DNA from: Sulfuricurvum sp.
GTDB lineage: Bacteria > Campylobacterota > Campylobacteria > Campylobacterales > Sulfurimonadaceae
DNA: 64,000 nucleotides
Direction of reading: 5' to 3'
Assembly (NCBI GenBank): GCA_028710885.1
Contig: JAQTTG010000007.1
Location: 57,509-121,508 of the forward strand
Shown here: piece after piece, positions 1-64,000 of the stretch
Layout of the letters: each line of letters starts with the position of its first letter
Numbering within the stretch: the first letter of the stretch is position 1
The notes under the pieces: model-generated
Seen by the model: the letters and a program-made list of their open reading frames with translations, nothing else
Database searches by the model: none
Told to the model about the DNA's origin: nothing
Position numbers and translations under genes: made by a program

Positions 1-2
1 GA

Positions 3-164
3 AACCGCCATATTTCGCATGAAAACAGTGCAAATGAGATCTATAGTGTATTTGAGCAAAAGATTGCTCCTAAGCGCTTAAAAGTGGTTGCAGATTACTA
101 TCCTCGAGGAAACGTTCATACGGTAGTAGAAATTGATAGTGAAAAGATGGTGAAAGAAAAATAA
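3..164 (+). CDS. queF: C-terminal fragment of probable QueF-like NADPH-dependent 7-cyano-7-deazaguanine reductase (5' truncated by window)
   Basis: Open frame from window edge to TAA at 162-164: NRHISHENSANEIYSVFEQKIAPKRLKVVADYYPRGNVHTVVEIDSEKMVKEK; resembles QueF C-terminal RNH..HE and PRG motifs. Confidence 0.6.
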   Translation, partial: NRHISHENSANEIYSVFEQKIAPKRLKVVADYYPRGNVHTVVEIDSEKMVKEK

Positions 165-201
165 ATATCTAACCTATAAAGAGGAGAGATCCTCAAAAAG
201 A

Positions 202-2148
202 TTAGAATTTATAGGTGTAAGTGAGATTTGCACTGCGTCCCCAGTGTTGGGGTATCGTGTTGGTTCCATTTGTATAATTGAGATTAGGTGTATAGACATT
301 TTCATCTAAAAGATTATCCAAATACAGAGCAAGCAAAGAGTGATTCGGCTTTCCGAGCCCCCACATTTTAGCAGTATCGATAGATATATTGGCAGTTAGA
401 AGATTGTAAGCGTCTGCTTTAGGGTTTTGAAACAGCGCACCGTTCGTTTCTGTCAAATCGGTTGATTTGCCGATGTAGCTATTAAAAACGCCTATTTCCA
501 TTCCGTGGATTCCGCTGTAGGTACCTCCCATTTTTGCCATGATATTCGGAGCGAATGTGCTGTCTTTTACCCCAGAGTTTGTTTTATTTTTTTGATAGCT
601 TAAATTACCTAAAACACTGAATTCTTCATCTACTTCCATTCGTCCTTCAATCTCTACCCCTTGAAAGCGAACATATCCCTGATTCTCAAACGTTGACCGG
701 GTCGGTGAAGAGAGAGGAATCGGTACCCTGACAATTAAGTTTTCCATCATAGAATCGTACAAAGCGACCGATAAATAGTACTTTTGGGTTTGGTAAATGA
801 GTTGCGCATCGTATGTTGCCACTTTTTCGGGATCCAACGAAGCATTTCCAAGGAGTGTCGGAGCATTGATTTTTGCTTCTTGGAGATTCGGTGAGCGGTA
901 TGCTTCGCTGTAGAGGAGTTTAAGCCACCAATTATCCCCAAATCCCTGAATAAATCCGGCACGGGAAGATAGATTGGTTTGGGTATCTTCGGGTTTGTTT
1001 AATTGAATTCCGGCGATAATTTTTTGTTTCGGAGAAAGCATATAATCGATTTGCGTATAGGCGCTTTTATTATTCATCGTAGAATACGGGAAGCCTGTTG
1101 TAAACTCTGTTTCGTAATTGGATGTATTGGCACCGAAGAGGAGATTAAAATCAGAAGCGACGTTGCCACGTACGATTACTTCTGTCATATCGTAGCGATC
1201 TTTGTAGTGGTTGCGCGCACCCGTTCCGTTGATTTGCCAATCGAATTCGCCCAAATTGACGGTGTAGTTGAGTGATACATCCCATCCGCTTGTAATATCG
1301 TAGAGATATCCGATATCAACATACTTTCTTTTCTTTTTCATCGGAGATGAAGGGAGAGCAAATGTTGAACCGCCGCTGTCGGCGTTGTTATTCATCACCA
1401 TGGCATTAAGGGTGAACCCCTTGTATTTACCGTTAAGCACCAAATTATCGCTGTTTTCACCGGTATCATACGTTCCTACCGCGTTACTTTTGTCATGGAC
1501 TCCCTCAACACTGTCTCCATTGGCACGGATAGCGTTGAGACCAATGTTCAAACTGTAATCAGTCCCTCCGATCAGGGTTGAAAGCTCAAGCTGGCGGCGA
1601 TCAAAGCTTCCTCCACTCACATCTACTCGGGTCTCGTTGATGGATTTCTGGGCATCTTTGGTGATAATATTAATAACACCTGCCATTGCATTCGTACCGT
1701 AAATAACCGATCCCGGCCCCCGTATTACTTCGATATGATCGATTATAGTCAACGGAAAACCGAGATAGATATCGAAGTTGAAGCCACCGTCGGTTCCGTC
1801 ATGGATCGGACGACCGTTGAGAAGCACTACGACCGATCCGTCCTGATGAGCACCGTTCATTGCTCTGATGGAGGTTTTGTTGTGAGGGCGTTGGTGGGAG
1901 CTGAGTACCTGCATACCGACAAGCCGGTCGATGACATCGCGTAAATGCCTGGCTCCGTATTGTTGAATTTCTTGTGAAGTCACAATCGTAATGACTCCAG
2001 ATGCCAGTTGTTGGCTTTCGTCGCGTCGTGAAGTACTGGTAACTTGTATATTAAGGAGGTCTTCGAGAGTAAGAGGGGCTAATTCATTTTGTTCATCAGC
2101 CTTTAGCAATGAGCAAGAAAGCGCTGCAGCTAAAAAAAACTTTTTCAT
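202..2148 (-). CDS. TonB-dependent outer membrane receptor
   Basis: Signal peptide, plug domain (IEVIRGPGSVIYGTNAMAGVINIITKD), C-terminal aromatic YKF. Confidence 0.93.
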   Translation of the reverse strand: MKKFFLAAALSCSLLKADEQNELAPLTLEDLLNIQVTSTSRRDESQQLASGVITIVTSQEIQQYGARHLRDVIDRLVGMQVLSSHQRPHNKTSIRAMNGAHQDGSVVVLLNGRPIHDGTDGGFNFDIYLGFPLTIIDHIEVIRGPGSVIYGTNAMAGVINIITKDAQKSINETRVDVSGGSFDRRQLELSTLIGGTDYSLNIGLNAIRANGDSVEGVHDKSNAVGTYDTGENSDNLVLNGKYKGFTLNAMVMNNNADSGGSTFALPSSPMKKKRKYVDIGYLYDITSGWDVSLNYTVNLGEFDWQINGTGARNHYKDRYDMTEVIVRGNVASDFNLLFGANTSNYETEFTTGFPYSTMNNKSAYTQIDYMLSPKQKIIAGIQLNKPEDTQTNLSSRAGFIQGFGDNWWLKLLYSEAYRSPNLQEAKINAPTLLGNASLDPEKVATYDAQLIYQTQKYYLSVALYDSMMENLIVRVPIPLSSPTRSTFENQGYVRFQGVEIEGRMEVDEEFSVLGNLSYQKNKTNSGVKDSTFAPNIMAKMGGTYSGIHGMEIGVFNSYIGKSTDLTETNGALFQNPKADAYNLLTANISIDTAKMWGLGKPNHSLLALYLDNLLDENVYTPNLNYTNGTNTIPQHWGRSANLTYTYKF

Positions 2149-2226
2149 AACAACCCTTTTTCATAAACTTATCTAATAATAACATTCATCTCTTAAAATT
2201 TATTAGGTGCGTGAAAAATTATTATA

Positions 2227-3771
2227 TTAAGGCAGCGTAAGAGGAAGTAAAGCGGTAAATTTTGTTCCGTTATACGGTTCGGAACTAAGAGTAATCGTTC
2301 CCAGAAGCTTTTGAGTAATAAGATTGTAGACGATGTTAAGCCCCAATCCTGTTCCTCCGGCATTTCGTTTGGTGGTTGTGAAAGGCTCAAACGCGCTCTT
2401 TTTGATTTTTTCATCCATGCCAATACCATTATCGATATAGGTTAAAGTAAGATGATTTTCATCTGTTGTGAAGCGGATGGTGATGGTTGCATTGGATGTG
2501 GATTCGTTAAAAGCATGCAGCAACGAGTTTTGGATAAAATTGCTGATAATCTGCGCATATACACCGGGATACGATTTGATAATAAGATCATGATCTCCTT
2601 CGAGATTGACGGTTACCGGTATTTTTTTAAGTTTGTTATGGAACGTGAGAAGTATCTCTTCAAGGTATTCATACAGTTTGAATTCCTGTTTGTCTTCGAC
2701 ACTTTGATCAACAGAAATACGTTTGAAACTGCGAATGAGATTGGCGGCTTGATTGACACTTTTAAGGAGAAGGTGAGCAGTTTCGTTTAATATCTGGAGT
2801 TTTTGTTCCATAATCGATTTTTTAAGCGTTCCCTCTTGCATCTGGCGGAGGAGTTGCAGTGTTTCTCTTTCAATAATAGATCCTCCGGTAATAGCATTGC
2901 CTAGAGGGGTGTTTACTTCATGGGCAACACCGCTGACAAGATTTCCAAGCGCCGCCATTTTTTCGGATTCAACCAGCTGAAGTTGGGTTTTTTTCAATGT
3001 TTCAAGCGAGTCTTGAAGTTCCTGAGTTCGTGATTCTACACGTGATTCCAAATGGGTTGTCAATGATTCGGTATCGCTTAAGAGGTGGTTGAATGCATCA
3101 TAGAGATAAGCAATTTCATCGTCTTTATCATGGCTAACACGAATTGAATAGTTGCTTTTTTCAGCAATTTCCTGAGCTGCTTCGGTAAGTGTAAGAATCG
3201 GCTGTAGAATTTTTTTGCTTAACATACGTGAAATCATATAAACAAAAAGGAGCAAACCAAAGGAAAACAGAGTAACCATTTTCAGCAGTTCTTTAACGAA
3301 AGAGGTAATGCTATCCGTTTTTTTCTCGATATAGAGGTAGCCTAAAAGCTGATTGTTTTGTTTAATTTCGAGGGTTGTTTTTACCCTTCCCGTTTCCCAT
3401 GGTAACCAACCGGAATTTTCAAAACGTGTTCCTAGTGGGAAGATGGTGTTGGGAACAGGTTGCCGGTTTGGATTAAAAGTGACTATAGAACTTTTATCTG
3501 AATTATAAACAATAGCTAAAATAACATTAGGATTTTCGTGGAGCCTGCGCATGTTGGTATTGATTCCCTGCACGTCAAAAAAGGCCAAAGGAGCCGTTAC
3601 AAAATCGACGACCAGATCAGCTTGCAGTTGGCTTTCATGAAGATACGCCTGTTTTTCATGATTGATACTGTACCACGCTTGGAAGAGCGTAACAAAAATG
3701 ATGATAACAAGGCTTGTTGTGACCAGTGAGAGAACCATTTGTGAGGTAATGGAGTGTTTATTTATCCTCAT
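2227..3771 (-). CDS. Sensor histidine kinase with CHASE8-like periplasmic domain, HAMP, HisKA, HATPase
   Basis: Two TM segments, H-box GVAHEVNTPLGN, N/G boxes DNGIGM and GGTGLGL. Confidence 0.9.
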   Translation of the reverse strand: MRINKHSITSQMVLSLVTTSLVIIIFVTLFQAWYSINHEKQAYLHESQLQADLVVDFVTAPLAFFDVQGINTNMRRLHENPNVILAIVYNSDKSSIVTFNPNRQPVPNTIFPLGTRFENSGWLPWETGRVKTTLEIKQNNQLLGYLYIEKKTDSITSFVKELLKMVTLFSFGLLLFVYMISRMLSKKILQPILTLTEAAQEIAEKSNYSIRVSHDKDDEIAYLYDAFNHLLSDTESLTTHLESRVESRTQELQDSLETLKKTQLQLVESEKMAALGNLVSGVAHEVNTPLGNAITGGSIIERETLQLLRQMQEGTLKKSIMEQKLQILNETAHLLLKSVNQAANLIRSFKRISVDQSVEDKQEFKLYEYLEEILLTFHNKLKKIPVTVNLEGDHDLIIKSYPGVYAQIISNFIQNSLLHAFNESTSNATITIRFTTDENHLTLTYIDNGIGMDEKIKKSAFEPFTTTKRNAGGTGLGLNIVYNLITQKLLGTITLSSEPYNGTKFTALLPLTLP

Positions 3772-4304
3772 TTCATCCCCCCTGTCGGATCTATAACAGT
3801 AGCAAAATTGAGAAGTTTGTAGCTGACATTCAAATTGGCGTTTTCAAGATTGCGTTGATTGATAACAAACCGAAAGGTATTGTTTTGCAGATAAAATCCG
3901 ATCATTGCACCGCGCTTTGCATCATCATTGTCGTCGCTAATTATCAAAACATTATTTTTTCGCAATGTAGTAAGCTGTGCTTCATTTTGTTGAGGTTTAG
4001 AACCTCGGAAATAGACGATGTGACATTTTTGCATCTCATCGGAAGAGTCTCCGGCATGGAGAGTAATAACTTTGAGAGGGTGGTTGTTAAAGGGGCGGGT
4101 TGAGTAGCTTTTTTGAAGAGTTTGGGCAAAAATGTCGTCATCGTAGACGCAAATATTGTAGATATCAATCGGTTTTGGCCACCGAATAAACATCGTAAAT
4201 CGTTCTAAATAGGCGACTTTAATGCTCTCTTCCGAAACGGCAAACAGCGAAACGGTGCAAAAAAGGTAAAAAATAGCTATGGAAAAATTTTTTATGGATT
4301 TCAT
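3768..4304 (-). CDS. YfiR family (DUF4154) periplasmic protein
   Basis: Signal peptide; VKAAYLERFTMFIRWP-like start and IGFYLQNNTFRFVINQRNLENANLNVSYKLLNFA typical of YfiR. Confidence 0.85.
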   Translation of the reverse strand: MKSIKNFSIAIFYLFCTVSLFAVSEESIKVAYLERFTMFIRWPKPIDIYNICVYDDDIFAQTLQKSYSTRPFNNHPLKVITLHAGDSSDEMQKCHIVYFRGSKPQQNEAQLTTLRKNNVLIISDDNDDAKRGAMIGFYLQNNTFRFVINQRNLENANLNVSYKLLNFATVIDPTGGMK

Positions 4305-6004
4305 TGAACCAAATCAGGTTTGGGTTCGCCTAAAAAGTACCCTTGGGCATAATCGATCCCCATTGATTTGACAATTTCGTACACTTCGGCACTGTGCACG
4401 AATTCGGCTACGGTTTTTACCCCTATTTTATGGGTAAAAAAGAGGATAGACTCTGTTATTGTTTGAGACTTTTTATTGATATCAATATCTTTGATATAGA
4501 TGCCGTCAATTTTTACAATATCGAGATCTAAGTCGCCAATTTGAGCGAAATTCGAACATTGAACGCCGAAATCGTCTAAACAAAGATGGTATCCTAATGC
4601 AGTAAGTTCGGTTAGATGCTTTTCGGCTATAGGATTTGTTAAGATACTGCTCTCTTCAAGAATTTCAAAATATATCCGGTCGGTATCAATTCCATAACGG
4701 ATACGAGTTTCTTCGATAAATTGGATAAAACTGGATTCGATTAAATCCTGATCGGTAATATTGACTGAAAAATGAAGCGAGTTCGTACTGAATCGTGCAC
4801 AGGTTTGCTCAAAAACCCGTTGCGTTATTTGATACAGCAATCCGGCATATCTGGCAGTAGATAAAAAGTGATACGGTGTATAAATGATTCCATCGTGTTC
4901 AAGACGGACAAGGGCTTCGTATTTGGATATTTCACCATTTTTACAATCAATAATAGGCTGAAAATAGGCGATTATCTTATTATTATCGAGAGCATCTTTG
5001 AGCCATTTGGTCCATTTTGTATTTTCTTTGATTTGCTGAATGACCGCCAGACTGTCGGAATAGACCTGTATCCGATTTCGGCTCATTTTACGCGCTTCGC
5101 GTAATGCAATTTCGGCTTTTTGGATCATATTACCTATATCACGTTCTACAACCCCCATGGTAACATTGATTCGATGCTCTATTTCGTTTATGAGAAAGGA
5201 GTGGCTGGTGATCGTATTTTGGATACGGAAAACCTCATTTTGAATATTTTGAAGCACTTTATTGCATGCTAATACAGCGAAAATGTCGGCTTCCAGACGA
5301 TAAACGGTACACATTGGGCAGGAAGAGTCCCGTAATATATTGCCAAACTGTAGCAACATCTGATCCCCCACCTCAAACCCATACACGTCGTTAATCATGC
5401 TGAAGGCATCGATATTCAATAAAATCAATGACATTGGCTCATCGGTATCGAGATCGTAGTTGAGTTTGACCCTATTTCCAAGGCCGGTCAGACTGTCGGT
5501 TATGAGGGCTTGATAGATCTCATTTTTTTTATTGAGAAGTTCGATAATTTGTTTGTATTGGGAAAGGGTGCTTCGGATCGTGGTATAGAGTCTATCGGTT
5601 GTTAACTCTGTTTTTTCTTTGTAGTCATTGATGTCGTAATGGTCAATAACATACCGCTCCGGTGCTACTCCGGGCTGTCCGGTTCGGATGATGATTCTAA
5701 CGGACTGATTATTGAAATGGTAACGGATGGTTTCGACAAGATCCAAACCGGCTGTTTCGCTCTCCATGACGACATCAAGCAGAATAATTGCGATATTGTC
5801 ATTCTTTTTTAAAATTTCAGTTGCTTCTGCGGCACTGTATGCGGAAAGAAAACGAAGGGGTCTGCGATCATACGTAAAATCATGAAGAGCTAGCTTGGTA
5901 AAGGAGTGTACTTCGGTGTCATCATCGACGATCATCACGATCCATGGGGCTTCAGATAATGTTTCTTCTTCTTCAGGAGCGAATAAAAGTTCATCATCCT
6001 GCAT
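4301..6004 (-). CDS. Response regulator with degenerate GGDEF and intact-looking EAL domain
   Basis: REC Asp (ILLDVVM); RLEADIFAVL in place of GGDEF; YEALVR, LDDFG, VKIDG, QGYFLG EAL motifs. Confidence 0.9.
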   Translation of the reverse strand: MQDDELLFAPEEEETLSEAPWIVMIVDDDTEVHSFTKLALHDFTYDRRPLRFLSAYSAAEATEILKKNDNIAIILLDVVMESETAGLDLVETIRYHFNNQSVRIIIRTGQPGVAPERYVIDHYDINDYKEKTELTTDRLYTTIRSTLSQYKQIIELLNKKNEIYQALITDSLTGLGNRVKLNYDLDTDEPMSLILLNIDAFSMINDVYGFEVGDQMLLQFGNILRDSSCPMCTVYRLEADIFAVLACNKVLQNIQNEVFRIQNTITSHSFLINEIEHRINVTMGVVERDIGNMIQKAEIALREARKMSRNRIQVYSDSLAVIQQIKENTKWTKWLKDALDNNKIIAYFQPIIDCKNGEISKYEALVRLEHDGIIYTPYHFLSTARYAGLLYQITQRVFEQTCARFSTNSLHFSVNITDQDLIESSFIQFIEETRIRYGIDTDRIYFEILEESSILTNPIAEKHLTELTALGYHLCLDDFGVQCSNFAQIGDLDLDIVKIDGIYIKDIDINKKSQTITESILFFTHKIGVKTVAEFVHSAEVYEIVKSMGIDYAQGYFLGEPKPDLVQ

Positions 6005-6101
6005 TTTAATTCCTCTTTCTTTGGATTAACGTTTCCTATAATAACATAAGTATTGTATATATTTTCAAAGATTGAGGGAATTTAAATGTACTACTCGGGT
6101 A

Positions 6102-6887
6102 TCAACCGAATTTACCGGTGATGTATTCTTGGGTAAGTTTTTCTTTTGGGGTTACGAATAACTCTTCTGTATGTCCTAGTTCTATCAATTCACCCAAATA
6201 CATAAATCCTGTGTAATCACTGACACGGGCTGCTTGCTGCATATTGTGGGTAACGATAATAATACTGACGCGCTCTTTGAGCTCGATGACGAGTTTTTCA
6301 ATTCCCTGTGTCGAGATTGGGTCAAGTGCTGATGTCGGTTCATCAAACAAAAGAACTTCCGGTTCTACTGCGATGGCACGAGCGATACATAAACGTTGTT
6401 GTTGACCTCCTGAGAGGCCATTTGCATCATGTTTTAGACGGTCGCTTACCTCTTTCCAGATAGCTGCATCTTTGAGTGCTTTTTCAACACGGTCATTTAA
6501 TTCTGTTTTATTTTTAATTCCTTGAAGACGCATACCATACGCTACATTATCAAAAATAGACATAGGAAATGCGGTCGGTTTTTGAAAAATCATTCCGATT
6601 TTTGTGCGAAGGTGAATTAAATCTTCTTTTGCCCCGAGGATATTACGCCCTTCAAATTCGATTTCACCTGCATAGGTATTTCCAGGATAAAGATCATGCA
6701 TACGGTTAAATGATCGTAATAGAGTTGTCTTACCGCATCCTGATGGTCCAATGAGTGCTGTAATAGAGTGTTTTGCAATCGGCATAGTCACTTTTTTCAA
6801 ACTTGGTGCAGCGGCACCTTTGTAGGTAAACTCAAAATCACGTACATGAAGTGCACATTCGTCTTTGATATCGATAATACTTGCCAT
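6102..6887 (-). CDS. pstB: Phosphate ABC transporter ATP-binding protein PstB
   Basis: Walker [18 protein letters not shown], gene context with pstA/pstC. Confidence 0.97.
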
Positions 6888-6889
6888 AG

Positions 6890-7732
6890 TTATTTCCTTT
6901 TACCGGCGAATAAAATAAGTCGTCCCACAATATTGAGACCCAGAATAAACATTGAGAGGATAAAGGCAGCTGCCCATCCGAGTTGTTGCCAATCTTGATA
7001 AGGGCTGATAGCATAATTAAACATGGTTACGGTCAATGATGGCATTGCATCATTGAGATCGGTGGTGAAAAAGTTATCGTTAAATGAGGTAAAGAGCAGG
7101 GGTGCTGTCTCTCCTCCAACACGGGCAATTCCGAGCAGTACCCCTGTCAAAATCCCCGCTTTGGCGCCTCGGTAAACAACATCCATGATCACTTTGTATT
7201 TTGGTGCGCCTAGAGCAAATGCCGCTTCACGCAATGTCCCCGGAACTAAGTTTAGCATATCATCGGTTGTTCGTAAAATAATTGGGATCATAATAATAGC
7301 CAAAGCAATCGCTCCAGCCCAGGCACTGAAATGTCCCATAGGCATAACGACTACGGCATACACAAACGCACCGATAACGATTGAGGGAGCCGACATCATA
7401 ATATCGCTAATATCACGGATGAAATGGGCGAGTTTGGAGTTTTTGCCGTATTCACTTAAGTAAGTTCCGGCGAGAATCCCTAGTGGTACTCCGATGAGTG
7501 TCGCTAATCCGACGAGAATCGCTTGACCTACCAGCGCATGTTTTAAGCCACTCTCTGGGTATCCAGGGGGTGAACCTTCATAGATAAAAATATTCCAGTT
7601 GAAAGCACCAACGCCTTTCATGACCAGAACTGTCAAAATCCAGAATAAAAATGCAATAGCAATAACAGCGCTCAGGGTAGAGAGAGCTAGGATGATTTTG
7701 TTGACTAAAACCCGTTTTTGAACCGCAGTCAT
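6890..7732 (-). CDS. pstA: Phosphate ABC transporter permease PstA
   Basis: Multi-TM permease with PstA sequence features, context. Confidence 0.95.
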
Positions 7733-8580
7733 ACACCTCTCCTTTCTTTACGTAAAAAGTAAAATTTGGCAATGGCAATGACAACAAAGCTCATGACCAA
7801 GAGCGTTAATGCCAACTCGAATAAGCTGGAGAAGTAGAGAGAGCTGTCAGCTTCGGCAAATTCGTTTGCCAAAGTAACTGGAATAGATGTCGCGGGATCG
7901 GTGATATGTTGCGGAGTATGATGAACATTTCCCATTACAAATGTAACTGCCATTGTTTCACCGATTGCTCGACCCAGTGCTAGGATAATTGAACCGATAA
8001 TTCCGGCACGAGCATAAGGGATGATTACATCTTTGATAACATCCCACTGCGTACCGCCAAGAGCATACGCTGATTCTTTGAGAATATCGGGAGTCGTATT
8101 CATAGCATCGCGGGTTACTGCTGCCATAAACGGCAAAATCATAATGGAGAGGACAATTCCGGCACTGAGCAAGCCAATTCCCATTCCTCCGAAGATGTCA
8201 CGAATGATAGGGACAAAGTAAAAAAGTCCCCACATACCATAGATGACCGAAGGAATTGCAGCGAGAAGCTCAACACTCACTCCAAAAAATCCTTTGATCT
8301 TATCATGCGCAATTTCACTAAGGAAGATGGCAACACCGATAGCGATAGGGATTGCAAACAACATGGCTAGAAAGGTTGATGCTACTGAACCAAAAATCGC
8401 TGAGTAGGCTCCAAATTTTTCGAGATTTGGTGCCCATTCATCTTGGGTGATGAAATCAAACCCGAAGGCATGGATAGCTTCTAGCGACTGATTGTAGAGC
8501 TCTACAAATATCCATGCGACAATCACGAGGATTAGCAGAGCGCTAAAACGGGTAAGATTGGAAAAGATTTTATCGATCAT
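7729..8580 (-). CDS. pstC: Phosphate ABC transporter permease PstC (ATG start at 8580 preferred over TTG at 8610)
   Basis: PstC permease sequence; the upstream TTG start lies against the Pho box and -10 region. Confidence 0.93.
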   Translation of the reverse strand: MIDKIFSNLTRFSALLILVIVAWIFVELYNQSLEAIHAFGFDFITQDEWAPNLEKFGAYSAIFGSVASTFLAMLFAIPIAIGVAIFLSEIAHDKIKGFFGVSVELLAAIPSVIYGMWGLFYFVPIIRDIFGGMGIGLLSAGIVLSIMILPFMAAVTRDAMNTTPDILKESAYALGGTQWDVIKDVIIPYARAGIIGSIILALGRAIGETMAVTFVMGNVHHTPQHITDPATSIPVTLANEFAEADSSLYFSSLFELALTLLVMSFVVIAIAKFYFLRKERRGV

Positions 8581-8596
8581 ACACGGCCTTGACAAA

Positions 8597-8632
8597 ATAT
8601 TAGTGAGCAATTGTATTACACGATGATTACAA
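8597..8632 (-). promoter_or_regulatory. Pho box plus -10 upstream of pstC
   Basis: Minus strand TTGTAAT-CATC-GTGTAAT (8632-8615) followed by TAATAT (8602-8597). Confidence 0.7.
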
Positions 8633-8637
8633 CACTG

Positions 8638-10011
8638 TTACGAGTGCTCCAAAAGCCATCGTAGAGCCTCTTCGCGAGTTGAAAAAACTTGATCTAATTG
8701 AGCGCTGTATGCTTCATCTAAAAGTACTTTGAATCTAGGTGAAGGCTCCTGTCCTAAAGCAATTAAATCTCGCCCCATTAATAGCGGATCAGGAGGATTA
8801 TGTAGAACTCCTAGCGCATCAGCACGGCTAAAGAGCCATTTTCCGGCTTCAAATTCTTCGTGGTTTTCGTTAATAAATATACGTCCATAGAAATCTGCTT
8901 TTGCTATTAGGAGGAGATCGGAGATAATAACATGTGTGCTGAGGCGGAGTATATCGCTCTCTTTTGCATGATTTCGATAAAACTTTCTGGGCCATCCGTG
9001 GTAGTGTATTAGTGGTAAAACCGATTCAATCAGGGCTTTATCTTCGGTTATGCGAAAAAGCCAATTACGAGCGATTTCGACTCCGGCTTCTGCATGTTTC
9101 GGCGCATTGTATAAATTGTTTTCCATTACAGTGGTGAAGGGCTTTCCAATATCATGCAATAGAGCCGCTAGCATTAAAATGGTATCGTGCTTTGGCTCGC
9201 CGCTGCGGAGGGATGCCATCGTATCAACGCACATCAGGGTATGGTTCCAAACGGATCCTTCAGGATGAGAGAGAGGATCTTGAGGGGTTTTTGAGAGTTG
9301 ATCGAGAGGAGAGAAAAAACGGAGTATTCCCATTTGTTCAAGCAATTTTAATCCAATAGAGGGTTTTTCGCTTTGAAGGAGAAGTTTTTTAATTTCTTCA
9401 AAAATACGCTCTTTCGGTAGCTCATCCAAGGCACCTTGTTGAACCATTTTTTGACAGAGTGCGAGTAAGCATTCATCACAGGTAAGATCAAAACGGGCAG
9501 CAAATTGTACGGCGCGTAATACCCTGAGCGGGTCATCGACGAAGGTTTCCGGATCAACACATCTGAGTATTTTTTGTTGCAAGTCATGGACACCGTTATA
9601 GGGGTCCAAAAAGGTATTGGTGATTGGGTCAAAACCAATCGCATTAATCGTAAAATCGCGTCGATGTGCGGCTGTAGCAAAGTCAAGTTCACTAAACCAA
9701 GTGATTTCAAATCCTTTGTGCCCAAGATCATGTTTGGATTCACAGCGAGGTGGTGAAAAGTCGATGGAATATCCCGCATAAGAGAGTTTAAAGACTCCAA
9801 AGCTTTTTCCTACGGAATTTACTTTTCCAAACGGTTTTAGTGCAGTTTCCAGTGCATCTAGGGATGTGACACCATAAAGTTCAATATCCAAATCAAGGGT
9901 CTGATGACCGGTAAAGGAATCACGTACAAATCCTCCTACCAAAATGGGTTTTATCTTCAAGCGAGAGAGATGGTTGATAAGTTTTAGTAGCGGTGGAGGA
10001 AGGGGAATCAT
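8638..10011 (-). CDS. cca: CCA tRNA nucleotidyltransferase with HD domain
   Basis: LVGGFVRD, DLDIELYG, RRDFTINAIGFDP, HDIGKP HD motif. Confidence 0.93.
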   Translation of the reverse strand: MIPLPPPLLKLINHLSRLKIKPILVGGFVRDSFTGHQTLDLDIELYGVTSLDALETALKPFGKVNSVGKSFGVFKLSYAGYSIDFSPPRCESKHDLGHKGFEITWFSELDFATAAHRRDFTINAIGFDPITNTFLDPYNGVHDLQQKILRCVDPETFVDDPLRVLRAVQFAARFDLTCDECLLALCQKMVQQGALDELPKERIFEEIKKLLLQSEKPSIGLKLLEQMGILRFFSPLDQLSKTPQDPLSHPEGSVWNHTLMCVDTMASLRSGEPKHDTILMLAALLHDIGKPFTTVMENNLYNAPKHAEAGVEIARNWLFRITEDKALIESVLPLIHYHGWPRKFYRNHAKESDILRLSTHVIISDLLLIAKADFYGRIFINENHEEFEAGKWLFSRADALGVLHNPPDPLLMGRDLIALGQEPSPRFKVLLDEAYSAQLDQVFSTREEALRWLLEHS

Positions 10012-11420
10012 TTTTTGGATTTAGTATTTTTTTGGATCAAATTTTCAAGTGAAAAACCAAAAGTAGAACCGACACCTAATGTACTATGGATTTCAAGTGT
10101 TGAATCATGAAGTTTCAGAACATAACTGACGATAGAGAGTCCCAGCCCCATGGAGTTGTCCCAACGGTTTTTTTGAACACGATAAAATTTGGAGGTGATT
10201 TTATCCAGTTCTGAAGGGGCTATACCGATCCCTTTGTCAGTGACGCTAAATGTAAGGTCTGTTAGGGTAAGTGTGACATCCTCTTCGGAATATTTGAGGG
10301 CATTGTCGAGAAGATTGGTGATGATAAGCTCCATCATGGTTTTGTCTGCATAGACCATTCTGGAGACACCGTTATAACGAATGTGGCGTGTGGAATATTT
10401 TATTTGCAGAATGGATATTGATTCGTTGCATATATCGGCTAAATCAAACAGGGTCGGTTTTATAGAGAGATCATTGTTTTCTAATTTGACAGAAAGGGCA
10501 AGCCGATCGAGCATAAGGGTGACTCTGTGGGTATTGGAAAGGATTTTATCCAAAAATCTTTCCCTGATTTTAGGATCGAGGTTGAGATCATCATGCAGTG
10601 TTTCAGCATATCCCATAATGGCGGCAATAGGATTTTTAAATTCATGGCTGATGGCGGAGAGGATATCGTTTTGCTGTTTATTGATGAGACGAAGTTTTGC
10701 GGTGTGTTTGCGTTTTTGTTTGTCACGATTTTGGAGTTTTTTAACTAAATTTTTGAGAAGAATAGAGATTTGTAAAAATTCGCGAAAATATTCAGGTTTT
10801 AGGATGGCGCGGTAGTTTTTGGCTGAAATCTGGTCTAGGTACTGAGTGATTTGGAGGATATCATGACGCGCTTTTTTAGAGATTTTAAATGCGATCATGA
10901 GTGCAATTACGACTAAAACACCAAATGCGAGAAAAAGTTTGATCCATAAGGCATAAAAGTGGTCCATTACCCCTTTTAAACTCATGGAAAGACGAAAATA
11001 GAGTATTCCATGAGGGGTCGATACTTTTTTTGCCACATACACAAAGTCTGTTTTGAGAGTTTTGGAGTAGCGAATTGTGATACCGTAGCGTTCCCGCATG
11101 GATTGCATGATTTCGACTCGATTGGAGTGGTTTTCCATCTTGGTTTTGTCAGTATTGCTCTCGGCAATGACTACTCCATTTTCTGCAACAATGGTGACGC
11201 GCAGATGAGCTTTTGTAGCTATAGAATGCGCCAGTGTATCGAGATCCGTAGAGGTTACGATTTGTGGCTCCAGAAGCTCAACACTTTGGATAAGCCGCTC
11301 TTTTCCCTCTTCGATAATCATCGTTTTGAGGCTCATAAAGCTGATAAAGGATGCAATTAACAGGGCAACAATAAAAAGCCCTAAAACATTGAGGAAAAAA
11401 AGCTGATGGATTCTTAGCAC
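10008..11420 (-). CDS. phoR: PhoR-like phosphate sensor histidine kinase
   Basis: TM-periplasmic-TM, H-box SHEFKNPIAAIMGYAE, context with phoB. Confidence 0.85.
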   Translation of the reverse strand: MLRIHQLFFLNVLGLFIVALLIASFISFMSLKTMIIEEGKERLIQSVELLEPQIVTSTDLDTLAHSIATKAHLRVTIVAENGVVIAESNTDKTKMENHSNRVEIMQSMRERYGITIRYSKTLKTDFVYVAKKVSTPHGILYFRLSMSLKGVMDHFYALWIKLFLAFGVLVVIALMIAFKISKKARHDILQITQYLDQISAKNYRAILKPEYFREFLQISILLKNLVKKLQNRDKQKRKHTAKLRLINKQQNDILSAISHEFKNPIAAIMGYAETLHDDLNLDPKIRERFLDKILSNTHRVTLMLDRLALSVKLENNDLSIKPTLFDLADICNESISILQIKYSTRHIRYNGVSRMVYADKTMMELIITNLLDNALKYSEEDVTLTLTDLTFSVTDKGIGIAPSELDKITSKFYRVQKNRWDNSMGLGLSIVSYVLKLHDSTLEIHSTLGVGSTFGFSLENLIQKNTKSKK

Positions 11421-12094
11421 AGTGTGTATCCGACTCCCCGTACGGTTTTGATGTAGTCTTTGGTTTTATCGGGGTCAATTTTTTCTTTGAGACGGTTTAT
11501 TGCGACGTTGACGGTACGATCTTGATAAACTTCATCACTGCCCCATACGTGTTCGAGAAGATAATCACGGTCTAGCACGATGTTTTGATTGGCAATCAGG
11601 GCATGAAGCAGATCAAACTCGAGTTTTGTCAACTCTATTGGATTGTTTTCTATAAAAAGGGTACGAGAAGCAAGATTTAGAGAGATGTCTCGATAGATCA
11701 GTGCGCCGCTGAGAGAGGTTTTTTTAGTGCGGCGTAATATTGCTTTGACGCGTAAAACCAGCTCTTTCATGCTGAATGGTTTGGTGATGTAATCATCCCC
11801 TCCACGCTCAAACCCTTGTTCGATCTCTTCATCTTTGTGTTTGGCGCTTACAAAAATAACAGGAGTATGAATTCCCCGTTTGCGAAGCGATTCGACAAAC
11901 TCGCTTCCCTCGGCTCCGGGGAGATTGCGATCCATTAAAATCAAATCAACCGGTTCTTCTTCGAGGGCATCAATAACATGTTTCGTATTGAGAAAACCGA
12001 TCGTTTCAAATCCCTCTTTGGAGAGGTGATATTCCATGAGTTCTAAAATATCTTTTTCATCTTCTACGATTAGTATCAATGCATCCACGATCAT
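11414..12094 (-). CDS. phoB: PhoB-like OmpR-family response regulator
   Basis: REC domain plus winged helix (HVWGSDEVYQDRTVNVAINRLKEKI..IKTVRGVGYTL). Confidence 0.9.
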   Translation of the reverse strand: MIVDALILIVEDEKDILELMEYHLSKEGFETIGFLNTKHVIDALEEEPVDLILMDRNLPGAEGSEFVESLRKRGIHTPVIFVSAKHKDEEIEQGFERGGDDYITKPFSMKELVLRVKAILRRTKKTSLSGALIYRDISLNLASRTLFIENNPIELTKLEFDLLHALIANQNIVLDRDYLLEHVWGSDEVYQDRTVNVAINRLKEKIDPDKTKDYIKTVRGVGYTLC

Positions 12095-12116
12095 CTCCTT
12101 ATGCTAGAGGTTTTTA

Positions 12117-12788
12117 TTAATTGTAAATTTTTAATTCTCCGCCTTTTTGCGCATAAAGAATCAAAGCTGCGATGTTAACGGAGCGGTCACCGGTACGTTC
12201 TAGCTTGCGTAATGTCCCTAATACCTTTACGTATTCGACAGAGAGTTCACCGGATGTGATGATCAATGTGAGTAATTCTTTCTCCATAATAGAGAACAAA
12301 TCATCATTTTTGGACTCTTCTACCATCACTTTTCGATAAAGTTCTTCAGCATCACACATCTCTTTTGCATCCAAACATTCATGGATATATTGTAGCGCAT
12401 GAAGTGTCGTTTTGTGCAATTGAATAATCACATTTGTGAGTACACTCAAATCACAGTCACCATTGCAATGTTCTTCGAGACGTTTTGCATATTTACGCAT
12501 GCCGTTTCCGATCTGATCGAGTTCATTGGTCATTTTTAGGTAAGAAACAAGAAGACGAAGCTCATCTGCTTCCGGACCGAAAAGAGCAAACGTTTTAATG
12601 ATTTCATTATCGATTTTATTCGCGTCGGTTTGAAGCGTTTTGAGATGATTCCGTGCACTTTCGTACAAAGAATCTTGACTTTTTTCAAACGCATTGAGCG
12701 TGTCTTCACTAGCGAGAATGATATGGTGTAATAAAGTGGAAATCATTTCTCGAATTTCGTTCAATTTGTTTTCGTAGCGTGGTAGCAT
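12117..12788 (-). CDS. phoU: PhoU phosphate signalling protein
   Basis: PhoU helical repeat sequence and context. Confidence 0.9.
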   Translation of the reverse strand: MLPRYENKLNEIREMISTLLHHIILASEDTLNAFEKSQDSLYESARNHLKTLQTDANKIDNEIIKTFALFGPEADELRLLVSYLKMTNELDQIGNGMRKYAKRLEEHCNGDCDLSVLTNVIIQLHKTTLHALQYIHECLDAKEMCDAEELYRKVMVEESKNDDLFSIMEKELLTLIITSGELSVEYVKVLGTLRKLERTGDRSVNIAALILYAQKGGELKIYN

Positions 12789-12817
12789 GAATGGCCTTTA
12801 GTAAATGTCAGTGCGCG

Positions 12818-12851
12818 ATTATAACAACCTTTTATAACAGAGTGATTACAA
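12818..12851 (-). promoter_or_regulatory. Pho box plus -10 upstream of phoU-phoB-phoR
   Basis: Minus strand TTGTAAT-CACT-CTGTTAT (12851-12834), 10 bp spacer, TATAAT (12823-12818). Confidence 0.75.
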
Positions 12852-12865
12852 AGAAGTCGTGTTGA

Positions 12866-12899
12866 TTGTAATCATTTCGTTACCGGATAATTCTACAAT
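12866..12899 (+). promoter_or_regulatory. Pho box plus -10 upstream of pstS
   Basis: TTGTAAT-CATT-TCGTTAC (12866-12883), 10 bp spacer, TACAAT (12894-12899). Confidence 0.75.
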
Positions 12900-12930
12900 G
12901 TCGCCATCAAAAATTCCAAAGGATTTCAGT

Positions 12931-13926
12931 ATGCTAAGCAAAGTAACTAAAGGTTTTGTAATCGCAGCAGTTGCGGCAACATCAATTATGGCGGCCGATA
13001 AAATCAGTGGAGCCGGAGCAACATTTCCAGCACCGTGTTATTATGATTGGGCTTACAATTACCAAAAAGCGACACATACTCGTGTTAACTATCAAGCAAT
13101 CGGTTCAGGCGGTGGGATCAAACAAATTTCTGAGCGTATCGTAGATTTCGGTGGAACAGATGCCCCATTGTCACCAAAAGAACTTGATGCGGCTAAATTG
13201 TATCAATTCCCTGCAGTTATCGGTTCTATTGTTGTTGCGTATAACATCCCGGGAGTTGCCGACGGTCAACTTAAACTTAAAAACAGTGTTGTTGCAGATA
13301 TCTTTGCAGGTAAAGTTACAATGTGGAATGATCCTGAAATCGCATCAGATAACGCGGGTATTAAACTTCCGGCAGAAAAAATCGTTGTTGCTCACCGTTC
13401 TGATGGGTCAGGAACAACTTTTAACTTTACTGCGTATTTGAGTGAAGCATCTAAAATGTGGAAAAGTAAATTTGGAACCGGTAAAGCAATCGGCTGGGAG
13501 ACTGGTGTCGGTGGAAAAGGTAATGAAGGGGTAACTAACCTTATTATGCAAACCCCTTATGCTATCGGTTATATCGAAGAAGCATACAAAGAGAAAAATC
13601 ACCTTGCGGCTGCAACGCTTCAAACGCCACAAGGTAAATGGGTAAAAGCAGACATGGAAGGGTTCCAAGCAGCGGTTAAACTCGCAAAATGGACTAAAAA
13701 AGACCATTTCTACAGCTCTTTGGTTATGCAAGACAATGCTTATCCTATCGTAGCAGCGACCTTTATACTTATGCCGCGTGAAAAAGCGGATGTTAATAAA
13801 GAAGTAATCAAATTCTTTGACTATGCATTCCGTAACGGTGATGCTGCGGCTAAAAAATTAGGTTATATTCCATTGCCGGTTGAAACGAGTAATCTAGTTC
13901 GTGAATACTGGGCGGAAAGTAAATAA
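12931..13926 (+). CDS. pstS: Phosphate ABC transporter substrate-binding protein PstS
   Basis: Signal peptide then DKISGAGATFPAP, SDGSGTTFNFTAYL; ATG at 12931 chosen because the longer ORF start overlaps the promoter. Confidence 0.96.
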   Translation: MLSKVTKGFVIAAVAATSIMAADKISGAGATFPAPCYYDWAYNYQKATHTRVNYQAIGSGGGIKQISERIVDFGGTDAPLSPKELDAAKLYQFPAVIGSIVVAYNIPGVADGQLKLKNSVVADIFAGKVTMWNDPEIASDNAGIKLPAEKIVVAHRSDGSGTTFNFTAYLSEASKMWKSKFGTGKAIGWETGVGGKGNEGVTNLIMQTPYAIGYIEEAYKEKNHLAAATLQTPQGKWVKADMEGFQAAVKLAKWTKKDHFYSSLVMQDNAYPIVAATFILMPREKADVNKEVIKFFDYAFRNGDAAAKKLGYIPLPVETSNLVREYWAESK

Positions 13927-13959
13927 TTTTTCCTCCTCCTCTCGCCCTTTTGGGTGGGT

Positions 13960-13991
13960 ACCTGTAAAAATATTACGGTGTTTTTACAGGT
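13960..13991 (+). terminator. Hairpin downstream of pstS
   Basis: ACCTGTAAAAA-N10-TTTTTACAGGT perfect 11-bp inverted repeat. Confidence 0.55.
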
Positions 13992-14116
13992 GCCCCTGTG
14001 GCACATTGATTCTCTCTCCTTCTTCAATTCCTTAAGTTTATCAAGCCTGTTTGTTGCACCGCTTTCAGGCTTGAATTTCTGATTAAAAATTACCTATTTA
14101 ATATTCATTTTCCTTA

Positions 14117-14166
14117 TTGTAATCATTTTGTAATGTAACAATCATGTAATCAAATTTTCCTACAAT
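14117..14166 (+). promoter_or_regulatory. Overlapping double Pho box plus -10 upstream of porin gene
   Basis: TTGTAAT-CATT-TTGTAAT (14117-14134), ATGTAAC-AATC-ATGTAAT (14133-14150), 10 bp spacer, TACAAT (14161-14166). Confidence 0.75.
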
Positions 14167-14195
14167 GACATTACTAAAAAACAGGAGTGATTCTT

Positions 14196-15560
14196 ATGAA
14201 AAAAGTTGCATTATCTGCCCTTGCTGCGGCGATGATTAGTGGTGTTGCATCAGCCGATGCACTAACCCTTTACAGTGATCCGAAAACAGGACAAGTGTAC
14301 ACAACTCCGGCTGAGGGTCGTGTAGAGATGGGTGACTTCATTGATGCAAAAAGTGTAGATATGGCTCAACGTGAGAGTGAATCAGCATTTTCTGAATACA
14401 AAGATGGAATGAAAAAATACGTAAACGTAAAATCGCATGCTAAAACTCTTGAATTCAGTGGTCAACATTTCTTTGGTTTAACAAGCAACAGTTATGGTGC
14501 TAAAAATGCACAAGGTGCAGATCAATCAACCGGTTTTGAGCTTCGCCGTAACTATTTGCAAGTTAAAGGTTACTTCAATGATAAAGACTATTTCCGCGTA
14601 ACTATGGACTCAACAAAAGAGTTAGAATCAGCACAACAAACAGTAAGTGATGGCCCGGCTAACACTATTATTAAATATGCTTATTTATATCTTGATAAAG
14701 TTCTCCCATATACAGGAGTAGAGATCGGTATTGCTCACCGTCCATGGATCGATTACGAAGAGCATAACTCATGGTACTATCGTTCAATCAACAAAGTTAT
14801 TTTGGAAGATAAATTTACGAGTACAAACGGCGTAGATGCTCTCAACTCAGCTGACCTTGGGGTGAACTTTCAGACTAAAACACCGTATTTCTCTAGCGAA
14901 CTCGGTCTTTTTAATGGTGAGGGTTACCACTCTACTACAAACCAAAAAAATAACAGCGGTTTGTCTGCTGAATGGCGTTTGACTGCTCACGTGATGGGTA
15001 ACGGTGAACATGTAGGTAAATACAAACTCGATAAAGATACGTATGCAAACATCTCTTTTGCTGGTATCTCTACAAAAAAACGTGGTATGAGCGCTACTGC
15101 ACTTGTAAATGATCCAACTCTTTATGACCGTAATGGCTATTGGTTCCATGCTGTTTACAATCAGCCTGAATTCTTGATTGCTGCGCAATTTAACCACATT
15201 CAAGATAAAACATTGGACTCTTCTCTCAATAATAGTAATAACAAAACGATCAAAGGATGGTCGATCAATGGTGAGTTCCGTCCAATGCAAGATTGGACCG
15301 TATTGGCACGTTTCGACAGTGCTAAAACAGAGTATGTGAACAATACAACCAGCAACACGAACAATGTAGGTGATGCGACACAAATGATTTACGGTATCGC
15401 ATACGATTACAATAAAAACGTGAAATTCATTGCTTCAGGTAAAACAGTTAATTCTAAAGATACGACACCGGTTGCAGCAACTGCTTTTGAAGGTGCAACA
15501 ACTGTTGGTAGTCAAGGCGATAAACAAAGCTGGATGCTTACGACAGAAGTTAATTGGTAA
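14196..15560 (+). CDS. Phosphate-responsive outer membrane porin (OprO/OprP-like)
   Basis: Signal peptide, porin beta-barrel, C-terminal NW; Pho boxes upstream; start at 14196 after AGGAG. Confidence 0.8.
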   Translation: MKKVALSALAAAMISGVASADALTLYSDPKTGQVYTTPAEGRVEMGDFIDAKSVDMAQRESESAFSEYKDGMKKYVNVKSHAKTLEFSGQHFFGLTSNSYGAKNAQGADQSTGFELRRNYLQVKGYFNDKDYFRVTMDSTKELESAQQTVSDGPANTIIKYAYLYLDKVLPYTGVEIGIAHRPWIDYEEHNSWYYRSINKVILEDKFTSTNGVDALNSADLGVNFQTKTPYFSSELGLFNGEGYHSTTNQKNNSGLSAEWRLTAHVMGNGEHVGKYKLDKDTYANISFAGISTKKRGMSATALVNDPTLYDRNGYWFHAVYNQPEFLIAAQFNHIQDKTLDSSLNNSNNKTIKGWSINGEFRPMQDWTVLARFDSAKTEYVNNTTSNTNNVGDATQMIYGIAYDYNKNVKFIASGKTVNSKDTTPVAATAFEGATTVGSQGDKQSWMLTTEVNW

Positions 15561-15583
15561 TCTGCCAACGTTCTCACTTCTCT

Positions 15584-15601
15584 TTCCCGCATTTGCGGGA
15601 A
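15584..15601. repeat. Short palindrome TTCCCGC-N4-GCGGGAA (copy 1)
   Basis: TTCCCGC atttG CGGGAA; related copies at 36063 and 55882. Confidence 0.7.
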
Positions 15602-15675
15602 TTCTCCTCTTTTAGCCCTTTATTCTCCGGTTATGTTACAATATCTTCATAGTTGATTTTAAAAAGATAGAGTAG

Positions 15676-16083
15676 ATGGATACAACAACCCTTATTTTAA
15701 CGATGATTGCCCTTTTGTTTTTGCTGGTCGCTCTGGTCTCAGTGTATGTGTGGATAGGACGAAGTGCAAAGGCATCTCCCGATGCTGTAGAAGTTATCGA
15801 AACGTTCGATACACTCTCTTTTGTGATTAAAAATGCGGGTTCTAGCAGTGCTCAGTTACGCCATGCTTCTACACGAATTGTTGAGAATTTTGGAAGAATC
15901 GATTCACGTAATGTGAATGCTTATCGGGAATTGGTACAAAAACTCTGTACTCATCGTCATGTTGATTCTAAAATCATTTTAAATTTTGAAAAAGGGCTTC
16001 GTCAAATAAATCCTAATTTTGCTCATGAAATCGAAGAAGCTTTAGCTCTCGGTCTTGCCGCGAGAGATAAAATGGGGACGTGA
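15676..16083 (+). CDS. Membrane-anchored hypothetical protein
   Basis: N-terminal TM helix followed by helical domain; clear ORF. Confidence 0.7.
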   Translation: MDTTTLILTMIALLFLLVALVSVYVWIGRSAKASPDAVEVIETFDTLSFVIKNAGSSSAQLRHASTRIVENFGRIDSRNVNAYRELVQKLCTHRHVDSKIILNFEKGLRQINPNFAHEIEEALALGLAARDKMGT

Positions 16084-16782
16084 TCAGCGTAGTTTATATC
16101 CAATCGGTACGGTAATACGGACATTTTTTGAGGGTTTTGGAAACGCAGCAGCAGTTGTTTCTATGAGATTCCGCGCTGCATCATCGAGCATATCAAAATC
16201 AGAGCTTTTAGTGATCGTAATAGCACTTACTTCACCGTTTGGACTGAGGGTAAAGGTTACAGTTACTTCCCCTTGCTGATTGAGTTTTTTTGCATTTTTC
16301 GGGTAGCTCAAATGTTCTAAAAGCAATGAACGGATGCGTCCTAAGTTTTCATTTTCGTAGGCCGCTTGAACATTTACCGGCGGTGGCGGAGGGGGAGGCG
16401 TAGCCTCGACCTCTTTTACAGGTACTTTTGTCACTACCGGAACTGGTGCTTGCGTCGTTGTTGTCGGGATTGGCGGGGTAATGATAGGCTTTGTGGGTAC
16501 AGGTGTAATCGGTTTCGCCAATGGCTGTGGCGGCAATATTGCGGGTTTGGGTAACGGCGTTGGGATTGGCAGTGGCTTGGGTGTCTCTATCGGTTTTGGC
16601 TGAGTCACTGCAGTGCGTGTTAGGGGAGCTTCCGGCGGCGGAGTAAAAAGATTTAGCCGAATTTTAATCTCTTCGGGTTTAGGCTTGTGGGTGATGTTTA
16701 ATATCCCAAAGACTGCTGCGATGAGGGTAGCATGAAGTCCCAAAGAGAATAGTAATGGCTGGTTATTGCGCACGTTATGCAA
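16084..16782 (-). CDS. TonB family energy transducer
   Basis: N-terminal TM, Pro-rich linker, C-terminal YPKNAKKLNQQGEVTVTFTLSPNGEV. Confidence 0.92.
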   Translation of the reverse strand: MHNVRNNQPLLFSLGLHATLIAAVFGILNITHKPKPEEIKIRLNLFTPPPEAPLTRTAVTQPKPIETPKPLPIPTPLPKPAILPPQPLAKPITPVPTKPIITPPIPTTTTQAPVPVVTKVPVKEVEATPPPPPPPVNVQAAYENENLGRIRSLLLEHLSYPKNAKKLNQQGEVTVTFTLSPNGEVSAITITKSSDFDMLDDAARNLIETTAAAFPKPSKNVRITVPIGYKLR

Positions 16783-16785
16783 AAG

Positions 16786-17307
16786 TTAAATTTTAACTTC
16801 TACTTTTGCTGATGATCGGAGCGCATCTGTTGTCTTGTTCATAAGCGCTTTAAATTTTTCAACTTTGATAAATTGAGTGATCTCTTTTTTGACTTGTTCG
16901 TACGGGAGTTTTTTATCTCCTTGTTTCATCTTGTCGCCGTTAGCATCGTAAAAAGCTTTTGTTTCAGTGTCGGTAACGCTGATTTTCGCCATTTGGAGTT
17001 TCATCCACATATCAACAGCCAAATCATTTTTGAGATTAGCATAGGCGACTTTGAATTCCGTAGTATTTTGAATCCCGCTTTTTGCAACTTGGTCTTTGAT
17101 AAGACTTTGGTTGATTAATTGATCAACAACCTGACGTTTCATTTTTGGATCCAGTTTGTCAAAACTCATACCTGGAATTGCTTTTGCCATAAATGCATTG
17201 GCATCTTCTGATGTGATTGCTTTTCCATTAAGAGTCGCAAGGGTAACAGGGGCTGCAAAAGCAAAAGTAGTTGCTGTAAGCAAAATGAGTGGGAGGTGTT
17301 TTAGCAT
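16786..17307 (-). CDS. Secreted SurA-N/PPIase-like chaperone-type protein
   Basis: Signal peptide; VTLATLNGKAITSEDANAF and QVVDQLINQSLIKDQVAKSG motif typical of SurA N-domain. Confidence 0.7.
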   Translation of the reverse strand: MLKHLPLILLTATTFAFAAPVTLATLNGKAITSEDANAFMAKAIPGMSFDKLDPKMKRQVVDQLINQSLIKDQVAKSGIQNTTEFKVAYANLKNDLAVDMWMKLQMAKISVTDTETKAFYDANGDKMKQGDKKLPYEQVKKEITQFIKVEKFKALMNKTTDALRSSAKVEVKI

Positions 17308-17413
17308 GAGGTTTCCTCTGAAATAATTGCTGTAATTGTAACGAAAAAAACCGTTGATCGGTAAACGGAACGTATCGTTTGATTTACGTCGTCGATTTGA
17401 TTAGAATTGGGGT

Positions 17414-18895
17414 ATGAATATAATAGAAAATGAGCATTTGAACACCCTGTTGCGTGATGCAGTATATGAGAGAGCTCTGGAACTGTACCATAACAATAAA
17501 TATGCTGAGGTTGTAGTCGCGATCGATACTATCATGCCGGAGTTGTTGAGTGTACCGCTCCTCACAATTGCCGCTTTCTGTGCAGATCAATGTGAACAAT
17601 ATGACGAAGCACAAAAATATTGGCGTGACGCGATCGAGATGCAACCGGAATATATCGATGCTTATAATAATTTGGGGATATTGCTTAAAAAATTAAAACG
17701 TTTTGACGAAGCGGAAGATGTGTATCAACGAGCGATATTGCTATCAGAAAATGATCCGAAACTTTATAATAATCTCGCAAATCTTTGTGTAGAAACAGGA
17801 AATTTTGAAAAAGCTGATCATGCGTACGCAAAAGCGATATCGATTGATCCGGAGTATGCAGAAGCGTATCACAATTTGGGGAAGCTTTACAAGCGGATGC
17901 ATCGGTATACAGAAGCCGAACATGCCTACAAAGAAGCTTTGAAACTTACTCCGGAAAATATTTCCATACAGGCAAATCTTGGATTTCTTTTACTTGAACT
18001 CGGACGATATGATGAGGGATGGCCATTATATGAAACACGGTATGACCCGCGTATCAATCCCTCTTTTCCTGTGTATGAATTTCCATTTGCGCAGTGGCGC
18101 GGCGAGCCGTTGATAGGCAAAACAATTTTGCTCGTATCCGAACAGGGCTTTGGAGATGATATCCAGTTCATCCGTTTTGCAGCACTTTTAAAAGAACGCG
18201 GTGCACGGATTACACTGATGTGCAAACAATCGCTGCAACGACTTTTTTCGACATTATCTGATATTGATCGTCTGATCGACATGACAGAAACGCCGCAAAA
18301 GCATGATTTTTGGAGTTTTCTTTTAAGCGTGCCGTTGTATTTGGGAACGACGTTGGAAACAATTCCCGCTCGATTGCCGTATTTAAAAATACAGCCTGAA
18401 TGGAGTAAAGAAAAACTGATACTTCCTGTGGGAGGATTTAAAGTCGGATTGGTTTGGAAAGGTTCTGCGGAGCACGGTAATGATAGCAATCGTTCATTGC
18501 CGACGTTTAATATATTGGAGCCGTTGTGGTCGGTACCGCAAGTGACATTTGTGAGCCTGCAAAAAGGGGAGTTGTCTCCCCAAGAGGCGAAACAGCCGAT
18601 TATCGAAAGAGACATAGAGGATTTCGCTGATACGGCGGTTCTTATTTCGCAGCTGGATTTAGTGATTTGTGTTGATACCTCAGTGGCTCATCTCTGTGGT
18701 GCTTTAGGAAAAGCGTGTTGGGTACTGCTCCCTTTTATCGGGTGTGATTGGAGATGGATGTTGGAAAAAGATACTTCACCCTGGTATCCGGAGGTGATGC
18801 GATTGTTTAGACAATCTGTACCAAATGGTTGGGAGGATATGATAGCTAAAGTGGTAACGGAATTATCTAATGAGGTCGTGAAGCACGGAACATGA
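17414..18895 (+). CDS. TPR repeat protein with C-terminal glycosyltransferase-9-like domain
   Basis: Repeated AYNNLGILLKKLKRFDEAE units; C-terminal SQLDLVICVDTSVAHLCGALGK. Confidence 0.85.
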   Translation: MNIIENEHLNTLLRDAVYERALELYHNNKYAEVVVAIDTIMPELLSVPLLTIAAFCADQCEQYDEAQKYWRDAIEMQPEYIDAYNNLGILLKKLKRFDEAEDVYQRAILLSENDPKLYNNLANLCVETGNFEKADHAYAKAISIDPEYAEAYHNLGKLYKRMHRYTEAEHAYKEALKLTPENISIQANLGFLLLELGRYDEGWPLYETRYDPRINPSFPVYEFPFAQWRGEPLIGKTILLVSEQGFGDDIQFIRFAALLKERGARITLMCKQSLQRLFSTLSDIDRLIDMTETPQKHDFWSFLLSVPLYLGTTLETIPARLPYLKIQPEWSKEKLILPVGGFKVGLVWKGSAEHGNDSNRSLPTFNILEPLWSVPQVTFVSLQKGELSPQEAKQPIIERDIEDFADTAVLISQLDLVICVDTSVAHLCGALGKACWVLLPFIGCDWRWMLEKDTSPWYPEVMRLFRQSVPNGWEDMIAKVVTELSNEVVKHGT

Positions 18896-18920
18896 GTTTA
18901 CAATTATTTTAGTAGAAAAT

Positions 18921-18996
18921 TGGTGGACCCTATCGGGATCGAACCGACGACCTCTTCGCTGCCAGCGAAGCGCTCTCCCAGCTGAGCTAAGGGCCC
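18921..18996 (-). tRNA. tRNA-Ala (GGC)
   Basis: Minus strand GGGCCCTTAGCTCAGCTGGGAGAGCGCTTCGCTGGCAGCGAAG...GGTTCGATCCC...CCA cloverleaf; anticodon GGC. Confidence 0.97.
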
Positions 18997-19107
18997 AAAG
19001 TAGCTTTGGAGCGGAGATTATACGATTTAGGTTCTTAAAATTCAATGAGTAGTAAAAAAACGCGTACTTGAGTAAAGTTTTTTCTTTATCATGTCGATAT
19101 AGAGTGC

Positions 19108-19767
19108 ATGAAAAACTTAACTCTAATATTATTATGCAGTGTTGCAAGTATGGCGTTTAGCGCGGATGAGTTCACGATTCAAACGATCAGTGCTCTGAAA
19201 GAGAAATCGATTACTCCCGCTTTTGAAAAGAAAGTAGATAAAACAGCTATCCCCTCGGTGCAGAAAAAAGAGGGTGCATGTAATATCGTTACGATAGGGA
19301 CGTATCCGACGGCTCAAAAAGCTCATGCCGATCTTTCAAAAGCAAAAACAGTTGCTAAAGATGCTTTTATCCGCCATGTGAGCAGAGATACGCCAAAAGT
19401 GTGTGAGCTAAAGGGTGATGTTCACTCTATCGCGAAGAAAGATACCAACAGCTCTGTCGGTATGACGAAAAAAGAAGAGACGGCAGCCGTCATCACTCCC
19501 AAAAAAGAAGATACAGCGTCTATAGTAGCGCATTCTGATATTAAAGAGCCGACAGTAGCACAGGGTGTGATTCCCTCAATTACTCCAGCGGCGGTTGCGA
19601 CTTCTGAAAAAGGTGAAGCAAAAGCAGAACCATGCAAATCGGATTCATGTACGAATATCTATGTATATGATCGCAACCTCATCCGTAAAAGTGATATCTC
19701 GGAAGCGATAGAATTTTATAAAAATTCCCCGTACTACTCATTTCATCCGATTGCCCTAATGCACTAA
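19108..19767 (+). CDS. Secreted hypothetical protein with SPOR-like segment
   Basis: Signal peptide; CNIVTIGTYPTAQKAHADLSKAK resembles SPOR repeat; weak. Confidence 0.6.
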   Translation: MKNLTLILLCSVASMAFSADEFTIQTISALKEKSITPAFEKKVDKTAIPSVQKKEGACNIVTIGTYPTAQKAHADLSKAKTVAKDAFIRHVSRDTPKVCELKGDVHSIAKKDTNSSVGMTKKEETAAVITPKKEDTASIVAHSDIKEPTVAQGVIPSITPAAVATSEKGEAKAEPCKSDSCTNIYVYDRNLIRKSDISEAIEFYKNSPYYSFHPIALMH

Positions 19768-19780
19768 GGGCAATTCGCCT

Positions 19781-20194
19781 TTATCCTTCGTTTTTGAGAA
19801 GAAAACCTAGATTAATATGGTGTACTTTTTTAGCTTCTTGATAAAGTGATTCAAATAATTCAGATGAATTTTCACCGTTTGAAGGATAACAAACAGCTGC
19901 AGAGGGGATAGGGGTGGCAAACAGTTCTTCAATCATCCGTTTAACGATTCCCGTTCCGTACCGATCCGTATACGGCATTACGAAAAAGTAGTATTGTTCG
20001 TAACAAACAATCGAATCAGAGGTACGAAGCAGACTCGGCAGATTAGCATCGATTAGGGTTTGTTCAATATTTGAAAAATCGCAAAACAAAACGGTAAAAC
20101 TCTCAGAGCGGTTCTCATCGAGTCGATCGGAAATCCCGATGTTAAGGTCAACCAACGCAGAAAAATTTAAAAATGAAAACATTACTCCCGCCAT
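19781..20194 (-). CDS. Hypothetical protein, possible degenerate GGDEF-like domain
   Basis: ORF only; LRTSDSIVCYEQYYFFVMPYTD is weakly GGDEF-like. Confidence 0.5.
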   Translation of the reverse strand: MAGVMFSFLNFSALVDLNIGISDRLDENRSESFTVLFCDFSNIEQTLIDANLPSLLRTSDSIVCYEQYYFFVMPYTDRYGTGIVKRMIEELFATPIPSAAVCYPSNGENSSELFESLYQEAKKVHHINLGFLLKNEG

Positions 20195-20330
20195 CTCTAC
20201 TCCTCATATAAAATGTACGAATAGTATAACGTTTATTTACTCAAACTAATAAGTATTTAAAATAGGAAAGAGTACACTCTAGCATAACGACAACAGATTC
20301 TGTTTATGTTAAGCAGGAGTGAGGATACAA

Positions 20331-21440
20331 ATGGCTTCTATCAAAATATTGGCGGTTGATGATCAGGAATTTAATCTTGATGTCATTGAACTTGCGTTTA
20401 TGGAGTCCGAGGGTGTAACGATCACGCGAGCAGTCAATGGGCGAGAAGCTCTTGATGAGCTGGAAAAAGACTCGGATTATCACGTCATTTTGCTCGATTT
20501 GGCAATGCCGGTTATGAATGGATTTGAGACGCTGCAGAATCTGAAATCCCACCCGATATGGTCACAGATACCTACGATTGTCGTCACCGCTAACTCAGAG
20601 GAGAAACATCGTGCGCTCAGAGAGGGTGCGAGTGATTTTTTGAGCAAGCCCATCGATGTCGAAGAGTTAAAATTACGTACGTTTAACTATGCAAAGATTA
20701 AAGAGTATCAAGACTCTCTATCTGATATTAATCAGCTTTTAGAGGATAAAGTCTCAATCCGTACTCTTGAATTGCAAGAAGCGTTAACATTAGCTAAAAA
20801 GACAGAGTATGAAATCTCAGCCCGTTTGGGAAAAGCATCTGAATACCGTGATATGGAAACAGGGATGCACATTAAGCGGATGAGCCATTATTCAGCAAAA
20901 TTGGCAGAACTTGCAGGATTATCACCCGAAGAGGTAGAGCTGATTTTATATGCATCACCGCTACATGATATAGGAAAAGTTGGAATTCCGGATCGGATTT
21001 TACTCAAACCGGGACGTTTTACTCCGGAAGAGTTTGAAATTATGAAACTGCATACGACTCTCGGTGGAAAAATGCTTGAGAGTGAGGGGCATTATCCTGT
21101 GATTGAAGCAGGGCGGATTATTGCCCTTCAGCATCATGAAAAAATTGATGGCACGGGATATCCGCTTGGCCTCAAAAGAGAAGAAATTCATATGCATGCC
21201 CTCATTGTCTCTATTGCTGATGTGTTTGATGCACTTAGTTCAGAAAGAGTTTATAAAAAATCGTTTACTATTGAGCAGACTATCGAGATACTCCGTGAAG
21301 GGAGAGGAACCCATTTTGAAGAGAGATTGATCGATCTTTTGATTGACAATGTTGATCAGTTTTTGAAAATAAAAGGTGAGTTCCCTGACGATCATGAAGA
21401 TACCCCCTCGATCATAAATTTGATCGATCAGTTGCAATAA
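20331..21440 (+). CDS. Response regulator with HD-GYP domain
   Basis: REC (ILLDLAMP), HDIGKVGIPD and HHEKIDGTGYP. Confidence 0.94.
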   Translation: MASIKILAVDDQEFNLDVIELAFMESEGVTITRAVNGREALDELEKDSDYHVILLDLAMPVMNGFETLQNLKSHPIWSQIPTIVVTANSEEKHRALREGASDFLSKPIDVEELKLRTFNYAKIKEYQDSLSDINQLLEDKVSIRTLELQEALTLAKKTEYEISARLGKASEYRDMETGMHIKRMSHYSAKLAELAGLSPEEVELILYASPLHDIGKVGIPDRILLKPGRFTPEEFEIMKLHTTLGGKMLESEGHYPVIEAGRIIALQHHEKIDGTGYPLGLKREEIHMHALIVSIADVFDALSSERVYKKSFTIEQTIEILREGRGTHFEERLIDLLIDNVDQFLKIKGEFPDDHEDTPSIINLIDQLQ

Positions 21441-21449
21441 GGAGTTTCT

Positions 21450-21824
21450 GTGCGTATTTTAATAGCAGAAGATGATGAATACAACCAAATGGTTGTAGAG
21501 GCAATGATAGAGTTGCTTTATCCGGATGTGGCAGTAGAGATGGTCTCTAATGGAGCTGAAGCACTTGAAAAATTGAAAACAGAAACATTTGGATTACTCC
21601 TTTCAGATGTTGATATGCCATTGATGAATGGATATGAGTTGGTAAGTGAAGTTAAAAACATGGGGTTAAATGTTCCTATTGTATGTGTTACAGCATTTGC
21701 CATTAGCGGAGATCGTGAAAAACTTTTGATGCATGGTTTTGACGGATATATTTCAAAGCCGATCGATATGGACGACATGAAAACGGTATTGGATAAATAT
21801 CTTTTAGGAGGCAATGTGGAATGA
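21450..21824 (+). CDS. Single-domain response regulator
   Basis: ILIAEDDEYNQ, LLLSDVDMPLMNG, KPID; overlaps next gene. Confidence 0.9.
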   Translation: MRILIAEDDEYNQMVVEAMIELLYPDVAVEMVSNGAEALEKLKTETFGLLLSDVDMPLMNGYELVSEVKNMGLNVPIVCVTAFAISGDREKLLMHGFDGYISKPIDMDDMKTVLDKYLLGGNVE

Positions 21825-24172
21825 AGTATCAGCCCATTACGATTGAGTCTCTGCGCAGTATTTTCAAGCTAGACGATGTGCAAATGCAAAGACGTGAAAA
21901 GGTTGGAACGTATATCCATTCTTTTGCAGCATTGGTTTATGATCGGATGTACAACCACTATCTTTTAAAAGATGCAACGTATCATGGCATCCTCTCCGCA
22001 TCGGATGTTCCAAGACTCGTTCGAATGCAATCGGAATATTTTAGCTCACTGTTTATCCATCCGTTTGATCAACGTATTATAGACCGTACTAGACAAATCG
22101 GGGAGATTCATATCGCTGTCGGTTTGGAATCGATTCATGTTGCCAGAGGGTTTGATATCCTCACCGAAATCATTTTGGATTTATCAAAAGTTAATACGCA
22201 GATCGGAGAAGATATAACAATCATCCTGAAAATGCTCCGTATTTCAGAAGTGATCATGAATGAGAGTTATTTTGAGAGCTATCGAGAACATCAATCAGTA
22301 GTGACAAAAGAGAATGAAATGCTTGCTGTATTTGATACGTTATATAGCGCATTGATGATTCATAAACAAAGTCAAAAGAAAATTACTGACTTCTGGTTTG
22401 AAGAGCGCTCTCATGTTACTAGTACTTCAGCAGCATTAGGTCTGTTTAGTGATGAAAACTCCTGTCCTTTTAGTGCGGCGCTTAATGAGATTGAGTCTAA
22501 AAGAGGGATTTTGGATGGATTCGGGGTGGATATTGATGAAGCGCGTTCTTTGCATCATAGATACCATGAACATATTGATACACTTTTGGAGATGGGTGGA
22601 GGAGATAGCCCGGAATCCGAAGCTATTTTTCATGAAATAGAAGCTATTTCATCTGCATTGTATGCAGTGATTGATAAACCTCTCGCGGATATATCTGCAA
22701 CGTCATATTTGGGGATACATTCGGGAATCGAATTTTTGCAAGCGTGTACGCAGTCGATGTTAGAAGGGGGAGCCGCTCGCGATCCTGAAGAAATTTTGGA
22801 TAATGTCCAAGAAAAACTCCATGAGCAACTTAAACAGATTTTGGGATGGTGCATTGATGAACTTCATGTAGGTATCGGGGAGATTCCACGAAACGTGAAG
22901 TTTGATGTGACGGGAAAAATCATTCTAAAAAACAAACGTATTAATATCGCAGTCGCGATAAAAGAGATTCCAAATAAAATTTATATGGTAGAGATTATCA
23001 AAATTTTAGTTGAAATTATGCGACAGAGTTTTCATAACCGTGAACGAGAATATGCGTTGATTCAGCTTGTTGATGAGGTTGAACGAGCCAGTCAGTCCAA
23101 AAATATGTTTTTGGCAAATATGAGCCATGAACTTCGTACTCCGCTGAATGCTATTATCGGGTTTTCTCAAATCTTGATGATGAATAAGTCGTTACCGGAT
23201 AACCTTCACCCCTATATTCAAAAAATAAGTATTGCCGGAAATAATCTTTTGACATTGGTTAATACAATTTTGGATTTTGCTAAGCTTGAAGCAGGTAAAT
23301 TGAACTTTAAGCCTGAAATGACACTTCTCTCTACTATTATGAATGATGTTTCAACAATAGTTGAACCGATGGCACAAAAGAAATCGATTACCTTTACGTA
23401 TCCGGAAATGATCTCATTGGGGCTTTATCTGGATCGTCAATTAATTATGCAAGTGTTGATAAACTTGCTTAGCAATGCAGTGAAATTTACTCCAGAAGGT
23501 GGAACGGTATCATTGCATGTAGAATATGAAGAGGCGAAAAAGGCTTATCGATTGGGGATTTGTGATAATGGGGTTGGCATTAGTCCCAAAGATATTACGA
23601 CACTTTTTGATCCATTTACCCAAGTTGAAAATCCATTTCAAAAAACTGCCAAAGGAACAGGATTGGGGCTGGCTATTTCCAAGCGGATCATTGAAGATTT
23701 GCATGGAGGTGCTATTTGGGTAGAGAGTGAAGTGGGCAAGGGATCGTGTTTCTATTTTACCATTCCTGTTTCGCAGACACAAAATACGATTGAGCGATTT
23801 GTTGCAGAGAATCCTGATGCAAAACGTGTTTTAGTGGTTGAGGATGCTCCTGAATATCAAAAAGTACTGATTGATCGTTTATCATCCGAATTTCATCTCT
23901 CTGTTACCAATTCGGTCAACAAAGCAAAAGAACTATTGGATGATGAACCTTTTGATTTTATTATTCTCGATTTTTTCTTAGTCGATGGGATCAGTTCAGA
24001 AGTGATACAGCATATGGAGGGGAATGGTATTAATATCCCTATTATTATCATTTCTGCGGAGGACGATAGCAAGCTCATCGCACATCTCCCTGATGCCGAA
24101 AATGTTGAAGGGATTTTCAATAAGTCCAATATTTCAGAAATATGTGACTATCTATCGAAGCGGATAAATTAA
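21821..24172 (+). CDS. Globin-coupled-sensor-like hybrid histidine kinase (globin-like / CZB-like / HisKA / HATPase / REC)
   Basis: RTRQIGEIHIAVGLES proximal-His-like globin sensor motif; SHELRTPLNAIIGFSQ; C-terminal REC (FDFIILDFFLVDG). Confidence 0.85.
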   Translation: MKYQPITIESLRSIFKLDDVQMQRREKVGTYIHSFAALVYDRMYNHYLLKDATYHGILSASDVPRLVRMQSEYFSSLFIHPFDQRIIDRTRQIGEIHIAVGLESIHVARGFDILTEIILDLSKVNTQIGEDITIILKMLRISEVIMNESYFESYREHQSVVTKENEMLAVFDTLYSALMIHKQSQKKITDFWFEERSHVTSTSAALGLFSDENSCPFSAALNEIESKRGILDGFGVDIDEARSLHHRYHEHIDTLLEMGGGDSPESEAIFHEIEAISSALYAVIDKPLADISATSYLGIHSGIEFLQACTQSMLEGGAARDPEEILDNVQEKLHEQLKQILGWCIDELHVGIGEIPRNVKFDVTGKIILKNKRINIAVAIKEIPNKIYMVEIIKILVEIMRQSFHNREREYALIQLVDEVERASQSKNMFLANMSHELRTPLNAIIGFSQILMMNKSLPDNLHPYIQKISIAGNNLLTLVNTILDFAKLEAGKLNFKPEMTLLSTIMNDVSTIVEPMAQKKSITFTYPEMISLGLYLDRQLIMQVLINLLSNAVKFTPEGGTVSLHVEYEEAKKAYRLGICDNGVGISPKDITTLFDPFTQVENPFQKTAKGTGLGLAISKRIIEDLHGGAIWVESEVGKGSCFYFTIPVSQTQNTIERFVAENPDAKRVLVVEDAPEYQKVLIDRLSSEFHLSVTNSVNKAKELLDDEPFDFIILDFFLVDGISSEVIQHMEGNGINIPIIIISAEDDSKLIAHLPDAENVEGIFNKSNISEICDYLSKRIN

Positions 24173-24186
24173 ATGAAGGAAATAGC

Positions 24187-24981
24187 GTGATTGATGATAT
24201 TAAGAGTCTACCCCCATTGCCTATCTCGGTGAGCAAAATACAAGAGTTGTGTTTGATGAGAGATGTGAATATCTCTGAATTGACTAAAGTGATTGAAAGT
24301 GATCCAATGCTGAGTGCCAATATTCTAAAGTCGGTCAATTCTCCTTTATACGGGATGAGTAAAGAAGTTGGATCGATTCGACAGGCTGTTATGCTGTTTG
24401 GTGTTTCCATGATACGAGGATTTGCAGCGGCTAATGCCATAAAAAAAGCCTTGCCTTTGGATTTGAGTCCTTATCATATCAATATTGACAAATTAGCCGA
24501 AATATCGGCATTGCAGTTGGCTCTTGTGCGTGAATGGTATACCCTTGTCAATAAAGAGATGTTACCGCTTTTGTTAAGCGCATCTTTTTTGATGGAACTT
24601 GGGAAGCTTATCGTAGCCCGAAAAGTTTTAGCATCAGGTGAGGCAGAAGCATTTGGAGCAGAAGTCATGCAGGGGAAATCCATTCAAGAGATTGAGAAAT
24701 GCTATTTGGGGATGGATAGTTATGAGATCAGTGCCATGATGTTCAAACATTGGAATTTTGAAGCATCATTGGTAGATGCAGTGGGCTCGATTGCGAATAC
24801 TTCGCCTGGGGACAACACTTATGCCGCTGTATTAAATGTTATCAGTAAAGCAATTGATATTCGTGGAAGTTTAACTTCTGAGAGTCTTGCAGAGGCATTA
24901 AAGGCTATTGATAGTTATGGATTGGATCGAGATGCTTTTGAAAAAGCGGTAGAGATTGTAAAGTCAAATACGACGAAATAG
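24187..24981 (+). CDS. HDOD domain protein
   Basis: LPPLPISVSKIQEL, DPMLSANILKSVNSPLYG. Confidence 0.92.
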   Translation: MIDDIKSLPPLPISVSKIQELCLMRDVNISELTKVIESDPMLSANILKSVNSPLYGMSKEVGSIRQAVMLFGVSMIRGFAAANAIKKALPLDLSPYHINIDKLAEISALQLALVREWYTLVNKEMLPLLLSASFLMELGKLIVARKVLASGEAEAFGAEVMQGKSIQEIEKCYLGMDSYEISAMMFKHWNFEASLVDAVGSIANTSPGDNTYAAVLNVISKAIDIRGSLTSESLAEALKAIDSYGLDRDAFEKAVEIVKSNTTK

Positions 24982-25008
24982 TTAAAACCTGATTATTAGG
25001 AGAATACG

Positions 25009-26133
25009 ATGGTAAGTGAACAAATACGGTGGAATGAAAAAACTAGTTGGCAGGGTATTGATGAATCACTGGCATCCAAACGAGATTTGGTATTGGTATT
25101 TTTTGATCATCCTGATTGTTTGACTCAGGAGTGGTATCAGGAGCTGAGTCGTCACTATCCTAATGCTATTATTGCTGGAGCGAGTAGTTCGGGTAGCGTT
25201 TTGGAGACGACAATCAGTGATAACGATGCAGTGGCTACGGCAATAACTTTTGAACGATCTCGAGTACAATGCACATCTAAAAAAGTTGCCGACTTTTCAA
25301 ATATGGAAGCTTTGGGTTCAGCCCTCGGGCAAGATCTATTAGCCGATCAGCTGCGGCACGTTTTTATTCTATCAGATGGTTTGATGGTGAACGGAAGCGA
25401 ATTGGCTCGAGGGTTATCTCATGTTTTACCGGATGGCGTCAGTATTACGGGGGGTATGGCTGGAGATGGGACACGATTTGAAAAAACTTATGTTATAGCT
25501 CAAGGTGGGGCAGAAACAGGAGTTGTTGCAGCAATTGGTATTTATGGAGAGACCCTTCGTGCACGAAGCGGATGTTCAGCTGGATGGGAAGAATTTGGAG
25601 CAGAACGTCGCATTACTCATGCTGAGGGGAATGTTCTTTATAGTATTGATGACAGACCGGCTCTTGAGCTTTATAAAAGCTATCTGGGAGAATTTGCGGC
25701 GGATCTTCCGGGAAGTGGATTGCGTTTCCCTATGAGTGTTCGCAACAATCCTGATTCTACCCCATTGATTCGTACGCTTCTTGCTGTGGATGAAGAAAAG
25801 CAAAGCTTGACGTTTGCGGGAGATATTCCAAGCGGCGGATTGTGTCGATTGATGAAGACGAATATGGATAAACTGATTGAGCATGCAGGATTGGCGGCGG
25901 AAGCGTCTAAAATGGGGCATGAAGAAGAGTGTCTTGTATTGTTGGTCAGTTGCGTAGGAAGACGTCTGGTGTTGGGACAATTGTGTGAAGAAGAGCTTGA
26001 AATCATTCGTGAAACAATGGGTGATAAAGCGGTCATAACCGGATTTTATTCATATGGGGAGTTGTCAGAAGTTGGTGAAGCACGTTGTTCTCTCCATAAT
26101 CAAACAATGACCCTGGTAAGTATTTACGAATAG
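25009..26133 (+). CDS. FIST (FIST_N/FIST_C) domain protein, NosP-like
   Basis: GASSSGSVLE, SITGGMAGDGTRFEKTYV, GNVLYSIDDRPALELYKSYLGE. Confidence 0.88.
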   Translation: MVSEQIRWNEKTSWQGIDESLASKRDLVLVFFDHPDCLTQEWYQELSRHYPNAIIAGASSSGSVLETTISDNDAVATAITFERSRVQCTSKKVADFSNMEALGSALGQDLLADQLRHVFILSDGLMVNGSELARGLSHVLPDGVSITGGMAGDGTRFEKTYVIAQGGAETGVVAAIGIYGETLRARSGCSAGWEEFGAERRITHAEGNVLYSIDDRPALELYKSYLGEFAADLPGSGLRFPMSVRNNPDSTPLIRTLLAVDEEKQSLTFAGDIPSGGLCRLMKTNMDKLIEHAGLAAEASKMGHEEECLVLLVSCVGRRLVLGQLCEEELEIIRETMGDKAVITGFYSYGELSEVGEARCSLHNQTMTLVSIYE

Positions 26134-26141
26134 GGATATTT

Positions 26142-27116
26142 ATGGGAGAATTGCCATACCATCGTTTATTAATTCGTCAGATGCGTCGTTTTGTTCGACC
26201 TGAATTAGTAGATGAGTTGGGACCATTTTTGGCAACTATCAGCGAATTTTATGATCAAGCTGAAAAAGAGCGACGACTTTTAGAGCATACTCTCGATGTC
26301 AGTTCCAAAGAGTTGGAAGGGGCAAACCGTTCACTTAGAGAGCAGTATGAAGCATTAAAAATGCAAGAAGAATTAAGAAACTCTAGAGATAAAGCGATCA
26401 TAGAGATGGAGCAAGCAAAAGAGGCAAATCGTGCAAAAGATGCGTTTCTTTCTAATATGAGTCATGAATTACGTACACCTCTTAATGCGATTATAGGGTT
26501 TTCTCAGATATTGATGGCGAAACCGGATACCCCAAATTCTGTCAAATTATTTGTTGATAAAATTCATATTGCAGGTAAAAATCTTTTATCATTAGTCAAT
26601 ACTATTTTGGATTTTTCAAAAATTGAAGCTGGAAAAATGGAAATAGAAGCTACGGTATTCTCGATGAATGAGTTGATACGTGAAGCAAATGTTATGGTCG
26701 AGTCGATGGCAGAAAAAAAGTTTGTAGATATTTCAAATGAGATTGAGGAGAGTGTGTCCATTTCTGCTGATCGTCAGTTGATAAAGCAAGTGATTGTCAA
26801 TTTATTGAGCAACGCGGTGAAGTTCTCTCCCGAAAAAGGGTTGATTCGTATAGTGCATGAGTACGATAGTCAATTTGAAAGATTTTGTGTGATAGATCAT
26901 GGATATGGAATCCCAAAAGATAAGCTAGAAACGTTGTTTGATCCGTTTGTTCAAATCAGAGAACATCAACAAGACGCGATCAAGGGGACAGGATTGGGGC
27001 TTACAATTGTGAAGAATATTGTTGAGTTGCATGGTGGAACAATATGGGTAGAGAGTATAGTCGGAGAAGGAAGCCGCTTTTGTTTTAGTATTCCTAAAGA
27101 GAAAGAGCGCACGTAA
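26142..27116 (+). CDS. Soluble histidine kinase (coiled coil, HisKA, HATPase)
   Basis: NMSHELRTPLNAIIGFSQILM; GTGLGLTIVKNIVELHGG. Confidence 0.93.
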   Translation: MGELPYHRLLIRQMRRFVRPELVDELGPFLATISEFYDQAEKERRLLEHTLDVSSKELEGANRSLREQYEALKMQEELRNSRDKAIIEMEQAKEANRAKDAFLSNMSHELRTPLNAIIGFSQILMAKPDTPNSVKLFVDKIHIAGKNLLSLVNTILDFSKIEAGKMEIEATVFSMNELIREANVMVESMAEKKFVDISNEIEESVSISADRQLIKQVIVNLLSNAVKFSPEKGLIRIVHEYDSQFERFCVIDHGYGIPKDKLETLFDPFVQIREHQQDAIKGTGLGLTIVKNIVELHGGTIWVESIVGEGSRFCFSIPKEKERT

Positions 27117-27150
27117 GGGCGAGGGAAACGGTATTTGTTTTAGTACTTCC

Positions 27151-27840
27151 CTAGAGTGGCAAATCGAAAAAATAAGCTAACCCGTAATAAATACTGTAAA
27201 TACCGTAGATGAGGATTGCCAGTGCCGCAATACGGTTCATTGTCTGACGAAATGCAATCTCTTTGAAAAAACTAACCGACTGACCGAGTGTGAGTAATGT
27301 CGGAACAGTTGCTAGACCAAATGCTGCCATAATCAATCCTCCGCTTACGATTGAGGCAGACGCAGCAGCTTTGGCAGCAAAAAAGAAAACAAATCCGCAA
27401 GGAAAAAATCCATTCATCAGTCCAAGTGCGAAAAAGCTTGTGATGCTTTTACTTTTTATGAGGCGGGAAAAGAGTGTTTTAAACAGGGGATTGGATGAAA
27501 ATGAGCGTTCAAGTATATGGATGAGCTTTGAGAGCCCGAACATCCCTAATGCTGTGATGATCATCACAGCTCCGGCAAAAATAAATAATGCGCCATGCAT
27601 TTGCATGCTCAGTGTAAAGAGTGAACCTATTCCTCCGAAAAATATTCCCAGCAGGGTATAAGAGCTGACGCGTCCGAGGTTATATGCTCCGTGGCGAATA
27701 AACTGGGAGCTTCGACTCATAGTGCTATCGATTTTTGTGGAACTGTAAGCAACGATGAATCCACCGCACATTCCGATGCAGTGTCCGAAACTTCCGGCAA
27801 ATGCGATCGTAATAATTGCCCACCATTCGATACTGCTCAT
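27151..27840 (-). CDS. Sulfite exporter TauE/SafE-like (UreH-like) membrane protein
   Basis: GSFGHCIGMCGGF motif, multi-TM, NGFFPCGFVFFF. Confidence 0.85.
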   Translation of the reverse strand: MSSIEWWAIITIAFAGSFGHCIGMCGGFIVAYSSTKIDSTMSRSSQFIRHGAYNLGRVSSYTLLGIFFGGIGSLFTLSMQMHGALFIFAGAVMIITALGMFGLSKLIHILERSFSSNPLFKTLFSRLIKSKSITSFFALGLMNGFFPCGFVFFFAAKAAASASIVSGGLIMAAFGLATVPTLLTLGQSVSFFKEIAFRQTMNRIAALAILIYGIYSIYYGLAYFFDLPL

Positions 27841-27909
27841 CTTGCTCCCTTAACACGCTTTTAACAAAGATATGAAACAATAGCATGAAATTATTAAAAA
27901 GGCTCGAAG

Positions 27910-28173
27910 ATGAAAAAAGTTTTATTGGCTATGGTGGCATTGGTATCAATCGTGGGTGCTGATGAATTGGTAAATCTCAAAATTGAGGGAATGATGTGTC
28001 CTGCATGTGTAAAAAATGTAAAAGGCTCATTAAATGATGTCAAAGGGGTCAAGGAATCTACTGTTTATCTCAAAGAGGGTAAGGCAGAAGTAAAAGCTGC
28101 TGAGGGCACAAAACCTGAGGCAATGTGCGATGCAGTTAAAAAAGCGGGTTATGGCTGTAGCGTCGCTAAATAA
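27910..28173 (+). CDS. Periplasmic heavy-metal-associated (HMA) domain protein
   Basis: Signal peptide plus IEGMMCPACVKNVKGSL. Confidence 0.92.
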   Translation: MKKVLLAMVALVSIVGADELVNLKIEGMMCPACVKNVKGSLNDVKGVKESTVYLKEGKAEVKAAEGTKPEAMCDAVKKAGYGCSVAK

Positions 28174-29137
28174 AATATTTCTGCGCATCGTGGCGACTGA
28201 GGTCGCTCACGGTGGTTAGTTCTTCTTCGCCAAACAATAGTGTTTGTTCCCCCTCAAAGTCCTGCTTACAATACGCTAACATCAGTTTTGCCGCTAACAC
28301 TTTATCGTTATCGCTCGCATTGCGCGAGATGAGGCAATGAGGGCCGAAAAGTTTGGTGGTGATGTGAAGGAATTTAGAATTTTCGATCCCCTCTAATATC
28401 TCGTTATCTTCCGCATTGCGTCCGATGATGAGTTTTGCCCTCTCTGGTAGCCGCAGTTGGCGACCGTATTTAAGCGTCGGTATATCCTCTACGCTAAAGG
28501 TATCGTGAGCGATAAAATCGCGGATTTTATTGGAGAACTTTTCATCGGTAAGGAGACACCCTCCCCCTGGTGCTTCGTAGTCTTTGAGTCCAAATTGAAC
28601 AGCAAGCTCCATTTGACGATCACGATTGCGTCCGTTGATACTTTCGAGTTTTTCACGATTTACCCACCCTTGCGTTTCTGGGATGGTCGGTGTTAGTAAT
28701 TGAGCGCTCAAGGGGCGGAGGAGTAATCCCTCGCAGTCACTGAGATTGAGTACTTTTTGGAGTGATTCGCTGTTTTGGCTCATCGGACGCTGTCCTAACA
28801 CTTCGCCGCTGATAAGAAAACTCGCCCCCCACTCTTCCATTACCCGTTTGGCGACTTCAAACATTTTGGCATGACAATCGATACAGGGGTTGAAATTTTT
28901 TCCGTAGCCGTATTTTGGACTAAAGAGCACTTCGCGGATGTATTCGTCACGAATATCGACGCTCCGAAATTCGGCACCGATTTGCTCACACATGTTGAGC
29001 ATGTGAGCGAGGCGGTCTTTGGTTGAACCGAATCCTGTATTGATGTTGCAGGCGATCACTTCGATCCCCTGATCGATGAGGAGTTTTGCTGCAATGGTAG
29101 AGTCGAGACCGCCGCTGAAAAGGGCTATGGCTTTCAT
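28166..29137 (-). CDS. PP-loop ATPase related to tRNA thiolation enzymes (MnmA/ThiI-like)
   Basis: FSGGLDSTIAAKLL PP-loop; NPCIDCHAKMF and GGGCLL cysteine motifs; ATG at 29137 preferred. Confidence 0.75.
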   Translation of the reverse strand: MKAIALFSGGLDSTIAAKLLIDQGIEVIACNINTGFGSTKDRLAHMLNMCEQIGAEFRSVDIRDEYIREVLFSPKYGYGKNFNPCIDCHAKMFEVAKRVMEEWGASFLISGEVLGQRPMSQNSESLQKVLNLSDCEGLLLRPLSAQLLTPTIPETQGWVNREKLESINGRNRDRQMELAVQFGLKDYEAPGGGCLLTDEKFSNKIRDFIAHDTFSVEDIPTLKYGRQLRLPERAKLIIGRNAEDNEILEGIENSKFLHITTKLFGPHCLISRNASDNDKVLAAKLMLAYCKQDFEGEQTLLFGEEELTTVSDLSRHDAQKYFI

Positions 29138-29242
29138 TTGTGTTCCTAACGCAATCGGAATCAAATCCCGATTACTACGCTAACGCTGTGTTTGCCTCGG
29201 CGGCAAGCCCACGTACGCTTGCGTACTTGTTTAATTTTGATA

Positions 29243-30889
29243 TTATGTGAGCGGGACGAGTTCACCCCGTTTGAGGCGTTCGATTTTGTCCCGAAATTGA
29301 CGTATTAAGTACGATTTTTGATCGAATGATACCGTATTTTGGGTAGTGATTTTCTTGAGCTCACGGTTATAATGGGCGGTTAAAAAGGTGATAAGTTCAG
29401 CCTTTAATCCATCATCTCCCTCAAAAGAATGAATACGAGTATCCATCATAAGTGCACTCAACTGCGGATCATTTGTTTTGCCTTGAAGTGCAGCTTCAAA
29501 TTCAGAGGCATGATATAGAAGCATTGAAGTATCAATAAAATCGAGGAGTGAATCGGTAATATGGGGGCGTTCAAGGATAGTTTTAATCAATCCCAATTCC
29601 CAGTTATCGTAATTTGAGAATGAAATAGGTTTTGCATTGGCTGTTTGTGTAGAGCCTAATCGGATCATAGCCGGAGATGTTCCCGGAATTCTAGACGCAA
29701 CATAGGGACGATATTCTTCTTGAGAAAGTGGGGCAAGTGTTTTTAAAAAAGCGATGCTCTCGTGTAATGCAGTTTCTTTGGCTTTAGGATCTTGAAGATC
29801 ATAGACACTAATCATCTCTGTAATAACAAATTCGATAAAAGGGATAGGACGGTGCAGAAGAGCATTTAGCTGTTCAATCTGGCCATTTTTGATCATATCA
29901 GCGGGGTCAAGCCCCCCCTCAAAGAGGATAACGCCACCATCAAATCCCGAAGAGCTGAGAAGCTTGGATGCTTTGAACGCTGCGGCACGCCCCGCTTTGT
30001 CCCCATCGTACGCCAAAAATATTTTTGGTTCCCCTTTGCGCAATAGCGGTAAATGCTCGGCAGTAAGGGCGGTTCCAAGTGTTGCGACGGCGTGAGTAAA
30101 TCCTGCTTGATGGAGCATTACGACATCGAGATACCCCTCAGTGACAATGATCTCACGGCGGCGGTAGATCGCTTCACGGGCGAGATGGTAGGCGTAGAGG
30201 AGACGCGATTTGTTGAAAATAGCGCTTTGGGAGGAGTTGACGTATTTGGCTTGATGTCCAGTAATGGTGCGCCCGCCGAAACCGACGATGGCACCGCTGG
30301 TGGAGTGGATCGGGAAAGTAATCCTCTCGATAAAGCGGGCAAATAATCGCCCCTCTTCCCCTCGTCCTATGGCACCTTGCTCGATTGCTTCGGGGGTAGA
30401 TAATTTACGTTGCTCTAAAAATCGTAGTGTCTCAGGAGAGGTTGGGGCATACCCGATTCCGAATCGTTCGATACTGGAAGCGTAGATGCCCCGATCATGG
30501 AGGTAAGTCATCGCCGTCTTATTTTGTTCCAAAAGTTTTTGGTACCAGTCGTTAAGGGTTTCGAGAAGGTTGGAACGTTTTTTTTGTTTGGTATCGTCGG
30601 TATAGTGGAGGGTAAAGTTAGTCGATGCGGCGAGTTTTTCGATCGCTTCAGGGTAGCTGAGCTTTTCGTATTCCATAACGAAATTGATCGAATCTCCTCC
30701 TGCTCCACATCCAAAACAGTGATATTTTTGACGGCTAGGATTGACAGTAAAGCTGGGAGATTTCTCATCGTGAAACGGGCAGGGTGCTTTAAAGCTGCTT
30801 CCTGCACGCTTTAGCTCGATATAAGAGCCGACGACATCAACAATATCAAGTCGGGCTTTGAGCGCCTCTATAGAGTCTTGGGTTATCAT
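29243..30889 (-). CDS. dnaG: DNA primase
   Basis: CHC2 zinc finger CPFHDEKSPSFTV..KYHCFGCGAGGD; TOPRIM VTEGYLDV. Confidence 0.97.
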   Translation of the reverse strand: MITQDSIEALKARLDIVDVVGSYIELKRAGSSFKAPCPFHDEKSPSFTVNPSRQKYHCFGCGAGGDSINFVMEYEKLSYPEAIEKLAASTNFTLHYTDDTKQKKRSNLLETLNDWYQKLLEQNKTAMTYLHDRGIYASSIERFGIGYAPTSPETLRFLEQRKLSTPEAIEQGAIGRGEEGRLFARFIERITFPIHSTSGAIVGFGGRTITGHQAKYVNSSQSAIFNKSRLLYAYHLAREAIYRRREIIVTEGYLDVVMLHQAGFTHAVATLGTALTAEHLPLLRKGEPKIFLAYDGDKAGRAAAFKASKLLSSSGFDGGVILFEGGLDPADMIKNGQIEQLNALLHRPIPFIEFVITEMISVYDLQDPKAKETALHESIAFLKTLAPLSQEEYRPYVASRIPGTSPAMIRLGSTQTANAKPISFSNYDNWELGLIKTILERPHITDSLLDFIDTSMLLYHASEFEAALQGKTNDPQLSALMMDTRIHSFEGDDGLKAELITFLTAHYNRELKKITTQNTVSFDQKSYLIRQFRDKIERLKRGELVPLT

Positions 30890-30914
30890 AAAGCTATTTT
30901 AGCGAAAAGGTGCT

Positions 30915-32582
30915 TTATTGATGTGTTTTAAATTGTCCTAATTGTGTGTAGAGTGCATTAGCAGAGGTTGCAATCTGGGAGACAATCGTCGAAAGTTCCT
31001 GCATTGATTTCTCATCATTGGTCGTGATACTTTCGAGACCTTCCATTTGTAAAAGCATGGAGTCAATATGGCGAGCTATGGTTTGAGAATTGGTGACGCT
31101 TTGTGCAGTGAGTGTGTTCGTTTGCTCCATTGCACTGACTGTCGCACTGATATCTTTATCCACCCGTTCGGATATGGTGGTAACATTTTTCATTGCATCG
31201 GTATTGTGATGCATCTGATCGGTGGCATCTGAAATGCTTTGAACAATGATGTTGATGGTTCCGTTAATCTCAACTAAACTGTGCTGGGTTTTTTCGGCAA
31301 GTTGACGAACCTCATCAGCAACAACGGCAAAGCCACGTCCATGTTCTCCTGCTCGTGCTGCCTCGATAGCGGCATTGAGTGCAAGTAAATTGGTTTGATC
31401 GGCAATATCACCGATTACCGATAGGATTTTTCTCACTTGGGATGCTTCGGTATTGAGTTGTTGCAGTTTATTGCCCAATTCTGCTTCGAGCTGTGTGCTG
31501 TGTAAAATCGTTTCAAGCAGGGTTGAGAGCTCTTTTTTTCCATGATGCAGCTGTTCGAGTGCGCAGTTCATTGTTTCTAATGTCACAGTAAAATTACTTA
31601 CCCCCTGATCCACAATGATTTGAACGGATCGTGCTTGTTCGGAAGTAGCATGGGTTATTTGGTGACTTTCGTGAACCCTTTTATTTATTTGTGTATTGAT
31701 CGTATCGAGTTCTCTTGCCGCATCCAAATTTGCAGAGGCAATCTCTTTGGAATGTGAAATTGAGTGTTCTATCTCTTCGACAAAACGGTTGAGTGTATTC
31801 ATCATTACTCCCGTCTCATCACGGGTAAACCCGCAAAAAGATTTGGTTAGATTAAAAAGGTCAGTTTTGAGTTCTTTTATGAGATTTTTAACGGGGCGTG
31901 TAACCTGAGCTACCAATAGGGTGATGTTAAGGGCTGAAATCGCGATACCGATCAGGGCTACTACGATGTTTTTACTCAAGAGCGTTGAGAGATTAAGCTG
32001 TGGAACTGAATGGAGCAATATGGCATTGAGTAAGACGAGCAATACGATATTGCCCAGTACAGTCGTAAATATAGCAAGAACCATTTTTTTTCCAAAGGAG
32101 ATAAACGGATACCGTTCACTTAACGGAACGCGTATAACCCACTCTTCGAGACGGATAACAAATAAGATAAACACAGGAATAATAAAGAGGAGCAAAAGGG
32201 GAAGAACTGCCAGTTCCGCCAATATAAAGCGATCAAACGCAATAAATGGTTTTCCCCATAATACGACCGCAGGGCCCAAAGAGTTATAAAGCAACTGACC
32301 TATTAAAAACCAATAAGGGAGTTTGGAGATAATATCGGCGGCTTCTTCACGATTGCCGGTACCATGCATAAGGGTTTCAACTCGAACCAATGCATTGTTA
32401 AATCCAAATATCATGATGGTAGTGGCAATGACCATGTATATCGCCATAGGCAAAGAAATTAAAATGGCTATCAGCTCATCAAAACTGAATAGATGAGAAA
32501 AAGCTAATAAAAAAACCCAAACGATTGGAGGAATCATCATTCCGATAAAAACAAGCCACATTAATCTTTTTCGTGGATTCAT
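30915..32582 (-). CDS. Methyl-accepting chemotaxis protein
   Basis: Signalling hairpin [40 protein letters not shown]. Confidence 0.96.
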
Positions 32583-32707
32583 TATATTCCCTCTTCTTAT
32601 AGGCTGTTAAATAATAATATCAAACAATAGTATAAAAAACACCTTATCCACTAAAAAACATGCTATACTTCGCGTTCAAAATTTTAAATAGAAAGTGGGT
32701 GATGTGA

Positions 32708-32920
32708 ATGCCTGGTATTATCTTACGTCAAGATGATAATTTTGATGCTGCTTATCGCCGTTTCAAGAAACAAACAGATCGTAATCTGATTGTTACTGAA
32801 GCTCGTGCTCGTCGTAACCATGTTACAGAGACCGAAAAACGTAAACAGTTCAAAATCAGCGCTCGCAAGAAGATGTTAAAACGTCTCTATATGATGCGAC
32901 GTTACGAATCTCGCCTGTAA
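32708..32920 (+). CDS. rpsU: 30S ribosomal protein S21
   Basis: [30 protein letters not shown]-like basic S21 sequence. Confidence 0.95.
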
Positions 32921-33044
32921 TTTCTTGCGCTTCGGCGCGAGAGTTACTCTCTTCATTATTTCTCCTTTTTACGCTCTAAATAACAAAACCTTTACTAACC
33001 CTGTGATAAACTTCGTGTAATAAATTCTGCACAAGGCTATACCC

Positions 33045-34208
33045 ATGCTCTTTAGCGCACCTCTTAAAAATAATTCCAAAAAAATCATGTTGTTGGGTTC
33101 GGGCGAACTCGGTAAAGAAGTGGCAATCGAGGCACAGCGCTTAGGGATCGAAGTGGTCGCGGTGGATCGTTATGCTCATGCTCCCGCTCATCTTGTTGCT
33201 AACCGCTCTCATGTAGTGAATATGCAAGACAAAGAAGCGGTGTTAAAAATAATCCGTAAAGAGAAACCGGATTATATTTTGCCAGAGATTGAAGCGATCA
33301 GCATCGATGCACTGTTTGCTGCTGAAGCGGAAGGGTTTTGCGTGATCCCGAACGCGGAAGCGGTCAACAAAACAATGAACCGTAAAAATATCCGCCGTTT
33401 TGCGAGTGAAGAGTTAGGACTTAAAACAAGCCGTTATCATTTTGTGAGCACCTATGAGGATATGTGCAGTGCAGCGGAAGACGTCGGATTCCCGTGTGTG
33501 ATCAAGCCGGTAATGAGTTCTTCGGGTCATGGGCAAAGTATCGCCCACAGTCCGTTTGATTTGGAAAACTCATGGGAGATTGCCAAAGAGGCGCGCGGGG
33601 ATGCGAGCGAGCTGATCGTCGAAGAGTTTGTCCATTTTGATTACGAAATTACTTTGCTAACCGCACGTAATGGTGTAGAAACAGTATTTTGTGAGCCGAT
33701 CGGGCATATCCAAAAAGACGGTGATTATATCTACAGCTGGCAACCGATGCAGATGTCCAAAAAAGCACTCAAACGTTCTCAAAAAATTGCGAAAGCGATT
33801 ACGGATGGTTTGGGTGGTAAAGGATTGTTTGGTGTAGAGCTATTTGTCTCCGGTGATGAGGTCTATTTCAGTGAAGTGAGTCCTAGACCGCATGATACGG
33901 GGATGGTAACCCTCATCACTCAAAGCCAAAGCGAATTTGCCCTTCATGTTCGTGCAGTCCTTGGACTTCCTCTTGGATTTACCTTCTACGGCGACGGTGC
34001 GAGTGCAGCGTTCAAATCAAATGTCGAGTCACATGAACCGGTGATCGATGTCGCCGATGAGCTGTTTGATGATAACAGTTTTGTCCGTGTGTTTGGAAAA
34101 CCTGAAGCGCATGTCGGACGACGTATGGCGGTAGTGCTGGTGTTTGATAAAGTAAACAAAGCGATGAAAAAAGCGAAAAAATTGATCAAAAAAATCAAGG
34201 ACGCTTAA
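33045..34208 (+). CDS. purT: Formate-dependent phosphoribosylglycinamide formyltransferase
   Basis: ATP-grasp; [50 protein letters not shown]. Confidence 0.96.
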
Positions 34209-34212
34209 TCGG

Positions 34213-35142
34213 ATGAAGATAGTTATCCTCGATGCACTAACGTATGGTGATACCTCGTTAGCGGGTTTTAATTCTCTCGGAGAGGTTAGTGTTTATCAGA
34301 CGACCACACCCGAAGAGACGGCGGAACGTGTTTGCGATGCGGAAGTAATTGTTACAAACAAAGTGCTGATTAACGATGCCGTGATGGAAAATGCTCCTGC
34401 GCTCAAACTCATCTGTGTGGCGGCGACGGGAACCAATAACATCGATCATGATGCCGCTACACGTCGCGGGATTATCGTCAAAAACGTGGCGGGGTACTCA
34501 ACCGATGCGGTGGTACAGCATACGTTTTCAATGCTCTTTTATCTGATGGGGCACAGCCGCTATTATGACGAATATGTCAAAAGTGGCTCGTGGCAAAGCG
34601 AAGCGGTGTTTGCCCATATCGGTCCCTCATTCAACGAACTGCGCGGGAAAACGTGGGGGATTATCGGTCTTGGTGAAATCGGTCGAAATGTGGCAAACAT
34701 TGCTCGCTCATTCGGGGCTAACGTCTGTTACTACTCCACCTCTGGAAAAAATGAGAACAGTGATTTTGAAAAAACGACTCTGAGCCGTTTGATTGAAAAC
34801 AGCGATGTTATTTCAATCCATGCACCACTCAATAAATCGACAGAAAATCTGATCTCCCACTCGGAATTGCTTCAGATGAAAGACGGTGCCGTATTGCTCA
34901 ATCTCGGACGCGGCGGAATCGTCGATGAGGATGCCCTCTCGGTTATTATCGATGTTAAACCGATTTATGTCGGACTTGATGTGCTCTCACGTGAACCGAT
35001 GAAAACACCCCATCCACTTTTAAGTGTTAAGCACCCTGAACGTCTCTATATTACTCCTCATATCGCATGGACATCCCGCGAAGCAAGAGAGCGTCTTATT
35101 GCGGCTACAATTGAGAATATCAAAACATTTGTAAGAGTGTAG
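34213..35142 (+). CDS. D-2-hydroxyacid dehydrogenase
   Basis: GIIGLGEIGRNVANIARSFG; LLNLGRGGIVDEDAL; TPHIAW. Confidence 0.94.
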   Translation: MKIVILDALTYGDTSLAGFNSLGEVSVYQTTTPEETAERVCDAEVIVTNKVLINDAVMENAPALKLICVAATGTNNIDHDAATRRGIIVKNVAGYSTDAVVQHTFSMLFYLMGHSRYYDEYVKSGSWQSEAVFAHIGPSFNELRGKTWGIIGLGEIGRNVANIARSFGANVCYYSTSGKNENSDFEKTTLSRLIENSDVISIHAPLNKSTENLISHSELLQMKDGAVLLNLGRGGIVDEDALSVIIDVKPIYVGLDVLSREPMKTPHPLLSVKHPERLYITPHIAWTSREARERLIAATIENIKTFVRV

Positions 35143-36031
35143 GCAAGAAAAACGCAATCCCTAAAAATACGACAGATGTCGTAAACACTTCCACTGTCAC
35201 GGTGCGGGGTGAGCAATTATAGAGCGATGCCAGATTGACGTTCGCCACCGCAAGAGGGACGATCAGTTCCAAAAACAAAATTCCTTTGATTGTCGCATCC
35301 ATATCAACATACTGTAACACACCAAACGCAAGCAGTGGGATTAAAAGAAATTTTGTCCCATTTACCCATACGGTAAGTCTCAGATTTACCTCGCCAAGCT
35401 TGATGCCATAAAGATAAATCCCGAACAGCACCAATTGCATCGTCATCGAGGCATACGCTCCCATCATCAGTGTTTTATCGATCGCAGGAGAGGGATGATA
35501 ACCGATGAGGTTCAGTGCTATGGCAATCATGGCCGCCCAGAGTACGGGAAGTTTGATGATATTCATGAGTGACTCTTTGACACTGAACTCCCCTCTTGAA
35601 TAGTAAAATACTCCGATGGTATAGACGACGAAAACATTGACGAGGTTGATGAGGGTGAGATAAGGGACACTTTGCTCGCCAAATAGAGCGATTCCTAGAG
35701 GGATACCGAGATTTCCTGTATTGCCAATCAATGCCGCTACGGTTGCGATAGAACGCTTTTTCGGATCATGAAAAAATATTTTTGCTAGCGGGATCATTAG
35801 CAACAATGCCAAAAGAGAGATTCCAAGATAGAGGGCGGGGGCAAAGAGAAGTTCGGTGTCGATAGGGCGTTTCAGCAATCCCCAAAAGGTGAGAAAAATT
35901 TGTAAAAAATAGACACTGAGGAGGGTGATCGTACGGTCGTCAATTTTTTCTTTGAATGTCCATTTGGCACCAAAACCGACAGCGATAAAGAGGTAAATCC
36001 CAAAGAGTGAGAGAATGGTTTCAATGCTCAT
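35120..36031 (-). CDS. AEC family transporter
   Basis: Multi-TM, GNTGNLGIPLG motif. Confidence 0.9.
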   Translation of the reverse strand: MSIETILSLFGIYLFIAVGFGAKWTFKEKIDDRTITLLSVYFLQIFLTFWGLLKRPIDTELLFAPALYLGISLLALLLMIPLAKIFFHDPKKRSIATVAALIGNTGNLGIPLGIALFGEQSVPYLTLINLVNVFVVYTIGVFYYSRGEFSVKESLMNIIKLPVLWAAMIAIALNLIGYHPSPAIDKTLMMGAYASMTMQLVLFGIYLYGIKLGEVNLRLTVWVNGTKFLLIPLLAFGVLQYVDMDATIKGILFLELIVPLAVANVNLASLYNCSPRTVTVEVFTTSVVFLGIAFFLPTLLQMF

Positions 36032-36062
36032 AAGTTATTTTAACATACTTTTTCTTTTCGAT

Positions 36063-36082
36063 ATTCCCGCAAAGGCGGGAAT
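36063..36082. repeat. Short palindrome ATTCCCGC-N4-GCGGGAAT (copy 2)
   Basis: ATTCCCGC aaag GCGGGAAT. Confidence 0.7.
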
Positions 36083-36162
36083 TGAGCTAAGTAGCAAAAA
36101 ATAATCAAAATAGACATGAAGATTTCATTTATGAACTACAGCATAGTTAAACTAAGAATAAG

Positions 36163-36214
36163 TTTTATAGCTATAAAATCTAACATCAACTAACTATAGT
36201 TAGCTAGTTAGATT
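36163..36214. promoter_or_regulatory. Clustered palindromes upstream of OMP gene
   Basis: TTTTATAGCTATAAAA (36163-36178) and AATCTAAC..CTAACTATAGTTAG..GTTAGATT (36177-36214). Confidence 0.55.
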
Positions 36215-36231
36215 ATATTTGAGGGTAAAGA

Positions 36232-36804
36232 ATGAAAAAAATTGTTTTAGCAGTGTTGGTTACTACGGGATTGATGGCAGCAGATAGTGGAATGTATATC
36301 GGTTTAGATGTTGGAAAAGCAAATAACACGGATAAGCTCACGTTAACGCCAGGAGGTAGTTCAAACTACAGTAATAATTACACTGATTTGAAATTAAAAC
36401 TCGGTGGAGGCACAGATGGCGGGATGAAATTTCAGGGGTTTATTTCTAAAATTGATTATAACGAAGGGGTATTTATTACTAATGAAAGTAATAGCCTATA
36501 TGAACTTGGATTTGATATTATTAAAGAATTTGAAGCTGCACCATCCGTTTATCCTTTTATCAAAGGAGGGGTGAGTGTTGGTTCCATGAACAGTAATGTT
36601 ACTGTAGATGGTAGTGTAAAAGAATCATCATTTAATCTTGGTGCAGGTTTGTCTTATAAAGCAGCGGATCATGTTTATTTTATTGCAGGGGCTGATTATA
36701 TTTATCGTAGATGGAGCGAATTAAGAGCAATTAATGGAACTTATACGCTGCAAACTACGGGTTCAGCTGTAAAACCTTATATCGGTATTAATTACAAATT
36801 CTAA
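36232..36804 (+). CDS. Outer membrane beta-barrel protein
   Basis: Signal peptide, glycine/aromatic alternation, C-terminal YIGINYKF. Confidence 0.85.
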   Translation: MKKIVLAVLVTTGLMAADSGMYIGLDVGKANNTDKLTLTPGGSSNYSNNYTDLKLKLGGGTDGGMKFQGFISKIDYNEGVFITNESNSLYELGFDIIKEFEAAPSVYPFIKGGVSVGSMNSNVTVDGSVKESSFNLGAGLSYKAADHVYFIAGADYIYRRWSELRAINGTYTLQTTGSAVKPYIGINYKF

Positions 36805-36812
36805 CTATTTTG

Positions 36813-36841
36813 TGGTATCTCAAGCTTGCTGCGAGATACCA
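36813..36841 (+). terminator. Hairpin terminator of OMP gene
   Basis: TGGTATCTC-N11-GAGATACCA followed by TTCTCTTTTTCT. Confidence 0.7.
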
Positions 36842-36949
36842 TTCTCTTTTTCTAAGAATACTTCATGCACAATATTTTAAACTAACATAACCAATTTATT
36901 CATGACTGAGGGGTGATAAAGTACAATCGCGTCTATAAGGAGTCTTTGC

Positions 36950-38551
36950 ATGTCAAAAGTATTGATTATCGGCAGCGGTGGTGCAGGATTGGTGAGTGCG
37001 CTTTCCGCTCATGAGAGCGGTGCAGAGGTGATTGTTGCCTCAAAAACACTCCCTACGCGATCTCAAACCTCGATGGCGCAGGGGGGGATGAATGCGGTTT
37101 TAGGAAGTGATGATTCTATCGCAAATCATATCACTGATACCCTCAACTCCTCTGCTGGATTGGGAGATGAAAACCGAATCACATTTATGTGTGAAAAAGC
37201 GCCGGAAGCGATAGCATGGTGTAACTACATCGGATTGCCGTTTAGTCGTGACAAAGAGGGTCAAATCGCACGTAGACGTTTGGGTGGAGCAAGCGCACCA
37301 CGAGCGTGTTATGCCCAAGACTATACGGGGCTTAAACTGCTTCATACCCTCTATGATCAGTGCCTAAAAGCGGGGGTAACATTTAAGAATGAACGGTTTT
37401 TGCTTAATCTTATCGTCGATGAGGAGGCTAAGCGCGTTCTTGGGGCAACATTTTTGCATATCGAAACGGGTGAGGTCGAAGAAATCCGTGCCGATGCAGT
37501 GATCTTGGCAACCGGAGGATACGGCAATCTCTACGGCAAACACTCTACCAACTCAGTTCAAGCGAGCGGTGATGGTCTTGCGGCGGCAGTACGTGCAGGA
37601 GCAAAGCTTGCTGATATGGAATTTATTCAGTTCCACCCGACAGCACTGAAGGGGTCATCGATTTTGATTTCCGAGAGTGCTCGCGGTGCGGGTGGATATC
37701 TGCTCAATGCCCATCATGAACGTTTTACCGATGAGCTAGCTCCACGCGATGTGGTGGCTCGTGCTATTCACGACGAGATGGCTAAAAGTGGCGCTGTTTT
37801 TCTCGATATTCGTCATTTGGGAGAAGAATTTATCAACCATGAACTCCCTCAAGAGCGAAAGTTAGCACAGATTTATGAGGAGATCGATCCGGTACATGAA
37901 CTCATCCCGATCAAGCCCTCTGCCCACTACAGCATGGGGGGGATCGAAGTGAATGCTGAGTGTATGAGCAGCGTAAAGGGACTCTTTGCTGTTGGTGAAT
38001 GCGCTAACCACAAAATACATGGCGCAAACCGTTTGGGCGGTAACTCACTGTTAGAACTCGTCGTGTACGGGCGTGAATGCGGTAAAAATGCGACTGAATA
38101 CGGTACTAAAAATCCTGCTCCATCGGCTGAATCGATGCAATTAGCCAAAGATACGAATTTTATTCGGGGGGTGATGTATTTCACGAACCAAATCGATTTT
38201 TATCAAAAACAGGAGATGCTCGCTAACATCTTTTATAACAACGTCGGATTAGTTCGTGATGATATGGGATTAAAAGCAGTTTTGGGGGCAATCCGCCAAA
38301 TGCAGAAAGAGTTACCGTTTATGGGGCCGCGTGATAAATCCAAGATTTGTAATACCAACCTCGTTGAATTCATCGAGTTTGGAAACAAGGTTGAGTTAGC
38401 GGAGATCATCGTTGTGAGTGCGATTAGCCGTGTTGAGAGCCGAGGGGCACATTACCGTATCGATGCTCCTGTACGTAATGATCGAATGTTTGGAGCCCAC
38501 ACAATCACATGGAAAGAGGATGGAGTGCTATGTGCCGATTTTATGAAATAA
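36950..38551 (+). CDS. Fumarate reductase/succinate dehydrogenase-like flavoprotein subunit
   Basis: GSGGAGLVSALSA, SMAQGGMNAVLG, HPTALKGSSILISESARGAGGYL, SPHYSMGGI-like AHYSMGGIEV, ANRLGGNSLLELVVYG. Confidence 0.92.
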   Translation: MSKVLIIGSGGAGLVSALSAHESGAEVIVASKTLPTRSQTSMAQGGMNAVLGSDDSIANHITDTLNSSAGLGDENRITFMCEKAPEAIAWCNYIGLPFSRDKEGQIARRRLGGASAPRACYAQDYTGLKLLHTLYDQCLKAGVTFKNERFLLNLIVDEEAKRVLGATFLHIETGEVEEIRADAVILATGGYGNLYGKHSTNSVQASGDGLAAAVRAGAKLADMEFIQFHPTALKGSSILISESARGAGGYLLNAHHERFTDELAPRDVVARAIHDEMAKSGAVFLDIRHLGEEFINHELPQERKLAQIYEEIDPVHELIPIKPSAHYSMGGIEVNAECMSSVKGLFAVGECANHKIHGANRLGGNSLLELVVYGRECGKNATEYGTKNPAPSAESMQLAKDTNFIRGVMYFTNQIDFYQKQEMLANIFYNNVGLVRDDMGLKAVLGAIRQMQKELPFMGPRDKSKICNTNLVEFIEFGNKVELAEIIVVSAISRVESRGAHYRIDAPVRNDRMFGAHTITWKEDGVLCADFMK

Positions 38552-38658
38552 AATGTACCGGTGATGATAAAGCATGGGAAGAGGAATCTGAACAGGAGGG
38601 GTGCTGTGAAGATCCTTACGATGATGACGAAGAGTACGAGAAAGAGTGGTGTGATTGA
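38530..38658 (+). CDS. Unlisted 42-aa acidic cysteine-rich small protein
   Basis: ATG at 38530 inside the flavoprotein gene end; MCRFYEIKCTGDDKAWEEESEQEGCCEDPYDDDEEYEKEWCD*; TGATG overlap with downstream Fe-S gene. Confidence 0.7.
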   Translation: MCRFYEIKCTGDDKAWEEESEQEGCCEDPYDDDEEYEKEWCD

Positions 38659-39344
38659 TGGAAATATCTATTTTACGCGGTGAAGAAGCTCAGAGTTATA
38701 ACGTCGAGTTAGAAAATGTCACACTTTTAACGGTGCTTAATCACATTAAAACCAAAATCGATCCGACACTCACCTACTCTCACGGGTGCCGAAGCGGCGT
38801 ATGCGGGAGCTGTGCCGTTCGGGTGAATGGGCGCGAAGCGCTGATGTGTGAATACAAACCTAGCGATGGCGATCTCATCGAGCCGATTCGCAACACTCGG
38901 GTGATTCGGGATTTAGTGGTTGATTCCGGTATGGTTGAGCGTTTTAATTGTAGTGCCAATACATGGAGCGAAGGTTCAGATAAGGGGAATGTTAGTGAAG
39001 AAGATGCGAGCCGTATTGAGACGCAAAGCGACTGTATCCTTTGCACATCGTGTTACAGTGCCTGTCCCGTCTATGCGCTAAATCCTAACTTTATTGGTCC
39101 GTTTGCTCTTACCCGTGTTTGGCGGTATGTGAATGATACGCGCGAAGAGAGTAGTAATGCAAAGCTTGCCGCCGTACAAACAAACGGTATTTGGGATTGT
39201 ACTCTCTGTGGCGAATGTGTTCCTGTATGCCCGCAAAATATCGCTCCAAAACAAGACATTACGATGCTGAGAATGAAAAGTGTGATGATGGGTTATCAAG
39301 ATCCTAATGCTGCTATGGCATTTGGAGGCGGGCTTAATTTTTAA
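38658..39344 (+). CDS. Fumarate reductase/succinate dehydrogenase-like iron-sulfur subunit
   Basis: 2Fe-2S CRSGVCGSC..C; CILCTSCYSACP and CTLCGECVPVCP clusters. Confidence 0.93.
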   Translation: MEISILRGEEAQSYNVELENVTLLTVLNHIKTKIDPTLTYSHGCRSGVCGSCAVRVNGREALMCEYKPSDGDLIEPIRNTRVIRDLVVDSGMVERFNCSANTWSEGSDKGNVSEEDASRIETQSDCILCTSCYSACPVYALNPNFIGPFALTRVWRYVNDTREESSNAKLAAVQTNGIWDCTLCGECVPVCPQNIAPKQDITMLRMKSVMMGYQDPNAAMAFGGGLNF

Positions 39345-39409
39345 AACATTAAGGTTTTAGTGTGTTATACTAACTGTTATAAAAAAAAGTTTTTATAGGA
39401 CACATACTT

Positions 39410-39907
39410 ATGGCATCTGAACACTCTCTCGATATCTCCGCAAAAATCGATCTTCAAGCGTTTAAAGACGCGATTGCCCAAGCTGAAAAAGAGGTTATCG
39501 GCCGTTACGATTTCAAGGGGATCACCTATGAAATCAATTACCGTGAAAAAGAAAAACAGCTTATTCTCCTCGCTTCCAGCGATAATAAACTTGATGCACT
39601 TAAAGATATTGTCATCGGAAGGCTCATTAAGCGGGGGCTTTCATCAAAAGCATTAGATGAGCTCAAAACGGAAGATGCGAGCGGTGGAAGTCGAAAAGCG
39701 ACCTATAAGGTGGTTGATACTATCGAAGCTAAAGAGGCAAAGAAAATCATGGCTGAGATTAAAAATCTCAAAACCAAAGCCTCTGCACAAATCGAGGGGG
39801 AGCATATTCGCGTTAAATCCAAACAGATCGATGAGCTTCAAAAGATCATGGCACATATTAAGGGCATGGAGTGGGATGCACCGCTCGTGTTTGATAATTT
39901 CCGGTAA
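39410..39907 (+). CDS. YajQ family nucleotide-binding protein
   Basis: SLDISAKIDLQAFKDAI..EVIGRYDFKG; C-terminal VRVKSKQIDELQ.. Confidence 0.95.
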   Translation: MASEHSLDISAKIDLQAFKDAIAQAEKEVIGRYDFKGITYEINYREKEKQLILLASSDNKLDALKDIVIGRLIKRGLSSKALDELKTEDASGGSRKATYKVVDTIEAKEAKKIMAEIKNLKTKASAQIEGEHIRVKSKQIDELQKIMAHIKGMEWDAPLVFDNFR

Positions 39908-39911
39908 TTAA

Positions 39912-40871
39912 ATGCGTAAACAAACTCGATATAGAGAGATTGATAAACGAATTATTACCGAAGGTGAAGAACTTGATTTTTCACTTTATTCCGCAAATGA
40001 TACAAAAGATGCAGTGTATTTGTTTTTTAAATCAGGCACTCCGATAGATGGAAATTTAAAAGTTACACTGCGCTCCATTGAAAAACTCTATATCGATGAA
40101 AATGACTATGCTTCTTATCAAAATTACCTCAACTCTCATCTCCAACATATTGCTTCGCGTAATGATATATCGACAGAAGAGAAAGCAGCAATCGTGTATG
40201 AAAAAGCGACAGAGGTTATGAATCAAATGTTTCATGATCCGGAGGCTCTTGGAAATGTGCAAGCTATTCAGCCGTTGGTAGGTGGCTTTATCGATATCGT
40301 ATTGCATGATCGTGGCGCAGTAGAGTCATTGATGCAAATAACTGCGCATGACTATTATACTCATACTCATTCGATTAATGTGAGCATTTATACGATCAGT
40401 TTAGGATCGTTCCTCGGGATTAGTGGCGATGAATTAACAACACTCGGGACGGCTGCGGTATTACACGATATCGGTAAAAGCAAGGTTAATTATAAGATTA
40501 TCAACAAAAATGGTCGATTGAATGATGAAGAGTTTGAAGAGATGAAGCGTCATCCTGCAGAGGGACATGCGATTGCTTTAGCGCTTGGGATCACCGATCA
40601 GCGTATTTTGAGCGGTATTCGTCACCATCATGAGCGTCTATCAGGTGGGGGATATCCAGATGATATTAAAGGGGTAAAGATTAGTAAATTTGCCCGTATT
40701 ATTGGTGTATGTGATGTTTTTGATGCCCTTTCAACAAAGCGTTCATATAAAAATCCTATGAGTTCGTTTGAAGCGTTATCGCTAATGAAACGAGAATTCA
40801 AAGAGCATTTGGATATGAATATGGTTAATTCATTTATTAAAATGTTACAAAAACAGGAGCGGGAAAAATGA
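39912..40871 (+). CDS. HD-GYP domain protein
   Basis: LHDIGKSKVNYKI, HHHERLSGGGYPDDIKG. Confidence 0.94.
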   Translation: MRKQTRYREIDKRIITEGEELDFSLYSANDTKDAVYLFFKSGTPIDGNLKVTLRSIEKLYIDENDYASYQNYLNSHLQHIASRNDISTEEKAAIVYEKATEVMNQMFHDPEALGNVQAIQPLVGGFIDIVLHDRGAVESLMQITAHDYYTHTHSINVSIYTISLGSFLGISGDELTTLGTAAVLHDIGKSKVNYKIINKNGRLNDEEFEEMKRHPAEGHAIALALGITDQRILSGIRHHHERLSGGGYPDDIKGVKISKFARIIGVCDVFDALSTKRSYKNPMSSFEALSLMKREFKEHLDMNMVNSFIKMLQKQEREK

Positions 40872-41497
40872 AAAAAATGACAATTGCTGACGCAGCTGAA
40901 TATTTCAATGTATCCAAAGAAGCGATCCACAATCGCATTCGCCGAGGGAGTCTTGATTGTATCGTAGAAAATGGTGTCAAATATGTTGCCGTCGAACCTG
41001 CAAAAGGTAACGCTGTTACTAACTCTGTGATCGATGGCCGTTATACCCAATATATCGAACAAGAGAATGAGCGTCTTCGGGAAAAAGTGGATGTTCTCGA
41101 AAAAGAGACAAACCGATTAAGAGATCAGCGCGAACAAATGTTGATTGATGAACGGGTAAAAGTAGAACAAATATACAAAGAGCGTGATGCACAATTGCGT
41201 AGTGTATTACATGTCGTCGCGACAAAATTTCTCTCTCATGTAAATACTGAGACGGTGATGCAAGAGGGGATGGGGAATGATGCTATCAATGCCGATGTAG
41301 TGGATAGCGAAATTGATGAATGGATATCGCTCAAATCATTTTTAAAACTAAAACGGATCAAAGATAAAGAGAAGAAAAAAATTAAAGCCCGTTTTGAAGC
41401 AGCAGATGCGGACGGTGACGGGCGACTCAGTATCCGTGACGATAAAATTTTCTTGAATCCTTCAGAGTATGATTATTCAGACTTATTGCGTTTTTGA
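40868..41497 (+). CDS. HTH (excisionase/MerR-like) DNA-binding protein with coiled coil and C-terminal EF-hand-like motif
   Basis: MTIADAAEYFNVSKEAIHNRIRRGSL HTH; DADGDGRLSIRDD loop; ATGA overlap with HD-GYP gene. Confidence 0.8.
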   Translation: MKKMTIADAAEYFNVSKEAIHNRIRRGSLDCIVENGVKYVAVEPAKGNAVTNSVIDGRYTQYIEQENERLREKVDVLEKETNRLRDQREQMLIDERVKVEQIYKERDAQLRSVLHVVATKFLSHVNTETVMQEGMGNDAINADVVDSEIDEWISLKSFLKLKRIKDKEKKKIKARFEAADADGDGRLSIRDDKIFLNPSEYDYSDLLRF

Positions 41498-41516
41498 TAT
41501 TTTTATCTCAAAGAGA

Positions 41517-44351
41517 TTAGCGTTGCCCTCTCCTCGGCGGAGTGCCTGCGCGTAATCCGTGTTTAGGAACTTCTCTAACCCCCTGTTTAGCTCGATTGAG
41601 ATTATTAAAACAGCTTTGACAGATTGCAAATTCACTGTTCGGAGCTAACGGTTTTCCGCATGTTTTGCATCGAGGGACAAAATGACTTTGTTGGAGTGAA
41701 TTCTCGATAAAACGGTTAAGTTCCCCTCTGAAAGTACGTGCTTTCTCTGCATCGACGAAAAATTCACTCATACGATACGACAGCCACAAGTAGAGACTTA
41801 TCTCTTTTATTCGATCTTCTGCATCTTGGAGCTCTTCCATCGATAAGGCATAGTTGCCCAAAGCTCTCGGCGGTATATAGGCGATCGGTTTCTTTTGTTC
41901 CAGTGCTCGAACATAGCGTTCGAATGCTGCCATTACTAGAGGTGATGAGGTTGATAGCGGTGCAGTAGCAAGTGTATATTTGGTACGCATATCGAGATCG
42001 TATTGATCGACAATTGCAGAAGCTTCCTGCATTGATTCGAGGTTTGCGGCACGAAAAGGACCTTCGAATTTCATATTTTGAACGAAGAAGTCAACAATAG
42101 CTGAGAGAGATTTTTCCTCCAAAATATTGGATACCAACATGATGTGATCGAAATTAGCCATGACATTAAAGGGGAGAGAGATAGGATCGATATTTTTGGT
42201 AAAAAGGGTAGTTATCGTTTTCAAAACATCCCCTGTGAGTGCTCCAACATAACCTTTTTCGCTCAATCCGTAGCGTCCTGCACGACCTGAAATCTGACGT
42301 ACTTCGGTTGCGGTGAGATTTCGCTGATTCTGTCCGTCAAATTTATCGGCTTTGGAAAACAACAGTGTTTTGATCGGGAGATTCAGCCCCATGCTGATCG
42401 CATCGGTGGCGACGAGGATATCGGTCTCACCTTCACGGAAACGTCGTGCCTCTTCTCGGCGTACTTCTGGACTTAAATTACCGTAAATGACGCTGGTTCG
42501 ATAGGTTTTTGAAAGCTGCTGTTTGAGACGTAATGCATTGGACCGAGTAAAGGCGATAACGGCTGTCCCAGCTTCAATAGCTGTAATCGGTGTAGGTGAT
42601 TTTAGAAGTTCGAGAGGATTTTTCCGATCAAACTCGATGATCTCCAGTGGTTCATCAAGATATTCGGCTAACGCAATAATTGCCTCACGGGCATTAGGGG
42701 AACCTGTCATAATAACGGTTTTAGCAGGTGCACCAATGATAGCATTTGCCCATGCCCATCCACGGTCACGATCGTCTATCATCTGTACCTCATCGATGAC
42801 ACAGCAGTCGACTTCCGTCTCAAAATTGAGCATCTCTATGGTGGAACTGATATGAGTGGCATTTTCGTCCAAAAGCTGCTCTTCACCGGTAATCAGTGAG
42901 GCACTAACACCCTCATCTCGTAAGCTCTCATACCCTTCTAACGCTAACAAACGCAACGGTGCAAGATAGTATCCTGTCCCGGCACGTTTAAGGTGTTGAA
43001 ATGCCGTATAGGTTTTACCGCTGTTAGTGGGACCAGTATGGAATATGAGGCGGCGGCGGAGAGATCGAGCGAGTGGAAAGAGATTTTTAAAATCGCGTAC
43101 GGTTCGCGCTAACAGTGCTTGGCGTTGACGTTTGAGCAGTTCTCCGGCAATGCGCTGATCAAAGGAAAAGAGTACACGTCGAGATGTTTTTGCGCTGATA
43201 TGAGGTGTGAAGGTTAGGTAAGGAAGTAAAATCTCATAAATCACTTCAAATAGGGTCACATTATCCATTTCTAAAAGTTTGGAGCGGGTACGGCTCTCTT
43301 CAACGAGATGATTCAATTCCCCTAGAAAGATTCTCTCTTCTTCTGCACTTTGTTGTTCTACCATCTCGCTTATGGTAAGATCTTCTTCATTCCAGATCTG
43401 GCGGCTTAGTTCGGCGGCATCGAGATGAAGAGAAAGAGTGTATTCCAGCGGTTCACTACGGTGCGGTAATATGAGTTGTTTTCTTATTTCGATAATCAGA
43501 TCATCTGAACCTATAGAGGTGATCGGTGTATGGAGATGTTCTGCCAATACTGTACGCAGTATATTGGTGTTGAGGGTTCCGAAAGTTTGTGTTGAAGGGG
43601 GTGCACTTTTGAGTGACGTAATCATTTGATCAGAGTTGAGGTAGCGATGAGAGGAGAGATTAAGAGACGATAAAAACGTATCGGTTTGTATTTGTTTTTG
43701 ATGTGTTAGTGCCGTTTTAAGTTCGGTTATCTCGGGAACTAATACCTCCAATGTCTCTTCTTGTAGTCGTTTTTCATTGAGCGGAAGCGTTTTGAGAATA
43801 TGGATTTTTGTAAAAGTTTCGGTATCTATATGATAGATAATAGGGGCATAATACTCAAAAGAATCGTCGTAATTAAACTTTCCTTCCAGTGTTTTTTCGA
43901 GTAGTTCTCTTTTTTTGGTATATCGGATATGCTCTATTTTTGAGGCAATTTTTTCAGGAGTGATCTTTCGGGTGCGGATATCAATAAATGCCGCATGTAG
44001 ATCACGCCGTTCGGTGTCGGTAATTTCAAAAGCTTCGAGAAGTTCATCGATTTTTTCTTCTCGCTCATGCGGTTTTTCGCGCGGTTTTGGGTTAGGGTAG
44101 ATTTTCCCCTCATGTTTGAAAAACGCAACGATCATTTCTCTGGTTTCGGTTTCCCCCTCAGACCATAAACGACGGAAGGTTTTGATTAATTGTGTTTTGT
44201 CTGTGGTACCGTTGAATATTCCGAGTGTATGTGCCAATGCAATCAATACATCGGTAGGGATTCGCTCGATCCCCTCATCGAACCCTTCATCGCCGAAATA
44301 GTGACGAATCTGTTGGTTGAGTTTGATCATTTTTTTCTTTTTCTTTGCCAT
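41517..44351 (-). CDS. SUV3-like superfamily 2 RNA helicase with C-terminal zinc ribbon
   Basis: HTGPTNSGKTYTAFQHL, YYLAPLRLLALEGYESL, IDEVQMIDDRDRGWAW, VIYGNLSPEVRREEARRF, ISGRAGRYG; CKTCGKPLAP..CQSC. Confidence 0.88.
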   Translation of the reverse strand: MAKKKKKMIKLNQQIRHYFGDEGFDEGIERIPTDVLIALAHTLGIFNGTTDKTQLIKTFRRLWSEGETETREMIVAFFKHEGKIYPNPKPREKPHEREEKIDELLEAFEITDTERRDLHAAFIDIRTRKITPEKIASKIEHIRYTKKRELLEKTLEGKFNYDDSFEYYAPIIYHIDTETFTKIHILKTLPLNEKRLQEETLEVLVPEITELKTALTHQKQIQTDTFLSSLNLSSHRYLNSDQMITSLKSAPPSTQTFGTLNTNILRTVLAEHLHTPITSIGSDDLIIEIRKQLILPHRSEPLEYTLSLHLDAAELSRQIWNEEDLTISEMVEQQSAEEERIFLGELNHLVEESRTRSKLLEMDNVTLFEVIYEILLPYLTFTPHISAKTSRRVLFSFDQRIAGELLKRQRQALLARTVRDFKNLFPLARSLRRRLIFHTGPTNSGKTYTAFQHLKRAGTGYYLAPLRLLALEGYESLRDEGVSASLITGEEQLLDENATHISSTIEMLNFETEVDCCVIDEVQMIDDRDRGWAWANAIIGAPAKTVIMTGSPNAREAIIALAEYLDEPLEIIEFDRKNPLELLKSPTPITAIEAGTAVIAFTRSNALRLKQQLSKTYRTSVIYGNLSPEVRREEARRFREGETDILVATDAISMGLNLPIKTLLFSKADKFDGQNQRNLTATEVRQISGRAGRYGLSEKGYVGALTGDVLKTITTLFTKNIDPISLPFNVMANFDHIMLVSNILEEKSLSAIVDFFVQNMKFEGPFRAANLESMQEASAIVDQYDLDMRTKYTLATAPLSTSSPLVMAAFERYVRALEQKKPIAYIPPRALGNYALSMEELQDAEDRIKEISLYLWLSYRMSEFFVDAEKARTFRGELNRFIENSLQQSHFVPRCKTCGKPLAPNSEFAICQSCFNNLNRAKQGVREVPKHGLRAGTPPRRGQR

Positions 44352-44436
44352 AATGTAAGTGTAGCCTAAAATCCTAAGGCTAAAGCCTTTGTAGCTTTGC
44401 TAAACTCTCATAAAATAACTGAAATGGAAAAAACCG

Positions 44437-44745
44437 ATGGTCGATTTGAATGTCGATGAATGGACGCAGGAAGAATTTTTACGAAATAAGCAGTCGTTAG
44501 AAGCACAAGGGATCGAAGTATTGTTGATCGACACGATCCTCAATCCGATCGACGGGATAGAGACAACACTTTATGCTCCGCCATTACTCAAAAATGAGCC
44601 GGAGGGGAGTGTATTTGTCTTTTATTGTGACACAGGGAAAAGTTCAAAAGAACGCTTAAAAGAGTTCCGTTCCAAATTTCCAAAACATGTATGTATCAGT
44701 TTGCGAGGAGGGAGAGGGTATTGGCGCAAGAACTTGCGGATATAA
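44437..44745 (+). CDS. Rhodanese-like domain protein
   Basis: VFYCDTGKSSKERLKEF..LRGGRGYW. Confidence 0.7.
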   Translation: MVDLNVDEWTQEEFLRNKQSLEAQGIEVLLIDTILNPIDGIETTLYAPPLLKNEPEGSVFVFYCDTGKSSKERLKEFRSKFPKHVCISLRGGRGYWRKNLRI

Positions 44746-45062
44746 ACAAAGCATGTGAAGCATTTATTCTCTCGATTACAGAGGGACGCTATTATGACGC
44801 GCATGAGGATTTAGAAGGCATTTGGCATCCGAAACGTTTTGATAATAATGATGAAGTGAGACTTTGGAAAGGGTTTATTAACGCATCGGTCAGTTTTGAA
44901 CTACTTAAACGAGGTCGTCCAAAACCGGCAGAAAATGTTTGGATGACTTATCTTAAATATCGGGAACTTTTAGAGAGTATTGATAGTGTACATTATCTGA
45001 CATACGTTAAAATAGTAAAAATTATCGAAAAAAAACGTGAATTTATTTTACAAAAGGGGTAA
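44691..45062 (+). CDS. DUF309 family protein (start may be TTG near 44721)
   Basis: GRYYDAHEDLEGIW..LWKGFINASVSFELLKRG. Confidence 0.8.
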   Translation: MYQFARRERVLAQELADINKACEAFILSITEGRYYDAHEDLEGIWHPKRFDNNDEVRLWKGFINASVSFELLKRGRPKPAENVWMTYLKYRELLESIDSVHYLTYVKIVKIIEKKREFILQKG

Positions 45063-45064
45063 TA

Positions 45065-45685
45065 ATGTCTGAATTTTTAGAGGCGATGGCATTTCGTCAT
45101 GCGTGTAAACAGTTCGATCCAGCTAAAACTATTCCTGCTGAGGAATTTGAATCGATTTTGGAAGTAGCTCGTAACTCTCCATCATCATTTGGAATGGAGC
45201 CATGGCGATTGATCGTTATTCGTAATGAGGGGATGCGAAAAGCATTAAAACCTTCATGTTGGAATCAAAATCAGATTATAGAAGCGAGCGAGTTGGTTGT
45301 AATTACGACAGATAACAATGTTATTCGCAGTGGAACGCGTTATGTAAAAGAGATGTTCTCGCGTAGAGGTTTGTCGAGTGAAGCAGTAGAGACTTATTTG
45401 GGTGTGTATAAAAATTATTTGGCTTCTATTGAATGTGATGAGGTTTTATTGGAAAATTGGGCGGCAAAACAGTGTTATATCGCATGTGCCAACATGATGA
45501 CATATGCAGCAACTCTAAAAATCGATACCTGTCCGATCGAAGGATTCGACAAAGAGGGTGTAGAAGCGATATTAGATCTTCCAGAAGGGCATTCTGTGGC
45601 ACTTATATGTGCATTTGGATATCGCGTAAATCCTCAGAGTGAACGAAAACGGCTTGAATTAAAACAAATCGTTGAGTATCGTTAA
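45065..45685 (+). CDS. Nitroreductase family oxidoreductase
   Basis: RHACKQFDPAKTIP; ARNSPSSFGMEPWRLIV. Confidence 0.92.
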   Translation: MSEFLEAMAFRHACKQFDPAKTIPAEEFESILEVARNSPSSFGMEPWRLIVIRNEGMRKALKPSCWNQNQIIEASELVVITTDNNVIRSGTRYVKEMFSRRGLSSEAVETYLGVYKNYLASIECDEVLLENWAAKQCYIACANMMTYAATLKIDTCPIEGFDKEGVEAILDLPEGHSVALICAFGYRVNPQSERKRLELKQIVEYR

Positions 45686-45696
45686 GGAGAATTTTT

Positions 45697-46542
45697 ATGC
45701 TTCAAAAAATTGAGCACGTTGAGGATAAAGTAACCCATTATACTGATCTGGTATTAGGGTATGCTACTGAATACGGCATTAAAATCGTCGGGGCACTTCT
45801 TATTTTTATAATAGGAAAATGGGTTTCCAGAAAAATTGTTATTTTGATACGTAAAGCGATGGAACGTGCACATGTCGATCCGACATTGATTTCGTTTGCA
45901 AGCAACGCCATCTATGTAGCATTGGTGGTATTTGTCGTTATTGCTGCAATTAGTAATCTGGGAGTAGAGACGACCTCTTTCGTTGCCATATTCGGTGCAG
46001 CCGGTTTGGCGATAGGCTTAGCCCTCAAAGATACCCTTTCCAATGTTGGTGCCGCAGTACTGATTATCTTTTTTAGACCGTTTAAAGTGGGAGATTTTAT
46101 CGAGGTCTCAAATGTCATGGGGACGGTTAAATCGATGAACCTTTTTTCTACGACGTTGACTACTGCTGATAACCGTTCAATCATTATTCCGAATGGGACG
46201 CTGATTGGAGGGAATATCATAAATTATACCGGCAACGAAACACGTCGAATCGATATGATTTTCGATATTGATTACAAAGATGATTTGAAAGTGGCTAAAG
46301 AGGTTATCTTAAAGATTTTAAATGAGCATCCAGGGGTTCTTAAGGAACCGGCTTCTACGGTTATGGTCGGAGCATTGGGAGATAATTCAGTTCAAATTTA
46401 TGCACGGCCATGGGTTAAAACTGATTTGTATTGGGATATGAAGTTTGAGATTACCGAATTGGTTAAGCTTGGATTTGATGATCATAATATTTCGATTCCG
46501 TTTCCACAGATGGATCTGCATGTACGAAAAGGTGAGCTGTAG
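45697..46542 (+). CDS. MscS family mechanosensitive channel
   Basis: GAAGLAIGLALKDTLSNVGAAVLIIFFRPFKVGDFIEV. Confidence 0.94.
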   Translation: MLQKIEHVEDKVTHYTDLVLGYATEYGIKIVGALLIFIIGKWVSRKIVILIRKAMERAHVDPTLISFASNAIYVALVVFVVIAAISNLGVETTSFVAIFGAAGLAIGLALKDTLSNVGAAVLIIFFRPFKVGDFIEVSNVMGTVKSMNLFSTTLTTADNRSIIIPNGTLIGGNIINYTGNETRRIDMIFDIDYKDDLKVAKEVILKILNEHPGVLKEPASTVMVGALGDNSVQIYARPWVKTDLYWDMKFEITELVKLGFDDHNISIPFPQMDLHVRKGEL

Positions 46543-46547
46543 CTGAC

Positions 46548-47645
46548 CTAGCGCGCATTAATCCGAAAAGCAATTCCTGCTCCCAGAGCTGCGATAGCCC
46601 CTCCAACAAATAAAAAGACCGGAGCATACTGATAGAGTGCTCCCGCGCCAATAGCTCCTATAAACCCTCCAAGACCGTATGAAATGCCAAAAAAGAATTG
46701 TTGCGATAGACGACGTGCTCTATAGAGGTGAAAAAGAATAGCAATGGATGTGGAATGAAATAGAGCAAAGCTAAAGGCATGAAGACTTTGTGCGGCGAAT
46801 AGCAGCGGTGTATTGTTGGGAAAAATGGCGATGAGAAGCCATCGAAATACGGTGATAAATGCTGTGATCTGCAAAATTTTTGGCAGGTTTCCTCGTAACA
46901 GCGGCCCTTGGAAATAAAACATGATAATTTCTGCGATCACACCAAAACTCCAAAGCCAAACCGTAGTATTTAACGAAACACCTTGATCGGTCGCATAAAT
47001 CGTAAAAAAATTATAAAACGGTCCAAAACTTACTTGCATCAGAAAAAATCCGATCCATAATGGAATGTGATTTGCGATTGAAAATCGACATGTTTCATCA
47101 TTGGCATCGCATTCATTGTCGGGAATTTTGTTTTGTTTTATGCCGATAAATGCACCAAAAACCAGTGTTATTAGTGCCATAGCAATTAAAAAAATGATAC
47201 CGCTTTGTGGGGAACTCAGATAATGGACCAAAATTAATGAAACTGCAATAAATCCGAGTGAACCGAACATTCGAATGCGTCCATAACGTTCTTTGCCTAT
47301 TTGCTCAAGTGAAATGACCTCAATATAGGGTAAAACCAAAGAAATGCCAATCCCGAAAAAGATATTAACCAGCAGTAAAAACCAAAAATATCCTAGAGCA
47401 GGATAAAAACCGATAGCGCCGATTCCCATCAATATTAATGAGAGGAAAAATATCCGTTGGTCGAGTCGAAATCCATTTAAAAATAGAAATGGCATGGCAA
47501 ACCGGACTAATGGGGCAGAAGCGAATATAATCCCGATATGGAGGGGATCATAGCCTACCATCGTCAGTATTTTAGGGACAAAAATAATGTGTACACCGAT
47601 TAGGGCAAAATAGAAAAAGTAGAAAGAAGCGATTAAAACAGCCAC
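46548..47645 (-). CDS. MFS transporter
   Basis: 12-TM pattern; RIRMFGSLGFI motif. Confidence 0.88.
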   Translation of the reverse strand: MAVLIASFYFFYFALIGVHIIFVPKILTMVGYDPLHIGIIFASAPLVRFAMPFLFLNGFRLDQRIFFLSLILMGIGAIGFYPALGYFWFLLLVNIFFGIGISLVLPYIEVISLEQIGKERYGRIRMFGSLGFIAVSLILVHYLSSPQSGIIFLIAMALITLVFGAFIGIKQNKIPDNECDANDETCRFSIANHIPLWIGFFLMQVSFGPFYNFFTIYATDQGVSLNTTVWLWSFGVIAEIIMFYFQGPLLRGNLPKILQITAFITVFRWLLIAIFPNNTPLLFAAQSLHAFSFALFHSTSIAILFHLYRARRLSQQFFFGISYGLGGFIGAIGAGALYQYAPVFLFVGGAIAALGAGIAFRINAR

Positions 47646-47646
47646 G

Positions 47647-48153
47647 CTAGGAGACGCGTATTACAGCTGTGCCGCTGAGGAGATCATGAAGTGCGCGTTT
47701 GTCGTGACGAAAGAAACCAATAAAAAAACCTACAAGAGTGATGAGAGAGACAAAATAACCGATGAAGCGGAGAACTAGCTTCCAATAGGGGGCATTTGTT
47801 AGCGTTTTTGCATCGACTACACGGATGTAGGCGAGTTTTTTTCCGGGTGTTTGACCTGATTGATGCCAAAGCCAAACATAGCTGATGAGAAAAAGAGATA
47901 TCTGAGTTATGGATGAGATAGGACTCGGGGGATTGGCTAGAGCTTTATCACTGTGGACAATAACATCCAATGCAGTGGCGGTATGCATTTGATCATGTCC
48001 AAATAACACCATCATTATAATGGTAATAGGCAGGCCAATCATAAATATATCCGTAACAAAGCCTAATGCCCGAGGCCAAAAAGGGGCATACTCTACGGTT
48101 TGTTTGGAGGTGTTAGGTTTGTTGTGTTTTTTCTTTAGTGTTCGCCATCGCAT
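47647..48153 (-). CDS. RDD family membrane protein
   Basis: PFWPRALGFVTDIFMIGLP; QTPGKKLAYIRVVDA; RALHDLLSGTAV. Confidence 0.9.
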   Translation of the reverse strand: MRWRTLKKKHNKPNTSKQTVEYAPFWPRALGFVTDIFMIGLPITIIMMVLFGHDQMHTATALDVIVHSDKALANPPSPISSITQISLFLISYVWLWHQSGQTPGKKLAYIRVVDAKTLTNAPYWKLVLRFIGYFVSLITLVGFFIGFFRHDKRALHDLLSGTAVIRVS

Positions 48154-48344
48154 GTGAAAGTATATCTTATTACCGTTTGTTTACTTGTTTGATTCATAAT
48201 CTTATTACCCAAATGACTGCAGCAGGTCAAATGGTTTTCATTCACGAATCACTCCTTAAGTTTCAAAGCTCTTCCGTTTTAGGCCGACGGAAAGAGCCTT
48301 ATCGAAACAAACAATCAAAAAAATAAAATTGAAATAGTTGTGCA

Positions 48345-48361
48345 AACGCGCAGAGCGCGTT
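48345..48361 (-). terminator. Terminator-like hairpin overlapping flgE stop
   Basis: AACGCGC-AGA-GCGCGTT, followed on the minus strand by T-rich sequence. Confidence 0.55.
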
Positions 48362-50246
48362 AACGTTTGATCCCTAAGAGGGTTTCTAGAAGTGTATCAG
48401 AAGTCGTAATGGTTTTAGCATTAGCTTGATAGCCGCGCTGAATAATAATTAGGTTCGTAAGTGATTTGGATAAGTCAACGTTAGACGCTTCCAATGCAGA
48501 GGATTGCATAAATCCACGCCCTGCTGTTGCCGCCGTACCAATAATCGAATTTCCTGAGTTCGCTGATTGGAGATAAACATTTCCTCCATCGCTTACAAGT
48601 CCCTCATTGTTTGAAAACTTAGCCATCCCGATTTGTGCCAAACCGAATGAACGTCCGTTGGTAAATGATCCGATCAGGGTTCCACTTTGGTCGATACGAA
48701 TACCGACCAAATCTCCACCGGGATAACCGTCTTGGCTGATACCGCTGGTAGCAGATGGGTTATCAAAGCTGGTAATTCCATCAAATCCATTGATTGCACC
48801 AAAATTTAAGCTGATAGCCTGATTTGGTTTTGATCCATTGTTTCCTGTAAAGTCAAGACCGGGAATGTTATAACCAGCTAATGCCCCTGTGGTACTAAAA
48901 GAGATAATCCCAGCAGGATTCAGGATGTTTTCATACGGGGCAGATCCACCAATAGAGGCAGGTTTTGGAACGCTAACTGAATAACTCCATGAGGTACCTG
49001 TGGTTGGCGAACTGGACTCTTTTCTAAAATCGATTTTTAGGGTGTGTTTTGTCCCTAGTGAGTCGTAAACATCAATGCTGGCCGAGTGTGTTGCGGCATT
49101 GACCGATTGAGATTGTTTTGCAGAGGCTGAACCAGCTGCAATATTTCCAGAAAGGGTAAGAAAATTTGAGGTAAAAATATCATTTTTTACTGTATTGGTA
49201 TCGGTGATACCTGCGATTTGAATGCTAAGACCGCTTGCTCCGGCAGCATTTCCGATCTGGATCTTACCTTGCGCATTATAGTTTACGGTTGCTCCGGTTG
49301 ATCTTCCCGGATTTTGTGTATTTGTTGATGTCCAGTTCGCAAGTGCCGCACGAAAATCTTCGGTAGTATTGAAATAATAGACATTTGCATTGGTTGATGC
49401 TGCACCGGTACTTTGTGCCGGAGATGTAGCTGTACCGGCTGCACCGGTTCCTGTCGTATTAACATCGGCACTATTACTGGTGTAACGAAACTCTGCGTAG
49501 GTAACACCGCCATCCGTACTCATGAAAATACCGTCTCCGCCAACTCCAGGACCGGAAGCAGCAGAACTCAGAGAGAATGCTTTACCGCTGGCATCGAACA
49601 TTATTCCCATGTCTTCAGGGGAAGCAGGTGCACCATTGGTATTTAAAATAACCCCTGCCGTATCAGTTTCATAAGTTGGGGAAAATTGAGTAAGAGCATT
49701 ACTCGCACTGAGATTGGCTTTAATTGTTAGTTCAGTACTTGCATTTGCCGGAGTAGTAAGCCCTGGTGGGATTTGGATATTGGTGATGGGTGCTGTAGAG
49801 TCTACGAGACCAGTATTTTTGTCTCGTAACCATCCTTGTACGATAAACCCGTTATTGTCAACAAAGTTTCCGGATGCATCAAATTTAAAGTCACCTGAAC
49901 GGCTGTATTTGTAGGTAGATCCTCCATCGGAACTGACGACGAAGAAACCATCACCTTGAATTGCAACGTCGGTGTTTTTATCAGTATTTTGGATAGATCC
50001 TTGGGACATGATGCGCGTCATGGAGCTAACGGTGGTCCCTAATCCGATTTGAACCGCATTTTTACCACCAAGTTTCCCTTGCGGTGCGGTAGCAATTTGG
50101 TTTGTTTGAGCTAACAAATCCGAAAAGTTGGCACGAGAATATTTATAACCGATCGTATTGACGTTGGCGATATTATTAGACTCGACGTCCATTGCAATTT
50201 GTTGAGATTGCAATCCGCTAACACCAGAATAAAGTGATTTTAGCAC
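48360..50246 (-). CDS. flgE: Flagellar hook protein FlgE (long paralog)
   Basis: LYSGVSGLQSQQIAMDVESNNIANVNTIGYK; C-terminal SLTNLIIIQRGYQANAKTITTSDTLLETLL. Confidence 0.93.
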   Translation of the reverse strand: MLKSLYSGVSGLQSQQIAMDVESNNIANVNTIGYKYSRANFSDLLAQTNQIATAPQGKLGGKNAVQIGLGTTVSSMTRIMSQGSIQNTDKNTDVAIQGDGFFVVSSDGGSTYKYSRSGDFKFDASGNFVDNNGFIVQGWLRDKNTGLVDSTAPITNIQIPPGLTTPANASTELTIKANLSASNALTQFSPTYETDTAGVILNTNGAPASPEDMGIMFDASGKAFSLSSAASGPGVGGDGIFMSTDGGVTYAEFRYTSNSADVNTTGTGAAGTATSPAQSTGAASTNANVYYFNTTEDFRAALANWTSTNTQNPGRSTGATVNYNAQGKIQIGNAAGASGLSIQIAGITDTNTVKNDIFTSNFLTLSGNIAAGSASAKQSQSVNAATHSASIDVYDSLGTKHTLKIDFRKESSSPTTGTSWSYSVSVPKPASIGGSAPYENILNPAGIISFSTTGALAGYNIPGLDFTGNNGSKPNQAISLNFGAINGFDGITSFDNPSATSGISQDGYPGGDLVGIRIDQSGTLIGSFTNGRSFGLAQIGMAKFSNNEGLVSDGGNVYLQSANSGNSIIGTAATAGRGFMQSSALEASNVDLSKSLTNLIIIQRGYQANAKTITTSDTLLETLLGIKR

Positions 50247-50296
50247 AGCATATCCTTTTTATATAAAGTAAATATTTAAAGCAATAAATGTTCCAA

Positions 50297-51634
50297 TTAT
50301 CGATGCATTTGTAATGCTTTTTGGATCATTTCATCTACGGTCGTGATACTCTTTGAGTTGGCCTGATAAGCACGTTGCGTGACAATCATATCTGTCAAAC
50401 CTACACTATAGTCGACATTTGAATTTTCCAATTTACCGCTGTAAATCGTTGATCCGGCGGTGTATGCTCCGGTAGAGTCAGTCCAAAATTTTGCATCTCC
50501 GCTATTTTGGCTTTTTGCAAAGAGCGTTCCGGCGATACGTTCAAGTCCTTGATCGTTTGCGAAGTGATAGATGGCTACCTGACCGATATCGCTTTGGCGT
50601 CCATTCGAAAAATCGGCGGTTATAACGCCATTGGTATCAATATTATATTTTGTCAGTGTTCCACTGGCGAGGCCGTTAGACGAAGAAGATCCGCTAACAC
50701 TCACTGTACCAACGGATATTACACCATCGTAGCCAGTTCCAAGATTTAGAGCTACAGGGGTACCGTCATTATTCACAGAGGGGATGGTAAAACTGCTTAA
50801 TGCACCATTCGCATCAAAAAGTGCTTGACCGGTTTGGGTATCATAGAGTGTATTTCCATCATTGGAAGTGACGGTTGCTACAACATCCCATGCGATACCT
50901 TGGGTTGGTTGCGTGGCACTCATATTAAAGGTTAGTTTTACGGTGTTTTTTTGATTGTTAGCACTAACTGCTTGAGCACTTATGGTGCGTGGTTGATTAT
51001 CTGTTCCGAGATTTCCGAAAAAATTTGCTTGAGTTGTCGGTTCGGCAGGATAGGCTAAATTGGTCGGAAACTCCAATATACCTTGTTTATTCACACTTGC
51101 CATGGTCCCCACAGTCGTAGGATTGACGACAAATGCTCCGGTAGCTTCTGTGGTTGATTGATCTCCATAGTTAAAACCACTGTCGTAAGTAAAGTTGTTA
51201 AATGTCGTTCCCATCACGTATTTTCCATCAGAGGTAACCAATCGCGATGCTGCAGAGTTGATATCTCCGGAAACACTTTGGTATTGGTCAAATGAAAAAG
51301 TACCATCACGTGTATAGAATTGATTTGTACCCGATGCTACACCAAACCACCCTTTTCCCCCTATGGCGAGATCGGTATAACGATCGCTTGGAGCGAGTGA
51401 TCCATTTTTTAGTTGCGTCGTGGTAGCTTGGAGTTTTTCTCCGATACCGATGTCGTTTTTGGTAGGGCTTGAAGCACTGGCACTTTTTAAAGAGCTTGAA
51501 AAGATATCAGCAAATTCGGCAGTCGAACCTTTGTATCCGGTAGTACTGACATTGCTGAGATTTTCAGAGATAATATCCATTCCGGTTTGATTGGCCATTA
51601 ATCCTGAAATACCGGTGTAGTAAGCTTGCGTCAT
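50297..51634 (-). CDS. Flagellar hook-basal body protein, FlgE paralog
   Basis: YYTGISGLMANQTGMDIISENLSNVSTTGYKG; LTDMIVTQRAYQANSKSITTVDEMIQ. Confidence 0.92.
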   Translation of the reverse strand: MTQAYYTGISGLMANQTGMDIISENLSNVSTTGYKGSTAEFADIFSSSLKSASASSPTKNDIGIGEKLQATTTQLKNGSLAPSDRYTDLAIGGKGWFGVASGTNQFYTRDGTFSFDQYQSVSGDINSAASRLVTSDGKYVMGTTFNNFTYDSGFNYGDQSTTEATGAFVVNPTTVGTMASVNKQGILEFPTNLAYPAEPTTQANFFGNLGTDNQPRTISAQAVSANNQKNTVKLTFNMSATQPTQGIAWDVVATVTSNDGNTLYDTQTGQALFDANGALSSFTIPSVNNDGTPVALNLGTGYDGVISVGTVSVSGSSSSNGLASGTLTKYNIDTNGVITADFSNGRQSDIGQVAIYHFANDQGLERIAGTLFAKSQNSGDAKFWTDSTGAYTAGSTIYSGKLENSNVDYSVGLTDMIVTQRAYQANSKSITTVDEMIQKALQMHR

Positions 51635-51645
51635 TGCATGTATCC

Positions 51646-52329
51646 TTAGTTAGCCGATATTTCTTTGATGGTACTAAAATCAACATAGCTAGAACCGAGC
51701 TTAGCGTACGTTTTTCCAGAATCGAATTTGATGGATTCTATCGGATAAAGCCCTACTCTGGTTGTTCCTGAAGTATTATCGGTATTTGTAAAAGATGAAT
51801 CAACATAATAGGTTCCATCTTTGAGTGTTGCTCCTGTATTGTCTTTACCGTCCCAAGAAAATTTTGCTGTACCGGCACTGGTAGCACCCACTTGCAGTGT
51901 TCGAAGAACAGTTCCATTGACATCCATGATGTTGACGGTTCCTTTTGAAATATCTTTAGGGTAATTAAGTTCAAAATCGGTTGTTTGACCAGTAGTTAGA
52001 ACAACAGCATTGCTACCGGTGTCTGCCATTTTACCGATAGCCGATACCCCTGAATACTGCATCGATGAGGTCAGTGCTGTGGATAAATCGGTAAGGGCTT
52101 TGTTGGTATTGGTACTTGATTCCAATGTTGCCAACTGAGATGTTTGTGCCAAAATCTTTTCCGAGTCCATAGGGGAGGTTGGATCTTGATTTTGCAATTC
52201 CAGTAAAAGCAATTTTAAAAAAGCATCTTTTCCTAAAACACCGTTTGGATTGGTTGCGGTCGATGAAGTTGTTGTAGCGGTGCTACTGCTGGTGGATGTT
52301 AATGTATTGCCATATGCGTCGATTGCCAT
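51646..52329 (-). CDS. flgD: Flagellar hook assembly protein FlgD
   Basis: LGKDAFLKLLLLELQNQDPTSPMDSEKILAQTSQLATLES. Confidence 0.94.
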   Translation of the reverse strand: MAIDAYGNTLTSTSSSTATTTSSTATNPNGVLGKDAFLKLLLLELQNQDPTSPMDSEKILAQTSQLATLESSTNTNKALTDLSTALTSSMQYSGVSAIGKMADTGSNAVVLTTGQTTDFELNYPKDISKGTVNIMDVNGTVLRTLQVGATSAGTAKFSWDGKDNTGATLKDGTYYVDSSFTNTDNTSGTTRVGLYPIESIKFDSGKTYAKLGSSYVDFSTIKEISAN

Positions 52330-52346
52330 AATAAACTCCTCTTTGG

Positions 52347-53888
52347 TTATGCGTAATGCGGAATGATGATTTCAAGAGCACTTAACTGCTCGTTGTTTAG
52401 CTCAAGATCGTTGAGCGACTCATAGGCATGGAAACGGTTTTGTTGCTGTTGCTGCTGTTGTTGAAATGTTTGCTGCCCCGTTTGTCCATCCCCGCCGGAT
52501 GACATGAAATTCATAGTTGTGTTTGTAATTCCTTGCGTTGTCAATTGTGTTTTGAGCTCCATCGCATTTTGAGCTAAAAAGTTGACACTGTTAGTATTAT
52601 TGGATTGAATGTTTACATGTACATTATTTCCACGTTGAACGAGTGTTACCTCTACTTCTCCCAGTTTTTCAGGATTGAGTTTCATGGTTACTCGGGTAAA
52701 AGGAGGTTTATAATTGTCTACGACTTCTTTGAGATCGGTAGCGAAATAGCGCATACTTTGTTGAGCCTCTTTCGTTTTTACTTCAAAAGAGTCTGGTTTT
52801 GGTGTTTGAACTATTTTGGATGTATCGAGCTCATCTTTTGTGTTAGCGGTTTTGTCTGATTTGGTCTCTTGAATTTTATTTTCACCGTGCAAGAGAGAGA
52901 GTAAGCCATCTGTTTTGCTGACTTCAGTTTTAGTAATTGGGGTGATAGGTTTAGTCTCTATCGGCTTTTGGGTTGTATCAGTCGAAATGGAAGGAATTAT
53001 CTGTGCTGAGCGTTTGTCCATAGTCTGAAGCAAAGATTTGAGGGGTTGATCGCTAATCACCTCTTTGGATGCATGTGCATTGAGTTGAACCTGTGCACTT
53101 TTAGCTTCGGACGTTTTTGTCTCTTTTGCTTTTATATCATTAATGAGTTGCGTTAAGCCTTCAAATGTAGTCGAATTTTGTGTTAATGTTGAATCCGGCG
53201 GTGATTTTAATGCAATAGTATTTAAAGCTTTTGTATCCAATAGAGGTTGGGATAATATATTTTGCGGATAACTCTTTTGTTCATTTTTGTCCGTAATTAT
53301 ACTAGAGAGGCTGATAGATGCTGGATTAAGACCCATATTATCGGCTAATTGGATCAGTCCTCCCAGCGTTTTTGGCAGAGTTTTTACATCAATATTGAGA
53401 TTGGACTGAGAGCTTTTTGTTGCAATTTCATTTTTAAGAAACTCTTTTGCACGATAAATAAGCATTCGCATTTGATCTGTTGAAAGGTTATTGGTTATAT
53501 CTTTTGAAAACAATTCAGTGTTATTTTCATCTTGTCCGCTCAATAATGTTTGTAGTGTTTGACCTGTATTTGTTGATTTTGTATTGGTCTCTTTACGGAC
53601 AGAATTTTTTGGATCGATAATCGTTGTAAAATTTGTCGCTTGATTCAGCACATCAATACTTTTATTAGATGAAGTAGGCTTTCCAAGAATATTTAAAGGG
53701 TCATGCGATTGATTGGATTTTACAATACCTTTTGTATCACCTTTGGTTTGTGCGGATAATGACGCTAAAAGTTTTGAAAAGAGATCATTCGTATTTTTTG
53801 TTTGTGTTGTTGATCCATTGGAATTACCTCCCAATAGATCGGCGAGAGAGGATTGTGTTTTTGTCTCTGTGCTTTGCATGATCATCAT
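52347..53888 (-). CDS. fliK: Flagellar hook-length control protein FliK
   Basis: C-terminal MKLNPEKLGEVEVTLVQRGNNVHVNIQSNN; Gln-rich tail; flagellar context. Confidence 0.9.
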   Translation of the reverse strand: MMIMQSTETKTQSSLADLLGGNSNGSTTQTKNTNDLFSKLLASLSAQTKGDTKGIVKSNQSHDPLNILGKPTSSNKSIDVLNQATNFTTIIDPKNSVRKETNTKSTNTGQTLQTLLSGQDENNTELFSKDITNNLSTDQMRMLIYRAKEFLKNEIATKSSQSNLNIDVKTLPKTLGGLIQLADNMGLNPASISLSSIITDKNEQKSYPQNILSQPLLDTKALNTIALKSPPDSTLTQNSTTFEGLTQLINDIKAKETKTSEAKSAQVQLNAHASKEVISDQPLKSLLQTMDKRSAQIIPSISTDTTQKPIETKPITPITKTEVSKTDGLLSLLHGENKIQETKSDKTANTKDELDTSKIVQTPKPDSFEVKTKEAQQSMRYFATDLKEVVDNYKPPFTRVTMKLNPEKLGEVEVTLVQRGNNVHVNIQSNNTNSVNFLAQNAMELKTQLTTQGITNTTMNFMSSGGDGQTGQQTFQQQQQQQQNRFHAYESLNDLELNNEQLSALEIIIPHYA

Positions 53889-53940
53889 CGATCCTTTTGT
53901 GTGTGCTTGAAACACCCGTCTCTAATTATTGTAAACAAAG

Positions 53941-53959
53941 AAAGCAAAAAATATTCCAC
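53941..53959 (-). promoter_or_regulatory. Sigma54-type promoter for fliK-flgD-flgE
   Basis: Minus strand GTGGAATATTTTTTGCTTT; GG/GC separated by 10 nt. Confidence 0.75.
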
Positions 53960-54067
53960 TTAATAAAAGTAACCAAAACGTAATAATAGTAACATGCCTT
54001 AACATTTGCTTAACCTTAGTTTAGATATAATCCGCGAAAATCTTTGCCCTATTCATGAAGGACAGCA

Positions 54068-55870
54068 ATGCAAAAAATTCGTAACATCGCCGTAATCGCG
54101 CACGTTGACCATGGTAAAACGACCCTAGTTGACGGATTGCTCAAACAATCCGGAACGTTCGGAAGCCACGAACAAGTAAATGAAAGAGCGATGGACTCTA
54201 ACGCCCTCGAAAAAGAGCGCGGGATCACCATTCTTTCTAAAAATACCGCGATCCGCTACGGTGAGCACAAAATTAACATTATCGATACTCCGGGCCATGC
54301 CGACTTTGGTGGTGAGGTTGAGCGTGTTTTGAAAATGGTTGACGGTGCATTGTTGCTCGTTGATGCGTATGAGGGTGTTATGCCTCAAACGAAATTCGTT
54401 GTTAAAAAAATGCTCGGTCTTGGAATCAAACCGATCGTTGTTATCAACAAAATCGATAAACCATCTGCTGACCCCGAGCGTGTAGTGGACGAAGTATTCG
54501 ACCTATTCGTTGCGATGGATGCGACTGAAGACCAACTCGATTTCCCGATCATCTACGCTGCGGCGCGTGACGGTATCGCGAAAATGGACATGGCTGATCC
54601 TGATGGTGATTTCACCTGTATGTTCAACACAATTTTGGAAAAAGTACCTGAACCAACCGGTGATCCTGAAAACCCGACTCAGTTACAAGTTTTCACTCTT
54701 GACTATGATAACTATGTCGGTAAAATCGGTATTGCCCGTATCTTCAACGGTAGAATCGCAAAAGGAGATAACATCCTCCTCGCAAAAGCCGACGGTGAAA
54801 TGGTCAAAGGGCGTATCTCTAAATTGATCGGCTTTATGGGCTTGAACCGTATGGAAATCCAAGAAGCGGAAGCGGGTGACATCGTTGCTGTCGCTGGTAT
54901 CGAAACCGTAGACGTAGGGGATACAATCTGTGATCCTGCTAATCCGATGCCACTTGATCCGATGCACATTGAAGAGCCTACATTGACCGTTGTTTTCTCG
55001 GTTAATGACTCTCCGCTTGCTGGTCAAGAGGGTAAACACGTTACGGCGAACAAAATCCGCGAACGTTTGGACGCTGAGATGAACACTAACGTAGCGATGC
55101 GTTACGAGACAGTCGGAGAGGGTAAATTTATCGTTTCCGGTCGTGGTGAGCTTCAAATCACCATTCTTGCTGAAAACATGCGCCGTGAGGGGTATGAGTT
55201 CGGTATCGGACGTCCTGAAGTTATCGTAAAAGAGATCGAAGGGGTCAAATGCGAACCGTTCGAGCACCTTGTTGTTGACCTTCCGGCTGATTTCGCAGGG
55301 ACGATCATCGAGCGTCTCGGTCGCCGTAAAGCGGAAATGAAAGCAATGGTACCGATGGGTGAGGGCTTTACTCGCGTAGAGTTTGAAATCCCTGCACGCG
55401 GTCTTATTGGTTTCCGTGGTCAGTTCTTGACTGATACCAAAGGTGAAGGGGTTATGAACCACTCATTCTTGGAATTCCGCCCTTACACAGGGAACGTTGA
55501 GAGCCGCCAATACGGAGCATTGATCTCTATGGAAGACGGTGTTGCTCTTGCGTATTCATTGTTCAACCTTCAAGATCGTGGTGTCCTTTTCGTAGCGCCG
55601 CAAACGAAAGTGTACAAAGGGATGATCATCGGTGAACACAGCCGTTCAAACGACCTTGACGTTAACCCGATCAAAGGGAAAGCACAATCAAACGTCCGTT
55701 CATCAGGAGCAGACGAAGCGATCAAACTTGTTCCGCCACGTGATATGAATCTTGAGCGTGCGTTAGAGTGGATCGAAGATGATGAACTTCTCGAAGTTAC
55801 TCCGCTTAACATCCGTATGCGTAAAAAATGGTTGGATCCGACCGACCGTAAACGTTACGCGAAAAAGTAA
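54068..55870 (+). CDS. typA: Translational GTPase TypA/BipA
   Basis: [35 protein letters not shown], full-length. Confidence 0.97.
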
Positions 55871-55881
55871 TTCTTTCCGTC

Positions 55882-55901
55882 ATTCCCGCGTAGGCGGGAA
55901 T
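55882..55901. repeat. Short palindrome ATTCCCGC-N4-GCGGGAAT (copy 3)
   Basis: ATTCCCGC gtag GCGGGAAT. Confidence 0.7.
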
Positions 55902-56011
55902 CCAGCTTCTATTAAAACTACATTCCCTATCATTTCTCCACAATCATAAATAAAGTTTAATATCGATTCTATCTTTTTATGTTTCGCTATAATACCCTAA
56001 AAAGAATATTT

Positions 56012-58399
56012 ATGAACCTTTATGCTGAGCTCCAAAAAGTCCGTAGTGAAGAAGATGTTAAAGACGCGTATATCAAAGCATTGGGGCTTAAAAGCTTTAC
56101 AAAAGGATTGATCGATATCCAAACCGATGTAATTTGGTTTGAAGCCAAAGATACTGGCAAGTACTCTACTTATTCAATGTTTACACAGCTGCTGCATTAT
56201 GTTCAAGTCGCCATGAATAAAGGGGAATCTGTTCCTCCCTTTTTATGCGTTATTGATACGGAAAAAGCGGCAATTATGAAATCCGTCGATGTGTTACCAT
56301 TTTTAGCCAAAAAAACGATCAAATGGGGACAATCCGCCAGTAAATTTACCCCTGAAGCCCTAGCCGAAGTCTCCACCCACATCGGAACCTATTTCGTCTC
56401 GTTTAAAATCTCGACGCACGAAGATGAATTTATCAGCACCGTCAAAATGGCGATAAAATCAGGTGACATTATCCGTACCCCCATTACTCCTGATAATCTA
56501 AAACAAGTGTTTGATAAATGGGTTGAAATGATTGGTCGAGAGATTAAAGATGTTACTGAAGAAGATTATGCACTGCTATTTTTTGCCGACATCATGCATG
56601 ATGGGACGGTATCGACCCACGCCAATCTTCCTGCTGAACTCCTCCACAAAAACGGTGCGCCTGTCTTTAGTTTGAATGGGCATAACTATGAATTAGGGAA
56701 TAAAGGTGGATATCATCAATTTTGGGCAATCTATCACAAACCACCCAAAGCTGAGTATCGCGATTATCTCCTAGAACGACGTGATAGCCTTATCCCGTTA
56801 GATGAACGGAGTTTCAAAGGGGCGTATTACACACCACTCGCCGTCGTAGATAAAGCGTATGATAAACTCACCGAAACGCTGGGAAAAAACTGGCAAAAGG
56901 AGTATATCGTATGGGATATGTGTTGCGGTGTCGGCAATTTGGAGGTTAAACACTCCAATCCTCGCAATATTTATATGTCTACCCTCGATCAAGCCGATGT
57001 GGATGTGATGAGGGCGACAAAAACATGCGTTGCCGCATCACGGTTTCAGTACGATTATCTCAATGATGACATTACGGATGAGGGACAGATTGATTACAGT
57101 CTCACTAACAAAATCCCTGAAGGATTGCGAAAAGCGATAGCCGAGGGTAAGAAAATTTTGGTGCTGATTAATCCACCGTATGCGGAAGCTTCAAGCTCTG
57201 ATAATGCTTCAAGCGGAGGTGGAGAAAGTAAAACAGGTGTGGCAACTACACAAATTGGGAAAATGATGTCTGATTATGGCTATGCGAAGCGAGAATTATT
57301 TGCCCAATTTGTTGCACGTATTGCTCTTGAAATTCCCAATGCAACTTTAGCAATGTTTAGTACGCTGAAATATGTAAATACATCGAATTTTGAGAAATTT
57401 CGTCAAGTCTGGAAGGCAAAATATTTGGGTGGTTTTGTCGTCCACAGTAAATCGTTTGATGGATTAAAAGGTGATTTTCCAATTGGTTTTTTAATTTGGA
57501 ATACAGAGCAAAATAGGAATAAAAATTCGCCAATCATTGATATTTCAACAGATGTTTTTGATAAAAATGTTCAAGCAATCGGTGAAAAAACTTTTTATAA
57601 TTTGCCAATTAGTAGTTTTTTGAGTGAATGGTTGCCACGAATTAAGACAGATAGCATAAATATTCCACTTAAAAATGCGATACATCCTCAAATGGCAAAA
57701 GCTAAAGTCAGTTCATGGGTATCGAGTGCGATTGGTTATTTTTGGAGTGCAGGTAATGATCCACAGCAAACTAGCACGCACACCAGTATATTTTCATCTT
57801 GTTTTAGCAATGGATGCGGTTATTATATTGTGCCTGAAAATGTTGATAAAGTGGCCGTTATGTTTTCAGTTCGTCGTCTTATAAAACCGACATGGCTAAA
57901 CGACCGTGATCAATTTCTTCAACCATCCGAACCGTTATCCGATGAATTTAAAAACGACTGTCTGATTTGGATGCTCTTTAACGGTAGCAACTTAACCGCG
58001 AGTGCCAATGATCTCGAATGGAATGACAAAAAATGGTCAATCGTTAATCATTTCATCCCCTTTACCGAAAGCGACGTCAATGCCCCAGAGCGTTTCGAGT
58101 CCGATTTTATGGTGGAGTATCTCAGTAATAAAAAACTATCACTTGAAGCAAAAGCGGTGATGGATGAGGGGCGCAAGCTGTGGCAAGCCTATTTCGCCGA
58201 TACCGACGTGCGTACGGTACGCGATGAGCTAAAGCTTAACCGTAGTGATGTCGGCTGGTATCAAGTGCGCAAAGCACTTGAAGCACGTAATAAAGACGGA
58301 GTAAGCGTGCCGATAGATTTTAGCGTTTTCAAGTCTGCTTATGACGTGTTGGGAGATAAGCTTCGCCCGATGGTCTATGAGTTAGGGTTTTTGCGGTAA
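56012..58399 (+). CDS. N6-adenine DNA methyltransferase with N-terminal nuclease-like domain (type IIG-like restriction-modification candidate)
   Basis: VWDMCCGVGNLE motif I, LINPPYAE motif IV; N-terminal GLIDIQTDVIWFEAKDTGKY fits D-X9-ExK. Confidence 0.8.
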   Translation: MNLYAELQKVRSEEDVKDAYIKALGLKSFTKGLIDIQTDVIWFEAKDTGKYSTYSMFTQLLHYVQVAMNKGESVPPFLCVIDTEKAAIMKSVDVLPFLAKKTIKWGQSASKFTPEALAEVSTHIGTYFVSFKISTHEDEFISTVKMAIKSGDIIRTPITPDNLKQVFDKWVEMIGREIKDVTEEDYALLFFADIMHDGTVSTHANLPAELLHKNGAPVFSLNGHNYELGNKGGYHQFWAIYHKPPKAEYRDYLLERRDSLIPLDERSFKGAYYTPLAVVDKAYDKLTETLGKNWQKEYIVWDMCCGVGNLEVKHSNPRNIYMSTLDQADVDVMRATKTCVAASRFQYDYLNDDITDEGQIDYSLTNKIPEGLRKAIAEGKKILVLINPPYAEASSSDNASSGGGESKTGVATTQIGKMMSDYGYAKRELFAQFVARIALEIPNATLAMFSTLKYVNTSNFEKFRQVWKAKYLGGFVVHSKSFDGLKGDFPIGFLIWNTEQNRNKNSPIIDISTDVFDKNVQAIGEKTFYNLPISSFLSEWLPRIKTDSINIPLKNAIHPQMAKAKVSSWVSSAIGYFWSAGNDPQQTSTHTSIFSSCFSNGCGYYIVPENVDKVAVMFSVRRLIKPTWLNDRDQFLQPSEPLSDEFKNDCLIWMLFNGSNLTASANDLEWNDKKWSIVNHFIPFTESDVNAPERFESDFMVEYLSNKKLSLEAKAVMDEGRKLWQAYFADTDVRTVRDELKLNRSDVGWYQVRKALEARNKDGVSVPIDFSVFKSAYDVLGDKLRPMVYELGFLR

Positions 58400-58436
58400 A
58401 TTTGTTTTTAAATATCCTCTATATTAGGAAAAAAAT

Positions 58437-59450
58437 ATGACCAAAGATTTGACATCATCAACAGTCAGTAGACAAAATATTTTGAATAATAATTATGCAC
58501 TAGAACAGATAGCATCGAATCTATCTTTAGGCGGTACTTTTTGGAGAGATGCCAATGTGTTTACTAAAACACAAGTAGCAAGTGTATTAACTATAGACGA
58601 ACGGACCATTGATAGATATTTAGAAAGTAATAAAGAAGAACTTACTAAAAATGGATATAGAGTTTTAAAGGGTAAGGAACTGAAAGATTTTAAAGATTAT
58701 GTCGACGACATTCATGTCGCCGACATAGCTAAAGCCCCGTCGTTAGGGGTATTTTCTTTTAGAGCGGTACTCAATATTGCTATGCTTGTTACCGAAAGTG
58801 AAAAAGCAAAAGCAATAAGAAGTAAGATTTTAGACATTGTTATCGATGTTGTGGCACAAAAAGCAGGCGGTCATACTAAATATATCAATCAAAGAGATGA
58901 AGCTTATTTGCCATCGGCGTATAAAGAGCATAGTTATCGAAAAGAGTTCACTGATGCACTTAATGAGTATCTTAATATGGGAACATATAAATACGGGGTT
59001 TATACGAATAAAATATATGAAGTGATTTTTTTAGAAAATGCGACAGAGTATAAGAAAATATTGGATTTGACAGATAAAGACAATGTAAGAGAGACTATGT
59101 ACTCTGAAGTCTTAAATGCAATTGCCAGTTTTGAGCATGGGTTAGCTGTTGAGATGAAGCAGAAATTTGAAAAAATGCATAGAAAACTAACCCCCTCTGA
59201 GCTAGACGATCTTATCATAAGAGCTTCAACAAATCCCTATTTATTACCACATATTAATGATGCAAGAGTAAAAATGGCAAGCCGTGATTTATGTTTTAGG
59301 GATGTTCTTCATCATAAATTAGAGAGTCATATTCAATCGGTTCCGAAAGGTGATTTTGATAAATTTTTGGGCGAAACAAGCAAATCTTTAGAGGAGCGAC
59401 TATCAGACCCTGAAACGCTTGCGGTTTTGAAACGTTTGAAAGACAGATAG
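58437..59450 (+). CDS. HTH-containing protein preceding Doc toxin (candidate atypical antitoxin/regulator)
   Basis: FTKTQVASVLTIDERTIDRYLESN HTH-like; SFRAVLNIAMLVTESEKAKAIRSKILDIVIDVV; 1-nt overlap with doc. Confidence 0.75.
   Translation: MTKDLTSSTVSRQNILNNNYALEQIASNLSLGGTFWRDANVFTKTQVASVLTIDERTIDRYLESNKEELTKNGYRVLKGKELKDFKDYVDDIHVADIAKAPSLGVFSFRAVLNIAMLVTESEKAKAIRSKILDIVIDVVAQKAGGHTKYINQRDEAYLPSAYKEHSYRKEFTDALNEYLNMGTYKYGVYTNKIYEVIFLENATEYKKILDLTDKDNVRETMYSEVLNAIASFEHGLAVEMKQKFEKMHRKLTPSELDDLIIRASTNPYLLPHINDARVKMASRDLCFRDVLHHKLESHIQSVPKGDFDKFLGETSKSLEERLSDPETLAVLKRLKDR
58698..58727. repeat. Tandem 13-bp palindromes within CDS
   Basis: ATGTCGACGACAT-TC-ATGTCGCCGACAT, also forming a ~30-bp dyad. 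Confidence 0.8.
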
Positions 59451-59887
59451 TGGAACTGCAAATTTTTTATTTTGATACGAAACATGCCATTTTAGTTCAT
59501 GACTGGATTATAGAAAATAGTGGTGGACTACATGGTTATCGAGAAATAGGATTGCTTGATAGTGCATTAGAGCATATGCAAAATGATATGTACTATCCAT
59601 CATTTGAGGAAAAACTCAAACATTTAGTTTATGCGGTTAACAAATTTCATCCTTTTATGGATGGCAATAAGCGCTCAAGTCTGACACTTGGTGCTTATTT
59701 CTTAGAGCTTAACGGTTATAACTATTGTGTAAAAAAGTTTGTACAAGAAATGGAAAATATCGTTGTTTGGTTGGCTGAGGGTAAAATCAAGGATGATTTA
59801 TTATTTGACATTATAAAATCCATTATAGAAGAAGATGAGTATTCTGAGGAACTTAAATTCCGTATTTATGAGGCGATAAGTGAATAG
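59450..59887 (+). CDS. doc: Death-on-curing (Doc/Fic) family toxin
   Basis: Fic core NKFHPFMDGNKRSSL; GLHGYREIGLLDSALE; GTG start overlapping upstream stop (TAGTG). Confidence 0.9.
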   Translation: MELQIFYFDTKHAILVHDWIIENSGGLHGYREIGLLDSALEHMQNDMYYPSFEEKLKHLVYAVNKFHPFMDGNKRSSLTLGAYFLELNGYNYCVKKFVQEMENIVVWLAEGKIKDDLLFDIIKSIIEEDEYSEELKFRIYEAISE

Positions 59888-59908
59888 GCAAAAAGGGAAA
59901 TATACATC

Positions 59909-61129
59909 TTACTTCGCCATCTCTTTTCCCGCAATCATTCCGCTAGCCCATGCAAAATTAAAGTTATAACCACCACGTTTCCCTACAATATCGAGCACTT
60001 CACCTGCAAAATAAAGCCCCTCGACGAGTTTTGATTCCATTGTTTTGTTATTCACTTGTGCCGTGCTGACCCCGCCGCCGCTCACTTCGGCATGTTTGAA
60101 CCCATGCGTATCGGTCACGTCAAATTTCCATTCAGCGATCAAGTGGGCAATCTTTTTTACCTCTTTCGGATTGAGTGTGGACACAGGTGTAGAAAGTGCG
60201 ATGGTGGCGTCTTCGAGGAGATAGGTTGCAATTTTGGCGGGGATAAGTCCGCAGAGTGCAGTATGGACACTTTGTGAAGGGACAGAGGTAAAGAGTATGT
60301 CAAGCGTGTTAGTAAGTGTTTGGGTATCAAACTGAGGTAATAGATTGAGGGAGAGACTAACACGCTGTTTGTGTAAAAGAGCAAATGATGCCCTCTGACT
60401 GATGTCGAGGATTGCCAGTCCTGAAATACCGTACGAAGCAAAGAGGATGTCCCCTGTTGCTGTCGTCTCTTTTTTACCGTTGACAAATAGCGTAACCTCC
60501 GCTACCGTTTTTACTCCCGCCATTTTAGGTGCATTTTTAGACGAGAGATGGAGTTGTACGAGGCTGGGGTAGGTGGGGATGATTTCATGCCCAAATGCTC
60601 GAGCAAACGCATAACCATCGCCCGTTGCTCCGAGCTGTGGAGCTGCTTCTGAGCCAGTAGAAATGAGCACTTTGTCATAACGGTGTTTGTGAGCTGTGGA
60701 GGTGACGGTAAAGCCGTTAGTATCTTTAGAAATAGCGGTAACGGCGTCATCGGTGTGGATCGTGACACCTGCTTCGGTTACGGCACTTTTAAGGGCGATT
60801 AAAACCGATTTGGCTTCGTTAGAGAGGGGATAGCATCTGCCGTCGTCTTTGACATCGAGTATCAATCCGATGGAGAGGCAGAGTTTTTCGAAATAATGAA
60901 ACCCCATTTGTTTGAGGGCGTAGGTGACAAAATGGGGATCATTACCAGCGTAGTCCTCATGTGAGGCAGTGGTGTTGATGATATTGCACCGTCCGTTGCC
61001 TGAAGCGAGTATCTTTTTACCCACAGCAGTGTTGTGTTCATAGAGAGTGACGGTTGCACCGGAGCGTGCGGCAAAAAGCGCCGCCATGAGTCCACTCGCA
61101 CCACCACCGATAATCGCTATTGTATTCAT
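59909..61129 (-). CDS. HI0933-like NAD(P)/FAD-dependent oxidoreductase
   Basis: MNTIAIIGGGASGLMAALFAARSG; KKILASGNGRCNIIN; GGVSTAQVN; GGYNFNFAWASG. Confidence 0.93.
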   Translation of the reverse strand: MNTIAIIGGGASGLMAALFAARSGATVTLYEHNTAVGKKILASGNGRCNIINTTASHEDYAGNDPHFVTYALKQMGFHYFEKLCLSIGLILDVKDDGRCYPLSNEAKSVLIALKSAVTEAGVTIHTDDAVTAISKDTNGFTVTSTAHKHRYDKVLISTGSEAAPQLGATGDGYAFARAFGHEIIPTYPSLVQLHLSSKNAPKMAGVKTVAEVTLFVNGKKETTATGDILFASYGISGLAILDISQRASFALLHKQRVSLSLNLLPQFDTQTLTNTLDILFTSVPSQSVHTALCGLIPAKIATYLLEDATIALSTPVSTLNPKEVKKIAHLIAEWKFDVTDTHGFKHAEVSGGGVSTAQVNNKTMESKLVEGLYFAGEVLDIVGKRGGYNFNFAWASGMIAGKEMAK

Positions 61130-61208
61130 GGATGTAATTGTACCTAGAAATGATGATTCCTGCAGAGAGTCGCTATAATTCGCCAAAAATTATAAGAAAA
61201 GGTCACCA

Positions 61209-61961
61209 TTGCCTATTTTTTTTATCTTCACACTTTTTATTTCGACATCTCTTTTTGCATTGGTTAGTATTGCTCCGGTAGACATTGGCTCTAAGCCTGG
61301 ATTTGGTGGTAATGTTTCTGGATCGTTGAGTTCCAAAAGCGGCAACACAGATAAAAAAGATTATTCATTGGGTATACGAATGCAATACGATCAAGCGAGT
61401 GATTATTTGGCATGGGGGACATTTACGTATAATTATGGCATATCAAGCGGAGCAAAAAATGAGGATAAAAAGTATGCACATATCCGTTATATCCATGCTA
61501 TAGATACCAGTGATTGGTGCAGCGAGTTTTTTATTCAATCTGAACAAGACAAATTTAAAGATATCAATACACGTTCACTCGGTGGCGGTGGGTTGCGATG
61601 GCGATTTTTTAATGACGATGAATGGGGGAAAGGGTATCTTGGAGTGGGTGGTTTATTTGAAAAGATTGATTATGCTCATCCTGATATAAATACAGCGGAA
61701 AATAATAAACGTTTGAATAGTTATCTCGCGTATACGAAAAATTTTTCTACAGCATCTAAGCTTAGTTATATTGGTTATTTTCAGCCAAAACTCGATCAAG
61801 GTTCAGATTATGTTTCTTCCCAAGCAGTAGAGTTGATTGTTCCGATTTATGGCAAACTAAATCTAAGCCTAAGTGCGAAATATCTTTTTGATAGTCGCCC
61901 TGCCGTTAGTGTAGAAAAAAAAGATGTTGCATATTTAACAAATCTGTTTTGGGAGTTTTAA
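61209..61961 (+). CDS. Outer membrane protein, hypothetical (TTG start)
   Basis: Signal peptide, beta-rich, C-terminal LTNLFWEF. Confidence 0.7.
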   Translation: MPIFFIFTLFISTSLFALVSIAPVDIGSKPGFGGNVSGSLSSKSGNTDKKDYSLGIRMQYDQASDYLAWGTFTYNYGISSGAKNEDKKYAHIRYIHAIDTSDWCSEFFIQSEQDKFKDINTRSLGGGGLRWRFFNDDEWGKGYLGVGGLFEKIDYAHPDINTAENNKRLNSYLAYTKNFSTASKLSYIGYFQPKLDQGSDYVSSQAVELIVPIYGKLNLSLSAKYLFDSRPAVSVEKKDVAYLTNLFWEF

Positions 61962-63058
61962 CCCTCTCTCCCATATAACTCATTATAAAATTTCATTGCG
62001 TATCGATCTGACATACTGGCAATGTAATCGCTGATAACACGATGTTTGTTACGGCGTTGGATTTGTTCATAATAATAACTCGGTAACATTTTTGATTCTT
62101 CCATCAGAGCGGTAAAAAGCCCAATGATCGCTTGTTTTCCAGCAAACATTTTACGTGCGATGTGTTTGTGTTGATAGAGCTCTTGAAAAAGAATTTTTTT
62201 CAATTTTTTAATTTCTGTTTCGAGTTCAGTAGAAAAGCCAATAGGGAGTGATTCATCAGAAGAGATAATAGAGGATAACACACGGTTGTTATCGATTTTA
62301 TCACGGGAGTTTTCCAATAGGGAGTAGACTAAATGATTGATTAAATGGGAGCTAAATCGGTAACGAAACATTTCATCTTCGTCTTCAGTGATCCCTTCAG
62401 CGTAAACTTTTTCTAAAATTGTTTGGATGAGATTGCTCGATTTGAGGGTCATAAAGGAGATCAATCCTGATGCAACTCCATCATCGATGTCATGGCTGAT
62501 GTAAGCGATTTCATCTGCTCGATCGACAATCATCGCTTCAATACTTGGATGCGTATCTAGATTAAATGTTTCGCGGATCGAATCAGGTAAAAAGGGCTTA
62601 TCATAAGGGTATGAATGTTTTAAAATTCCTTCGAGTGTGGCATATGTGAGATTGAGCCCGAGAAAGGATTTATAGCGCTGTTCGAGTTTTGTGACAACAC
62701 GAAAACTCTGAAAATTGTGTTCGAAGCCATTTTTAAAACCACGTTCACGTAAACATTCATCGAGTGTATCTCCGCCGATATGTCCAAAAGGGGTATGTCC
62801 TAGATCGTGAGAGAGGGCGATACTCTCGGCTAATGATTCTTCTAATCCTAGATGTGAAGCGATAGATCGTGCAATCTGGCTTACTTCGATACTGTGTGTG
62901 AGTCGGGTACGAAAAAAGTCACCCTGAGAATTCAAAAAGACTTGTGTTTTGTATTCGAGCCGACGAAAACTTCCCGAATGGATAATTCGATCACGGTCAC
63001 GGGCATAAGGAGATCGGAAGTCGTCACTGATTGGAAAGAATCGTTGTTCAGGTTGCAC
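61958..63058 (-). CDS. dgt: dGTPase-like HD phosphohydrolase
   Basis: RDRDRIIHSGSFRRLEYKTQVF, RTRLTHSIEVSQIARSIA, LSHDLGHTPFGHIGGDTL. Confidence 0.95.
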   Translation of the reverse strand: MQPEQRFFPISDDFRSPYARDRDRIIHSGSFRRLEYKTQVFLNSQGDFFRTRLTHSIEVSQIARSIASHLGLEESLAESIALSHDLGHTPFGHIGGDTLDECLRERGFKNGFEHNFQSFRVVTKLEQRYKSFLGLNLTYATLEGILKHSYPYDKPFLPDSIRETFNLDTHPSIEAMIVDRADEIAYISHDIDDGVASGLISFMTLKSSNLIQTILEKVYAEGITEDEDEMFRYRFSSHLINHLVYSLLENSRDKIDNNRVLSSIISSDESLPIGFSTELETEIKKLKKILFQELYQHKHIARKMFAGKQAIIGLFTALMEESKMLPSYYYEQIQRRNKHRVISDYIASMSDRYAMKFYNELYGREG

Positions 63059-63196
63059 GGATAACCTTTCGCTGTTAGGTATGAAATTATATCGCGATAA
63101 GGGGTTAAATGGATTTTATACAAAAAAATGGAAATTTTTTACATTAATTTTACACATTCATTTTACAATGACATTTCGATTCTCCTTCGTTAAATA

Positions 63197-63229
63197 TATC
63201 CAAAACACCTATTCGTCGTGTTTTGGATA
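63197..63229. repeat. Perfect 12-bp inverted repeat in the dgt/hypothetical divergent intergenic region
   Basis: TATCCAAAACAC-N9-GTGTTTTGGATA. Confidence 0.75.
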
Positions 63230-63321
63230 GGTATAATTTTTAATGATTTCTTATAATTCAGCAAAATAATAAAATAATCTATAAAATAAGTTATAATTTA
63301 CCACTACGGTAAGGATAAATT

Positions 63322-63756
63322 ATGAGCAATTATGAAAAGAAAAGTTCACTAAATGCATTAATTTCTAATAGTGCTCAGGAAAGTGCAAGAGCATATCAGC
63401 GGGAAAATTTAAATATCCGTCGAAAAATGGAAGAAGATTTTTTCAATCAGGCATTGGACTATCGTAATTTTGTTTTTGCACCTGAGGGCTATGAAGGGCC
63501 AGTACTAGCACTGTATATAGGATTGGTGCCTTATTTCTCCGGATTGCTATTCTTATATTTATTTGTTGCGAGAGCAAGCTATGAATATTTTTTACAATTT
63601 AATTTAACCTCATTTTTTGTTATCTGGGCAATTGGATATGAAGTATGCGCTGTTTCATTATTAATAGTTATATTTTTAGCATGGGTCAATCATCTTAGAA
63701 ATCGCGTGAATAAAGAGCAAGTCCGCAAAAAGTCTTCAAAAGTTTTTGGGAAGTGA
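63322..63756 (+). CDS. Hypothetical membrane protein
   Basis: Two TM segments, clear ORF. Confidence 0.65.
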   Translation: MSNYEKKSSLNALISNSAQESARAYQRENLNIRRKMEEDFFNQALDYRNFVFAPEGYEGPVLALYIGLVPYFSGLLFLYLFVARASYEYFLQFNLTSFFVIWAIGYEVCAVSLLIVIFLAWVNHLRNRVNKEQVRKKSSKVFGK

Positions 63757-63808
63757 AAAAAGCAAACCCTTAAGCTAGATTGGGTACAATTTCACTCTTT
63801 CAAGAAAT

Positions 63809-63896
63809 GGACAGCTGGCCGAGTGGTCGATGGCGCACGCCTGGAACGCGTGTGTAGGGCAACCTACCTAGAGTTCGAATCTCTAGCTGTCCGCCA
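63809..63896 (+). tRNA. tRNA-Ser (GGA)
   Basis: GGACAGCTGGCCGAGTGG...CGCACGCCTGGAACGCGTGTG...long variable arm...GTTCGAATCTC...GCTGTCCGCCA; anticodon GGA. Confidence 0.96.
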
Positions 63897-64000
63897 TACA
63901 TCAAAATAATCCCCTCTAAAATTAATTTACCTAAAATTTGATATTAGTACTGAAAGTTGTTGGATCACTGTATCCTGCATTGTTTTTAGTTCCTCCGTTC

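Follow-up and report, generated by a model that had tools for sequence, protein, structure and literature searches.

The closest described system is the two-subunit, cytoplasmic FrdAB of Campylobacterota with the reverse TCA cycle, which in the relevant passage of PMC4674564 consists of a flavoprotein and an iron-sulfur (Fe-S) subunit, has no anchor, and occurs as a second copy beside the three-subunit enzyme. The same paper, citing Sievert et al. 2008, gives the proposal that a two-subunit enzyme like this one, probably located in the cytoplasm, works in the reverse TCA cycle, and the passage describes only two genes for it. A second relative is SdhABE, the 8-methylmenaquinol:fumarate reductase (MFR) of Wolinella and Campylobacter, with its cysteine-rich SdhE anchor. 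The SdhE/YgfY-SdhAF2 flavinylation factors are small soluble proteins acting on SdhA or FrdA.

The DNA analysed here, the window, is a stretch of 64,000 nucleotides from Sulfuricurvum sp. (contig JAQTTG010000007.1). In place of the two genes described for FrdAB the window carries three, the third being a small gene, here called X, between the other two. The features are:

36950..38551, + strand: flavoprotein subunit, FrdA/SdhA superfamily, 533 aa, Gln replacing the FAD-linking His
38509..38529, + strand: possible in-frame N-terminal extension of X from an alternative ATG at 38509, entirely inside the flavoprotein coding sequence
38516..38525, + strand: ribosome-binding-like sequence GAGGATGGAG, upstream of the X ATG and within the flavoprotein gene
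38530..38658, + strand: X, small acidic protein gene, 42 aa, with conserved frame, ATG start and C-terminal E[RK]EWCD
38658..39344, + strand: iron-sulfur subunit, FrdB/SdhB family, 228 aa, with [2Fe-2S] and two [4Fe-4S]-type motifs (the second being CTLCGECVPVCP)
39410..39907, + strand: yajQ-family gene, next after the Fe-S gene, no membrane-anchor gene lying between

The host enzyme and its small gene

The flavoprotein has orthologs at 78–91% identity in the named genome collection, mostly in Sulfuricurvum, and scores below every listed curated cut-off for named equivalogs. Alignment with solved SdhA chains placed its PTRSQT opposite PTRSHT, so that the FAD-linking His is missing. The Fe-S subunit possesses CTLCGECVPVCP at the position of CTFVGYCSEVCP in E. 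coli FrdB; this is the predicted pattern of a second [4Fe-4S] cluster in place of the [3Fe-4S] cluster, an exchange described for E-type enzymes (PMC2680327). Taken with the same paper, the replacement of the FAD-linking His by Gln would fit reduction rather than succinate oxidation. Both the loss of this His and the second [4Fe-4S] motif are shared with the SdhA and SdhB of SdhABE, but the SdhE anchor is missing at the X locus, where no CCG-type SdhE gene was found, copies being present elsewhere in the genome. The MFR equivalog models gave 430 bits against a cut-off of 1100 and 140 bits against a cut-off of 600. A separate SdhABE-like operon, encoding a flavoprotein, an Fe-S subunit and a protein with two CCG domains, exists in the window's own genome (G000:C29; L148:4232-7824).

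The original prediction that neither a membrane anchor nor an SdhE/MfrE gene follows the Fe-S gene was borne out: yajQ comes next, and an SdhE-like CCG gene lies elsewhere in the genome, in the operon at G000:C29. Relatives share a similar gene order, with a 2-hydroxyacid dehydrogenase gene upstream and yajQ downstream. The locus thus holds FrdA- and FrdB-like genes without an adjoining anchor gene, and the enzyme is, as predicted from its genes, of the soluble two-subunit fumarate reductase type.

Direct reading of the window placed the ATG of X at 38530 and its TGA at 38656–38658, as originally predicted, and the translation is MCRFYEIKCTGDDKAWEEESEQEGCCEDPYDDDEEYEKEWCD (42 aa), in which 18 Asp or Glu and 5 Cys (residues 2, 9, 25, 26 and 41) were counted, again in agreement. 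Both predicted overlaps were seen: the flavoprotein stop lies at 38549–38551, so that the 5' end of X overlaps that gene by 22 nt, and the Fe-S ATG lies at 38658–38660, a single A being common to it and to the TGA of X (TGATG). A start at 38509 would make X 49 aa long; in relatives that codon is ATG, GTG or TTG. Just 5' of the X ATG is the purine-rich stretch AAAGAGGATGGAGTGCT, and a purine-rich stretch occurs there throughout the Sulfuricurvum loci. AlphaFold, run on X with 22 sequences, predicted no fold: the mean pLDDT was 61, with the highest values at the C-terminus. A PDB profile search with X gave no match.

Conservation and distribution of X

Thirty-eight Sulfuricurvum species were compared, with one locus each. 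The ATG at 38530 is kept in 36 of them, and the same number possess an ATG-initiated ORF in the same frame ending in WCD. The exceptions are L017, in which X has been lost and ATGA joins the flavoprotein gene to the Fe-S gene by direct overlap, and L035, in which X is short and eroded. In 30 of the 36 species the last base of the X stop is the first base of the Fe-S ATG; the distance from flavoprotein stop to Fe-S ATG takes 16 values among these coupled species, from 58 to 214 nt, all of them 1 modulo 3. Six species have extra DNA 3' of the X stop, parting X from the Fe-S gene. The suggestion that the overlaps couple translation in a three-gene unit agrees with the start and stop overlaps themselves and with the base shared by X stop and Fe-S ATG in 30 of the 38 species.

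Outside the overlap with the flavoprotein gene, change in X is mostly synonymous. The synonymous sites are saturated and Jukes-Cantor dN/dS is unusable, and selection is therefore given as pN/pS, a ratio of raw proportions; this was 0.18 for the eight-codon tail (26 distinct tails) and 0.16 for the CCED block. The near-universal signature of X is its C-terminus, E[RK]E[WYM]CD, in which Cys (TGT/TGC) and Asp (GAT/GAC) are invariant with both synonymous codons in use, and Arg is specified by both CGN and AGR. W..CCED is present in many species, though not all, and CCED itself in 13 of the 38. The middle of the protein is hypervariable, and the shortest versions have 26 aa. The expectation that frame and residue pattern would be conserved in orthologous loci was upheld by the frame (36/38) and the C-terminal tail, with the qualification that Cys2 and Cys9 are not conserved and that CCED occurs in 13/38; the description of X as Cys-rich was overstated, being true across species only of the near-universal C-terminal Cys.

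Four loci (L187, L201, L229 and L232) retain the tail even though X ends there without overlapping the Fe-S start codon, which argues that X is more than a ribosome-binding site. An ORF retained in the same frame by 36 of the 38 Sulfuricurvum species, and present in further genera, is beyond chance. As judged from codon usage across the loci, the frame of X, the C-terminus of its peptide and, in a subset, W..CCED are under protein-level selection.

A profile of X (A2) gave 16 matches among 398 Campylobacteria genomes, in four genera, and all 16 sit where the flavoprotein match ends, at the flavoprotein/Fe-S junction. A second profile gave 47 matches among 228 genomes of the family, in five genera; four newly matched places were checked, and all have the flavoprotein gene on one side and the Fe-S gene on the other. 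Genera g26, g27, g79 and g81 have homologs at this junction, and among the named carriers are MAGs with the labels Arcobacter LH_M16 and NORP14, Sulfurimonas MAG313 and Sulfurimonadaceae BB10. Comparison of these loci establishes X as a selected in-frame small protein locked to the flavoprotein/Fe-S gene pair. Most orthologous loci in Sulfurimonas are without X, and on the flavoprotein tree its presence and absence require at least 8 changes, which the tree does not assign to gain or loss. Given these Sulfurimonas loci and the loss in L017, the enzyme can evidently do without X, which is not essential to it.

Genus g4 (Hydrogenimonas-like, of another family) includes two genomes with a longer coiled-coil gene at this junction, carrying PWEEE..GGNCCED near its end. 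This gene, of 59–67 aa in L144 and L145, lies between the flavoprotein and Fe-S genes; in the g4-like relatives L146, L235 and L243 there is a coil without CCED. The E[RK]EWCD tail was not found in the g4 form, and its searches against Pfam and NCBIfam gave only weak, below-cut-off coiled-coil matches, which were set aside. From their sequences, common descent of the g4 gene and X is likely, although the shared CCED could be convergent.

Possible roles of the X protein

The reading we favour, at a rough probability of 0.55, is that X is a genuine gene, the middle cistron of an frdA-like/X/frdB-like unit, whose product would act as an accessory or assembly subunit of FrdAB. Ribosomes ending the flavoprotein would start X and those ending X would start the Fe-S subunit via TGATG, and coupling through both overlaps would mean that the three products are made together. 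The product would be a mostly disordered acidic peptide, as the low pLDDT suggests, binding the soluble FrdAB pair; most likely it would hold or protect the Fe-S subunit during cluster insertion, or help to dock the electron donor, and it would act by the conserved C-terminal -E-R/K-E-W/Y-C-D, together with CCED in the versions that have this pair. Many related bacteria retain X at this position with its frame intact, so the enzyme probably has an overlooked small partner. Of the earlier proposal of a small-protein factor for a soluble complex, the part that stood is a real gene tied to an anchor-less flavoprotein/Fe-S pair; the assembly, metal-handling and interaction roles which it listed cannot be told apart by sequence.

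Searches of Pfam and NCBIfam with X gave no family match, those to the known small assembly-factor families of Pfam included, which sets X apart from SdhE/YgfY-SdhAF2. A flavinylation role of the SdhE/YgfY type is unlikely for X, since the target His is absent from this flavoprotein (PTRSQT). Literature searches for a small protein in this operon found none. X appears to represent a small-protein family that is new, although the enzyme it accompanies is of a known kind. We advance only tentatively the fuller proposal that proteins like X, small, acidic and disordered, make up a family not yet described and serve the soluble fumarate reductase of CO2 fixation as a dedicated third subunit, with the C-terminal E-R-E-W/Y-C-D and CCED inserting or guarding the Fe-S clusters or docking the electron donor. 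A conserved gene missed by annotation, and apparently co-translated with its neighbours, offers a concrete handle on the electron donor and the assembly of the soluble fumarate reductase, the one proposed for the reverse TCA cycle in common sulfur bacteria.

The strongest rival is that X is mainly a translational coupler, whose translation carries ribosomes across from the end of the flavoprotein gene to the beginning of the Fe-S gene, with a peptide that does little. Its frame and TGATG overlap are indeed kept over very different spacer lengths, its middle is hypervariable and tolerant of repeat insertions, and where X is lost (L017) the direct ATGA overlap substitutes for it. We nevertheless consider a pure coupler unlikely: it leaves unexplained the conserved amino acids of X, whose tail and CCED are maintained with free third positions, and the persistence of the tail in the four loci without a stop/start overlap. 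The longer coiled-coil gene of g4, with its PWEEE..GGNCCED, would also allow X to be what is left of a larger coiled-coil accessory subunit that has been shrinking and is partly degenerate in Sulfuricurvum. The scattered presence of X on the flavoprotein tree and its loss or erosion in L017 and L035 agree with this, but strong purifying selection on the C-terminal tail, the lack of that tail in g4 and the possible convergence of CCED make it decidedly improbable.

Polycysteine leader ORFs are described as attenuators in mycobacteria, and X has a CC pair and a near-terminal Cys directly before a Cys-rich Fe-S gene. Were X such a cysteine-sensing leader peptide, a shortage of cysteine would delay ribosomes at its Cys codons and reduce synthesis of the Fe-S subunit. 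No terminator was found between the genes at the junction, RNA folding there is no better than that of shuffles (z 0.02) and most Sulfuricurvum species lack the Cys pair, all of which makes an attenuator unlikely; with the conserved acidic and aromatic residues of X also left unexplained, a leader peptide is very hard to credit, and it was rejected. Lastly, X could be a spurious ORF, the by-product of the flavoprotein overlap and a purine-rich ribosome-binding region, given that overlap with the flavoprotein frame restricts its N-terminal MxRFY and that GA-rich DNA naturally encodes Asp and Glu. Codon-level selection in the non-overlapping part, lengths which preserve the frame, and the L229 homolog, which begins outside the flavoprotein gene, largely refute this reading, and next to nothing is left of its probability.

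Dispersed repeats in and around X

Dispersed repeats with many copies in Sulfuricurvum genomes lie inside X in several species (e.g. L007, L012, L031 and L033), each time with the frame and tail intact. X thus presents a case in which clear selection is confined to a short C-terminal tail and the protein persists despite in-frame invasion of its middle by repeats. The window itself carries, at 29154–29213 on the - strand, a copy of a dispersed repeat that is multicopy in Sulfuricurvum genomes; members of this family, and of others, are inserted in or beside X in relatives. At L170:1990-2112, and also in L174, L178 and L036, a repeat has entered between X and the Fe-S gene, and its end carries a second junction resembling GGTGTGA(C/T)TGATG, which gives the stop/start junction the appearance of having been duplicated by an insertion.
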